50,411 nt of DNA from Chromatiales bacterium (GTDB lineage Bacteria > Pseudomonadota > Gammaproteobacteria > Chromatiales > Chromatiaceae). How positions within the stretch are numbered: the first letter of the stretch is position 1; every line of letters starts with the position of its first letter. This document shows positions 1-50,411 of the stretch, one piece after another. The notes below the pieces were generated by a model. The model had not been told where the DNA came from and did no database searches. It saw only the letters and a program-made list of their open reading frames with translations. The stretch spans positions 1-50,411 of the forward strand of contig JAKSBX010000101.1 of the NCBI GenBank assembly GCA_022360905.1. Reading direction: 5' to 3'. The translations under genes were made by a program, and so were the position numbers.

Positions 1-110
1 GAACTTGTTTTTGAAGAGTATAAGCCATGGCGGCGACTCACAAGCAAAGATTCATAAACTGCACAAGGCCAGACTAAACAGACCTGAATGGTGCGTACTT
101 AAAGCGTATT

Positions 111-173
111 TGGTGGGGCATGGCCCCACCCTACCATTGATTTCAGGGTGTAGGGTGGGGCCATGCCCCACCA
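111..173. repeat. Perfect inverted repeat, 23-bp arms
   Basis: Positions 111-133 are the exact reverse complement of 151-173, with a 17-base loop between. Each arm is itself nearly palindromic around a GGGGCATGGCCCC-like core, so cruciform or nested hairpins are possible. A run of seven A follows the right arm. It looks like a REP/MITE-type intergenic element. It carries no open frame, and I see no second copy in the window. Confidence 0.85.
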
Positions 174-370
174 AAAAAAGCTTTGATTAAACACAATGAA
201 GCGCCTTGGCGTCTACTGAGCTACCATCAGTTTTAATACTGATGGTCAGGTTAGTAATAAGGCGAAGCATCGCCATGATCATCGAATAAACACAGACGCA
301 CTGATTTTTCTGGACAGCAGTGGGCATACGCTGGGATGACAAATTTTATAACCATCGGGAACTGCATACT

Positions 371-417
371 TATTGGCGAATAGTCGCGGTGATTGGCGTC
401 CATTCGCGGCCAATAAT
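371..417 (+). repeat. Dispersed repeat, copy A
   Basis: This roughly 45-base block matches the reverse complement of 40735-40780 over nearly its whole length. Its 384-409 part matches 16056-16081 at 25 of 26 positions. All three copies lie between genes, so it is a dispersed, non-coding family. Confidence 0.75.
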
Positions 418-447
418 ATTCATTCCGCACAGTAGCGGGGCTGCACC

Positions 448-1194
448 ATGTTGAAGACTCGACAACTTTTCACGGCTCTGCTGTTAAGCCTGATGGCCAC
501 AAGCTTGACAGCCCAACAAACGGATCAAGGATTTACCCAAGCCAGACAGAGAATGGTACAGACCATTCAACGGGAAGTACGCCACACCAGTGACTACCTT
601 GAGAAGAAACACCTTGATGAACGAGTCATAAAAGCCCTACAAACGGTTCCGCGCCATCTGTTCGTACCTGACGCACAACGGGATTCAGCCTATGAAAACA
701 GACCCTTGCCGATCGGCTACGGACAGACCATTTCACAACCCTACATCGTCGCCATCATGACCGACCTGATCGCTCCCGAAGCGCATCACAAGGCCTTGGA
801 GATCGGTACCGGCTCCGGCTATCAGGCTGCGGTGATGTCGCGCCTTGTGAAGCAGGTGTTCTCCATGGAGATCGTGGAACCATTAGGCCGGCTTGCCAAC
901 GAACGCCTGCAGAAACTCGGCTACCGGAATATCGAAGTTGCCATCGAGGATGGCTATCACGGGTGGGCTTCAGAAGCGCCATTCGACATCATCATCGTGA
1001 CCGCCGCAGCCAGTCACATCCCTCCTCCACTGATCGAGCAGCTGAAGCCCGGCGGTAAAATGATCATACCTGTAGGCAGTCGTTTCATGACCCAGCAACT
1101 GCTGTTGGTGAATAAGGAGCAGCAGAATGAAGTGACAGTAAGGCAGGTTCTGCCGGTTCGATTCGTGCCGCTGATCAACAAGTCCGAGTTGTGA
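448..1194 (+). CDS. Exported protein-L-isoaspartate O-methyltransferase-like protein
   Basis: This gene encodes a 248-residue PCMT-family methyltransferase, which would repair isoaspartyl residues using S-adenosylmethionine. The family signature is present: a PLPIGYGQTISQP block near residues 87-99 and a SAM-binding glycine loop LEIGTGSGYQAAV near residues 117-129. Unlike the usual cytosolic Pcm of about 215 residues, it starts with a hydrophobic signal-like segment (residues about 7-22, ending near TAQQ), so the enzyme is probably exported or membrane-tethered. SAM supply outside the cytoplasm is unclear, so the true substrate is uncertain. A G-rich Shine-Dalgarno-like stretch precedes the ATG. 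The stop overlaps the GTG start of the next gene (GTGA), implying translational coupling. Confidence 0.85.
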   Translation: MLKTRQLFTALLLSLMATSLTAQQTDQGFTQARQRMVQTIQREVRHTSDYLEKKHLDERVIKALQTVPRHLFVPDAQRDSAYENRPLPIGYGQTISQPYIVAIMTDLIAPEAHHKALEIGTGSGYQAAVMSRLVKQVFSMEIVEPLGRLANERLQKLGYRNIEVAIEDGYHGWASEAPFDIIIVTAAASHIPPPLIEQLKPGGKMIIPVGSRFMTQQLLLVNKEQQNEVTVRQVLPVRFVPLINKSEL

Positions 1195-3632
1195 GCGACA
1201 GAAGTACGCCACCCTACATCTCACTGATGCTGCTCTCCGCATCGGCACTGGGTTATGAACTGTTGCTGATGCGCCTCTTTTCCATTATTCAGTGGCACCA
1301 TTTCGCCTACTTGGTGATCGCTCTGGCGCTACTTGGTTATGGTATCAGCGGCAGCCTGCTCTACCTCAGACCAGCCATCGTATTACGCCGATTCAGTCAA
1401 CTCTACAGCATCGCACTACTGCTGTTTGCCATAACCAGTATCAGCGGATTCATGCTCGCACAATCGATCAGCTTCAATATCGAAGAGTTGTTTTGGAATC
1501 CCGCCCAGACACTCAGACTGATTCTGATCTTCCTGCTGCTGGCGCTGCCTTTTGCCTTTGCCGCCTCGGCCATCTGCATGACCTTCATGCACTATCCGCG
1601 CAGCGATATCTCAAAGCTCTATGCCGCTGATCTGATCGGCGCCGGGTTCGGTGCGATCATCACTTTGATCGCCATGTATTTTGTCATGCCGCAACATTTG
1701 CTGATCGGCATAAGTCTGGCCGCTATGGTTGCAACGCTGATCGCGATTCAGGAGACAGGCACAAAGCACAAAACAGCCCTGCAACTGGTGACGGTTGGCA
1801 TTACAGGTTTTTTATTGGTGCTTACCCCTGATCTCAAACTGATCTATTCGCCATACAAATCACTGGCCCAGACACTCAACATCAAAGGCGCTACGGTCAT
1901 CGATCAACGGGCCAGCCCACTGGGTCACCTGAGCCTGGTGGTCAATCCCCAGGTACCTTTTCGGCATGCACCGGGACTGAGCCTGCTGAATACCGCTGAG
2001 CCCCTTGAGCAGATCGGCCTGTTCATCGATGGGGACAACATGAGTGCCATCACCCGTTATCCGCAACGTATCGAGGAGCTGAGTTATCTTGACCAGACAA
2101 CCTCGGCACTGGCCTACCATCTGAAAACACCTGACAAGTTACTGGTGATCGGCAGTGGTACAGGTACAGACCTGTTGCAGGCTCACTATCACCGGGTTAA
2201 CTCAATCGATGCGTTGGAACTCAACCCGCAGATCGTCGAACTGGTCAACCACGATTACCGACCCTTTGCCGGACCGGTCTACGACAACCCGTTCACTCGG
2301 CTCCATATCAAAGAGGCCAGGGACTATCTGCTGGAGAGCCGACAGCAATATGACCTGATCAAACTGTCACTGACCGACGGTGCCAGCGCCTCCTCATCCG
2401 GACTCTATGCACTCAATGAGAGCTATCTCTATACCCGTGAGGCGATGCAACTCTATCTTTCCAAACTGCGTCCGGACGGCATCCTCTCCATCACCCGTTG
2501 GATCAAGTTACCTCCCAGGGACAGCCTGAAACTTTTCGCGACGGCCTACCAGGCACTCGAATCCATGCATCATGATGAGATCGAAAAACGCCTGCTGATG
2601 ATTCGCAACTGGCAGACCAGCACTCTGCTGATCAAAAACGGCCTGTTTACCCAGAGCGAGCTGGAGAGAGCCGAGCAGTTCTGCCGCAGCCGATTGTTCG
2701 ACCAGGCATACCATCACCAGCTCAAAGCGGAGCAGAGCAATCGATACAACCGACTTAGCGAAGCCAGCTTCTATCAGGCAAACCGACAAATTGTCTCGGG
2801 AGAGCTGGATGCGCTGATCAACAACTATAAATTTGAACTGCAGCCCGCTAGCGACGATCGCCCCTATTTCAACCACTTCTTTAAATGGCAGAGCTTTTTC
2901 GAGGCGATGAAGCTGCGCGGCAGCGGCGGCATGCCACTGATTGAATGGGGCTATGTGGTGCTGCTGCTCAGTCTGGGAATCACCGGTCTGCTCAGTGCTC
3001 TGTTGATCCTGCTGCCTCTGCTGTTCAGGCCAAAAAGCACACCTCCGGCCGGTGGGAGCAGTTTGAATGGATCGGTTATCGGCTATTTCGCTGCCATCGG
3101 TCTGGCGTTTCTGCTGATCGAGATCGGGACCATTCAGAAATTCCAGCTCTTTCTGCATCACCCGATCTACGCCATCGCCGCATCCCTGACGGCCTTTTTA
3201 TGTTTCTCCGGCCTGGGCAGCTATCTAAGCGAACGGCTTTCACACAACCAGAACTACAAGCAGAGTGCCACTAAGGCGATACTCATGCTGTGTGCCATCG
3301 GCCTGGGTTATCTGCTGATACTCCCTGAGCTGTTCGATGCCCTTATCCATCTCCCCATGGCAACGAAAATCACTCTATCCATCCTGCTGATTGCACCGAT
3401 GGCAATCTGCATGGGGATGCCTTTTCCGCTGGCGATCGCTGCGTTGAAACAGACCCGTGCCGAGCAGATTCCCTGGGCCTGGGGTATCAATGGCTACGCT
3501 TCAGTGATCAGTGCCGGACTCTCCACAGTGATTGCCATAGAGTACGGCTTCAAAGCCGTTCTACTCTGCGCGATTCTGCTCTATCTGACAGCACTGATCA
3601 GCTTTCCCGACAAGCCTGCAAACCCTGCATAG
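1191..3632 (+). CDS. Multi-TM spermidine-synthase-like methyltransferase-fold protein
   Basis: The 813-residue protein has three parts. The first is an N-terminal bundle of hydrophobic helices (about residues 8-220). The second is a soluble Rossmann-type domain with a glycine loop VIGSGTGTDLL near residue 318 and an acidic LELNP strand end, as in spermidine synthases. The third is a C-terminal membrane bundle (about 580-805). Such proteins are annotated as spermidine synthase-like, but polyamine activity is rarely shown and I do not assign a substrate. The GTG start overlaps the stop of the upstream PCMT-like gene by four bases. Two SAM-type enzymes in one transcriptional unit, one of them exported, suggests a shared envelope role. 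That is inference. Confidence 0.8.
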   Translation: MSDRSTPPYISLMLLSASALGYELLLMRLFSIIQWHHFAYLVIALALLGYGISGSLLYLRPAIVLRRFSQLYSIALLLFAITSISGFMLAQSISFNIEELFWNPAQTLRLILIFLLLALPFAFAASAICMTFMHYPRSDISKLYAADLIGAGFGAIITLIAMYFVMPQHLLIGISLAAMVATLIAIQETGTKHKTALQLVTVGITGFLLVLTPDLKLIYSPYKSLAQTLNIKGATVIDQRASPLGHLSLVVNPQVPFRHAPGLSLLNTAEPLEQIGLFIDGDNMSAITRYPQRIEELSYLDQTTSALAYHLKTPDKLLVIGSGTGTDLLQAHYHRVNSIDALELNPQIVELVNHDYRPFAGPVYDNPFTRLHIKEARDYLLESRQQYDLIKLSLTDGASASSSGLYALNESYLYTREAMQLYLSKLRPDGILSITRWIKLPPRDSLKLFATAYQALESMHHDEIEKRLLMIRNWQTSTLLIKNGLFTQSELERAEQFCRSRLFDQAYHHQLKAEQSNRYNRLSEASFYQANRQIVSGELDALINNYKFELQPASDDRPYFNHFFKWQSFFEAMKLRGSGGMPLIEWGYVVLLLSLGITGLLSALLILLPLLFRPKSTPPAGGSSLNGSVIGYFAAIGLAFLLIEIGTIQKFQLFLHHPIYAIAASLTAFLCFSGLGSYLSERLSHNQNYKQSATKAILMLCAIGLGYLLILPELFDALIHLPMATKITLSILLIAPMAICMGMPFPLAIAALKQTRAEQIPWAWGINGYASVISAGLSTVIAIEYGFKAVLLCAILLYLTALISFPDKPANPA

Positions 3633-3717
3633 GGGGTCGCGATAAAAACAGCTGCCAATCCAGGCAACGATTGATTAGAATTCACCCCTGCAGTTATCCC
3701 CCAGGAAAAATCCCGAG

Positions 3718-4539
3718 ATGGAGCCACAAGCCCTCGATTTCATCGTTTGGAATATCGACCCCACACTGATTGCCTTCGCCGGGCTGGAGATTCGCTGGTA
3801 CGGCGCCCTCTTCGCTCTGGCCTATCTGCTGGGCTATCAGACCATCTATTGGATCTATCAAAACGACGGCAGAGATGCTGCGCACCTGGAACGCCTCTCC
3901 ATCTACCTGGTCATTGCGACAATCGCCGGTGCCCGATTGGGCCACTGCCTGCTCTACGATCCAGCCTACTTCCTCACCCACCCGTGGAAGATACTGGCCT
4001 TCTGGGAGGGGGGATTGGCCAGCCATGGGGGTGGACTCGGGGTAATCCTTGCACTCTATATCCACAAACGCCAGTCCGGTGAGACCTTTCTCTGGCTGCT
4101 CGACCGCTTTGCCATACCGACCGCGCTGGTCGGCATGCTGATTCGTCTGGGAAATCTGTTTAACTCGGAAATCTACGGTACGCCGACCAATCTTCCCTGG
4201 GCATTCATCTTCGAACGGATCGACCAGATCCCCCGACACCCGGCACAGCTCTATGAAGCGATTGGTTATGGGCTGATCTTTATCGCACTGATGCTGTTCT
4301 ACCGGCGCATGCGCCTGAAGATTCAGGATGGGCTGATATTCGGGATGTTTCTGGTCGGTGTTTTCACCACCCGGTTTCTGGTCGAGTTTGTCAAAACCAA
4401 ACAGGCCGCTTACACCACCGATGTCTGGTTGAGTACAGGTCAGATGCTCAGCCTGCCCTTTATCGCCGCGGGTATTGTATTAATTCTCATGGCGCTGCGA
4501 AGTGGCGGCAGGAATCCCGCTAAACAGGAGAAAGGTTAA
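3718..4539 (+). CDS. lgt: Prolipoprotein diacylglyceryl transferase
   Basis: Lgt moves diacylglycerol from phosphatidylglycerol to the lipobox cysteine of prolipoproteins in the inner membrane. This is the first step of lipoprotein maturation. The 273-residue product has the family length, about seven hydrophobic segments, the GGLASHGGGLG block with the conserved histidine (near residue 102), and the RLGNLFNSEIYG signature near residues 143-154. A purine-rich AGGAAAA lies upstream of the ATG. Several lipoproteins in this window (from 8348, 11163 and 31820) would be substrates. The gene ends eight bases before a convergent gene. Confidence 0.95.
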   Translation: MEPQALDFIVWNIDPTLIAFAGLEIRWYGALFALAYLLGYQTIYWIYQNDGRDAAHLERLSIYLVIATIAGARLGHCLLYDPAYFLTHPWKILAFWEGGLASHGGGLGVILALYIHKRQSGETFLWLLDRFAIPTALVGMLIRLGNLFNSEIYGTPTNLPWAFIFERIDQIPRHPAQLYEAIGYGLIFIALMLFYRRMRLKIQDGLIFGMFLVGVFTTRFLVEFVKTKQAAYTTDVWLSTGQMLSLPFIAAGIVLILMALRSGGRNPAKQEKG

Positions 4540-4546
4540 GCCGGTT

Positions 4547-5584
4547 TTAAAATCTGGCCTCATACCTCATGTTGAAGATCAAATCCGGCACCATATCGGT
4601 GGTCATGTTCTCCCCCAAAGAGAGATCGATATGATCGCCACCTTCCAGGGGTATGGTTCCGCCGAAAGTCAGCATCACCGCTGAGCCGCCCAGTTGCTCC
4701 GAGCTGCTGTGATAAAAGGGCGTGTGAGCATCGACCTGGGCCTTCAGATCCAGCCACTGATAGACCCGCCAGTTGATACCCAGAGTACCGAACATCACAA
4801 ACTCCCGCTGGTCCTTCTCGAGCACCTCCGCCTTACCCATCAACAGCACGCCCATATGGCCATAACCGCCAAAGGGCCAGTTCGCCAGCAAATTGCGGTC
4901 AGAACCGGTAAGCCAGATCGACAGGTCAGGCGCACCGCTCCCCAGCAGTGACTCCTCATCCCCGGTAGGCAGCTTCAAACCCATATGCACGGAAGCTCTC
5001 ATCTCTTCATCCGCCAGGCTCAGTTCCCGGGAGAGCTGAAGCTGGATATCGCCGACACCACTGACCTTCTCCTGGATATCGACTTCAGTCACCCCATTCC
5101 GGATATAGATATAGCGCAACTGGTTCTGCTTCCAGTCGTCCCGGTCAGAATTGGAAAAACCAAACAGGTCGTGCCAGTTTTCGATCAGGCTGTCCAAGCC
5201 GCCACCCCGGTGGGAGAGGTAGGGCAGTTCGACACCGACCTGCCAACCTGAGCCGATCCCCCGCTGCCAGGTCAGGGCCACCCGGTAGGTCTCCCCATCC
5301 AATGTCACCTGCTCGTTCTCCTCGATTGTCTCCATCGAGGTGTTGGCCACATCCAGCTGCAGGCTGAGGCTGGTCTGTTGATCACCGAGTAGTTCGGAGG
5401 GGGTGGCCACCGGAAGACCATGCAACAGGGTGAAGGGATTCATATTGCGCACATGAAAAGGTTCGGGCTGGCTGGCCTGAGCCACCCCGATCGTTGCCAG
5501 GCAAAGCAGGACGATTGACCAAAAAATGATCAAAAACGAGGAATCCCCTTCCCAGGATCGACAGAACCGGTTAATTTTACCCAT
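4547..5584 (-). CDS. DUF3187-type outer membrane protein
   Basis: A signal sequence (hydrophobic stretch ending AQAS) is followed by a beta-rich protein with alternating polar and hydrophobic strands and a C-terminal phenylalanine, as in outer-membrane beta-barrels. The sequence, with a ...NMNPFTLLHGLP block after the signal, resembles DUF3187 family proteins, which have no established function. The start is uncertain: the frame extends upstream to an ATG at 5623 and a TTG at 5638, and none has a clear ribosome-binding site. I prefer the ATG at 5584 because it gives the shortest plausible leader. The gene converges with lgt and is divergent from the operon starting at 5980. Confidence 0.7.
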   Translation of the reverse strand: MGKINRFCRSWEGDSSFLIIFWSIVLLCLATIGVAQASQPEPFHVRNMNPFTLLHGLPVATPSELLGDQQTSLSLQLDVANTSMETIEENEQVTLDGETYRVALTWQRGIGSGWQVGVELPYLSHRGGGLDSLIENWHDLFGFSNSDRDDWKQNQLRYIYIRNGVTEVDIQEKVSGVGDIQLQLSRELSLADEEMRASVHMGLKLPTGDEESLLGSGAPDLSIWLTGSDRNLLANWPFGGYGHMGVLLMGKAEVLEKDQREFVMFGTLGINWRVYQWLDLKAQVDAHTPFYHSSSEQLGGSAVMLTFGGTIPLEGGDHIDLSLGENMTTDMVPDLIFNMRYEARF

Positions 5585-5638
5585 GAAGCAAAATCGAGAG
5601 ACAGTGTTTAAGCCGATCAACATGAAGGTAATCGACAA

Positions 5639-5979
5639 GGAGTTAGTTCTTGTTACAGGATGACTGTCTGCTAAATATTACATACAACCACAAACGACGT
5701 AACGCCTATGACCCTAGTTTTTATAATAAATTCAATTAATACTTGAGTAATCGCGATCAATTAAGATTGCACAGGACTCTAAGCCAGCTTCAGCGGTAAA
5801 CCCGAATCATCAGCAAATCGTAGCGATTACCGGCAACATCACATATGATTTGCTTGTTTGGGCATTTTTTACCAACTTCCAAGATCAACCTGTGACTATG
5901 ATCGCAAACGCAACACACTAATTCATATAGATTTGTTTCTTCATAACATAGTTTTATTCATGACCCGGGAAATGACATC
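5639..5979. other. Divergent promoter region
   Basis: This AT-rich gap separates the minus-strand DUF3187-type gene from the plus-strand operon. Besides the CRP-like site and -10 element at 5891-5931, I see no open frame or repeat in it. Confidence 0.5.
5891..5931 (+). promoter_or_regulatory. CRP-like site and promoter of TPR/ExbBD operon
   Basis: TGTGA (5891-5895), six bases, then TCGCA (5902-5906) matches the CRP/Vfr consensus TGTGA-N6-TCACA with one mismatch. A -10-like TATAGA lies at 5926-5931. A start near 5938 would place the site centre about 40 bases upstream, which is the class II activator position. The match is by eye only. Confidence 0.45.
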
Positions 5980-6507
5980 TTGAAGATCTTATTCCGCTAT
6001 CTATTTCTCCTCGCCTGTTGCCTCAGTCTGCCCTCCTGGGCCGCTGATCCTGCCCAGGCCGACCAGGGGCTGGACAAACAGGTCGAGAGCTTGAAAAAGG
6101 CAGTGATCGAGTTGAACCGTGAACTCTTCATCCTCGAGGAGGAGCTGCTGTTTCCGGGGAATACCCAGGTCTCGGTATTTCTCTCCCTGGACATCGGCAC
6201 CTACTTCAAACTCGATTCCGTCCAACTGCAGATCGATAACAAGGAGCTCTCCAACCACCTCTATACAGAGCGTGAACTGAAGGCGCTGCAACGGGGTGGT
6301 GTACAGCGGATCTATCTGGGAAACCTGAAAGCGGGCACTCATGAACTGGTTGCCTTCTTCACCGGTGTCGGGCCCAAAGGCCGGGATTATAAACGGGGCG
6401 CCACCGTCAGTTTCGAGAAAGGCCTGGGACCCAAATACCTGGAGCTCAAGATCGTCGATAGCGCGGCACTGCAGCAGCCGGATTTCGAGATCCGGGAGTG
6501 GGAGTGA
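5980..6507 (+). CDS. Small exported coiled-coil protein, first gene of Agl/Glt-like operon
   Basis: The 175-residue protein starts at a TTG. No in-frame ATG is available, and a GGGA sits about ten bases upstream. A signal peptide (residues about 1-21, ending SWAAD) is followed by a short coiled coil rich in Leu/Glu/Lys (about 30-57) and a beta-rich domain. I do not recognise a named family. Similar small proteins head comparable operons in other gammaproteobacteria and are sometimes called AraC regulators, which the exported, HTH-free sequence here does not support. It probably acts in the periplasm with the TPR proteins that follow five bases downstream. Confidence 0.75.
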   Translation: MKILFRYLFLLACCLSLPSWAADPAQADQGLDKQVESLKKAVIELNRELFILEEELLFPGNTQVSVFLSLDIGTYFKLDSVQLQIDNKELSNHLYTERELKALQRGGVQRIYLGNLKAGTHELVAFFTGVGPKGRDYKRGATVSFEKGLGPKYLELKIVDSAALQQPDFEIREWE

Positions 6508-6512
6508 GATAG

Positions 6513-8351
6513 GTGCCATACGGTCTGATACCCCGTCTGCTCCTCACCACCTGCCTGGCCCTCCCGATCACCGCAAGCGCGGAGATAAAACCGGGAGAGC
6601 CCCAGGAATTGCGTGATCTGCACTATGGTGAGGCACTCTTCCAGCTCTACCAGGAGGCCTATTTTCCAGCCATAGTACGTCTGCTCTCGGCGAGAAAGCA
6701 GGGGTTGATGAAGAACTATGCGGACGAACCAGAGCTGCTGCTTGGCGGTCTCTATCTGGCCTATGGCATGCCGGATACAGCGGAAAGCCTGTTCAACCGG
6801 GTGCTGAAGACAACCGCCACACCTGAAATTGAGAACAAAGCCTGGCTGCAGTTGGGCAAATCCCGTTACCGCCGGGGAGAGGATCCCGCCGCCGCCAAGG
6901 CGCTGAGTCAGATCGGTACTGAACAGCCGATCGATGCGAAAGATGAAAAACAGCACCTTGAAGGGCTGATCGCACTGAAACGCAACAAACCGACCGATGC
7001 CGTCGAGTCCTTGACGGAGATCTCCGGTGACAGCGAGTGGTCTCTGTATGGAGATTTCAACCGGGCATTGGCACTACTGCAGAGTGATCAATCGAGCCAA
7101 GCCCTGGAGATTCTCAAAGCCATCGGTGACGCTCATACGGAGCAGGATAGCGAGGAGATCAAAGCGATCAGGGACCGAGCGAATCTCACCCGGGGCTATC
7201 TGCTGCTGGAGGCGGAACAACCGCAACCCGCCAAGGACTCCCTGCAAAAAGTACGCCTCAAGGGGGCCTCAAGCAACCAGGCCCTGCTTGGGCTCGGCTG
7301 GGCATCGTTACAACAGGGCCAACAACAGCAGGCACTCGCCCCCTGGCAACTTCTGGCCGACCGCAACCCAAGTGATCCGGCGGTTCTCGAGGCCAAACTG
7401 GCGATACCCTATGTTTTGGCCCAGCTGAACGCCGAGCAACAATCCCTGGACGCCTATCAGAACGCCATCACCACCTACGATCAGACTCTGGGCTCGGTGG
7501 ATCAGATCATTCAGCAGATCAATCAGGGGGGCTTCCCCGACAGCCTGATGGTGGAAAACCGGGAAGATCAGCAGCAACTGCACACGCTACTGCCCTTTCT
7601 GTTGACCGGTAACCAGTTTCAGGAGCGATTCCAGGACTACCAGGATCTGCTGGAACTGGAGAAAAATCTGCAGGAGTGGCAGACCAAGATTACCGCCTAT
7701 CTCACCATGCTCGACAACCAGCAGCAGACCTACAAGAAACAGCTTCCCCGGGTGGAAGCCTTTCTCAGGGGCGATAAACTGAATCAGCTGCAGGAGCAGC
7801 ACACTGCGCTGGAGGCACACTACAACCAGGCGGTGTCAGAAGAAGAGCCGGCATTTATTCTCGCGACAGGTGAGGAGAAGAAGCTGATCGAACGTCTGCA
7901 GCGTATCGACACCCTGATCAGCCAATCCGCCTCCCCCGAACAGTTTCAAGTACAACGGGAGATCGCCCAACTGATGGAGGGGATCCTGATCTGGCGAACC
8001 GTTACGGAACACCCGGCCCGGGTTTGGAATCTGAAAAAACAGATGAAGGCACTGACCCGCAACATCGAATCGGTGAAAGTCCAACAGACAGAGCTGGCCG
8101 CTTCAAGAGAGCAGGCAGAGAACCGCTTCGACAACCTATCTGGACGCATAGACCGCCTGCAGGAGAACATTCCCGAATTGCTGGAGCAGGTCACAGCACT
8201 GCGCAGGCAACAGGCTAAACGACTTCAGGAGATGGCATTGGCCAGGCTGGAACAACGCAAAACACTGGTTAACAACTACCTGATCCAGGCGCGTTTCGGG
8301 GTGGCCAGTCTGCTCGATATCAGTACGGACAGAGGGGTACAGCCGCAGTGA
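6513..8351 (+). CDS. Exported TPR and coiled-coil protein of Agl/Glt-like operon
   Basis: A GTG start with GGGAG eight bases upstream gives a 612-residue protein. It has a signal peptide (ending ITASAE), tetratricopeptide-like helical pairs over roughly residues 30-300, and a long Gln/Leu/Glu-rich coiled coil over about 375-590. It is expected in the periplasm as a scaffold or adaptor. Its stop overlaps the GTG of the next gene (GTGA), so the two are translationally coupled. The role is inferred from the operon: TPR proteins, an ExbB-like and two ExbD-like subunits and an AgmX/PglI-like transducer, the same kinds of parts as the Myxococcus Glt machinery. Confidence 0.8.
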   Translation: MPYGLIPRLLLTTCLALPITASAEIKPGEPQELRDLHYGEALFQLYQEAYFPAIVRLLSARKQGLMKNYADEPELLLGGLYLAYGMPDTAESLFNRVLKTTATPEIENKAWLQLGKSRYRRGEDPAAAKALSQIGTEQPIDAKDEKQHLEGLIALKRNKPTDAVESLTEISGDSEWSLYGDFNRALALLQSDQSSQALEILKAIGDAHTEQDSEEIKAIRDRANLTRGYLLLEAEQPQPAKDSLQKVRLKGASSNQALLGLGWASLQQGQQQQALAPWQLLADRNPSDPAVLEAKLAIPYVLAQLNAEQQSLDAYQNAITTYDQTLGSVDQIIQQINQGGFPDSLMVENREDQQQLHTLLPFLLTGNQFQERFQDYQDLLELEKNLQEWQTKITAYLTMLDNQQQTYKKQLPRVEAFLRGDKLNQLQEQHTALEAHYNQAVSEEEPAFILATGEEKKLIERLQRIDTLISQSASPEQFQVQREIAQLMEGILIWRTVTEHPARVWNLKKQMKALTRNIESVKVQQTELAASREQAENRFDNLSGRIDRLQENIPELLEQVTALRRQQAKRLQEMALARLEQRKTLVNNYLIQARFGVASLLDISTDRGVQPQ

Positions 8352-11176
8352 AACCCGCTCTCTATCTCGGCCTGTTGAGTCTGACGGCCTACGGCTGCTC
8401 CTCCCCGGTATTGAAAGGGGGAGGACCCACCGAGGCAACCCTGGCGGATCTGGAGACAGAACCGGTCAAGATTGAACAGAGTGCCATCGCCCCGTCTGAG
8501 CGGGATGAGGTGATCGAAAACTATCGGGCCCTGCTGAAACTCAAGCCGGATCAACGTCTGCACAGTGAAGCCACCCGTCGTCTCGCCGATCTGGAACTGG
8601 AACGCAGTGAGACCAAGCTGCTGAGTTCGGATGAGCCTGCACCAAGCAGCGAAGAGCTGAGTCAGTCGATCGAACTCTATCAGGGATTGCTGGAAAACGA
8701 TCCCGACTACAACGCCAGTGATCTGGTGCTCTATCAATTGGCCAGAGCCTATGAATTACAGGGTGAGATGTCGGCGATGATGCAGACACTGGACACCCTG
8801 ATCAGAAAATACCCGCAAAGCGAACACTGGCAGGAAGCCCGTTTCAGACAGGGTGAGCGTTTCTTTGTTGAGCAGCGGTTCAGCAATGCGGAGCAGGCTT
8901 ATGGGGACATCCTCAAACAGCAGCAGCAGACTCCCTACTACGACCGCTCCCTGTTCAAGCATGGCTGGTCACTCTTCAAGCAGCGCAAGGTGGAACAGGG
9001 CCTCGACTCCTTCACCCAGCTGCTCGACAGAAACCTGGGTGACACACAGGTCATCGATACCAGCAAACTCTCACCCGCCGACCAGGAGTTGTTGAAAGAG
9101 ACCCTCAGGGTCATCAGCCTGACCTTTTCCGAACTGGGCGGAGCACAACGGATAAGCCAGTACTTCGATCGCCAGGGTCATCGCAACTACGAATATATGA
9201 TCTACCAGGGTCTGGGCAACCTCTATCTGAAACAAGAGCGGATCCAGGATGCAGCGGATGCCTATCAGGCCTTCGTCAACCTGAACCCGGCCCACCCCCA
9301 ATCCCCAAGATTGTCGGTGGAAGTGGTGGATATCTACACCAAGAACGGTTTTCCCGCTAAAGCCATCGAGAGCAAAAAATCCTTTACGCAACACTATGCC
9401 GTTGCCGGTGACGCCTGGCAAAAACTCTCAGCGGAGGATCAGAGCTGGTTGAGTGAACAGTTGCGGGTCTACCTCAAAGAGCTGGCGGAATACCACCACG
9501 CCCTGGCGCAGAAGAACCGCAACAAAAAGAGTAAGGCGATCACCGCCGAACAGGCCAAACAGGGTCAACAAGCGGCCCATTGGTACCGGCTCTATCTGGA
9601 TAATTTTCCCACAGACCCGAAGGCGGGCAATATCAGTTTCCTGCTGGGCGAGCTGCTGTTTGAGCTGAAAAACTACCCGCAAGCGGTAAACGCCTACGAA
9701 CAGAGCGCCTACCAGCTACCCAGCCATGACAAACGGGCGGAAGCGGGTTATGCCGCCCTGCTCGCCTATGCGGCGCAACAGAAACAGCTCAGTGAAGATC
9801 CCGCTGACGCCTGGCGAAAGCAGGGTGTCGAGAGCGCCCTGAAGTTTTGCGATACCTTTCCACAGGATTCCCGTCGTGCCAGGGTGCTGACCGAGGCGGC
9901 CGATCAGCTGCTCGATCTGAAGGATCTGGGACGCGCCCGGGGGGCTGCCCTCCAGGTGGCCAATCTGAAACCGGCCGCCGAGAAAAAACTGCGCCGCACC
10001 GCCTGGATCATCGCCGCCCATGCCGCCTTTGAGCAGCAGGATTTCAAGGCGGCCGAACAAGCCTATCAACAGGCGCTTGCACTGACCTCCAGCAAAGACA
10101 AACAGCGCGGCAAACTCGAAGAACGATTGGCGGCCAGCATCTATCAACAGGGATCGGCGCAACGATCGAAAGGGGATCATGGTGGTGCGGCCAAACAGTT
10201 TCTGCGTATCGCTGCACTGGCCCCGGCTTCATCCATCCTCGCAACAGCGGAATACGATGCCGCCGCCAGCCTGATTGCGGCCGGTGACTGGGCCGGCGCA
10301 GTGACCATTCTCGAGGCCTACAAGAAGCGCTACCCGAAAAGTGAACTGATCCCCGAAGTGGACAGCAAACTGGCGCTAGCCTACATGGAGTCCGGAGAGT
10401 CCCTGAAGGCCGCCTCTCAACTCGCCCTGATCTCAAAACAGAGCGACGATAAACAGCTGCAGCGTGAAGCCGGCTGGCAGGCTGCCGAGCTGTATGACAA
10501 AGCGGGCAAAAACAAGCAGGCCATCAGTGCCTATAAAAGCTATGTAAAGCGTTTTCCCAATCCCTACGACCCGGCCCTTGAGGCAAGACAGCGACTGGTT
10601 GAACTCTATGCAAAGAGTGGCGAATGGGGCAAACGGGAATGGTGGATGAAGCAGATCATCAAAGTCGACGCCAAAGCCGGAAAACAACGCACCGAGCGAA
10701 GCCGCTATCTGGCGGCCACCGCCTCGATCCAGCTGGCCGATCCGTCGCGACGCGCATTCCGCAAGGTAAAACTCAAGGCACCGATTGAAAAGAGTCTGAA
10801 ATCGAAGAAAAGCAAGATGCAGGCAGCGATCAACGCCTACAAGAAAGCCGCCGAATACGGGGTGGCTGAGGTGACCACCGAGGCTACCCATCGAATCGGC
10901 GAAATCTACCAGCAGTTCGGTGCCGCGTTGATGTCATCCGAACGTCCCAAAGGGCTGAATGAGGAAGAGCTCGAACAGTATGAGATCCTCTTGGAAGAGC
11001 AGGCCTACCCCTTCGAAGAGAAGGCCATCACCCTCTATGAGTCGAATATCGAAAGAGCGCCGCAAGGCATCTATGACGATTGGGTGAAAAAGAGTTTTGC
11101 AGAACTTGCCAAGCTGATTCCTGGCCGATATGCCAAGCAGGAAAAGTGGGAGGGGTGGATCGATGCAATCAATTAA
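8348..11176 (+). CDS. Large TPR lipoprotein of Agl/Glt-like operon
   Basis: This is a 942-residue protein from a GTG start. A short hydrophobic leader ends in a lipobox-like AYGC (Cys at residue 17), so it should be lipidated and probably placed in the outer membrane. Nearly all of the mature part is helical TPR-type repeat, with motifs such as YQLARAYELQG and AYQAFVNLNPAHP. It resembles in size and make-up the large TPR proteins (GltD/AgmU-like) of the Myxococcus gliding apparatus, but I cannot show orthology. It overlaps both neighbours by a few bases in a tightly packed operon. Confidence 0.8.
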   Translation: MKPALYLGLLSLTAYGCSSPVLKGGGPTEATLADLETEPVKIEQSAIAPSERDEVIENYRALLKLKPDQRLHSEATRRLADLELERSETKLLSSDEPAPSSEELSQSIELYQGLLENDPDYNASDLVLYQLARAYELQGEMSAMMQTLDTLIRKYPQSEHWQEARFRQGERFFVEQRFSNAEQAYGDILKQQQQTPYYDRSLFKHGWSLFKQRKVEQGLDSFTQLLDRNLGDTQVIDTSKLSPADQELLKETLRVISLTFSELGGAQRISQYFDRQGHRNYEYMIYQGLGNLYLKQERIQDAADAYQAFVNLNPAHPQSPRLSVEVVDIYTKNGFPAKAIESKKSFTQHYAVAGDAWQKLSAEDQSWLSEQLRVYLKELAEYHHALAQKNRNKKSKAITAEQAKQGQQAAHWYRLYLDNFPTDPKAGNISFLLGELLFELKNYPQAVNAYEQSAYQLPSHDKRAEAGYAALLAYAAQQKQLSEDPADAWRKQGVESALKFCDTFPQDSRRARVLTEAADQLLDLKDLGRARGAALQVANLKPAAEKKLRRTAWIIAAHAAFEQQDFKAAEQAYQQALALTSSKDKQRGKLEERLAASIYQQGSAQRSKGDHGGAAKQFLRIAALAPASSILATAEYDAAASLIAAGDWAGAVTILEAYKKRYPKSELIPEVDSKLALAYMESGESLKAASQLALISKQSDDKQLQREAGWQAAELYDKAGKNKQAISAYKSYVKRFPNPYDPALEARQRLVELYAKSGEWGKREWWMKQIIKVDAKAGKQRTERSRYLAATASIQLADPSRRAFRKVKLKAPIEKSLKSKKSKMQAAINAYKKAAEYGVAEVTTEATHRIGEIYQQFGAALMSSERPKGLNEEELEQYEILLEEQAYPFEEKAITLYESNIERAPQGIYDDWVKKSFAELAKLIPGRYAKQEKWEGWIDAIN

Positions 11177-11780
11177 TAGCAGGCTGACTGTGCTTGGATT
11201 GATTCTGCTGACAGTCGGCTGCAGCAGCATGACCACACCACAGCAACAGAGTGATGATGGCAACACAGCCACGGTTGCGACCGCTCCGCCAGCCAGTGAA
11301 AGCAAAGATCCGAAACTGACCAAGGCGCTTCAGTCGATCCATCGACTTTACAAGAAAAACAGACTCAAGCAGGCCAAGGATGAACTTCAGGTACTGATCA
11401 AAGAGCACCCGCAACAGACTGCCCCGCATATCGACCTGGGTATCATCCAGCTCGATGAAGCGACGCCACAGGCCGCAGAGCAATCCTTTCATGCCGCCCT
11501 GGCCATCGATGGGCAGAGTTCAACGGCGCACAATCTGCTTGGGGTTGCACTGAGGATGCAGGGCAAATTCAAACAGGCGGAACAGGCCTATCAGGCCGCC
11601 CTGAAACATCAGCCAGACTATCTGCTTGCCCATCGTAATCTTGGCATTCTTTACGATCTCTATCTGGCAAAACCAGAGCAGGCTTTGCAGCACTATCAGC
11701 AGTATCAAACCATGCTGGGCAGTAAAGACAAAGAGATAGAGAACTGGATCATCGACTTGCAACGTCGGGTCGGTAAATAG
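11163..11780 (+). CDS. TPR lipoprotein, AglT/GltE-like
   Basis: The start is set at the ATG at 11163 because a strong GGGAGGGG lies just upstream. A longer frame from 11130 would overlap the previous gene by 47 bases. The 205-residue product has a lipoprotein signal ending LTVGC and about three to four TPR units over residues 60-180 (for example AHNLLGVALRMQGKFKQAE). Short TPR lipoproteins next to ExbB/ExbD genes occur in the Myxococcus gliding cluster (AglT/GltE). I suggest that analogy from context and size only. Confidence 0.8.
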   Translation: MQSINSRLTVLGLILLTVGCSSMTTPQQQSDDGNTATVATAPPASESKDPKLTKALQSIHRLYKKNRLKQAKDELQVLIKEHPQQTAPHIDLGIIQLDEATPQAAEQSFHAALAIDGQSSTAHNLLGVALRMQGKFKQAEQAYQAALKHQPDYLLAHRNLGILYDLYLAKPEQALQHYQQYQTMLGSKDKEIENWIIDLQRRVGK

Positions 11781-11791
11781 AGGTGACCGGG

Positions 11792-12079
11792 ATGCTGAAC
11801 AGAAAACATTCAAGCTTGATCGCTCTGCTGCTGAGCCTGCTGATGCTCAGCTCCTGGAGCTGCTTTGCAGAACAGCGCCTCGACCTGGAAGGCACAGCGA
11901 TTTTCGGAAACAAGGAGTCGCCCAATGTGCTCTATGTGGTGCCTTGGCGGTCCGCAAAACGATTAACCGGGATGATGCCACCGGAAACCGGTCGGCGGGA
12001 TGAGTTACTCGCTCCGTTGGACCGTGATGTATTTCGCAGACAGATCGATTGGTATCAACAATATGGTGAAAAGCCCTAA
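11792..12079 (+). CDS. Small exported protein of Agl/Glt-like operon
   Basis: A 95-residue product starts at the ATG at 11792, with GAGGTG upstream. A GTG nine bases earlier is an alternative. It has a signal peptide (hydrophobic residues about 9-23, then SCFAEQ) and a short mature part with VLYVVPWRSAKR and a charged C-terminus. I do not recognise a family. The mature region (about 65 residues) is of the type seen in small partners of envelope machines. A weak hairpin (GACCTG/CAGGTC, 12128-12143) in the gap before the ExbB-like gene may tune downstream expression. Confidence 0.7.
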   Translation: MLNRKHSSLIALLLSLLMLSSWSCFAEQRLDLEGTAIFGNKESPNVLYVVPWRSAKRLTGMMPPETGRRDELLAPLDRDVFRRQIDWYQQYGEKP

Positions 12080-12177
12080 AGATTTTGACTGCGAACGCCC
12101 TATGGCAAACAACCCTGATTTTGTTATGACCTGTTATCAGGTCTTATAAACCTCGTCGAATCATAACGGAGAACCCA

Positions 12178-12828
12178 ATGGAACTCATCGACACAATCAT
12201 CCGTTTCTTTCAGGAAGGCGGACTCTTCATGTACCCGATACTGCTGATCTTTGCCGGGGGTCTTGCCATCGCCATAGAGCGCTGGATCTACCTGACCATG
12301 GCAACAGGCAGTAACAAGCGCACCTGGAAGAAGGTTCTGCCCTATCTGAATGACGGGGATTTCAAGTCGGCCATGGAGACGGCAAACAAATCGAAGACCG
12401 CAATCGGCACCATGCTTACCTATGGCCTGGCAAGGGCACGCACAGCGCGCCGCCGGGATGATGTGGAGGTCGCCATGGAAGAGGGCCTGATGGAAGCCAT
12501 CCCACGCATGGAGAAACGCACTCACTATCTGAGCACCCTGGCCAATATCGCCACCCTGCTCGGACTGCTGGGTACCATCATCGGTCTGATCCAGGCCTTT
12601 ACCGCCGTCTCCAATGCGGATCCGGCTGAGAAGGCCGACCTGCTCTCCGCCAGTATTTCGGTGGCCATGAACACCACCGCCTTCGGCCTGATGGCAGCGA
12701 TTCCGCTACTGCTGGTCTACGCCCTGCTGCAGAGTAAAACCACGGCGATCGTCGACAGCCTGGAGATGGCCTCCGTGAAATTCCTCAACATCTTCAACGA
12801 GAAGGCCTACTCCAGGAGCAAGGCATGA
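12178..12828 (+). CDS. MotA/TolQ/ExbB-like proton channel protein (AglR-like)
   Basis: The 216-residue inner-membrane protein has three hydrophobic helices: about residues 15-35, 122-145 (LATLLGLLGTIIGLIQAF-type), and 158-182 (MNTTAFGLMAAIPLLLVY). A cytoplasmic loop lies between the first two, which is the standard ExbB/TolQ layout. This family forms the pentameric stator around an ExbD/TolR dimer and converts proton-motive force into movement of a transducer. It overlaps the next gene by ATGA. Two ExbD-like genes rather than one follow, as in the AglR-Q-S motor of Myxococcus. Confidence 0.92.
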   Translation: MELIDTIIRFFQEGGLFMYPILLIFAGGLAIAIERWIYLTMATGSNKRTWKKVLPYLNDGDFKSAMETANKSKTAIGTMLTYGLARARTARRRDDVEVAMEEGLMEAIPRMEKRTHYLSTLANIATLLGLLGTIIGLIQAFTAVSNADPAEKADLLSASISVAMNTTAFGLMAAIPLLLVYALLQSKTTAIVDSLEMASVKFLNIFNEKAYSRSKA

Positions 12829-13343
12829 GAGGCCGGTTTCGCCACCATCACAAAGAAGCGGAACTGAATATCACCGCTTTTCTAAACCTGATGGTGATCC
12901 TGATCCCTTTTCTGCTGATCACGGCGGCGTTTTCCCGCTTTTCCATTATTGAACTTTATCTGCCACCGGCCAGTGAAGGCACGTTGAAACAGATCAAAGA
13001 GCTTCAACTGGAAGTCATCATTCGAAAAGCGAGTCTGGAAGTTGCCGATCGACAGGGAGGATTGATCCGTCGTATCCCGAATAACGCAGAAGGATATGAC
13101 GTCAAGGCACTGAATGAACTGCTGGTACAGATCAAAGTCCGTTTTCAGGACAAGCGCAGTGTGTTCATTCTCTCTGAACCGGAAACCAACTACGAAACCA
13201 TGGTTCAAGTCATGGATGCTGTACGCATGACTGAAAATGTCGAGTCCGGATCGGTGGTCCAATATGAGCTCTTTCCAGAGATCTCTCTGGGAGACGCACC
13301 ACCCTCCCAAGCTCCTAAAATGGATGAAGGTAACGCCTCATGA
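12825..13343 (+). CDS. ExbD/TolR-like protein with Asn at the ion-carrying position
   Basis: The 172-residue protein has one N-terminal membrane helix (about residues 16-38) and a periplasmic domain, as in ExbD/TolR. In ExbD and TolR a membrane aspartate at the start of the helix carries protons. Here the aligned residue is asparagine 21 (codon AAC, 12885-12887), in a FLNLMVILIPFLL context. Its sister gene immediately downstream keeps the aspartate. It may be a structural partner in a mixed ExbD dimer. Start and stop overlap both neighbours by four bases (ATGA). Confidence 0.88.
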   Translation: MRGRFRHHHKEAELNITAFLNLMVILIPFLLITAAFSRFSIIELYLPPASEGTLKQIKELQLEVIIRKASLEVADRQGGLIRRIPNNAEGYDVKALNELLVQIKVRFQDKRSVFILSEPETNYETMVQVMDAVRMTENVESGSVVQYELFPEISLGDAPPSQAPKMDEGNAS

Positions 13344-13852
13344 AGATGTCGCGTCGTGCGAAACGCATGGATCGCCACCACCGAAGAAACAAAGGATCAG
13401 CGGTACTGAATCTGGTCTCGCTGATGGATATCTTCACCATCCTGGTGTTCTTTCTGCTGGTCAATTCCGGCGAAGTCCAGGTATTGCCCAATGCCAAGGC
13501 CCTCAGCCTGCCCGAATCACTGGCCGATGTGAAACCCAAAGAGAACCTGGTGGTGATGGTCAATCAGCGAGAGATACTGGTACAGGGTCATCGGGTCATC
13601 GATCTCTCCCTGCCACTGCCTGAAGGCAACCTGCTGCCGGCCCTGCAGGAAGAGCTGCAGCGTCATGCCGAGCGTTCCAAACGCAGCAGTATTGAACCTT
13701 TCAAAGGGGCGATCACCATCATGGGTGATAAAGGCATTCCCTACGCCCTGCTGAAACGGGTGATGGCAACCTGTGCGCAATCCGAGTATCCCCGTGTCTC
13801 CCTGGCTGTGCTCAGAAAAGCTGAGCAAAACAAGGGAGGGCAGACCCTGTGA
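13340..13852 (+). CDS. ExbD/TolR-like protein with conserved Asp
   Basis: A second ExbD/TolR-like subunit of 170 residues. It has a basic N-terminus, one membrane helix (about residues 22-42) and a periplasmic domain. The ion-carrying aspartate is present at residue 30 (SLMDIFTILVFFLL, codon GAT at 13427-13429). It begins at an ATGA overlap with the Asn-variant ExbD and its own TGA overlaps the GTG of the TonB-like gene. The pair would make an asymmetric stator core with the ExbB-like protein. This is inference from sequence. Confidence 0.9.
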   Translation: MKMSRRAKRMDRHHRRNKGSAVLNLVSLMDIFTILVFFLLVNSGEVQVLPNAKALSLPESLADVKPKENLVVMVNQREILVQGHRVIDLSLPLPEGNLLPALQEELQRHAERSKRSSIEPFKGAITIMGDKGIPYALLKRVMATCAQSEYPRVSLAVLRKAEQNKGGQTL

Positions 13853-14820
13853 GAGTCTCATACCGACATTCCGAGCATCTGCCGTGGAACAATACCAGTG
13901 CCGATGAACGCCGCTTTCATCTGATCATCGTATCCACTCTGTTTATCGCGATGATCCTGGGGCTCTTGGTACCCATAGTCCAGCTACCGGAAAAGGAGCG
14001 CTTCAAGAAGCAGACCCTGCCACCCCGCCTGGCACGGCTGATCCTGGAACAGAAACAGGCACCACCGCCAAAACCTAAAAAGATCGTCAAAAAAGAGCTG
14101 CCCAAACCGAAACCTAAAAAAGAGAAGAAGCCGGAGGTCAAGAAAAAACCCGAGCCGAAAAAGAAACCGGTTGAGCAGGTCGCGAAGAAGAAACCCTCTC
14201 CGGAAGCGGCGCGAAAAAAAGCCGCCAGTTCCGGTCTGCTGGCATTCGCCGATCAACTCGCCGACCTGCGGGAAGACCCGGTGGTATCGAGTGTTCGTGG
14301 TGCACAAAAACTCTCCAAAGAGGGCCGCAAGACCTACACCAGCCAACGCTCGATCATCTCTTCCGGTGCAACCAAAGGCAGTGGCGGTATCAATACCGCC
14401 GCGCTCAGTCGTGATACAGGTGGCAGTGGTCTGAGTAACCGCGCCACCACTCAGGTTGAGAGTAAGGACATCACCCAGGGCAGCGAGGCCGCGGCGAACA
14501 ATCGCGGTGCCAGGGGTAAAGATCACAAAGGCAACCGTACCAGAGAAGAGATTCAACTGGTGTTTGACCAGAACAAGGGGGCGGTCTATGCCCTTTACAA
14601 TCGCGCATTGCGTAAAGATCCTTCGTTACGCGGCAAAGTCGTCCTGGAGTTGACCATCACCCCAGCGGGTAAGGTGAGCAAGTGTCGGATCATCTCCTCG
14701 GAACTGAACAATCCGAAGCTGGAACGCAAGCTGGTCTCACGCATCAAACTGTTCAAATTTCCCAATAAGGATGTAGATACCGCGGTTGTCTCCTACCCGA
14801 TCGACTTTCTGCCATCCTAA
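13849..14820 (+). CDS. TonB-like energy transducer with AgmX/PglI-type C-terminus
   Basis: The 323-residue protein (GTG start) has a membrane anchor at about residues 23-44. A long Lys/Pro-rich stretch over about 65-125 is typical of TonB-type proteins that span the periplasm. A Gly/Ser/Thr-rich linker follows, and then a C-terminal domain of about 90 residues (from IQLVFDQNKGAVYALYNRAL). That domain looks like the AgmX/PglI C-terminal domain of Myxococcus gliding proteins rather than classical TonB. It is the last gene of the nine-gene operon and probably carries force from the ExbB/ExbD motor to the TPR lipoproteins. Confidence 0.87.
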   Translation: MRVSYRHSEHLPWNNTSADERRFHLIIVSTLFIAMILGLLVPIVQLPEKERFKKQTLPPRLARLILEQKQAPPPKPKKIVKKELPKPKPKKEKKPEVKKKPEPKKKPVEQVAKKKPSPEAARKKAASSGLLAFADQLADLREDPVVSSVRGAQKLSKEGRKTYTSQRSIISSGATKGSGGINTAALSRDTGGSGLSNRATTQVESKDITQGSEAAANNRGARGKDHKGNRTREEIQLVFDQNKGAVYALYNRALRKDPSLRGKVVLELTITPAGKVSKCRIISSELNNPKLERKLVSRIKLFKFPNKDVDTAVVSYPIDFLPS

Positions 14821-14853
14821 TAACGAACCCGACCGGCCCACTGAACGAGAGCC

Positions 14854-15828
14854 ATGATAAAGAGAGCATCGGGCCTGCTTCTGCTGTTGCTGCTGTTACC
14901 GGCCTTGGGCCGGGCTGAATGGCTCAGTGATCAGGCCAGCGTTATGGGAACCCGTATAAATGTAGAGCTCTGGCATGAAGACCGGGCACTGGGTGAGCTG
15001 GCGATTGCCACTGTGATCGATGAGTTCAAACGCCTCGATGAAAAACTGAGCCCCTACAAAACCGACAGTGAACTCACACTGGTGAACCGGATGGCGGCTG
15101 AAGTGGCGGTCGATATTTCCAGTGAGTTATTTCATCTACTGCAAGAGTCCCACAACTATGCAAAATTGACTCAGGGTGCCTTTGATATCACCTTTGCTTC
15201 GATCGGCCACCAGTATGACTACCGGACAGGCAAAAAACCCAACCAACAGAGCACTCGACAAGCCCTGCCGCTGATCGACTACCGACACATTCGACTCGAT
15301 GCAAAAACCCAGACAGTCCGCTTCCTGCGCAAGGGCGTACAGATCGACTTGGGGGGAATTGCCAAAGGTTATGCCGTCGACCGGGGTATTGCGCTGCTGC
15401 GTGAAAGAGCGATTGAGCATGCCTTGATCAGTGCCGGTGGTGATAGTCGATTAATTGGTGACCATCGAGGCAGGCCCTGGCATATCGGCATTCAGGCGCC
15501 CAGGAAAAAGGCGGCCATGGCGGCGGTGCTTCCCCTCGCCGATACCGCGATTTCAACCTCGGGTGACTATGAACGATATTTTGAAGCCGATGGCGTGAGG
15601 TATCACCACATCATCAGCCCGAAGACTGGGCACTCCGCAAAGAATGTTCAGAGCGTCACCATTCTCGGTCCAAACGCAACTCGCACAGACGCCCTGTCGA
15701 CCAGCATTTTCGTCTTGGGGGCGGAAGCAGGCATGGCCCTCATCGATTCACTCGACGATGTGGAGGCTGTCATCATCGACCGTGATGGACAGATGCTGAC
15801 CTCTGCAGGGCTGGACAGCTTCCACTAA
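14854..15828 (+). CDS. apbE: FAD:protein FMN transferase
   Basis: ApbE attaches FMN covalently to threonine of exported flavoproteins such as NqrB/NqrC and RnfD/RnfG. The 324-residue protein has a signal peptide (about residues 1-22) and the family motifs: DLGGIAKGYAVD near residue 167, ISAGGDSRLIG, STSGDYERYF, HHIISPKTG with the conserved histidines, and TRTDALSTSIFVLG with the catalytic-site aspartate. It lies 33 bases after the Agl/Glt-like operon in the same direction and may be co-transcribed. No clear flavoprotein target gene is in the window. Confidence 0.93.
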   Translation: MIKRASGLLLLLLLLPALGRAEWLSDQASVMGTRINVELWHEDRALGELAIATVIDEFKRLDEKLSPYKTDSELTLVNRMAAEVAVDISSELFHLLQESHNYAKLTQGAFDITFASIGHQYDYRTGKKPNQQSTRQALPLIDYRHIRLDAKTQTVRFLRKGVQIDLGGIAKGYAVDRGIALLRERAIEHALISAGGDSRLIGDHRGRPWHIGIQAPRKKAAMAAVLPLADTAISTSGDYERYFEADGVRYHHIISPKTGHSAKNVQSVTILGPNATRTDALSTSIFVLGAEAGMALIDSLDDVEAVIIDRDGQMLTSAGLDSFH

Positions 15829-15870
15829 AGCCGCAACTGACTCAAGCTAAAAACTCATGCCATCGGTGAG

Positions 15871-15981
15871 CTAAAAATAGAGCTTCTCCAAGGGCTTGCC
15901 ATTGACAGATATTTCACACTCATCCCCCATCTTGGCCTTTGCCGACTGCACACCTCTGGCGACCGCACCGAATAGGCCACC
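15871..15981 (-). pseudogene. 3-prime gene fragment abutting a palindromic repeat
   Basis: On the minus strand, 36 codons (starting GGLFGAVARGV, ending GKPLEKLYF) run into a stop at 15871-15873. The frame begins exactly where the repeat at 15982-16094 starts, and the repeat supplies an immediate in-frame stop upstream. This looks like the tail of a gene whose 5-prime part was lost. An alternative is a 20-residue peptide from an internal ATG. I do not recognise the family. Confidence 0.4.
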
Positions 15982-16094
15982 CTAAGAGATTAACCGCCAA
16001 TGAACGCCAATCACCGCAAAATGCCGCAAATATTACCGCTTCTATTTGCGTAAATTCGCGGTGATTGGCGTTCATTCGCGGTTTATTCTCTTAG
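15982..16094. repeat. Long imperfect palindrome, dispersed repeat copy B
   Basis: The left arm (from 15982) and the right arm (ending 16094) are near-perfect reverse complements over about 37 bases, differing mainly by one base and a one-base gap. They are separated by an AT-rich middle. The right arm contains the block shared with 384-409. It is a full-length MITE-like member of the family also seen at 371-417 and 40733-40790. Together with the gene fragment it fills the gap between apbE and tgt. Confidence 0.8.
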
Positions 16095-16113
16095 AGCCTG
16101 TTAACCTAGTACT
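16091..16113 (+). repeat. Short dispersed repeat around CTGTTAAC
   Basis: This is a partial match to a 28-base repeat also present at 25111-25140, 27837-27864 and 37141-37168 (opposite strand). The shared core is a TTAG-G-CCTGTTAAC block. Here it adjoins the end of the long palindrome, just downstream of the tgt stop codon. Confidence 0.5.
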
Positions 16114-16135
16114 CCTTCAAAGTGATATTGCCGGA

Positions 16136-17263
<1,128 letters not shown>

Positions 17264-17356
17264 CTATCGTCGACCGACCATGCAACGCATGATCAAGCAC
17301 AATCCTAGGAAATGTTATGTTCTGTGAACTGGTATTAGGGAAATCCCTAATATTTC

Positions 17357-17384
17357 TTGACTTCGGCTCTCATAATATTAGAAA
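17357..17384 (+). promoter_or_regulatory. Candidate promoter of small RNA
   Basis: TTGACT (17357-17362) and TAGAAA (17379-17384), 16 bases apart, match five and four of six sigma-70 consensus positions. It points toward the hairpin-plus-U-tract at 17451-17478 and away from any coding gene on this strand. Confidence 0.4.
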
Positions 17385-17390
17385 ATACAA

Positions 17391-17478
17391 ATGTGCTGAT
17401 CATTACGCATCAGCACACACTCCTCCATCCTCCTTTGGTGGAATACTTCAGCGCGGCACCCCTGCCGCGCTTTTTTTT
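17391..17478 (+). ncRNA. Candidate small RNA between tgt and queA
   Basis: The predicted transcript of about 88 bases has three parts. The first is a perfect 8-bp hairpin (17393-17400 with 17409-17416, 8-base loop). The second is a single-stranded CU-rich stretch with repeated CCUCC anti-Shine-Dalgarno sequence (about 17417-17433). The third is a rho-independent terminator with eight U (17451-17478). It lies on the plus strand while both neighbours, tgt and queA, are on the minus strand, so the terminator serves neither. The CU-rich loop suggests binding to ribosome-binding sites. Targets are unknown. There is no coding potential of note. Confidence 0.5.
17451..17478 (+). terminator. Rho-independent terminator, plus strand
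   Basis: GCGCGGCA (17451-17458) pairs perfectly with TGCCGCGC (17463-17470) across a four-C loop, followed by eight T. On the minus strand there is no U-tract, so it acts only on a plus-strand transcript. Confidence 0.85.
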
Positions 17479-17543
17479 GCCTTTCTTTCAGAGTCTTGCT
17501 CAATTTATGGCCAAACTGATGCCCCGATCGTTTCATCAGGTGT

Positions 17544-18572
17544 CTATTCCCCTGGCGTGAGAAACATCGCATCCCCATAACTGAAGAAACGATAACGCTG
17601 CTCAACAGCATGCCGATAAGCATTCATCAGCCGCTCGTAACCGCCAAATGCAGAAACCAGCATCATCAGGGTTGACTGGGGCAGGTGAAAATTGGTGATC
17701 ATTGCGTCAACCACATTGAACTGGAAGCCGGGACGGATGAACAGCCGGGTATCGCCCCGAAAGGGTTGCAAAACACCACTTTGAGCCGCCGACTCCAGAC
17801 TTCGCACGCTGGTTGTGCCAACCGCAATGATCCGCCCGTTCTGTTGTTTGGTTTTCTTAATGAGATCACAAACGGTCTGATCAACCTCCGCATACTCCCG
17901 ATGCATGACGTGCTGATCCAGATCGTCAACCCGTACCGGTTGAAATGTACCGGCCCCCACATGCAGGGTCACTCTGGCCTGGTTGATGCCCTTCTCGGCC
18001 AGTTCAGCCAACATTTCATTCGAAAAATGGAGCCCCGCTGTGGGGGCGGCCACCGCTCCCCTCTTTTCTGCATATACGGTCTGATAACGGCTCTCATCCA
18101 GCCCTTCATCCTGGCGGGTAATGTAGGGAGGCAAAGGCATATGACCCTGCTGCTCCATTAAGGCATGAAAATCCTCATCAAGGGCATGCAGCTGAAAGAA
18201 CTCACCCTCTCTGCCGGCCACTTCGACCCTGGTCTGCTGCCTGCCAAACAAAAGTTTGGTGTTGATTTTGGGTGATTTACTCGCCCTGATCTGGGCCAAC
18301 GCCCGGGTGGGTTCCGTGACCCGCTCGATCAGCACTTCAACCCGTCCACCCGTCTCCTTTTTGCCATGCAGCCTGGCTTTCATGACCCGGGTATCATTAA
18401 AGATCAGCAGATCTCCGGCCGACAGCAATGTTGGCAGATCGGAAAACAGCAGATCTTGGGGTGATGACTGGCCTGACGGGAGCACTAACAGACGACTCGA
18501 CCCACGCTCCTCAGGAGGGTATTGGGCGATAAGCTCATCCGGTAGGAAATAATCGAAGTCTGACAATTGCAT
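17544..18572 (-). CDS. queA: tRNA preQ1-34 S-adenosylmethionine ribosyltransferase-isomerase
   Basis: QueA transfers and isomerises the ribose of S-adenosylmethionine onto preQ1-34 in tRNA, giving epoxyqueuosine, the step after Tgt. The 342-residue product starts MQLSDFDYFLPDELIAQYP, the classic family N-terminus. It contains LIFNDTRVMKARL, GAVAAPTAGLHFS, HVGAGTFQPV and AVGTTSVRSLE motifs in order and has the usual length. It is probably the first gene of a queA-tgt unit read leftward. It is divergent from the hydrolase gene at 18735. Confidence 0.96.
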   Translation of the reverse strand: MQLSDFDYFLPDELIAQYPPEERGSSRLLVLPSGQSSPQDLLFSDLPTLLSAGDLLIFNDTRVMKARLHGKKETGGRVEVLIERVTEPTRALAQIRASKSPKINTKLLFGRQQTRVEVAGREGEFFQLHALDEDFHALMEQQGHMPLPPYITRQDEGLDESRYQTVYAEKRGAVAAPTAGLHFSNEMLAELAEKGINQARVTLHVGAGTFQPVRVDDLDQHVMHREYAEVDQTVCDLIKKTKQQNGRIIAVGTTSVRSLESAAQSGVLQPFRGDTRLFIRPGFQFNVVDAMITNFHLPQSTLMMLVSAFGGYERLMNAYRHAVEQRYRFFSYGDAMFLTPGE

Positions 18573-18734
18573 AGGGCGCGGATGGTAACACGTGGAGCGC
18601 TCGATGTGTTGATTATTGACCCGTCACGGCAACTCGACCGGATCGTTTCCTGGCTTTATTGACTTCACTCATACCACCGTACGCCAAGTTAATTGACAAT
18701 TACTAACTGAAAGGGAGACGATCGGAGGTAAAGG

Positions 18735-19604
18735 ATGCATACCCTGACGCAGTACATCATCGCTCAGCCATTACCAAAACTGCTCTTGGCTCTGCTGCTG
18801 CTAAACAGTCACTACTGCACGGCGGATACCATCCAACTGCGCATGCAGAACGGTTTGCTCGCCACCGCCGACTACCTGGATGCCGGCAACGACAAATCCC
18901 CGATATTGATCCTTCACGGTTTTCTGCAGACACGGGATTTTTTCACCGTTCGACGTGTTGCCGACGCCTTGCACGATGAGGGGTATAGTGTTCTGTTACC
19001 CAATCTCTCTTTAGGCATCGACCAACGTAATCGAAGTCTGCCCTGCGAGGCGATCCATACCCATAGCATGGATCAGGACCGGGGCGAGGTGGCCCGATGG
19101 GTAGACTGGCTCCATAAAAACAGTTCCAAACCAGTCACCCTGATCGGCCATAGTATGGGTAGTTTGACACTACTGGCCTATTTGTCTGCCCAGCCTGAAC
19201 AGGAACAGATCAATCATGCTATCTTGATCAGTCTTATCGCATTTGCACAGGGTCCGGTTGCAAAAGAGAGTTCGGTGGATAAACACCGTGCCGAAGAAGA
19301 CCTGGCAACGGGCCGGGATGGCATACAAAACTATCGCCTGGCTTTTTGTGATAGCTACCCAACTCAGCCTGATCACTACCTCTCTTATCTCAACTGGAAT
19401 GAAACCCAGGTCACTAACGCACTACTTGGTTTATCAAAACAACCAAGTATCATTTTAGGCAGCAAAGACAATCGACTGAGCCCGGAATGGAAACCGACAC
19501 TCATGGATATCAAAGCCCATGTTATCGAGATCGAAGGCGCCAACCACTTTTTCGATCACTCCCATGAATTCGATTTAGTCGATAGCATCATTCAGTTGCT
19601 TTGA
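18735..19604 (+). CDS. Exported alpha/beta hydrolase
   Basis: The 289-residue protein has a signal peptide (hydrophobic residues about 15-27, ending CTAD) and an alpha/beta-hydrolase fold. ILHGF near residue 58 forms the oxyanion region, GHSMGS near residue 139 holds the nucleophile serine, a GSKDNRLSP strand end near residue 240 carries the likely acid, and NHFFDHS near residue 268 holds the likely catalytic histidine. Substrate unknown; family members act on esters or peptides. A strong GGAGGT sits six bases before the ATG. The stop overlaps a possible TTG start of the next gene (TTGA), so expression of the hydrolase and the c-di-GMP protein is probably coupled. Confidence 0.82.
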   Translation: MHTLTQYIIAQPLPKLLLALLLLNSHYCTADTIQLRMQNGLLATADYLDAGNDKSPILILHGFLQTRDFFTVRRVADALHDEGYSVLLPNLSLGIDQRNRSLPCEAIHTHSMDQDRGEVARWVDWLHKNSSKPVTLIGHSMGSLTLLAYLSAQPEQEQINHAILISLIAFAQGPVAKESSVDKHRAEEDLATGRDGIQNYRLAFCDSYPTQPDHYLSYLNWNETQVTNALLGLSKQPSIILGSKDNRLSPEWKPTLMDIKAHVIEIEGANHFFDHSHEFDLVDSIIQLL

Positions 19605-19633
19605 TTGGTATAACATTAAGAAAGCTCTTAGGT

Positions 19634-21874
19634 ATGCAGATAAGACCGATATCATTAAGTCTCTTTACGACTTTTTTTGTTGCCATTTTTTTACTCCTGC
19701 TGTTTAGTCTGGGCCACCTCACCTACCTCGAACTCGAAAAGCTGAACAACCGCTTCCACGACACCAATCAGCAACTGGGGGAACAGGAGATCTCTACGGC
19801 ATTGTCGGAATCCCTGAATATCATCAGCCAGAAAACACTCCAGCTGGCTGCCTGGGAAGAGGTGATACAACAGCTGCAGCAACCAACTTACTACACCTAC
19901 TGGTATCGCCACCGAGCCAAACAAAACCGATTTACCTCCGACTATATCCTCGACTTGTCTCTCTACGATGCTCAAGGTAATGTGCTGGCCTCTATCGATA
20001 CCTCTCTGTTACCCGATCGTATTGAGCCTAATCAGTTAGGAGATAGGATAGAGATCAGCGAATACCAGCCCTTTGTAACGGTTGTAAAACCGGTCGTTCA
20101 TCAACATAGCAAAAAAGTTCTGGGATATATTTCAACGCTCAACCGGTTGATGCCGATCATTGAATCCCATCACTTCAGCACCGCTGATCCGACAACGTTC
20201 AACATTGCCATCGAACAGTCGGACAACCTATCCAGTGAGGAGTTTAAGCAGCATCTACACTACCGCCTGATCAGTGACCCATACAGTCAAGCCATACAGG
20301 CTGAACTGACCGATTTTCTATTCAGGCTTGCCGGCATAACCGCAATTCTTACGTTACTGATTTTTCCTTTGGCCGCCTGGCTTGTGAGTCGCCCGATCAT
20401 GGCCATCACACAACATATCGACGAACTGAAGCAGTACCCTTACAAGAGATTCGATACAGCAGAGGATGCACCTTTACTGATTTCCGAGTTAGATACCATC
20501 AGACACTCCTTGGACAGTTATCACAATCAATTGAACCAAGTGAATACCACACTGGATGAGCGAAACCAGCAACTTCAGCATCTGACCCAACGGGATAACT
20601 TAACCGGAGTACTCAACCGCAGTGCCTTCGACGACTATTGGAAAGAGATCAGCCAGGTGAGCGGTGACAACAAGCTGCAAACCTGCCTGATTCTATTCGA
20701 TATCAATCACTTCAAGGCACTCAATGACACCTACGGTCATCAGGCGGGCGACGATGTGCTGATCACCATTGCTCAAGTCATCAATAATATGCTGCGCGGA
20801 CGTGAACAGCTGTTCCGCTTGGGCGGTGACGAATTTGCCACCGTTTTGATCGGAGACAATCACCGCAAGGCGATGCAACTTGCCAAACAGTGTCATCTCG
20901 CCATTTCAAACTACCCGTTTGAAAAGCTGGGCATTCTGGAGCCTGTGCGGATGAGTATCGGTCTGGCACAAAGCTCATCGAGTGATGATTCAAATCTCAG
21001 CGCTTTGCTTTGGCAGGCCGATGTTGCCGTCCACTTTGCCAAACGGCCTGGCTACTCAAACATCGTCAGTTTCTCTGCGGAACTGGCACAACATGCCCAG
21101 GGGCTGTTTTCCAACCGTACCCAAAGCGTCGTTTTCGATGCCATAGACAACGGCAGCGGATTGGTGCTCTTCTACCAGCCGATCGTCAATCTGCAAACCG
21201 GTCAGGCCGAGTATTACGAGGCCCTGGTCCGCATCTATCATGAGGACCAGCTGATCATGCCGTCCCATATCTTCCCACTGGTAGAAGCTAGAAGCCTGGA
21301 GCTCGATCTGGATCGCCAGGTCATCCGGAAAATCTGCGCCGATCTGGAGGCAGAAAAAATTCCTGCCGGATCAGGTGTATCGATCAATCTCTCCGCACCA
21401 ACGATCGTCGATAGCGATTTAACCAACTGGCTCGAAACACTGATACCCTACATGAGTGAATACAAGCTGTTGATCGAGGTCACTGAAACCGCGCTGATCA
21501 CCCAACTCGAAACGGCGCGGAAAAATCTCATCAAGCTGAGATCAATGGGATTCCGCGTTGCGCTGGATGACTTCGGCAGCGGCTACTCCTCGATCCGCTA
21601 TCTCGGCACGATGCCAGTGGATGTTGTTAAGTTTGATATCACCTTGACCAAGCTGCTTGAAAAATCCGAGTCCAATCCGATCCTCGATCATCTGGCACAG
21701 ATGATCAACGAATCTGGACACCTGTTGGTAGCAGAAGGGATTGAATCCAGGTCTGCCGCAATCCAATTGAGACAGCTTGGATTCCGCTACGGACAGGGAT
21801 ACTATTTTGGCAAGCCCAAAGAACAGATTCCTGAAAAAGAGGACCATAGAAACCCATTAAATTTTTCTGCATAA
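19634..21874 (+). CDS. Membrane GGDEF-EAL c-di-GMP protein
   Basis: From the ATG at 19634 it has two membrane helices (about residues 8-28 and 225-245) around an extracytoplasmic sensor of about 200 residues, then GGDEF and EAL domains. A TTG at 19601, overlapping the previous stop, would add 11 residues. The GGDEF motif is intact (residues 397-401). The RxxD inhibitory site five residues before it is absent. The EAL domain keeps its catalytic landmarks: EALVR near residue 529, SINLS, EVTETA, DDFGSGYSS, KFD and AEGIE. It could therefore both make and degrade c-di-GMP. The dominant activity cannot be read from sequence. Confidence 0.9.
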   Translation: MQIRPISLSLFTTFFVAIFLLLLFSLGHLTYLELEKLNNRFHDTNQQLGEQEISTALSESLNIISQKTLQLAAWEEVIQQLQQPTYYTYWYRHRAKQNRFTSDYILDLSLYDAQGNVLASIDTSLLPDRIEPNQLGDRIEISEYQPFVTVVKPVVHQHSKKVLGYISTLNRLMPIIESHHFSTADPTTFNIAIEQSDNLSSEEFKQHLHYRLISDPYSQAIQAELTDFLFRLAGITAILTLLIFPLAAWLVSRPIMAITQHIDELKQYPYKRFDTAEDAPLLISELDTIRHSLDSYHNQLNQVNTTLDERNQQLQHLTQRDNLTGVLNRSAFDDYWKEISQVSGDNKLQTCLILFDINHFKALNDTYGHQAGDDVLITIAQVINNMLRGREQLFRLGGDEFATVLIGDNHRKAMQLAKQCHLAISNYPFEKLGILEPVRMSIGLAQSSSSDDSNLSALLWQADVAVHFAKRPGYSNIVSFSAELAQHAQGLFSNRTQSVVFDAIDNGSGLVLFYQPIVNLQTGQAEYYEALVRIYHEDQLIMPSHIFPLVEARSLELDLDRQVIRKICADLEAEKIPAGSGVSINLSAPTIVDSDLTNWLETLIPYMSEYKLLIEVTETALITQLETARKNLIKLRSMGFRVALDDFGSGYSSIRYLGTMPVDVVKFDITLTKLLEKSESNPILDHLAQMINESGHLLVAEGIESRSAAIQLRQLGFRYGQGYYFGKPKEQIPEKEDHRNPLNFSA

Positions 21875-21978
21875 CCCTTAATTTCCAGGTATACTGTGCC
21901 GCTTCCAGGCCCAGCCACCTAAAATCAATGGCTTATGTAGTCCTTGTGTTTGGGCCATAATGGTAATATTCGCTGTAT

Positions 21979-22065
21979 GCCAGAGTGATGAAATTGGTAG
22001 ACATGACGGATTCAAAATCCGTTGCCTTCACGGGCGTGCCGGTTCGAGTCCGGCCTCTGGTACCA
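21979..22065 (+). tRNA. tRNA-Leu (anticodon CAA)
   Basis: The 87-base gene folds as a class II tRNA. The acceptor stem pairs GCCAGAG with CTCTGGT. The anticodon loop TTCAAAA gives CAA, which reads UUG. There is a long variable arm, a GGTTCGAGTCC T-arm and an encoded CCA end. A TAATAT at 21964-21969 is a plausible -10 element, with only a weak -35. Minus-strand open frames across it are shadows. Confidence 0.96.
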
Positions 22066-22267
22066 ATCCTTTCGCTGCCGGGACGAATACTTAGGCAAGT
22101 CCGCAGCAAGCCCCCCTGGGCGAGCCGATTATTGAACACTTACCACGTCCACGATTCGCTTGATATCAGCTTACGCAGTCACGGCCAGATTGACCGCTAG
22201 CTGTTTCACCGCCTGAGTAGATTTTAGACGTCTGTTCTGGTGAAATGTGCAGTTCAGGTACTCATCA

Positions 22268-23077
22268 ATGATAGGTGAGGCTCGGCAACCAGAACTCATA
22301 GAAAAGCCCGGCAGCATGACCAAATCGGATTCAACACAACCCGAAGATATCTCAGATGATCTGGAGGTCACCAACACCTCCGGCTATCTCAGGGTAGCCA
22401 TTGAGATTACCATTGCCGCACTGATACTGGTTGGCATCTATTATATTTTCGCACCGGAAGAGAGCATCGAATTGACGCCACCGATCGATGAGACTCAGAT
22501 CGATCCGGTGATCCGTGACCGGATTGAGGCGGCCAAAACAGATCAAAGTGCAGAGGCGCAACCCCCTGAGGAGTCTTCAGTGGAAACCGCGCCGGTTGCA
22601 ACCGGCCCTGATGAGCCACAGAGTTTCGAAAAGTCGGCCCCTCCCCCACCCCCGGTTGTTGAATCAGCGGAAAGCGTAACCACCGTTCAACCGCAGGCCG
22701 ACGCACGCCAGATGATCGCAGAGATACGCCGCGGGGAGCTGGTGTTGAGTTCCGCTGAAATTATCGAAAAATCTGAGCTGTTCAATCAGCAGGGACGCCA
22801 TACGGACACCTACTTGTTACTGTTCTATGCCGCCCGGGAAGGTGACGGTCAGGCCGCCTTTGCTCTGGCCAGCCTATATGACCCCAAGTACTTTACACCA
22901 GGCAACGCATTACTGGAGAAAGCGGATGTTTTCCAGGCACATAAATGGTACAGCAAAGCGGCGAAACAACAGATTCCGGATGCCCAGCTTCGTCTCGAAA
23001 CCCTGCGCCGTGAGATTGAGAAGCAGGCTGAAGCCGGAGATCCGGCTGCCCAGCGTCTGTTATTGAACTGGCAATAA
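22268..23077 (+). CDS. Membrane protein with periplasmic Sel1-like repeats
   Basis: The protein (about 269 residues) has an acidic N-terminus and one membrane helix (VAIEITIAALILVGIYYIF, about residues 43-61). A Pro/Glu-rich linker with a run of prolines follows, then Sel1/TPR-type repeats (about 165-265, for example AAREGDGQAAFALASLYD and AHKWYSKAAKQQIPDAQLRL). The start is uncertain: GTG at 22247, ATG at 22268 (AGG nine bases upstream, chosen) or ATG at 22316. It heads a four-gene unit with a vWA protein and an ABC transporter pair. Sel1 repeats suggest protein-protein contact in the periplasm. Confidence 0.75.
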   Translation: MIGEARQPELIEKPGSMTKSDSTQPEDISDDLEVTNTSGYLRVAIEITIAALILVGIYYIFAPEESIELTPPIDETQIDPVIRDRIEAAKTDQSAEAQPPEESSVETAPVATGPDEPQSFEKSAPPPPPVVESAESVTTVQPQADARQMIAEIRRGELVLSSAEIIEKSELFNQQGRHTDTYLLLFYAAREGDGQAAFALASLYDPKYFTPGNALLEKADVFQAHKWYSKAAKQQIPDAQLRLETLRREIEKQAEAGDPAAQRLLLNWQ

Positions 23078-23101
23078 TCCACACTATTCAGGATGCTTCC
23101 G

Positions 23102-25111
23102 ATGACATGGTTTAAATCCGTACCAATCATCATTGCAGCGATGCTCATCTCTGCAACCACACTCGCCACACCCCAGGCACGCCCACTCTTGATGGAGGGG
23201 AAACAGTCACTCTATCAAAGGGTGCTGAGCAAACCGGGAGCGCAGATTTTCACACAGATCCAACAGGGAAGCGGTTCAGCCACGGCACCGTTTTCCGTCT
23301 ACTACGTCTACGATCGCAAACAACAGCAGGGTTCCAGTTGGATACAGGTCGGATTGAGCCGCCACGGGACGATTGAGGGCTGGATGCCTGAAGTTGATAC
23401 CATTCCCTGGAATCAGGGTCTTACGGTTGCCTTTAGAGATCCACTGGGAAGTGACCGGGTATTGCTGTTCAATGAAAAGCGTGCCCTGAAAGAGATTATC
23501 GAGGATCAGAACTCAGCGAACTACCGGGAGCTCTACACGGCGGCGGAAGCCGGTAAACTGACAGCGGATTCTCCAGTGGTCGCGATCCAGCCCAGAACCC
23601 ATATCGATATCCTCAAGGACTTTTACCTGGTCCCCATCCGCGATCATGAAGATATCTACATCGGCAGTGAACAGGCGCGAATGCTGCAGATCTCCAGCGT
23701 TCCCCTGCAGCCTATACAGCCACCGAAACAAAACAAGGCACCAACAGCCGAGCCTGAACCCAAACGGCAGGCCTTCCGCTCAGCGGTGGTGTTTGTCATC
23801 GACTCGACACTCTCAATGGATCCCTATATCGACCGAACCCGGGAAGCTGTGCGAAAAATCTACGATACCATTACCAAAGAGGATCTGACCGGCGATGTGA
23901 GCTTCGGGCTGGTTGCCTTTCGCGACAATCCGGATGTAGCACCAGGCCTGGAGTATCTGACTGAAACCTACGTGGATCTGGAGCAGGGCCAGAACGCCGA
24001 CAGCTTTTTCTCTCAGGTCTCCACCCTGAAAGCGGCCACTGTCTCCAGCCGGGATTTCAAAGAGGATAGCTATGCCGGTGTCAATGAAGCCATCGCCGGA
24101 ATCAATTGGCAGGATCAGGATGCCAGATATGTGGTATTGATCACCGATGCGGGCCCCCGTGAGGCTGGCGACCCTCTCTCCGGAACCGGCTTATCGAGTA
24201 GCGCATTGAGAAGCCTGGCGCAGAACAAAGGTATCGCGCTGTCCGTACTGCATCTGTTGACCCCCAGTGTGATGGCGGATCATGGCGATGCGGAAGAGAC
24301 CTATCGGGACCTCTCCTACTATCCCGGCATCGGCAGTTTCTATTTTGGCGTAGAGACCGGCAACGTGGAACGTTTCGGCCGGGTACTCGACGCGCTGGCC
24401 CAACAGATCACGGAACAGGTTAAACTGGCGGCCATGGCCGCTGCCGGTAAAATGCTTGCGGAAGAGCGCCAGGCGAAACAGGCGGAAGCCGAACAGGCCA
24501 GCGCCAACAATGATCAGCTGGCCCAGTTTCAGGCGAAAGTAGCCAAGCTCGGATATGCGCTGAGAATGCGCTACCTGCAACAAGATGAAAAGCAGCAGAT
24601 CCCCAGCATTTTCAACGCCTGGTTGGTGGACCGGGATATCCAGAACCCGCAACGGCAAACCCTGGATGTCAGAGTACTGCTGACCCGAGATCAGCTCAGC
24701 GACCTGCACAGCATCATGCGACAGGTACTGATTACTGCTGAAGAGGGACTACTCTCACCACGCAGCTTCCTCAACGACCTGAAGAGTCTTGCCGCAACCA
24801 TCGCCCGTGATCCCGATCAACTTGGCACGACCACCCGGGCTACAGGCGCCAGGGAGGGAAATCTGGCCGACATGGGTTTCATGCGGGAGTATATTGAAGA
24901 CCTTCCCTATACCGGTGAAGTGATGAACCTCTCCCTCGAACACTGGCAGGACTGGCCAGCCAAAGACCAGATTGAGTTTATCAATCGGCTGGAAGAGAAG
25001 ATAAACTACTACCAGGTTCTGCACGACCACACCGATCTCTGGGTCTCGCTGGACGGTGGCCCCGTCTCGGGGGATTCTGTATTTCCAATCGGTCTGGAAA
25101 TGTTGCCTTAA
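23102..25111 (+). CDS. Exported vWA protein resembling the C-terminal half of PpkA
   Basis: The start is the ATG at 23102, with AGGA seven bases upstream. A signal peptide (ending TLATPQ) precedes an SH3-like or beta-rich region (about residues 30-200). A von Willebrand A domain from about residue 230 follows, with a MIDAS-type DSTLS and a VLITDAGP strand, and then a long helical C-terminal region. From my memory of the family, the vWA and C-terminal parts match the type VI secretion kinase PpkA of Pseudomonas (AFG..SSRDFKEDSYAGV and DLPYTGEVM-type segments). Here the protein kinase domain is missing entirely and the protein is exported by a signal peptide. It lies with TagT/TagS-like ABC genes. 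Confidence 0.78.
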   Translation: MTWFKSVPIIIAAMLISATTLATPQARPLLMEGKQSLYQRVLSKPGAQIFTQIQQGSGSATAPFSVYYVYDRKQQQGSSWIQVGLSRHGTIEGWMPEVDTIPWNQGLTVAFRDPLGSDRVLLFNEKRALKEIIEDQNSANYRELYTAAEAGKLTADSPVVAIQPRTHIDILKDFYLVPIRDHEDIYIGSEQARMLQISSVPLQPIQPPKQNKAPTAEPEPKRQAFRSAVVFVIDSTLSMDPYIDRTREAVRKIYDTITKEDLTGDVSFGLVAFRDNPDVAPGLEYLTETYVDLEQGQNADSFFSQVSTLKAATVSSRDFKEDSYAGVNEAIAGINWQDQDARYVVLITDAGPREAGDPLSGTGLSSSALRSLAQNKGIALSVLHLLTPSVMADHGDAEETYRDLSYYPGIGSFYFGVETGNVERFGRVLDALAQQITEQVKLAAMAAAGKMLAEERQAKQAEAEQASANNDQLAQFQAKVAKLGYALRMRYLQQDEKQQIPSIFNAWLVDRDIQNPQRQTLDVRVLLTRDQLSDLHSIMRQVLITAEEGLLSPRSFLNDLKSLAATIARDPDQLGTTTRATGAREGNLADMGFMREYIEDLPYTGEVMNLSLEHWQDWPAKDQIEFINRLEEKINYYQVLHDHTDLWVSLDGGPVSGDSVFPIGLEMLP

Positions 25112-25140
25112 CCTACGGCCCGTTAACACTAATAATCCAA
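25111..25140 (+). repeat. 28-base repeat variant before ABC ATPase gene
   Basis: This is a diverged copy of the repeat at 27837-27864 and 37141-37168. It shares the CCxGTTAACACTAAT core and the final AATCCAA, with a two-base insertion. It runs up to the ATG at 25141 and leaves no Shine-Dalgarno sequence there. Confidence 0.55.
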
Positions 25141-25914
25141 ATGGTAAATCCTGAAGCTCAAGCAGGTGCGAGCCTGACAGGTGATCGCGTCCTTATCTAC
25201 CACTTGCGTGATGTAATCAAAACCCGCGAGGCCGAAGGGACCGCCTTTCGCCTGCGTGTCCCCAGTCTGCAGATTGCGCTGGGAGAGAAGATTGCACTGA
25301 TCGGCGAAAGCGGCTGTGGTAAAAGCACCCTGCTCGACATGTTGTCGATGGTGCTACGCCCAACCGAGATCGGCTCATTCCGCTTTCGCCCCGAACGGGG
25401 TGCAGAACCGGTGGATATCACCAACCTGTGGCATAAAAGACGCCTCAACCAGTTGGGTGATCTACGCCGTCAGCGTATCGGTTATGTGATGCAGACGGGC
25501 GGTCTGCTGCCCTATCTTACTGTACGGGAAAATATCAATCTGTCCCGTCGGCTACTCGATATGAGTGACGATGGCCTGGTCGAGGAGCTGACCAAGGACC
25601 TGGGCATCAGGCAACATCTGGATAAGCTGCCCCACAAACTCTCGGTCGGCGAACGCCAGCGGGTCGCCATCGGTCGAGCGCTGGCCCATCGACCCTCCAT
25701 CGTAATCGCCGATGAACCTACAGCCTCACTCGATCCGATAGCCGCTGAACGGATCATGTCGCTGTTCATCGAATTGGTGGATGAGCTACATATTACGGTC
25801 ATCCTGGCCAGCCATGCCTGGCGCCACATCAACCGACTGGGACTGCGACACCTGGAGCACCATACGGAGCGCAAAGAGGATGGATCCATGACAGAAACCG
25901 TGGTGAGCGGCTGA
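25141..25914 (+). CDS. ABC transporter ATPase, LolD/TagT-like
   Basis: The 257-residue nucleotide-binding protein has Walker A GESGCGKST (residues about 57-65), signature LSVGERQRVAIGRAL near residue 162, Walker B IVIADEPTASLD near residue 187 and an H-loop histidine in ILASH. It belongs to the LolD/MacB-type branch that works with FtsX-like permeases on envelope substrates rather than importing nutrients. No Shine-Dalgarno is visible before the ATG, which directly follows a repeat, so the start may be wrong or translation may be coupled. It overlaps the permease gene by one base (TGATG). Confidence 0.9.
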   Translation: MVNPEAQAGASLTGDRVLIYHLRDVIKTREAEGTAFRLRVPSLQIALGEKIALIGESGCGKSTLLDMLSMVLRPTEIGSFRFRPERGAEPVDITNLWHKRRLNQLGDLRRQRIGYVMQTGGLLPYLTVRENINLSRRLLDMSDDGLVEELTKDLGIRQHLDKLPHKLSVGERQRVAIGRALAHRPSIVIADEPTASLDPIAAERIMSLFIELVDELHITVILASHAWRHINRLGLRHLEHHTERKEDGSMTETVVSG

Positions 25915-27125
25915 TGCGACATCGACTGAAAGATATTATCTGGCTGGCCGGCAAGGACTACCGCAACGAGTGGCAGATGTCCGGCTTCTTCATCCTGGCA
26001 TTGGCGGCCGTGCTCGGCCCGATGCTGATTCTGTTCGCTCTGAAATTCGGTATTGTTGGCAGTATGCTCAACAACCTGATCGAAGATCCACGTAACCGGG
26101 AGATCCGCCCCATCGGCAGCGGTCGCTATGACCAAGCCTGGCTCGAGCAGCTGAATGAGAGACCGGAGGTTCAGTTCATCGTACCGAGAACAAGAGCCAT
26201 TGCCGCCACTATCGATCTGAAGAGTGAGACCTCGAAACGCATCATCTCGGTGGAGATGATTCCGACGGGCCACGGTGACCCGTTACTGAAAAACAAGCAT
26301 ATCCCAGCATCTGCTACCGAACTGGTTCTCTCAAACAATGCGGCGAAAAAGCTGAATGTAAAAGTCGGCGATGAAATCACAGGCAGCCTGGCACGTCGTT
26401 TCAAAGGCCGCAGTGAACGGGTTCACCTGAAGCTCGAAGTTGTGGATATCGCAGCGACTGCCAGCTTTGCCAGAGATGGTGCGTTTGCCCCGATCAGTCT
26501 GGTCGAAAGTGCTGAAGACTTCAGAGATGGGCGAGCCGTACCTGAATTCGGCTGGCAAGGCAATCAGGTGGACCAAAGCAGTCGTAAGTACCCAAGCTTT
26601 CGGCTCTATACCGACTCTATCTACAATGTCGGCCGGATCAGTGATGCGCTGGACAAAATCGGCATTGAGGTCAGAACCCGTGCGGCAGACATTGAGATCG
26701 TGCGCAACATGGACCGCAATTTAAGCCTGGTGTTTTGGTTAATTGCGATCATCGGCCTGGTGGGGTTCTCCCTCTCCCTGGGAGCCAGCCTGTGGGCGAA
26801 TGTGGATCGTAAACGCAAAGAGTTGAGTGTCTTGCGACTGGTTGGCTTCCGTACGGCAGAGATCGTCTGGTTTCCTGTGTTCCAATCAAGCTTCACAGCC
26901 ATACTCGGTTGGGTTTGTGCCACTCTGATCTACTTTGGCGTCAGCACCACAATCAACCAGATGTTTGCTTCACAACTCAACAACAATGAAAAAGTCTGCC
27001 ATCTGCTGCCGGAGCATTTGGCGATTGCCCTGCTACTGACTCTGGGTTCGGCCATTATTGCCGCATCCCTGGCGGGATTTAAGGCGGCTCACATAGAACC
27101 GTCGGAAGGACTCAGGGAGATATAA
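25914..27125 (+). CDS. FtsX/LolE-type ABC permease, TagS-like
   Basis: The 403-residue permease has the type VII (MacB/LolCE) layout: a membrane helix at about residues 23-45, a large periplasmic domain to about 265, then three helices (about 270-295, 320-345, 362-385). The C-terminal part contains an RKRKELSVLRLVGF-like coupling segment and ends ...KAAHIEPSEGLREI, as in LolC/E. With the upstream ATPase it would move or remodel lipoproteins or signal across the membrane. Its place after a PpkA-like vWA gene recalls the TagTS pair of the threonine phosphorylation pathway. Confidence 0.88.
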   Translation: MRHRLKDIIWLAGKDYRNEWQMSGFFILALAAVLGPMLILFALKFGIVGSMLNNLIEDPRNREIRPIGSGRYDQAWLEQLNERPEVQFIVPRTRAIAATIDLKSETSKRIISVEMIPTGHGDPLLKNKHIPASATELVLSNNAAKKLNVKVGDEITGSLARRFKGRSERVHLKLEVVDIAATASFARDGAFAPISLVESAEDFRDGRAVPEFGWQGNQVDQSSRKYPSFRLYTDSIYNVGRISDALDKIGIEVRTRAADIEIVRNMDRNLSLVFWLIAIIGLVGFSLSLGASLWANVDRKRKELSVLRLVGFRTAEIVWFPVFQSSFTAILGWVCATLIYFGVSTTINQMFASQLNNNEKVCHLLPEHLAIALLLTLGSAIIAASLAGFKAAHIEPSEGLREI

Positions 27126-27155
27126 AAAAAGCCATGGAGGCGGACCCTCCATGGC
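27124..27155 (-). terminator. Terminator of PEP-CTERM gene
   Basis: A perfect 10-bp stem (27131-27140 with 27146-27155, 5-base loop) is followed, on the minus strand, by seven U (A run 27124-27130). It ends minus-strand transcripts from the PEP-CTERM gene. On the plus strand it has no U-tract. Confidence 0.85.
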
Positions 27156-27187
27156 CATACCGAAACGCTATGGAATTTCGGAATTTC

Positions 27188-27661
27188 TTATACTTTTCGA
27201 CGTCTGCTATAGGAGACGAAGCCGAGGAGAGCAGATCCGAACAACCAAGCGGCCGCTGGAAGCGGTACTGCACTCATGGTCAGATCATAGTCTGAGCTTA
27301 TTGTGGTGTCGATTGCATTGAGGGCAAAACCAGAAATGGTAAAGATATAATCTCCGGCACCAAGACTCAGCGTCTCAGAGAAGGAGGTACCCAGGTGATA
27401 CTGCTCACTTGTGGTGATGTTGGTTAACAGCAAGTCATCGCCAAACATACCTTCATGAGTACCGGCAATCGTAATATCAAGCGATGCAGCATCCACAGTC
27501 AGACTGTAGGAATCAAGAAAATTTCCAGTTGGCTGAGGAGTACTATAGCTATCTCCATGACCGGAAAAGACACCTGCATCATACGACGCCGCCTGAGCAC
27601 CTACCGTTGAAAATGCCAAAAAGGCAACCAAGGCAATTGAACGTATAAGTAACTTCTTCAT
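27188..27661 (-). CDS. PEP-CTERM (VPLPA-type) exported protein
   Basis: A small exported protein (157 residues from the ATG at 27661, which has AAGGA eight bases upstream). It has a signal peptide (ending AQAAS), a beta-rich middle with many Ser/Thr/Gly, and a C-terminal sorting signal. The sorting signal is VPLPAAAWLFGSALLG, a hydrophobic segment, then RRRK. PEP-CTERM proteins are recognised and cleaved by an exosortase, often in exopolysaccharide-producing bacteria. No exosortase gene is in this window. A dyad at about 27732-27757 overlaps a plausible promoter (TATAAG -10 on the minus strand) and may be an operator. Confidence 0.88.
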   Translation of the reverse strand: MKKLLIRSIALVAFLAFSTVGAQAASYDAGVFSGHGDSYSTPQPTGNFLDSYSLTVDAASLDITIAGTHEGMFGDDLLLTNITTSEQYHLGTSFSETLSLGAGDYIFTISGFALNAIDTTISSDYDLTMSAVPLPAAAWLFGSALLGFVSYSRRRKV

Positions 27662-27836
27662 TATCTTCATCCTTAAATGATTGTTGATATAGATGCAATT
27701 TCTTCCAATGCATCTAACAAACGACGCTATCACTTATAATTGTTCTAAACAATAAGTAAATTCCTATACATTGAGCTTTTGCTAAGTAGGTTACAAATAT
27801 TCGCGAAAACGACAATGATCGGCATAATTTGAATAA

Positions 27837-27864
27837 AACTTAGGACCTGTTAACACCAATCCAA
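27837..27864 (+). repeat. 28-base repeat copy
   Basis: This block is the reverse complement of 37141-37168 with 26 of 28 identical positions. It lies in the short gap between the PEP-CTERM gene and the ATPase gene. Confidence 0.75.
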
Positions 27865-27888
27865 TCGGCCCTAGAGTCGCGACCGGAC

Positions 27889-30204
27889 TCAATTCGGAAA
27901 CAGTATCATCTCAACACGTCTTCTCTTGGCGGATTCGCTGAGTGTCAGAACCCTGACCTCATCCTCTGCGGCGCCAACCGCCGCCACGTGCAGGCGGCTA
28001 CCAGAGATGCCACGCTTGATAAAATACTGTTTTACCTCATCCGCCCGTTTTAACGAGAGCTGATAATTATAGTGTTTGTCGCCCTGTGTATCCGCATACC
28101 CGATAATTCTGAGGAACGTCTCCTCTTCCGTGAGCATCTTATATTGAACGGCTTTTAACAACGGTATGTATTCAGTCGGTATCGAGGCCTTGTTAAACTG
28201 AAAAAATACGACATAGCGTGTTGCTAAATCGATCGTCTCAATATTATCAGCAGAGGCCTCTTCCGGGTATCGGCTGATATCACCACCCTGCAGAGCACTG
28301 GTACTATCAACCGTTCGCTGATCCTGATTCTCTCCACTTTCTTCACTCAAGACCTCTACCGCCTCCACGCTGGTGTCAGCCAGTTGGGGTATCGACTCGG
28401 CTTCTGTTTCCAAGCTTCTTGGAAGCGGTTGATCTATCACATCCATACCGGCGAAACGATCCCGGAGATCGATGAGGTATTGGTTGATCTGTTTAGCGAA
28501 AAGGCTATAGAACAGTAGAATCAACAAGATGATGCCAAGCCACGAGGCCAGCCGGGAGATGATACGAGCCAATTTGCGTTGAGGTGGTTTTACAAACGGC
28601 TGACCTGAGGCACTCCCCATCGCCACTTCCGGACAAGCGTCAACCCACATTGAGGGCATACTCAAATTCTCTTCGACATTAATTCTATTGGCCACCCTTT
28701 CTGCAGGCGGAGAGGATTGCACAACCTCACCGCTGTTATTCGGGGATTGCGTCTGGGTAGCAACCGCTTCACCACGTTTATCGCTCGACATCCACCAGAC
28801 ACCACCCCATCGGTGTTCATCGTCCATGAGGTTTGATTTGTTGTGCGCTGTTGTCGACTCAAACTGGCGTGTGCTGGCGTTTCGCTGTTTTTGCTGCTCC
28901 GATATCAAACTGTCCAGAGCTTGACTATCTAAACCACTATTCCAAATGTCATCCGCACTGGGAAATTCAATGGCCAGCTCCTCAGCTTCTGCCAGATCGT
29001 CATCACGGCTCTCCGCACGCTCACTGCTTTCAGTGAGAGCGGAGTGGCTCGACTCTCTATTCGTTGATTGCAGTGGTCCTTTTATTGTCAGGTCACTTTC
29101 CCAGGCGCCCCAATCAGAGTCGGGAAGATCCCAGGCTTCCTCAATATCCTCACCGACAGCGTCAATTGCTGAAAGCAAATTTGCTGTGATCTGCTGTGTA
29201 CTGGCGATCAACTCCTGCCGCTTCTCAATCTCTTCTTTATCAAAAAACGGTTCTGGCAGCGACCGGTGTTCGAAAATATCGTGTACGACAGCCTTTTGTA
29301 CTGCAGCCTGCTGCTCAATCGTCTGCTGATGTTTTTCATTTCGATAGCGTTCAGAAAAATCCGCAAAGGAGTCGTTGTTTGCCAAGGTGATACGCTGCTC
29401 TTCTACCAGCTCTTCCAGGATTATCAGAACATCTTCATCCGTCAAAGCATGCTTCTCTTCCAGAGAGGCAAAGAGTAAAAGTCGACTCATCAGATGATTG
29501 ATCTTTCTTGGCACACCCTGTGCCGCTAGATGCACTAACTCAAAGACCGCATCATCCAACTGAGGATCCTGTCGCCAGCCAACAACCTCCAACCGGTGGA
29601 TTATGTACTCCCGGCTCTGCTCCGCCGACATGGGTTTGATTTGACAGGTTGCGATAAGACGCTGCTGTATGTGTTCCATTTTTGGGTTGAGAACCAACTC
29701 CCTCAACTCATCATGACCGATCAAAACAATTTGCAGCAGTGAACTATTACCCTTCTGTAAATTCGAAAGCAGTCGTAACTCTTCAAGGCCATTGACCGAT
29801 AGGTTCTGTGCTTCATCCAGGAATAGAATTGAGCGTTGTCCACGATCATATAAGTCAGAGAGATGCTTACTGATACTGGTCAACAAGGTTGCCTTGTTAT
29901 AAGACTCGGCAGGCAAACCATACTCAAGTGCAACCTTTCTCAACAGCTCTTCCGCCTGGAGCTGACTGGTTACCAGATTGAGCGCATTGAACTTTGAGTG
30001 ATCGATCTCGGAGATTACGTCTCTGACCAGAGTCGTTTTACCGGAACCGGGTTGTCCGGTAATCATCACAAAGCCTTCGCTTTGCTGCAGCGCATAGGCA
30101 AGGTAGGCAGATGCCCTGAGATAGTTCTTGTGTGCGTAGCGAAACTTTTCGTCCGCACTCAGTCGAAATGGCGTATCCTTGAATCCAAAAAACGACTCAT
30201 ACAT
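27889..30204 (-). CDS. GspA/ExeA-like AAA ATPase with C-terminal OmpA-like domain
   Basis: The product is about 771 residues from the ATG at 30204, chosen because ExeA-family proteins begin MYxxFFGFxxxPF. A GTG/ATG-type extension to 30225 is possible. An N-terminal AAA domain has Walker A GQPGSGKTT (residues 50-58) and Walker B ILFLDEAQNL. A long acidic linker follows, then one membrane helix (about 553-575), then a periplasmic OmpA-like domain. That domain has the peptidoglycan-binding aspartate in GYADTQGD and the arginine in SLKRADEVKQYF. ExeA/GspA has the same plan but a different peptidoglycan-binding domain. Related ATPases occur near exosortase/PEP-CTERM genes, which fits the PEP-CTERM neighbour. 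Confidence 0.88.
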   Translation of the reverse strand: MYESFFGFKDTPFRLSADEKFRYAHKNYLRASAYLAYALQQSEGFVMITGQPGSGKTTLVRDVISEIDHSKFNALNLVTSQLQAEELLRKVALEYGLPAESYNKATLLTSISKHLSDLYDRGQRSILFLDEAQNLSVNGLEELRLLSNLQKGNSSLLQIVLIGHDELRELVLNPKMEHIQQRLIATCQIKPMSAEQSREYIIHRLEVVGWRQDPQLDDAVFELVHLAAQGVPRKINHLMSRLLLFASLEEKHALTDEDVLIILEELVEEQRITLANNDSFADFSERYRNEKHQQTIEQQAAVQKAVVHDIFEHRSLPEPFFDKEEIEKRQELIASTQQITANLLSAIDAVGEDIEEAWDLPDSDWGAWESDLTIKGPLQSTNRESSHSALTESSERAESRDDDLAEAEELAIEFPSADDIWNSGLDSQALDSLISEQQKQRNASTRQFESTTAHNKSNLMDDEHRWGGVWWMSSDKRGEAVATQTQSPNNSGEVVQSSPPAERVANRINVEENLSMPSMWVDACPEVAMGSASGQPFVKPPQRKLARIISRLASWLGIILLILLFYSLFAKQINQYLIDLRDRFAGMDVIDQPLPRSLETEAESIPQLADTSVEAVEVLSEESGENQDQRTVDSTSALQGGDISRYPEEASADNIETIDLATRYVVFFQFNKASIPTEYIPLLKAVQYKMLTEEETFLRIIGYADTQGDKHYNYQLSLKRADEVKQYFIKRGISGSRLHVAAVGAAEDEVRVLTLSESAKRRRVEMILFPN

Positions 30205-30225
30205 ATCCGCCGTTGTCCCTCTCAT

Positions 30226-30551
30226 GGTCCGTCATTCAGAAATCCCTCTGATTACTACAAGGCATCAAAACACATAATCGAACCGCGAGGAAGCTCTCGG
30301 CCAATGGAAACCGGTGAAAATGTGATTGATATTACCCTAACTCCACTACCCTTGATGAAAATTCACAATCCATAAAACGGAGTGTGTGCTTGACTTTTCA
30401 ACGCTCAATTTAAGACCTGACGATCCCTAAGCCGATTGAAATCCCCTAAAAAGACAAAAATCCTGGGGATTGATGTGACCATCAATCCCCAGGATTACTC
30501 GTACTAGATAACTGTTATTTAGCCTACTGGCTGATTAACACAGATCCTCAA
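30226..30551. other. Gap between ATPase and lipoprotein genes
   Basis: Apart from the terminator at 30448-30496 I see no gene here. It should hold the promoter of the leftward ATPase gene, but no convincing -35/-10 pair stood out. Confidence 0.4.
30448..30496 (-). terminator. Strong terminator of the lipoprotein gene
   Basis: A perfect 17-bp stem (30459-30475 with 30480-30496) with a four-base loop is followed on the minus strand by a U-rich tract (TTTTTGTCTTTTT). It ends transcripts of the minus-strand lipoprotein gene. Confidence 0.85.
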
Positions 30552-31820
30552 TTAATTGACAACACTCTTTTGAACTATGTTAGACAAATCACTTGAGTTG
30601 CCGCTGCGATCATAAGCGGTAATGGCGACATAGTAGTCTCCAAGATCCATATTATCAATCGTGAAGCTGGACAGGTGACCCTGGCTCAGATCGGTATGCA
30701 TCTGCAGATTGGATGGGGTTGTACCGATATAGATCTGATAACCGCTGATTTCTGAAAGATTCAGTGATGAACCGTCAGTTCTGGTTGTCGGTGCAGTCCA
30801 GTTAAGTGACATGGAACCGGTGGAGGCTACCTGTACACTGTTGACGCGAATGCTGAATGAAGACAGGTTTGCACTGTCGGTACCGTCGCTGACCGTAATG
30901 CGGATATTGTTGTAGTCACCCACATCCTGTGCGGATGGAGTACCACTCAGTCTGCCATTTGAACTGTTGAAGCTGGCCCATGCAGGCAGGTTGGTGACTG
31001 AGAAGGTCAAGCTGTCGTTATCGGCATCGTCAGCGGTCGGGGTAAAACTATAGGCAACACCGGCATCAACGGATGCTGCAGGATTACCAGCGATGGTCGG
31101 TGCTTCGTTTGCTGCGGCCTGCGCTTCGCTACAAACCTGATTGGAGAGTAGAAACTCTGCACTATCGGTGTAGCGTGATTCAATCAGAAAGCAGTGCTGG
31201 GTGGTCAGATCGAGACCACTGATGCTCGCTGTCAGGGCGTGAGTGCGATCGGCGCCTGTGTCATTGGAATCGATAACCACATCGAAACCACCTTCAGGGG
31301 CATCAAAATCGTTGCTCCAGGAGAGAATCACCTGATCACCGGAAACCGTTGCTGAATTCAGACGGGCTGCACCAATATTTGCCGCAGGTGCTGCTGGCTC
31401 TTCAGGCGCAGGATCGGTGTTATCGGCAACCTCTTCTTCGGCTGGATCTGTGTTTCCAGCATTCTCTTCAGGTGCAGGGTCGGTGGCGGTATCATTCTCC
31501 ACAGGTGTGGTCACTACCGGATCCGCAGGCTGGCTGGGATTGGTTGGTTTTACAGTCTCAGCTGGGGGTGTCGGATTGGACTCAACAACGGGTGCAGGTG
31601 GTACGATTACTGGACTTTGATTGTCGGTATTCTCTTCCTGGCCGGTATTACCGTTATTTTCATCGGCAGGTGTATCTGAGGTTTCTCCATCATTGGATAC
31701 GATGGTCTCTTGCTCAGAATTGTTGGCAGTTTCGCTCGACTCCGGATCACCACTTCCACCACATGCACTAAGGATAAAGCTTAGTGCGAAAGCTGATGTT
31801 AAGATCTGTAATGATTTCAT
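30552..31820 (-). CDS. Lipoprotein with Ig-like and FN3-like domains
   Basis: From the ATG at 31820 (422 residues) the leader ends in a lipobox LSAC. A long acidic, Pro/Glu/Asn/Asp-rich tether (about residues 25-145, with repeated DPAPEE/NTDPA units) follows. A fibronectin-III-like stretch comes next, then a putative Ig/cadherin-like domain (near residues 235-330, containing AGNPAASVDAGVAYSF and DADNDSLTFSV). A second FN3-like domain sits at the C-terminus. Such proteins display binding domains away from the membrane. Ligand unknown. A strong terminator follows the gene. It is divergent from the aminotransferase operon. Confidence 0.8.
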   Translation of the reverse strand: MKSLQILTSAFALSFILSACGGSGDPESSETANNSEQETIVSNDGETSDTPADENNGNTGQEENTDNQSPVIVPPAPVVESNPTPPAETVKPTNPSQPADPVVTTPVENDTATDPAPEENAGNTDPAEEEVADNTDPAPEEPAAPAANIGAARLNSATVSGDQVILSWSNDFDAPEGGFDVVIDSNDTGADRTHALTASISGLDLTTQHCFLIESRYTDSAEFLLSNQVCSEAQAAANEAPTIAGNPAASVDAGVAYSFTPTADDADNDSLTFSVTNLPAWASFNSSNGRLSGTPSAQDVGDYNNIRITVSDGTDSANLSSFSIRVNSVQVASTGSMSLNWTAPTTRTDGSSLNLSEISGYQIYIGTTPSNLQMHTDLSQGHLSSFTIDNMDLGDYYVAITAYDRSGNSSDLSNIVQKSVVN

Positions 31821-32254
31821 TATATGTGGCCTCAATGACGCGCTCTATTTGCCAATAGAGTACGGCAAGAACTGGGCTATCCTGAGGAACTGGATCACAT
31901 AACTGAACGACATTCGTCTCATTATTGAAAAGAGATTTTCTTCGCTTAAAAACACAGCGAATTCATGTAGATATAAACCCCATAATTTTTTTTAAACAGA
32001 GCTCGACATAGGGTATTTGGAAGTCATTGGCGGACCACATAGCCGACTAATTTAGTCGGAATTAAACAGCAGAGTCTCGCTCAGGAAACAGCTCCGCCAG
32101 CACCATTCGGCGAGGCTATCGATCAACCAGATTGCCAATACCCTATAGCCCGTCCGGCTGTAGGTGCTTGATGATGAATCGGCTCGCCACTTATACTCAG
32201 CAACCGAAAACAACGACTTTACGTATTAAATTTTCAACAATAAGGCAGTTCTTC
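31821..32254. other. Divergent promoter region with palindromic operator
   Basis: This 434-base gap lies between the minus-strand lipoprotein and the plus-strand aminotransferase start. It is AT-rich, has no credible open frame, and contains the IscR-like palindrome at 32039-32063. The aminotransferase frame extends upstream to 32132, but that part lacks family similarity. Confidence 0.5.
32039..32063. promoter_or_regulatory. IscR type-1-like palindromic operator
   Basis: A perfect palindrome CCGACTAA-T-TTAGTCGG (32043-32059), flanked by ATAG, fits 22 of 25 positions of the IscR type-1 consensus ATASYYGACTRWWWYAGTCRRSTAT by eye. IscR senses Fe-S status. Other Rrf2-family regulators bind related sites. 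It could control either divergent neighbour, more likely the aminotransferase-rhodanese operon. Confidence 0.5.
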
Positions 32255-33442
32255 ATGACTACTCCTAGCTTTAATCCACCTGTCCGTACCCTGATGGGTC
32301 CCGGCCCTTCAGATGTTCACCCGAGGATTCTGCAAGCCCTGGCACGCCCGACCATTGGCCATCTGGATCCTGTCTTCGTCGATATGATGGAGCAGACCAA
32401 GAGCCTGCTGCAGTACGCCTTTCAGACTGAAAACGCACTCACCATGCCGGTTTCCGCGCCTGGTTCAGCCGGCATGGAGACCTGTTTCGTCAATCTGGTG
32501 GAACCTGGGGACAAGGTCATCGTCTGCCAGAACGGCGTATTCGGCGGACGCATGAAGGAGAACGTGGAGCGCTGCGGCGGCACTCCGGTCATGGTGGAAG
32601 ATGAGTGGGGCAAAGCGGTCGATCTGGAAAAAGTTGAAGCCGCCCTGCAATCCAACAGTGACGCAAAGGTGCTGGCTTTTGTCCATGCCGAGACCTCGAC
32701 CGGCGCCAGATCGGATGCCAAAGAGCTGGTCGAATTGGCCCATCGCCACGACTGCCTGACCATCGTGGACTCTGTCACCTCACTGGGCGGCAGCGAACTG
32801 AAGGTGGATGAGTGGGGCATCGACAGCATCTACTCCGGCACACAAAAGTGCCTCTCCTGCGCACCAGGCATTTCACCTATCAGCTTCAGCGAGCGGGCCC
32901 TGGAAAAGGTTAGAAACCGTAGTTCCAAGGTACAGAGCTGGTTTCTCGATCTTAACCTGGTGATGGGTTACTGGGGTGGTGGCCAGAAGCGTGCCTACCA
33001 CCATACCGCACCGGTGAACGGACTGTATGGCCTGCACGAGGCGCTCTGCATATTGCAGGACGAGGGGCTGGAAAACGCCTGGGCACGTCATCGCAAGATG
33101 CATAACGCCCTGAAGGCTGGCCTGGAAGCGATGGGGCTCAGTTTCATCGTCGATGAGGCGCACCGTCTGCCTCAGCTGAATGCGGTCTCCATTCCTGACG
33201 GGGTGGATGACGCCACGGTACGCAGTCGCCTGCTCAACGAGTACAATCTCGAAATCGGCGCAGGCCTCGGCGCACTCGCCGGCAAGGTCTGGCGTATCGG
33301 TCTGATGGGACATAGCGCCAGAGCCGAGAATATCCTGCTCTGCGTCAGCGCCCTGGAAGCGGTATTGAGCGAGATGGATGCACCAATCAATCGTGGTGTT
33401 GCACTGGCTGAAGTGCAGAAGTCCCTCTCCGCAGAAAGTTGA
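32255..33442 (+). CDS. Class V aminotransferase, alanine/serine-glyoxylate type (AGXT family)
   Basis: The 395-residue PLP enzyme starts at the ATG at 32255, with AAGG upstream, where family similarity begins (LMGPGPSDVHPRIL). It aligns well by eye with human AGXT. Features include the conserved GPGPS start, ST at HAETSTG, the PLP-site aspartate in VDSVTSLGG, the PLP lysine 198 in SGTQKCL, and the terminal RIGLMGHSAR. It probably transfers amino groups from Ala or Ser to glyoxylate. The substrate is not fixed by sequence. Its end overlaps the rhodanese gene start (TTGA), and an IscR-like site lies about 200 bases upstream, so a link to sulfur or Fe-S state is possible. Confidence 0.88.
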   Translation: MTTPSFNPPVRTLMGPGPSDVHPRILQALARPTIGHLDPVFVDMMEQTKSLLQYAFQTENALTMPVSAPGSAGMETCFVNLVEPGDKVIVCQNGVFGGRMKENVERCGGTPVMVEDEWGKAVDLEKVEAALQSNSDAKVLAFVHAETSTGARSDAKELVELAHRHDCLTIVDSVTSLGGSELKVDEWGIDSIYSGTQKCLSCAPGISPISFSERALEKVRNRSSKVQSWFLDLNLVMGYWGGGQKRAYHHTAPVNGLYGLHEALCILQDEGLENAWARHRKMHNALKAGLEAMGLSFIVDEAHRLPQLNAVSIPDGVDDATVRSRLLNEYNLEIGAGLGALAGKVWRIGLMGHSARAENILLCVSALEAVLSEMDAPINRGVALAEVQKSLSAES

Positions 33443-34263
33443 GCCTTCAGCTACCGCTGCTGGTCCAGCCGGGCGATCTGCATAACCACCTGAAGGAGCA
33501 GGATTCCAACCTGCTCCTGGTGGATCTCTGTAAAGCAAGTACCTACCGGGAGCTGCATATCCCGGGTTCGGTACATCTTGCTTATGCGGCAATCACCGGC
33601 TCCGACCACCCGACCCATGGCCTGCTGCCTGAACCCGAGCATTTACAGCAGGTGTTTGCCGAGCACGGTATCGGCAACGAGACCCATGTTGTCGCTTACG
33701 ATGACGAAGGTGGGGGCAATGCCTCACGTCTGCTCTGGACCCTGCATGCGATGGGACATCAAAGCTACTCGCTGCTCGACGGAGGGCTGCATGCCTGGGC
33801 CAATGAGGGCCATCCCTGCAGCCGCGAAATGAGTTCTGTTCCGACTGCCAGCTTTCAGGCACAACCGGATGAGAGTGCGGTAGCGAGCAGAGCGTACATT
33901 CTCAGCCGGCTAGACTCCCCGGAACTGGCATTGTGGGACGCCCGCAGCCGCAATGAGTTTCGCGGTCTCTCCAGATTCTCCCAGTTTCCCGGCCATATTC
34001 CCGGTGCCGTCAATCTGGATTGGCTCGAGGTGATGGACCGACAGCACAATCTGCGTCTGAAACCGAAGGCTGAGCTGGAGGCGCTGCTGGCCAAGCTCGG
34101 CATTACCCGGGACAAAGAGGTGATCACCTACTGCCAGACCCACCACCGCTCCTCCCTGACCTGGCTGGTGCTGCGCTATCTTGGGTTTGAGGATTGCAAG
34201 GGCTACCCGGGCTCCTGGTCGGACTGGGGAAATCGGGACGACACCCCGAAAGCCATGCCATGA
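33439..34263 (+). CDS. Two-domain rhodanese sulfurtransferase
   Basis: The 274-residue thiosulfate/3-mercaptopyruvate sulfurtransferase-like protein starts at a TTG that overlaps the aminotransferase stop. The N-terminal rhodanese domain has an inactive site (YDDEGGGNASR, no cysteine). The C-terminal domain carries the active-site loop TYCQTHHRSS with the catalytic cysteine. The loop lacks the CRxG(R/T) pattern of typical TST/MST and is closer to single-copy sulfurtransferases. It would move sulfane sulfur, for example to thiol acceptors. It overlaps the next gene by ATGA. No signal peptide is evident, so it is cytosolic. Confidence 0.9.
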   Translation: MSLQLPLLVQPGDLHNHLKEQDSNLLLVDLCKASTYRELHIPGSVHLAYAAITGSDHPTHGLLPEPEHLQQVFAEHGIGNETHVVAYDDEGGGNASRLLWTLHAMGHQSYSLLDGGLHAWANEGHPCSREMSSVPTASFQAQPDESAVASRAYILSRLDSPELALWDARSRNEFRGLSRFSQFPGHIPGAVNLDWLEVMDRQHNLRLKPKAELEALLAKLGITRDKEVITYCQTHHRSSLTWLVLRYLGFEDCKGYPGSWSDWGNRDDTPKAMP

Positions 34264-34847
34264 GACGCCCCTCCACCCGGCAGCGCCGTTTCGTTATCCT
34301 GACTCTGGCCCTGCTGACATTCGGCCTGGCCTACTATGCCGGGTTCACCCAGAAAAGTCGTAATATACCCGACATCCAGGGCGTCAGTATCGTACCGCCC
34401 ACGCCGGTCCCGCCTTTCAAACTGCAGGATCACAATGGCACGGACTATGATGAGCAGCGGCTGCTCGATCATTGGAGCCTGCTGATGCTCGATCCAACCG
34501 GCCAGGCCCAACCGGCCCCCGCATTCAACAGGCTGATGCAGGTCCATAACCGCCTGGCATCCCACCCCGAGCTGCAGCAACAGACCCATTTCCTCTATTT
34601 GCCGAAATCCAGTAATGCCAGCCTGGAGAGCTCAACCTCCTATCTGAGTGGCAATCTGTTTGGCCTGCAAGGGAGTGCCGAGCAGGTAGATCAGACCTTT
34701 CTCAGTTTTGCGGTCACCGAAGAAACCGGGCAATCCACCCTCTACCTGATCGGTCCACAAGGAAATCTGCATGCCCTATTTACCGAAACGGTAGATGCCG
34801 CTACTATCGCCAGGGATTTAATCAAGCTGATCAATGCAAACCAGTAG
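34260..34847 (+). CDS. Sco-like membrane-anchored protein lacking cysteines
   Basis: The ATG at 34260 overlaps the rhodanese stop. The 195-residue protein has an N-terminal anchor (about residues 11-28, after RRPSTRQRR). The thioredoxin-like fold of Sco1/SenC follows, beginning PPFKLQDHNG. In Sco proteins the copper-binding CxxxC follows this strand. Here that site reads DPTGQAQPAP and the protein contains no cysteine at all. Copper chaperoning or thiol chemistry by the usual route is therefore unlikely. Its place between a sulfurtransferase and psd is unexplained. It may be a structural homologue. Confidence 0.78.
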   Translation: MRRPSTRQRRFVILTLALLTFGLAYYAGFTQKSRNIPDIQGVSIVPPTPVPPFKLQDHNGTDYDEQRLLDHWSLLMLDPTGQAQPAPAFNRLMQVHNRLASHPELQQQTHFLYLPKSSNASLESSTSYLSGNLFGLQGSAEQVDQTFLSFAVTEETGQSTLYLIGPQGNLHALFTETVDAATIARDLIKLINANQ

Positions 34848-34854
34848 TCAAAAC

Positions 34855-35757
34855 ATGAATCAAACTGAACCGCCGCGAAAAGAGTTTCCACAAAAGCTGC
34901 TGGAAGGCCTGTTCGTCACGCTTCAGTATCTGCTGCCCCACCACTTTCTCTCCAACCTGATGCACAGACTGGCCCGGGTTGAGCTGAAGCCGGTCAAGGA
35001 TCTGATCATCCGGCGGGTTGTCGACTGGTACAAAGTGGATATGCAGGAAGCCATGGAGAGCGACCCCAGCCGCTATCGCAGCTTCAACGATTTCTTCACC
35101 CGGGCCCTGCATCCGGATGCCCGTCCGGTGACTCAACTGGCCAATGAGGTCGCCTGTCCGGCAGACGGCACCCTGAGCCAAGCCGGTGATATCGAGTCGG
35201 GCTATCTGTTTCAGGCCAAAGGGCACGACTACGCCCTGTTCGAACTGCTTGGCGGCAACCAGGAGATGACCAACCTGTTTGAGGAGGGCCATTTCGCCAC
35301 CATCTATCTTTCACCCAGGGACTACCATCGCCTGCATATGCCGTTGACGGGAAAACTACGCAAAATGGTCCATGTCCCCGGTCGGCTTTTCAGTGTCAAT
35401 GAGACCACCTGCCGCAAAGTGCCACGATTGTTTGCCCGGAATGAGCGGGTTATCTGCCTGTTCGATACGGAAGCTGGACCGATGGCAATGATCCTGGTCG
35501 GGGCGATTTTCGTATCCAGCATTGAAACCGTTTGGGCCGGTACGGTGACACCGGCCCGCCTCAGAGTCTCCAGCTGGGACTACAACCAGCAACAGCAACC
35601 TGAGACAGTGAACTTGGAGAAAGGGGAAGAGATGGGACGTTTCAACATGGGCTCCACGGTCATCCTGCTGTTTGGCAAGGATGCGGTGGAGTGGTCTGAA
35701 GCCTTTACCCCGGGATCATCCGTCAAGATGGGAAGTGCCATCGCCGACTTGACCTGA
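34855..35757 (+). CDS. psd: Phosphatidylserine decarboxylase
   Basis: Psd decarboxylates phosphatidylserine to phosphatidylethanolamine in the inner membrane and uses a pyruvoyl group made by self-cleavage. The roughly 300-residue product contains the triad positions: Asp in CPADGTLS, His in SPRDYHRLHMP, and Ser in MGST near residue 267, where cleavage occurs. The usual LGST has become MGST. The start is uncertain: ATG at 34855 (seven bases after the previous stop) or ATG at 34834, which overlaps the Sco-like gene by 14 bases. Neither has a clear ribosome-binding site, so coupled translation is likely. Confidence 0.93.
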   Translation: MNQTEPPRKEFPQKLLEGLFVTLQYLLPHHFLSNLMHRLARVELKPVKDLIIRRVVDWYKVDMQEAMESDPSRYRSFNDFFTRALHPDARPVTQLANEVACPADGTLSQAGDIESGYLFQAKGHDYALFELLGGNQEMTNLFEEGHFATIYLSPRDYHRLHMPLTGKLRKMVHVPGRLFSVNETTCRKVPRLFARNERVICLFDTEAGPMAMILVGAIFVSSIETVWAGTVTPARLRVSSWDYNQQQQPETVNLEKGEEMGRFNMGSTVILLFGKDAVEWSEAFTPGSSVKMGSAIADLT

Positions 35758-35782
35758 TGCCCCGGGCTTGGATCACCCCGAC

Positions 35783-36652
35783 TCAGCCGGCGCCTTCAGG
35801 TTTGATCGCCTCGATGGTTGCCGAGACCACATAGTCCTCAACACCACGCCCCGGCGCCCAATCCCGAATGAATGCCTTCGATTCATCCTTCGGCTGAATG
35901 CGAATTGAGGTAAAACCCGCCGCATCGATCCAGCCCTGCAAGGTGTCAATCAAGGAGGCGTTGCCCATGCAACCGGCAATCAACTGCGGATCGTTGCGCA
36001 TCTCTTCGGGCAGCTCAACCGTCGCCACCACATCGGAGATTGCCAGGCGACCACCGGGTTTCAACACCCGATAGGCTTCTCTGAAGACCCGCGCCTTATC
36101 TGGCGACAGATTGATCACACAGTTGGAGATGATCACATCCGCCGTGTTGTCGGCAATCGGCAATGCTTCGATTTCACCAAGTCGGAACTCCACATTGGTG
36201 TAGTTGCCTTTCACCGCATTTCCTCGTGCTTTCGAAAGCATGTCCGGGGTCATATCAACTCCGATCACAGCCCCTTCACTACCCACTTCCGCAGCCGCCA
36301 GGAAACAGTCGAAACCACCCCCCGAGCCCAGATCGACCACCGTTTCGCCGGTCTGCAGCGCGGCAATCGCCTTCGGGTTGCCACACCCCAAACCCATGTC
36401 CGCACCCTCGGGAACAACCTGCAGATCGCTCTCGCTGTAGCCCAGTCGGGTTGAGATCAGTGTATTGATCGCCGCATCGTCCGAGACACCGCAACAGCTC
36501 GATTCCACACCACAGCCACAACCCTCGTTATTGGCAATGGCAACCTGAGCATAGGCTTGCCGCACCTGCTGACGATGGCTGTCTTCACCGGCTTCAACCA
36601 CAGGATCGGTGCTACAGCAGTCCGAATCACAACAATTTGTCTTATCAGTCAT
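35783..36652 (-). CDS. arsM: Arsenite S-adenosylmethionine methyltransferase
   Basis: ArsM methylates arsenite to methyl- and dimethylarsenicals. The 289-residue product has the SAM loop VVDLGSGGGFD and the conserved cysteines expected for As(III) binding: the GCGCGVESSCCG block, GLGCGNP, ISNCVINLSPDK and AGCMGNASL. The N-terminus adds a Cys-rich CCDSDCC segment. It follows arsR on the same strand by 15 bases, so the pair is an arsenic-responsive operon. It converges with psd. Confidence 0.93.
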   Translation of the reverse strand: MTDKTNCCDSDCCSTDPVVEAGEDSHRQQVRQAYAQVAIANNEGCGCGVESSCCGVSDDAAINTLISTRLGYSESDLQVVPEGADMGLGCGNPKAIAALQTGETVVDLGSGGGFDCFLAAAEVGSEGAVIGVDMTPDMLSKARGNAVKGNYTNVEFRLGEIEALPIADNTADVIISNCVINLSPDKARVFREAYRVLKPGGRLAISDVVATVELPEEMRNDPQLIAGCMGNASLIDTLQGWIDAAGFTSIRIQPKDESKAFIRDWAPGRGVEDYVVSATIEAIKPEGAG

Positions 36653-36667
36653 AATCCCTCCGGATAT

Positions 36668-36994
36668 TCAGCTTCTGATGTCAGCGTTGAAAAAGTCACT
36701 GAGACTGTTCAGGGTTTCCGGGGCAATCCAGCAGACCACCCGCTTTCCCTGGCGCTCCATTTCAATCAGGCCTGATCGATGCAGCTCCTTCAGGTGATGG
36801 GACAGGGTGGAAGAGGCAATATCCAGCCCCTCTCCCAGTTCACCCACGCTGTAGGCGATGGCCTGCTCCAGATCACACTGAGTGCCAGGCTGACAGCAAC
36901 TGCTCAAACGCTTGAATATCATCAAGCGGTGGAAGTTGCCCAGCGCCTTGAACATCTCTGTCAACTGATCATCATCTATTTTACTATTCGACAT
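36668..36994 (-). CDS. arsR: ArsR-family metalloid-responsive repressor
   Basis: The 108-residue winged-helix repressor has an HTH SSTLSHHLKELHRSGLIE and a cysteine cluster SSCCQPGTQC that probably binds As(III). The start is the ATG at 36994: the promoter at 37002-37030 would begin transcription at or within a base or two of it. The longer frame to 37030 would begin at a TTG inside the -35 element. It precedes arsM by 15 bases and would repress its own operon until arsenite binds. Confidence 0.9.
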   Translation of the reverse strand: MSNSKIDDDQLTEMFKALGNFHRLMIFKRLSSCCQPGTQCDLEQAIAYSVGELGEGLDIASSTLSHHLKELHRSGLIEMERQGKRVVCWIAPETLNSLSDFFNADIRS

Positions 36995-37001
36995 GTTTCG
37001 A

Positions 37002-37030
37002 AATATAGAACAGTTTTCCGGTATTGACAA
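37002..37030 (-). promoter_or_regulatory. arsR-arsM promoter
   Basis: On the minus strand, TTGTCA (37030-37025) and TATATT (37007-37002) are 17 bases apart. The predicted transcription start falls at about the A of the arsR ATG (36994), so the mRNA may be leaderless. An imperfect dyad (TGTTTC-N7-AGAACA) overlaps the -10 and start site and may be the ArsR operator. Confidence 0.6.
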
Positions 37031-37140
37031 TAGCTAGCAAGAAAAAAATTTTCGCCCCCCGAACATCCCGCTTACACGGCCGGCAGACTGACAGAAATAG
37101 TCAGCTGGGGTGATATGAATCACTTTTCTTCAAACCGCTA

Positions 37141-37168
37141 TTGGATTAGTGTTAACAGGCCCTAAGTT
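37141..37168 (-). repeat. 28-base repeat copy
   Basis: This block is the reverse complement of 27837-27864 with two mismatches. It lies in the gap between arsR and the outer-membrane-like gene, near the start of the latter. Confidence 0.75.
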
Positions 37169-37206
37169 AATCACGTTCATTTATAACGAGTTGCAGCATC
37201 CCGACC

Positions 37207-38427
37207 ATGTCTTTAAACAAATCCTGTTTTACCGCTTTACTCACGCTGTTTTTTGCACTGGATGTTCACGCCACCGAAGAATCAACCGTTGGACTTTTCG
37301 CTAAAACACGACAGGATGTCGACTACCAACTCAACACCCTGGGAGCTTCCGCCTCCCTGATCACCCGGGCAGGACTATTCCGTTGCAAACCGGCACTGCT
37401 CAGAGGTGAAACCCGAATCGATTCATTCAATAACATCGTGGGCATAGCGGATGTCCGTAATGCTGAATGGAAAGATATCTCAGCCCATGACCTTGAATGC
37501 CGTTACGGCGCAAAATGGGATGTTGCTGAAGGAAGCTTCAAAGCGGGGGTCGGTTTTCGCGACTATCTTGGCAAAACAGACGATGAGCCCGGTGGAAAAC
37601 ATATCAGTATTGAAGGTATTGGGGCTCTGATTGCCTATCAAAGCCAAGACTTAAGCGCCGATTTGTCGTGGCAGCGCGAGGTCCACGACTACACACTGAT
37701 GAATCAAACATCATTTGTCGACTACGACAGTCTGATTGATCTGACTAAAAACACCACGGATGCGACAATCAAATACAAACATTTCTATCTCCACGGCAAT
37801 CATGTCAGTGGCACTAAGGATGACGTCTATACCACCCCACTTTTCCCCCCCAACAGCTTCGACTACGAGTATACCGACATTGCACTGGGTATCATGCTGA
37901 CACCGGAAGGCGATGGATTGACTTTGATTGCACCGATCTTTGGCGGTGGCTCATATCGGGGCTCTTTCAATCCATTGGAAGGTGACGATGTCTTAAAGGG
38001 TATCGAGCTGGCAGGACGTCTGAATGGCATTGAAATTGACCTGACTTTTGTGCGCCACGATGGTGAGGGTAATCGTCCCTACCTTCCGGCAACCGAAAAC
38101 CTCACCGAAACGAAAAACAGCAATCGGCTGAGTATCGGATTAAGTTGGGAGGATTGGCGTATCGAGCTTGAGAACGCCAAATCCATACACAAGGCCAACG
38201 CACGTATCGCTGACCCCCTGTATGCAGCCATTCTTGGCGGTTTCGGCCCCTATAACAACAAGCGGGATGAAGACAAATGGACCATTTCGCTCTCCATGCC
38301 AGTCGTGAAGGATATCACCGCCGAGCTATCCTTCTATCACACCACCAGAGAGGATCAGCAATACAATCATCCGCAGCACAACTACAAAGAGCGGGGCGGA
38401 AGCATACAGGTCAAGATGGGGGTGTAA
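37207..38427 (+). CDS. Predicted outer membrane beta-barrel protein of unknown function
   Basis: The 406-residue protein has a signal peptide (residues about 1-22, ending VHATEE). The rest is alternating strand-like sequence with many aromatic residues, as in an outer-membrane barrel, but it ends in Val rather than Phe or Trp. I do not recognise a family. A weak GAG lies before the ATG. It converges with the diguanylate cyclase gene eight bases downstream. Confidence 0.65.
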   Translation: MSLNKSCFTALLTLFFALDVHATEESTVGLFAKTRQDVDYQLNTLGASASLITRAGLFRCKPALLRGETRIDSFNNIVGIADVRNAEWKDISAHDLECRYGAKWDVAEGSFKAGVGFRDYLGKTDDEPGGKHISIEGIGALIAYQSQDLSADLSWQREVHDYTLMNQTSFVDYDSLIDLTKNTTDATIKYKHFYLHGNHVSGTKDDVYTTPLFPPNSFDYEYTDIALGIMLTPEGDGLTLIAPIFGGGSYRGSFNPLEGDDVLKGIELAGRLNGIEIDLTFVRHDGEGNRPYLPATENLTETKNSNRLSIGLSWEDWRIELENAKSIHKANARIADPLYAAILGGFGPYNNKRDEDKWTISLSMPVVKDITAELSFYHTTREDQQYNHPQHNYKERGGSIQVKMGV

Positions 38428-38435
38428 AGTCGAGG

Positions 38436-39608
38436 TCAGGCCGATATTGCCGTCATCGCCTTATTCACCTCAACCCGGTTCCGACCATTGCTTTTTGCCC
38501 GGTAGAGCGCCTTGTCCGCCGAGGCTATGACTGAATCCGGGGTCTGGGAGGATACCAGGCTTACAGAACTAAAGAGCCCGACACTGATCGTCACCTGAAT
38601 CTCCTGCTCTTTGAACACAACCGACTCCGCAGCCATTGTCTGTCGCAACTCTTCCGCCAGCCTTATCGCGCCCTCCGGTGGCGTATCGGGCAAGACAGCG
38701 AGAAACTCCTCGCCACCGATACGGCCGACAATGTCCTCTTTGCGTAGACGTCCCTTGATGATGCTCGCCACCCGTTTCAAGACAATATCACCCACCTGGT
38801 GCCCGTAGCGATCATTGACCTGTTTGAACAGGTCCACATCCATAATCATCAGACTTAACGGCTGACCTTCCGCTTGGGCTTTGGTGAACAGCTCTCCCAT
38901 CGACTCAAACAGGGCGCGGCGATTGAAGAGCCCTGTCAGTGGATCGATCAGCGCCATTCTACGATTCTGTTCGGCACCCTGCTCCACCGTTGTCAGCACA
39001 AACCCAAAGGCGAGAAAGAACATCCCCAGATAGTTGATCATGTAGAACAGGGTTGTCAAAACATCCCTGGATTGAAAGGGTGTAACCTCATGCCAGCCAA
39101 CCAGGAAAGACAAACCCCGATAAGCCATGGTCACCATACCGACAACACAGGCAAGGGACATAATCATTCGGCCCCGCCCGACAAAGGTATTGCCCGGCCT
39201 CACCAGTGCCCAAAGAATCAGCGCGATCTGATAACTGATAATAAATGAAGCGATGATCAGTCTCGAGTGCCTGTCATCGATCAATATCAGACTGACGATC
39301 AGCATCAGAGCAACCGGCGTGATGTAGAGTGCCGGTTCCATCTGCGCCCGCCGACTGCTGAGCACTGCCTTCAAAACCAGGGTCAAGGTCAACGCCCCCA
39401 GCATATTGCCGAAACCAATCGCCAGCAGGTCGGGAAGGATCCCTTTCGCACCCAACACAATGTAGTAGCCGCTATTGGTTACCAACCCCCAGGCAAGCAG
39501 CTTCAATCCGGGTATGGATTGGCGTAGCGCAACAATCATCACCGCAAGGGTCATCGACAGATTGGTGACGATGCTGACGAAGTAGATGGATGGAATATCG
39601 AGTGTCAT
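38436..39608 (-). CDS. Membrane diguanylate cyclase
   Basis: The 390-residue protein has about seven hydrophobic segments in its N-terminal 210 residues and a C-terminal GGDEF domain. It keeps GGEEF, with the feedback-inhibition RxxD (RKED) exactly five residues before it. It should therefore make c-di-GMP and be product-inhibited. The membrane part looks like a 7TM sensor without a recognisable ligand domain. No clear ribosome-binding site precedes the ATG. A second c-di-GMP protein lies at 19634. Confidence 0.9.
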   Translation of the reverse strand: MTLDIPSIYFVSIVTNLSMTLAVMIVALRQSIPGLKLLAWGLVTNSGYYIVLGAKGILPDLLAIGFGNMLGALTLTLVLKAVLSSRRAQMEPALYITPVALMLIVSLILIDDRHSRLIIASFIISYQIALILWALVRPGNTFVGRGRMIMSLACVVGMVTMAYRGLSFLVGWHEVTPFQSRDVLTTLFYMINYLGMFFLAFGFVLTTVEQGAEQNRRMALIDPLTGLFNRRALFESMGELFTKAQAEGQPLSLMIMDVDLFKQVNDRYGHQVGDIVLKRVASIIKGRLRKEDIVGRIGGEEFLAVLPDTPPEGAIRLAEELRQTMAAESVVFKEQEIQVTISVGLFSSVSLVSSQTPDSVIASADKALYRAKSNGRNRVEVNKAMTAISA

Positions 39609-39799
39609 GCGAGGTCAGGTCAGATTTGCTCTCGACTAAAATAAAGCGCATCCCTCGCTTGATCGCATCTTAGTTGAAAAGCACCCACTTGAACAGAAAT
39701 CAAGATCAACCCTTCAGGGTCCAAACAGAAGCACCAAAAGCGTGCAGGCTGAGTGGTGTTTCACGAATCAAAGTGCAAACCATCAATTCGAGTCGTCGA

Positions 39800-40516
39800 T
39801 CAAATTTTGAAATATATTGGCCGATCAAGTCTTACCTCCCCGGTCAGCTCCTGGTTGATTGAATCGGTCTTGGCAAACGAGCCGGGATTATAGTGATTGG
39901 GTGGGTGGTCCGTTTTGAGCCAGCCCATTTTCTGATAGGTGTTGGCCACCATCTGGGCACAGAACGAGTTAAGCATGCCGCTATCGATATCCACCTGGCC
40001 CTCTATCCAGTGAAGGAACTCCTGTTTGGTCGGTGGAAATGGGGTGCCGTCATATTCATACATGACCGACCAGAGTCGTTTTTCATCGATCTCCACACCC
40101 CGCAGTCCGGCAAAGGCAAAACGGTATTTCGAACCGTCAGGGGATGGATAGTACTTATCCAGATTGGCCAGATAGTCTCTAAGTATCAGTAGATGGGTTC
40201 CCGGGTGGTCCGGGTCCGACTCCTTATCGATCTGATCATCCATCTTGTCCACCGTATCGGCGGTCCACAGATAGAGCTGGGGATCGTCATGAAAGCGGAC
40301 AATCATCGCCGAGTGGCTAAAATCCGTATGGTCGACCTCTTCGATCAAGCGGCTTTCGGCAGCCGTTCCGCTGCACAGCAAAACAGAGCCGCAGGTTATA
40401 GCCGGTGCGATTTCATCCAGTGACTTGAGTGTCGCCGGATCATAACTTTCCGGCTGTTTATGTAATATGACCGCAATCTCTTCCGCTGCTTCCAACACAT
40501 CTTTCATGATCGCCAT
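39800..40516 (-). CDS. Permuted NlpC/P60 (YiiX-like) cysteine protease-fold protein
   Basis: The start at 40516 is backed by AAGGAG six bases upstream. The longer frame to 40558 is less likely. The 238-residue protein shows the permuted papain order: a GSVLLCSG strand, then histidine 68 in DFSHSAMIVRF, then cysteine 186 in NSFCAQMVANTY. This family may act on lipids, peptides or acyl esters. It has no signal peptide. It sits between the diguanylate cyclase and a class 3 lipase, all on the minus strand, but the 376-base gap to the lipase argues against one transcript. Confidence 0.75.
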   Translation of the reverse strand: MAIMKDVLEAAEEIAVILHKQPESYDPATLKSLDEIAPAITCGSVLLCSGTAAESRLIEEVDHTDFSHSAMIVRFHDDPQLYLWTADTVDKMDDQIDKESDPDHPGTHLLILRDYLANLDKYYPSPDGSKYRFAFAGLRGVEIDEKRLWSVMYEYDGTPFPPTKQEFLHWIEGQVDIDSGMLNSFCAQMVANTYQKMGWLKTDHPPNHYNPGSFAKTDSINQELTGEVRLDRPIYFKI

Positions 40517-40558
40517 ATCGGGCTCCTTTGGATTGCAAAACTGGCGGTGGTAAAGCAC

Positions 40559-40892
40559 CCTTTGTCGGTTACTCCTGACCTCGGGTTATCTCAACTTTTC
40601 GGCCACGCTCTCAGATAGTTTAGGAAGGAGGTGCTTCATTTTTGCCGTCATCATCCCGCTTGAGGCCCATTGCTGTCCGGAATAGATCCAATTGATGCAG
40701 GAACATACCTGATAGCTTGCCGAGGTGAGCGTGCTATTTGGCCGCGAATGGGCGCTAACCACCGCAAACACTCGCCAATAGCGAAATAGCCTATTCGGAT
40801 ATCCATCTTGGTGATCCCGACGTAGGCCAGGATGCAGAGCTTTTTTGAATCTGGCAGTCAACAAATGGGAAATGAAACTGGGTCTGTTTTGC
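40559..40892. other. Gap holding dispersed repeat copy C
   Basis: Between the papain-like and lipase genes I see no gene. The minus-strand frame that continues here is a shadow of the lipase region and has no domain character. Repeat copy C lies at 40733-40790. Confidence 0.4.
40733..40790 (-). repeat. Dispersed repeat, copy C
   Basis: Its 40735-40780 core is the reverse complement of copy A (371-417) with only scattered mismatches. The ends GCTATTT (40733-40739) and AAATAGC (40784-40790) are perfect inverted repeats. It is the third member of the family that includes 15982-16094. Confidence 0.75.
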
Positions 40893-41810
40893 TCAGTGGT
40901 CCTCGGGTTCCGGCAGCTCGGAACAGATCGAGAGATTTTCAGTAACCTGCAACCGTTTGTTGCGACAACCACCGACACCGCTGTTGCTGGCGCAGCGGAT
41001 CACTGCCTGATAGTTGTCACTTGAGTGGGCAACCTCGAGATCCATTTTGCCGAGCACGTCCGTGGCGTAAAAGGCAACCAGATAGACTGACGGGGGGTGC
41101 TTGAAGCCCAGTTCGGTGGGGGGCAGATGAGGAACCGCATCATGTACATTCACCACTCGCAGGGTTGGATGGTGCGTCTGTGCGGTATAGAAATCGACGA
41201 ACGCCCCGTTACCCACCCGGGGGGATGCAAAGTTGATATTCTCCCCGTGGATCTCCGGCCTGCAGAGGGCCAGGTCCAGGCTGAACAGCTGACAGAGAGC
41301 CCCACCCAGACTATGCCCCGTTATGTAGATCTCACTGAGCGGCTTGGATGCGTGTCGATATTTGTCAATCAAGGCAAACAGCTGATCCTGCATTGAAGCA
41401 ACAGCTCCATTACCGCTTCGGTAAATATCGTTGAAGCCCGATTCAACCCTGACTCGATCCGGCACCTTTACGTGAGACTCAAAGGGGATGAATGGTTGTG
41501 GTTCCACACCGCAATCATCGAGTATATCGAGTGGACTGTCGGTACCACGAAAGGCAAAAACATATTGCCAGGGGGCGGATATGGAGCGAAACACCACGCC
41601 ATAGCTCTCAACGGTCTTATCCCGCCCAAACAGCAAATCCACCCCACTCCAGGAATCGATCAGCTCAAAACCCGATGGGGCTGTTACCTTATCGACCGCA
41701 CACTGAGAGACCTGGCTTCCCGATAGAGCGTTATAGGCTTGTATGCTGCATTCGATCAGTAGCTCAATGCGTTCGGCATTCAACCGGCGGATGTCATTTT
41801 CAGAAGCCAT
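40893..41810 (-). CDS. Class 3 lipase
   Basis: The 305-residue serine hydrolase shows the fungal-lipase (class 3) layout: FAFRGTDS oxyanion strand, GHSLGGA with nucleophile serine 167, an acid aspartate in VHDAVPHLPP, and a histidine in VAHSSDNY. It has no signal peptide, so it is probably cytosolic. AGGTAA precedes the ATG. It could hydrolyse acyl esters or phospholipids. Substrate not fixed by sequence. Confidence 0.88.
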   Translation of the reverse strand: MASENDIRRLNAERIELLIECSIQAYNALSGSQVSQCAVDKVTAPSGFELIDSWSGVDLLFGRDKTVESYGVVFRSISAPWQYVFAFRGTDSPLDILDDCGVEPQPFIPFESHVKVPDRVRVESGFNDIYRSGNGAVASMQDQLFALIDKYRHASKPLSEIYITGHSLGGALCQLFSLDLALCRPEIHGENINFASPRVGNGAFVDFYTAQTHHPTLRVVNVHDAVPHLPPTELGFKHPPSVYLVAFYATDVLGKMDLEVAHSSDNYQAVIRCASNSGVGGCRNKRLQVTENLSICSELPEPEDH

Positions 41811-42120
41811 TGCATTACCTTGCTCTGTGCCTGTTACGGATTGAGCGACGGGGAGCCTCTGATGAATCCTTCATTCCGGCGAACGCCGGGATAAAAAAAG
41901 TGAGTTAGATCAGAGGTTCCACAAATAGATTGCACAGCAAGAGCTGACAATCAGAAGTCAATTGACAATCGTAGTAAACGGCAGTCAAAGCATTTCATTG
42001 AGCGGAGTTCACTCGGCGAAGGAAAAATCAGGTACACAATTGTGCAATTCAACCAGCTTTTATCAACACGGCGACTGAAAGAGAAGTTTCGTCACCGGCT
42101 TCACAGAATGTCAGTGAGCG
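41811..42120. other. Gap with MITE-like element
   Basis: Downstream of epmA and upstream of the lipase gene. It contains the element at 41851-41920. The rest is AT-rich without a visible gene or terminator. Confidence 0.4.
41851..41920. repeat. MITE-like inverted repeat with inner hairpin
   Basis: Ends 41851-41863 and 41909-41920 are near-perfect reverse complements (CCTCTGAT / ATCAGAGG core). Inside lies a CCGGCG-aa-CGCCGG hairpin (41876-41889), typical of proteobacterial extragenic repeats. No open frame. Confidence 0.65.
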
Positions 42121-43101
42121 TCAAGCCCGATTAAAATCGAAACTGATCACATCCCGGATATTGTCACGACCGGTCAGTACCATCATCAATCGATCGATAC
42201 CCAGTGCCACCCCGGCACAGGGGGGCAGACCCTCAGCAAGCGCTTGTAGTAACCAGCTATCCATCGGCACGCTTGTCCGGCCTTCCTCCCGACGCTGGTC
42301 ATTATCTTTTTCGAAGCGACGGCGCTGCTCTTGCGAATCATCCAACTCATGAAAGCCGTTGGCTATCTCAATGCCTGAGATATAGAGTTCAAAGCGTTCC
42401 GCCACCGCCGGTGCATCGCCACGGACTTTTGCCAGCGCCGCCTGGCTGGCCGGATAGTCATAGAGAAAGGTCATCTTCTGCTGGCCCAGACTGGGCTCGA
42501 TCAGATGACTCAGCAACAAATTAAGCCAGCCATCCCGATCCAGGACCAGATCCTCGATCCCGGGCAACCGATGATCGATGGCAGCCTCTCTCAGCTGCTC
42601 GACCGTGGCGCTATGAGGATCCACATTGAGGGTTTGCTGGAAGGCCTCCCCATAACTCAACCTCTCCACAGCCAGTGGTTCATCGCTCAGCCGATTGACC
42701 AGCTCAGCCACCTCACCCATCAGTTTCAGGTGGTCAAAACCGGGTCGATACCACTCCAGCAGGGTGAACTCGGGATTGTGCCGATCGCCCAGCTCGCCCT
42801 CACGGAACACCTTACAGATCTGATAGATCGGCCCACTGTCGGCACACAGCAGGCGCTTCATCGGAAACTCCGGGGAGGTTTGCAGGTAGAGGGGCCGACC
42901 CTGTGGGGCTTGCGGACCGGTGTAACGGGTCTTGAAACTGTCGATGGCCGGATCGGTGGTGGCGAAACGTGAACAGACCGGGGTCTCGACCTCGAGCACC
43001 CCGGCCTGCCAGAAAAACTCTCGGATCTCCCTTAGCAGCTCTGCCCGGCGACGCATCATGCCGAGGGAGGCTGAAGGTCGCCATTGATCCAGTTGGCTCA
43101 T
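42121..43101 (-). CDS. epmA: EF-P lysyltransferase
   Basis: EpmA (also called PoxA or GenX) attaches beta-lysine to lysine 34 of EF-P and resembles the catalytic core of lysyl-tRNA synthetase. The 326-residue product has the class II motifs: FFWQAGVLEVETPV, SPEFPMKRLL, KVFREGELG, NPEFTLLEWY, and the C-terminal GVALGIDRLMM. It lacks the anticodon-binding domain of LysS. It follows efp on the minus strand by 23 bases. Confidence 0.96.
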   Translation of the reverse strand: MSQLDQWRPSASLGMMRRRAELLREIREFFWQAGVLEVETPVCSRFATTDPAIDSFKTRYTGPQAPQGRPLYLQTSPEFPMKRLLCADSGPIYQICKVFREGELGDRHNPEFTLLEWYRPGFDHLKLMGEVAELVNRLSDEPLAVERLSYGEAFQQTLNVDPHSATVEQLREAAIDHRLPGIEDLVLDRDGWLNLLLSHLIEPSLGQQKMTFLYDYPASQAALAKVRGDAPAVAERFELYISGIEIANGFHELDDSQEQRRRFEKDNDQRREEGRTSVPMDSWLLQALAEGLPPCAGVALGIDRLMMVLTGRDNIRDVISFDFNRA

Positions 43102-43124
43102 CGCTTAAGGAAAATCAGAACGGC

Positions 43125-43697
43125 CTAGTCGTCCTTGGCGCGGGAGACATACTCACCGGAGCGGGTATCCACCTTGATCGACTCGCCAATCTGCACAAAC
43201 AGTGGCACCCGCACCACCGCACCGGTCTCCAGAGTGGCCGGCTTGCCGCCACTGCCCGAGGTGTCGCCTTTCAGGCCCGGATCGGTGTCCGTAACACTCA
43301 ACACCACGAACTTCGGCGGTTCGACGATGATCGGCGTGCCATTCCACAGGGTCACCATGCAGAGATCCTGCTCCTTGAGCCATTTGGCGCTTTCACTCAC
43401 CGCAGCGCTATCCGCGCTCACCTGCTCGAAGCTCTCCGGATCCATGAAATACCAGAACTCGCCATCGTTATAGAGATACTGCATGTCGGTCTCATGCACA
43501 TCGGCACCTTCCACCGATTCACCGGATTTGAAGGTCTTCTCCAGTACCCGGCCGGTCTTCAGATTACGAATCTTGACCCGGTTGAAAGCCTGCCCTTTGC
43601 CAGGCTTGACGAATTCGTTTTCAATAATAGAGCAGGGGTCGCCATCCAGCATGATTTTCAAACCACCCTTAAACTCATTGGTGCTATAGCTAGCCAT
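43125..43697 (-). CDS. efp: Elongation factor P
   Basis: EF-P rescues ribosomes stalled at polyproline. The 190-residue product starts at the ATG at 43697 (GAGGA upstream). The longer frame to 43799 has no family similarity. Lysine 34 in VKPGKGQAF is the site for EpmA/EpmB modification. Both modifying enzymes are its neighbours: epmA downstream on the same strand and epmB divergently. Its start codon overlaps that of epmB by two bases if epmB begins at 43696. Confidence 0.97.
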
Positions 43698-44736
43698 GTC
43701 ATCCTCACGAAACATTTCAATTGCGGCGCACATCATACCTGAGACGGGGGCCGGTGTGCAGTTACCCGCCTGGCAAACCGCCCTGGCGGAGGCGTTCAAT
43801 GACCCGCAGAGCCTGTTCAGTTATCTGCAACTGAGCCCGGAGAGCCACCCGGACGGCCAACTTGCCCAGCGGCAATTCAGCCTTAAGGTGCCAAGATACT
43901 ACGCTGACCTGATGGGCAAAGGGGATCCTGACGACCCGCTACTGCGCCAGGTACTGCCGTGCCGGGAAGAGATGATCGACACGCCAGGCTTCATTGCCGA
44001 TCCGGTGGGTGACCTGCAGGCGAAGCAACAAGCGGGACTGTTGCACAAGTACCAGGGCCGGGTATTGATCCTTACCACCGGCGCCTGTGGGGTGCACTGC
44101 CGTTACTGTTTCCGGCGTCACTATCCCTATCAGAATGGCACCGCCACCCCGGGTCAGTGGCAGAGCATCCTCGACACCATCCGCAGTCAAACCTCGATTC
44201 GGGAAGTGATCCTCAGCGGTGGTGATCCGCTGATGATCAATGACCAGCGGCTGGCAAAGATGGTGGGAGAGCTGCAGGCCCTGACACAACTCAAACGTCT
44301 GCGACTGCACAGTCGCCTGCCGGTGGTACTGCCACAACGCATTACCCCGGAGCTGCTGGAACTACTGAGCAACAGCCGACTACAGAGTGTCATGGTGCTG
44401 CATGCCAACCACCCCAAAGAACTCTCACCGGCGCTGGCTGCGGCCTGCGAGAAAATGCGCAGCGCCGGGATCACCCTGCTCAACCAGTCGGTGCTGCTGA
44501 AGGGGGTGAATGACGATGCAGAGACCCTGATCAGGCTCAGTGAGGGACTGTTTGAGATCGGTGTCATGCCCTACTATCTGCATCTACTCGACCGGGTCTC
44601 CGGGGCGGGCCATTTCGAGGTTGAGCCCCATCGGATCGAACCGTTGAAACAGCAGTTGTTGCACCAGCTACCGGGGTACCTGGTGCCCAGGATGGTCAGG
44701 GAGATCGCCGGGGAAGCTTCAAAAACCCCCGTTTAA
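43696..44736 (+). CDS. epmB: EF-P lysine 2,3-aminomutase
   Basis: EpmB is a radical-SAM, PLP-dependent enzyme that converts (S)-alpha-lysine to (R)-beta-lysine for EF-P. The 346-residue product has the radical-SAM motif [11 protein letters not shown] near residue 130, [28 protein letters not shown], and the PLP-lysine region. A GTG at 43756 with GGGGGCC upstream starts closer to E. coli EpmB and is the better-supported start. The ATG at 43696 would share bases with the divergent efp ATG. Confidence 0.93.
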
Positions 44737-45121
44737 CCCCCAATGCATTGCTAAATCTTTCACTTCGATCACTATGTTTTTAAGGTGAAGAATGATAGCT
44801 GGCTTCTCTTACTGATTGAGATTTGAGACAAAAAAGCACAAATCATCAGACTACCAATCAGAACGGAGAGTAGCTCCCCTCTCCCCTCGCGGGAGAGGGG
44901 CTGGGGGAGAGGGGGAGTGTTGATCAACAACACTGTTTGCATCAAAAAACGAAGAGTGAACGAATTTATGTGATTGAAAGTTCAATGACATCAAACGTTT
45001 GATGCTCACCCTCTCCCCAACCCCTCTCCCATCAAGGGAGAGGGGCTTTTATGGCTGCTTCTGAATTGATTGATCAATAACGGGAGAACCTTGATCACAT
45101 TCGTTAAGTTCCACCTTGCGG
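44737..45121. other. Gap with inverted MITE-like element
   Basis: Between epmB and tsaD, which converge, lies a 385-base gap with no gene. It is filled mainly by the repeat at 44872-45050. Confidence 0.5.
44872..45050. repeat. MITE-like element with CT-rich terminal inverted repeats
   Basis: A roughly 45-base CCCCTCTCCC-rich unit at 44872-44916 recurs as a near-perfect reverse complement at 45006-45050. The spacer between them contains smaller palindromes, including ATCAAACGTTTGAT. Each unit also folds into a hairpin. It is non-coding and resembles repeats that are widespread in gammaproteobacterial genomes. Confidence 0.8.
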
Positions 45122-46165
45122 CTATTCGGCCTGCGACACCCCTTTAAGCTCCTCCATCGGCCAACGAGGCGTAACCGAGAAACTCAATCCATCGTGCTCA
45201 CCAGCCATCAGCCGCTGGCATCCCGCATAGGCGATCATGGCCCCATTGTCGGTACAGAACTTCAGCCGGGGATAGTAGGCCGCCCCACCCTCCTTGGCCA
45301 TCATCTCGCCGATCCGCTCCCGCAAACGCTGATTGGCGCTGACGCCACCCGCCATGATCAGGCGTTTGATGCCGGTCTCGCGTACCGCACGTCGGCATTT
45401 GATCATCAAGGTGTCCACCACCGCCTCTTCAAAGGCACGGGCGATATCGGCTCTGGTCTGCTCAGAAATCGGCTCCCCCTCCGCTTTCGCGGTATCCTGC
45501 AGGGTATTCAGGGCAAAGGTCTTCAGCCCACTGAAACTGAAATCGAGACCGGGACGATCGGTCATCGGCCGGGGAAAGCGATAGCGCCCAGGATCCCCCT
45601 GGGTCGCCAGTTTGGAGAGCTCCGGCCCGCCCGGATAGGGCAGATCCAGCAGTTTTGCGGTTTTATCGAAGGCCTCACCGGCCGCATCATCCAAGGAATC
45701 CCCCATCAATTGATAGTGGCCGACACCTTGTACCTCCACCAGCTGGGTATGCCCCCCCGAAACCAGCATGGCGATGAAGGGAAACTCCGGAGGCTCTGCT
45801 TCCAGCATCGGCGCCAGCAGATGCCCTTCCATATGATGCACGCCGATGGCTGGAACCCCCCAGGACCAGGCCAGACTCCGCCCCACCGAAGCGCCGACCA
45901 TCAGCGCCCCGACCAGACCGGGCCCGGTGGTGTAGGCCACCCCGTCGAGACTCTCCGGACCGATATCCGCATCGGCGAACAGCTGCCGGATCAGTGGCAA
46001 CAGCTTACGCACATGGTCCCGAGACGCCAGCTCCGGCACCACCCCGCCATACTCCTGATGAATAGCAATCTGACTGTGCAGGGCTTCCGCCATTAACCCC
46101 TGATCATGGTCATATATAGCAACCCCGGTCTCGTCACAGGAGGTCTCAATACCTAAAATTCGCAT
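45122..46165 (-). CDS. tsaD: tRNA N6-adenosine threonylcarbamoyltransferase
   Basis: TsaD transfers the threonylcarbamoyl group to adenosine-37 of ANN-decoding tRNAs, with TsaB, TsaC and TsaE. The 347-residue product starts at the ATG at 46165 (family start [19 protein letters not shown]). It has the metal-binding HHMEGH near residue 111, SGGHTQL, and [10 protein letters not shown]. It is divergent from rpsU, the conserved gammaproteobacterial arrangement. Confidence 0.97.
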
Positions 46166-46204
46166 AGTAGATGTGGATTTAAACCGATTTTTTACGCCAC
46201 ACCT

Positions 46205-46233
46205 TTGCAAACTGGGGTGGCAATGAGTAGAAT
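46205..46233 (+). promoter_or_regulatory. rpsU operon promoter
   Basis: TTGCAA (46205-46210) and TAGAAT (46228-46233) are exactly 17 bases apart. They would drive the rpsU-yqeY-dnaG-rpoD operon from about 46240, leaving a leader of about 45 bases. Confidence 0.75.
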
Positions 46234-46284
46234 TCCCGCCTTTCGACTGTCGGCGAAGCTAAAAGTAGCGAGGATACAGCATAG

Positions 46285-46500
46285 ATGCCAAACGTACACG
46301 TTAAAGAAAACGAACCATTTGAAGTTGCCATGCGCCGTTTCAAGCGCTCCTGCGAAAAGGCCGGTATTCTTGCCGAAGTCCGTCGCCGTGAGTTCTATGA
46401 AAAGCCCACTTGGGAGCGCAAGCGCAAAGCTGCTGCTGCCGTTAAGCGCAACCTGAAGAAGGTCTCTCGCGAGAGCCGTCGGTTCGAACGTCAGTACTGA
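46285..46500 (+). CDS. rpsU: Ribosomal protein S21
   Basis: The 71-residue basic protein of the small subunit starts [19 protein letters not shown] and is conserved throughout. GCGAGGA lies before the ATG. It heads the macromolecular synthesis operon, whose order (rpsU, dnaG, rpoD) is classic for gammaproteobacteria. yqeY is inserted here. Confidence 0.98.
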
Positions 46501-46534
46501 TCGCTGATCCAGTCAGACCCTCACGGACTCCTCC

Positions 46535-46978
46535 ATGTTGAAACAGCGCATCCAAGATGATGTCAAGGCGGCCATGAAAGCCAAGGACAAGGACCGTTTA
46601 GGTACCTTGAGGCTGATCACTGCGGCAATCAAACAACGTGAGGTCGACGAACGGGCAGAACTTGACGACAGTCAGGTTCTGGCCATCCTGGACAAGATGA
46701 TCAAACAGCGCCGGGATTCGGTGGAACAGTACGAGTCCGCCGGTCGCCAGGAGCTGGCAGACCAGGAAAAAAGCGAAATCGCAATCATCGAAGACTACCT
46801 CCCGGCCGGTCTGAGTGATGATGAAGTCGCCAGCCTGATCGAAAGCGCCATTCAGGAAGTCGGTGCTGCCGGTATGCAGGACATGGGCAAGGTGATGGGC
46901 AAGCTCAAACCCCAGATGCAGGGGCGGGCCGACATGGGCAAGGTCAGCGGCCTGGTCAAACAAAAGCTGGCCGGATAA
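46535..46978 (+). CDS. yqeY: GatB/YqeY domain protein
   Basis: The 147-residue helical protein is of the YqeY family, related to the tail of the GatB amidotransferase subunit, with a possible role in tRNA amidation. It has the family landmarks LKQRIQDDVKAAMKAKD, RLGTLRLITAAIKQ and the C-terminal GRADMGKVSGLVKQKL. Its place between rpsU and dnaG is common in gammaproteobacteria. Confidence 0.95.
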   Translation: MLKQRIQDDVKAAMKAKDKDRLGTLRLITAAIKQREVDERAELDDSQVLAILDKMIKQRRDSVEQYESAGRQELADQEKSEIAIIEDYLPAGLSDDEVASLIESAIQEVGAAGMQDMGKVMGKLKPQMQGRADMGKVSGLVKQKLAG

Positions 46979-47056
46979 TCCCCCGCTGAGGCAGATCTCT
47001 CAAGTTTCGGTTATCCTTGCCGTCAGGGCCACCACTGGAATGGCCGACTGACAACT

Positions 47057-48811
47057 ATGGCAGGAAAGATCCCCACACATTTTATCGATCAGCTGCTCAA
47101 TCGGGTTGACATCGTCGATGTCATCAACCGACGGGTACAGTTGAAGAAGGCCGGCAAAGAGTTCCAGGCCTGCTGCCCTTTTCACGACGAAAAAACCCCC
47201 TCCTTCACCGTCAGCCCCAGCAAACAGTTCTACCACTGCTTCGGCTGTGGCGCCCACGGCTCGGCGATCGGCTTCCTCATGGAGTACGACAACCTGGGCT
47301 TTGTCGAGGCGGTAGAGGAGCTGGCCCAGTCGGCCGGACTGGAGGTCCCCAGAGAGGGGGGACATGAACAGGGGCCCGACTTAAGACCCCTTTATGAGCT
47401 GATGGAGAAGGCCGCCCGCTTCTATCAACACCAGCTCAAACACCATTCCGACAGCCCCGCAGCGGTGGATTACCTGAAATCGAGAGGCATGAGCGGCCAG
47501 ATTGCCGCCAACTACGGGATCGGCTTCGCCCCGCCCGGCTGGGACAATCTAACCAGCACCCTGGGCAGTGACACAACGTCGCTGGAGAGGCTCAACAAGT
47601 GCGGCCTGCTCAGCGAAAGCAACGGCAAACAGTACGACCGCTTCAGAAACCGCATCATCTTTCCGATTCGGGACCCCCGCGGCCGAACCATCGGTTTCGG
47701 TGGCCGGGTATTGGGAGACGACAAACCCAAATACCTGAACTCCCCTGAAACCCCCCTGTTCCACAAAGGCCGGGAGCTCTACGGCCTCTATGAAGCGCGC
47801 CAGGCAAACCGGGAGATCAGCAATCTGCTGGTGGTCGAAGGTTACATGGATGTGGTGGCACTGGCGCAGCACAACATCCAGAACGCCGTGGCAACCCTGG
47901 GAACCGCCACCACCCACGAACATCTGGAGCTGATCTTCCGCAACTGCCCGGAAGTGATCTTCTGTTTCGACGGAGACCGGGCCGGCCGGGATGCAGCCTG
48001 GAAGGCCCTCAACACCAGCCTGCCGCTGATGCGGGATGGCCGGGAAGTCCGCTTTCTGTTTCTGCCCCAGGGCGAGGACCCGGATACCCAAGTCCGCAAA
48101 GAGGGCAGCGAGGCCTTCATCCAGCGTATCGAAGCGGCCACCCCTCTCTCGGAGTTCCTGCTGCAGCACCTGTCGTCCCAGGTGCACATGGAGAGTATCG
48201 ACGGCCGGGCCAAACTGGCCCAAATGGCAAAACCCCACCTGGAGAAGCTGCCCAAAGGGGTGTTCCGGCAGATGATGTTCGAGCGACTGGAAGAGCTGGT
48301 CGGCCTGAAAGCCGGACATCTGGACGATTTGCCGACCACGCCCCAGCGCAAACCCGCAAAACCGACACCGAACAAGGCCCAGGCACCCACCCCGATCCGT
48401 ACCGCTATTGCACTTTTACTCGACCATCCCCATCTCTATGAGGTGGCTGACGAGGTCCCTGTGGACTGGCAGGCGTGGGATAATCCGGGTATTCATATTC
48501 TCAAGCAACTACTTGAAATTATTAGAACTCAACCTACGCTTAGTAAAGCAGCTCTGATCGAGCGCTGGCGGGACACAGACTACTTCGCCCATCTCAACAA
48601 ACTGGCTCAGGCGAACTACCAATTTGACCTGCCAGGGATGGATCTGGCCACAGAGTTTCGTGATGCACTTCACAGATTGAACGCGCAGTTTCATAAGCAG
48701 AAACGCCCTCAATTAGGGAATATTCCACCAAGTGAATTGTCTGAAGAGCAGCTTGAAGAGATAAAACAGCGTTACCCGGGAAAGATACAACAGGATGAAA
48801 GCAAATCGTAA
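47057..48811 (+). CDS. dnaG: DNA primase
   Basis: DnaG makes RNA primers at the replication fork. The 584-residue product has an N-terminal CHC2 zinc finger (CCPFHDEKTPSF ... CFGCGAHG, about residues 37-65). The catalytic TOPRIM domain has EGYMD (about residue 262) and DGDRAGRDAA. The C-terminal helicase-binding domain is more AT-rich and diverged, as usual. Length is normal. Confidence 0.97.
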   Translation: MAGKIPTHFIDQLLNRVDIVDVINRRVQLKKAGKEFQACCPFHDEKTPSFTVSPSKQFYHCFGCGAHGSAIGFLMEYDNLGFVEAVEELAQSAGLEVPREGGHEQGPDLRPLYELMEKAARFYQHQLKHHSDSPAAVDYLKSRGMSGQIAANYGIGFAPPGWDNLTSTLGSDTTSLERLNKCGLLSESNGKQYDRFRNRIIFPIRDPRGRTIGFGGRVLGDDKPKYLNSPETPLFHKGRELYGLYEARQANREISNLLVVEGYMDVVALAQHNIQNAVATLGTATTHEHLELIFRNCPEVIFCFDGDRAGRDAAWKALNTSLPLMRDGREVRFLFLPQGEDPDTQVRKEGSEAFIQRIEAATPLSEFLLQHLSSQVHMESIDGRAKLAQMAKPHLEKLPKGVFRQMMFERLEELVGLKAGHLDDLPTTPQRKPAKPTPNKAQAPTPIRTAIALLLDHPHLYEVADEVPVDWQAWDNPGIHILKQLLEIIRTQPTLSKAALIERWRDTDYFAHLNKLAQANYQFDLPGMDLATEFRDALHRLNAQFHKQKRPQLGNIPPSELSEEQLEEIKQRYPGKIQQDESKS

Positions 48812-48855
48812 CCCAGACCATCCCACCGAGTGACTAGTGCAACAATATAAAAATG

Positions 48856-48864
48856 TGCTAATAT
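48856..48864 (+). promoter_or_regulatory. Candidate extra promoter for rpoD
   Basis: An extended -10 element TGCTAATAT lies 51 bases before rpoD in the gap after dnaG. The -35 region is weak. E. coli also has an internal rpoD promoter, so this is plausible. Confidence 0.4.
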
Positions 48865-48914
48865 GGCGAGTTCAGTCTCGGCATAACCAACCTCGTCTGA
48901 CAACAAGGTAGAAG

Positions 48915-50411
<1,497 letters not shown>

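Follow-up and report, generated by a model that had tools for sequence, protein, structure and literature searches.

In Myxococcus xanthus, the AglRQS-Glt/Nfs systems, of which Glt serves gliding and Nfs sporulation, combine one ExbB-like and two ExbD-like proteins with a transducer ending in an AgmX-type tail and a scaffold of TPR proteins, as described in PMC4488436, PMC3858216 and PMC9389320. A gammaproteobacterial Agl-Glt "core complex" was published in 2011 with its function given as unknown, and its description names gltD, gltE, gltG, gltC, aglR, aglQ and aglS together with one extra gene (PMC3169522). Among the carriers listed in that paper are Marinobacter, Saccharophagus and Teredinibacter. 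The TolQRA-Pal and ExbBD-TonB systems share with these machines a motor of the 5:2 proton-driven family and a transducer directed towards the outer membrane.

How does the present locus compare with these systems? The window, by which we mean the whole analyzed stretch of 50,411 nucleotides, comes from a bacterium related to clam symbionts, Candidatus Thiodiazotropha being its nearest named relatives. Nine core ORFs, all on the + strand, occupy positions 5980-14820, and with their two neighbors they are as follows.

4547..5638, − strand: DUF3187 protein, a divergent neighbor retained in Thiodiazotropha
5980..6507, + strand: g1, exported, 175 aa; predicted N-terminal helix and beta-sandwich in an Ig/transthyretin-like arrangement
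6513..8351, + strand: g2, periplasmic TPR protein, 612 aa; GltC position, a GltC identity being suggested by gene order alone
8348..11176, + strand: g3, TPR lipoprotein, 942 aa; GltD position
11163..11780, + strand: g4, TPR lipoprotein, 216 aa; GltE position
11783..12079, + strand: g5, exported, 98 aa; motif G-N-x-E-x-P-x(6)-P-W
12178..12828, + strand: g6, ExbB/TolQ-like proton-channel subunit (PF01618, 4.3e-28); AglR position
12825..13343, + strand: g7, ExbD-like; Asn21 (codon 12885-12887) replaces the proton-binding Asp
13340..13852, + strand: g8, ExbD-like; Asp30 retained (codon 13427-13429)
13849..14820, + strand: g9, transmembrane transducer with a Pro/Lys-rich linker and an AgmX/PglI C-terminal domain; GltG position
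14854..15828, + strand: ApbE, FAD:protein FMN transferase, starting 33 bases downstream of the core

The ORF of g4 opens at 11130, and 11163 is preferred as its start because the lipobox comes after it; the lipoboxes of the 942-aa and 216-aa TPR proteins were read by eye. The initial annotation called the nine genes overlapping, which holds for five pairs (g2/g3, g3/g4, g6/g7, g7/g8 and g8/g9), but g1/g2 and g4/g5 lie 2-5 bases apart and g5/g6 are separated by a gap of 98 bases. Its gene list lacked the ApbE gene. The small protein g5 had no match among Pfam or NCBIfam profiles and its structure prediction is poor (pLDDT 69); it was detected in 104 of 116 loci.

The nine-gene cluster is real: every ORF was found in place, and the profiles agree (TPR; MotA_ExbB, 4.3e-28; ExbD twice, 2.4e-14 and 1.3e-15). 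The AgmX/PglI-type tail that the initial annotation assigned to the transducer is borne out by a score of 76.7 bits on myxo_SS_tail (NF033768; cut-off 40) vs 20.1 bits on Pfam TonB_C (PF03544), below its cut-off of 24.6, and the counter-case named there, a closer likeness to TonB or Tol-Pal with no such tail, did not occur. The part list of the core complex (an ExbB-like protein, two ExbD-like proteins, a transducer and three TPR proteins) is present in one operon-like cluster, and it matches the description in PMC3169522 in composition, single-operon organization, class and unexplained function. The cluster is the core complex published in 2011 and therefore not new. Its Agl-Glt identity holds at the level of this part list, but the GltG equivalog model was not reached (47.9 bits; cut-off 650), nor was that of GltE, on which g4 scored 45.2 bits (cut-off 225), level with PilW at 46.2; both models probably derive from sequences of myxobacteria. 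The best named match of g3 is the YbgF/CpoB TPR model (99.1 bits; cut-off 90.1) rather than any Glt model, and because five stretches of g3 match it, we read this score as general TPR similarity. Orthology with GltC and GltD is suggested by gene order together with PMC3169522. The word "complete" proved too strong, since the candidate barrels lie on another contig, g7 lacks the Asp, and a single AgmX-tail protein exceeds the cut-off. Compared with the gene list of 2011, nine genes are conserved here, and the core-complex description in PMC3169522 is without mention of the g7 Asn, of a barrel/redox block or of motorless copies.

All nine genes occur in the same order in 59 of 115 loci, the window included, the large TPR protein (g3) falling as low as 29% in identity; the arrangement is far beyond chance. 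Of the other 56 loci, 18 carry a flag for running out close to the end of a contig or stretch. Among genomes with two copies, 13 of 18 have one copy with the motor and the other without. We count this pattern for one motor that may serve two outer parts, by analogy with AglRQS, which is described as serving both Glt and Nfs in Myxococcus (PMC3858216). The g3 profile, A3, is present in 88 of 369 Gammaproteobacteria. A phylum-level search, which covered Gammaproteobacteria alone, gave a match in 15 of 398 genomes.

The proton-binding Asp is the residue of ExbD, TolR and MotB. At this place g7 has Asn in 90 of 92 pairs, and g8 has Asp in all 92 partners; 15 of the 92 come from the window and its close kin. 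The g8 label also fell on two more rows, L086 and L098, but these are ordinary TolR. Twelve further pairs gave Asn in 11 and Ser in one for g7, with Asp in every g8. The exceptions are a D/D pair at L117 and g7 Ser at L135 and L322, so Asn in g7 is not absolute. As a control, 34 of 34 other ExbD/TolR proteins keep the Asp. The g7 sequences form one clade (83/83), and their transmembrane helix is near-invariant, including the positions around the Asn: ELNITAFLNLMVILIPFLL. In Myxococcus, by comparison, PMC9389320 ascribes a transmembrane Asp to AglQ as well as to AglS. The asymmetry appears to be new, being absent from the literature searched. It bears on the question, posed in 2022, of whether the two ExbD-like chains in motors of the AglRQS type pair as homodimers or as heterodimers: an obligate heterodimer would be expected to show just such a conserved pair with a single Asp. 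The pair is also a natural case in which the number of proton sites that a 5:2 motor needs can be tested.

A second set of genes accompanies the core. Of 369 gammaproteobacterial genomes, 56 have a barrel over the OMP_myx_plus cut-off together with the core, none the barrel only, 32 the core only and 281 neither, with the 56 genomes spread over 30 families (Fisher 1e-43, a value inflated by the shared ancestry of the genomes, which was left in). The barrels belong to a block of HzsA-like/SH3-barrel/barrel/TlpA/DUF4266/DUF3570 genes, in which the HzsA-like protein carries two CxxCH motifs, DUF4266 is a CxC lipoprotein and TlpA a thioredoxin. In 24 of 100 loci, from 24 genomes, the block sits immediately upstream of the core, with its DUF3570 gene preceding the first core gene in the same orientation at a distance of -567 to +1241 bases; in 12 more genomes DUF3570 is on the core's contig within ~25 kb. 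The window's own genome has the block on contig C157, separate from the core contig, with tandem barrels OMP1 (251 aa) and OMP2 (221 aa), of which OMP2 scores 168.1 bits on OMP_myx_plus and OMP1 42.6, under the cut-off of 60. Myxococcus GltB (275 aa) and GltA (256 aa) are likewise described as tandem paralogous OmpA-type barrels, a likeness of arrangement, and the available descriptions of AglRQS-Glt/Nfs include no redox block. Because 32 of 88 core genomes lack an OMP_myx_plus barrel over the cut-off and 15 lack DUF3570, the redox block is dispensable for some core complexes. In at least 6 of the 13 two-copy genomes with one motorless copy, the block adjoins that copy, and the motor-bearing copy may therefore do something else there. 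Both the barrel/redox linkage and the motorless copies look new against the literature searched. For a machine that has been without an assigned job since 2011, the barrels and redox genes offer specific partners for deletion, the first so far, and a kept set of outer-membrane and redox genes makes that job testable.

Flavinylation clusters of ApbE, DUF3570, thioredoxin and DUF4266 are described in PMC8238504, and the same four families co-occur here; ExbB, gliding and TPR have no occurrence in the available text of that paper. All four are together at L165, L169 and L186; in the window's genome DUF3570, DUF4266 and thioredoxin are on C157 and ApbE is in the window, hence on separate contigs. 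An ApbE gene borders the core at 32 of 116 loci; it lies downstream in the 15 of Thiodiazotropha type and upstream in 17 others. Unlike the clusters of PMC8238504 as far as these are described, core-linked DUF3570 proteins mostly carry S/T-S-A-S and not [ST]GA[ST] (46 aligned sites: SSAS 26, SGAS 8, TSAS 6, other 6), and an HzsA-like protein and two barrels lie alongside. Since the genome encodes a second full ApbE, on contig C111, and its own DUF3570 site is SSAS rather than [ST]GA[ST], ApbE may have other substrates. At one locus, L264, a DUF3570 protein that is not core-linked has SGAT twice. Flavinylation of the transducer at an SGAT in the g9 linker, near ApbE, was considered and rejected as chance: [ST]GA[ST] occurs in 5 of 92 g9 proteins (3/30 with apbE, 2/62 without).

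What might such a machine do? We propose that it is a proton-motive-force-driven, envelope-spanning Agl-Glt core complex in which a g6 ring would enclose one unlike ExbD-like pair, g7 and g8, with the proton carried by g8 only and hence one proton site per pair instead of two. Through its AgmX/PglI tail, g9 would pass movement to the periplasmic TPR scaffold of g2, g3 and g4, for which g1 and g5 are putative adaptors, and the movement would then reach the OMP1/OMP2 barrel pair. We infer that work is done there on an outer-membrane redox complex of HzsA-like, TlpA, DUF4266 and DUF3570 proteins, matured partly by ApbE; that work would most likely be to assemble, position or load the complex at the cell surface. 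We give about an even chance to this reading, a proton-driven machine that has a single proton site for each ExbD pair and acts on such a complex. More tentatively, and with the balance somewhat against it, the motor may be a natural 5:1:1 proton motor, an ExbB-type ring around an obligate heterodimer with one protonatable chain, driving a hitherto unrecognized system of ~16 genes (19 in some genomes) that would operate, from the inner membrane, a haem/thiol/flavin complex in the outer membrane. Such a motor would use five protons per turn in 72-degree or limping steps, against ten in 36-degree steps; ten-fold stepping is expected in PMC9389320 to be universal in 5:2 motors.

The same machine and outer-membrane link could instead rest on a g8 homodimer with two Asp residues in the pore, g7 being a non-motor plug, regulator or peptidoglycan anchor. 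Known ExbD, TolR and MotB motors are described as having two identical Asp-bearing chains (PMC9389320), and g8 alone retains the Asp in every pair, but the near-unchanged pore helix of g7 would be needless in a free subunit, and g7 always adjoins g8 in equal copy number; we regard this arrangement as rather unlikely. In another account, which follows a 2013 proposal for the core (PMC3858216), the machine would serve the basal transport of a lipid, a polysaccharide or a protein in the envelope, and the redox block would be a passenger by shared ancestry and not a target. The core genomes without barrel or DUF3570 and the lineage-inflated Fisher value fit this account, yet the barrel occurs in 0 of 281 genomes without the core, the block is joined upstream of the core in 24 genomes, and lineages differ in the side of the core on which apbE lies; we consider this account unlikely.

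Two further roles have far less in their favor than an action on the redox complex. A Ton-like import motor opening TonB-dependent receptors would suit the ExbB/ExbD type of the motor, the weak TonB_C score and the borderline g9 match to TIGR01352 tonB_Cterm (28.5, slightly over the cut-off of 27.1). However, the ExbB, TolQ, ExbD and TolR equivalog cut-offs are all missed by wide margins (TolQ 63.1 vs 221; TolR 31.4 and 23.4 vs 127.3), and no receptor family was seen among the 30 largest neighbor families, which were clustered and read by eye. The His of the SHLS motif of TonB/TolA, described in PMC12204202, is not conserved in g9, where the aligned column has H in 8 of 91 and R in 46 of 91. 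Two dissimilar ExbD subunits and a large TPR scaffold also set the locus apart from TolQRA-Pal and ExbBD-TonB, and we consider import very unlikely. Gliding, as in M. xanthus, is probably not the role either, and we allow it barely any chance: the core parts and transducer tail are shared and the tandem barrels are ordered like GltB-GltA, but the GltG and GltJ pair expected of a gliding machine is not seen, one AgmX-tail protein exceeding the cut-off in a genome 93% complete. The authors of PMC3169522 argue in the core-complex account that the core alone is insufficient for motility, and AglQ D28N is reported to abolish function (PMC3858216), the AglQ counterpart here being g7, which has Asn, or g8.

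Redox genes upstream of the core within the window were also considered and rejected, positions 448-3632 holding other genes. In a genome of the same genus, G350, such genes form an operon, F0-F2-F1, upstream of lgt.

The nine genes at 5980-14820 (+), which the initial annotation had read as a complete Agl/Glt-like operon, are borne out as real, and profile searches confirmed the gene-by-gene readings: TPR proteins in g2-g4 (the GltC, GltD and GltE positions), MotA_ExbB in g6, ExbD in g7 and g8, and an AgmX/PglI-type tail in the transducer, g9. The exported products of g1 and g5 had no family match in these searches; g5 was detected in 104/116 loci and g1 in 94/116, and both are thus regular parts rather than annotation noise. 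The surrounding draft genome comprises 4.59 Mb in 288 contigs and is 93% complete. Among named organisms it is nearest to Candidatus Thiodiazotropha, whose transducers are at most 95% identical to the g9 of the window; this list of relatives may omit records of the genome itself. The features discussed are as follows.

448-3632: a gene resembling protein methyltransferases and a membrane protein whose middle part resembles spermidine synthase (both named by eye only)
4547-5638 (-): gene for a DUF3187 protein, transcribed away from the core and retained beside it at Thiodiazotropha loci
5980-14820 (+): nine-gene core, with an ApbE gene starting 33 bases downstream
12178-12828 (within the core): g6, whose third transmembrane stretch reads AMNTTAFGL in nearly all members and, by eye, is without the Glu of E. 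coli ExbB

The cluster itself is not new, since PMC3169522 and PMC3858216 already describe it; its relation to Agl-Glt is likewise known, as are the flavinylation families (PMC8238504). According to PMC3169522, the core complex lies in a single genomic region in several Gammaproteobacteria, its function is unknown, and it includes an extra gene not present in Myxococcales; its authors argue that the complex does not drive motility alone; PMC3858216 suggests a basal transport machine. How widely is it distributed? At a threshold of E <= 1e-40, a g3 profile matched 88/369 Gammaproteobacteria in 66/271 genera, and a g7 search across the phylum matched 15/398 genomes, all of them Gammaproteobacteria. 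We read 116 loci, namely 100 stretches around part of the g3 matches, 15 loci from the search that gave the Thiodiazotropha relatives, and the window. Setting aside L021, the sole locus without g3, the complete nine-gene set is kept in order in 59/115.

What distinguishes this motor is the asymmetry of its ExbD-like pair. The g7 helix (ELNITAFLNLMVILIPFLL) places Asn, assigned by eye against g8 and control helices, where ExbD, TolR and MotB carry the proton-taking Asp; the g8 helix is LVSLMDIFTILVFFLLV. Over 92 loci, 15 of them the window and close kin, the g7 residue is Asn in 90, the exceptions being L117 with Asp and L135 with Ser, and the g8 partner has Asp in all 92; rows labelled g8 in L086 and L098 are ordinary TolR of motorless copies and lie outside this count. 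The phylum search added 12 pairs from 18 loci, six being dropped as repeats of counted loci, the window or each other; here g7 is Asn in 11 and Ser in one (L322), and g8 is Asp in 12/12. Asp was found in 34/34 other ExbD/TolR proteins (30 by pattern, four by eye; five from the genome of the window, 29 from others), a control that leans to ordinary members because it was picked among best-scoring matches. In a tree omitting nine close kin and two TolR rows, g7 forms one clade (83/83). Because L117 and L135 are nested within it on long branches, Asn is probably the ancestral g7 state within the sampled set.

In Myxococcus, the AglQ substitution D28N abolished proton conductance and movement (PMC3858216), whereas Asn is the natural g7 residue; thus, the state that inactivates one Myxococcus subunit is normal for one subunit here, which may or may not be the AglQ counterpart. 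Motors described in the literature carry Asp in both chains: PMC9389320 gives Asp as predicted for both AglQ and AglS, states that it is not yet known whether they form homo- or heterodimers, and calls ten-fold symmetry almost certainly universal. We found no natural Asn subunit of the ExbD family in openly licensed literature, and literature searches found neither the Asn/Asp pair nor the tie of the core to a barrel and redox block in print.

Outside its tail, g9 conserves an N-terminal W, a DERRF-like stretch and the linker motif ARKKA-x-x-GLLAF-x-D-x-LADLR. TonB and TolA carry an SHLS motif with His (PMC12204202), whereas the equivalent g9 column is H in only 8/91 (R 46, Q 14, K 13). Since this His is not conserved, g9 is probably coupled to its motor in another way than TonB and TolA.

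Which genes accompany the core? Clustering of its neighbours revealed recurrent same-strand upstream families: a TlpA-type thioredoxin, DUF3570, ApbE and a barrel scoring 170.8 bits on the barrel profile OMP_myx_plus. DUF3570 lies immediately upstream of the first core gene in 24/100 core loci, and in 12 other genomes shares a contig with the core, at most about 25 kb apart. In the genome of the window, the OMP_myx_plus barrel and DUF3570 are carried on another contig, C157, in a block with several overlapping genes, in this order:

HzsA-like protein: two CxxCH motifs, by eye
OMP1: barrel, SH3 match below cut-off
OMP2: barrel
TlpA: thioredoxin
DUF4266: ends in CGCN
DUF3570

This block recurs in 20/20 stretches preselected for barrel or DUF3570 matches, TlpA being undetected in two. 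Across the 369 genomes, OMP_myx_plus exceeds the cut-off in 56, each with core and DUF3570; 32 have the core only and 281 neither (Fisher 1e-43, kinship ignored), with 55 weaker-matching genomes, many without a core, left uncounted. The 56 span 30 families and the core 47. DUF3570 and core co-occur in 73 genomes, with DUF3570 only in 22, core only in 15 and neither in 259 (7.6e-42, kinship ignored). ApbE suggests flavin attachment, but most core-linked DUF3570 proteins depart from the usual site (n=46: SSAS 26, SGAS 8, TSAS 6, other 6), and the genome of the window encodes a second full ApbE. At L241 (4195-4434), a DUF4266 lipoprotein with a glycine run and CGCN end presents a possible metal or thiol site beside the thioredoxin.

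OMP1 (251 aa) and OMP2 (221 aa) are tandem paralogues whose profiles end up matching a single shared set of 112 ORFs, and at fused loci they precede the GltC-position gene. Set side by side by description, OMP1-OMP2-g2 and GltB-GltA-GltC are alike in gene arrangement: in PMC4488436, GltB (275 aa) and GltA (256 aa) are paralogous OmpA-type barrels in one operon ahead of gltC, which stabilise each other and bind GltC.

Two loci were recovered in 18 genomes. The ExbB gene is present in one and absent from the other in 14/18, or 13 after dropping G264, whose locus is cut by a contig end; three carry it in both, and in the remaining genome, G076, both loci are cut. The motorless copies, all in genomes whose second copy bears the motor, are these:

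g1 to g3, g4 or g5: L079, L082, L086, L092, L095, L098, L105, L109, L123, L129, L134, L145, L074

In 6/13 it is the motorless copy that has the DUF3570 block immediately beside it; by the same test, the motor copy does so in none of these genomes. Such genomes resemble the sharing of Myxococcus AglRQS, which drives both Glt and Nfs. We propose that the system is a proton-driven lever or rotor in which the g6 ring would act on a g7-g8 pair with a single protonation site; the pair would pull or turn g9, and g9 may act through the TPR scaffold on the barrel pair and redox proteins, possibly for their assembly, movement or loading.

Further proteins recur beside these genes.

F0: 432 aa, no Pfam match
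F2: 891 aa, Laminin_G_3 domain, CxxCH, weak MtrC-like match
F1: roughly 540-580 aa, N-terminal start Tat-like as read by eye, no Pfam match
F4: no Pfam match

Some loci have the F0-F2-F1 operon directly upstream of apbE and the core, whereas elsewhere it diverges from HzsA; it is conserved in one or the other position in L172, L174, L175, L177, L204, L214, L217 and L218. In G206 and G128, two of the 13 two-copy genomes additional to the six above, the F operon and HzsA lie next to the motorless copy. We infer that the F proteins are surface-exposed partners. At L138 (2166-5645, -), a large multihaem cytochrome c (Pfam Cytochrome_C7, 1.2e-59) lies downstream of core genes, with relatives in L136 and L087.
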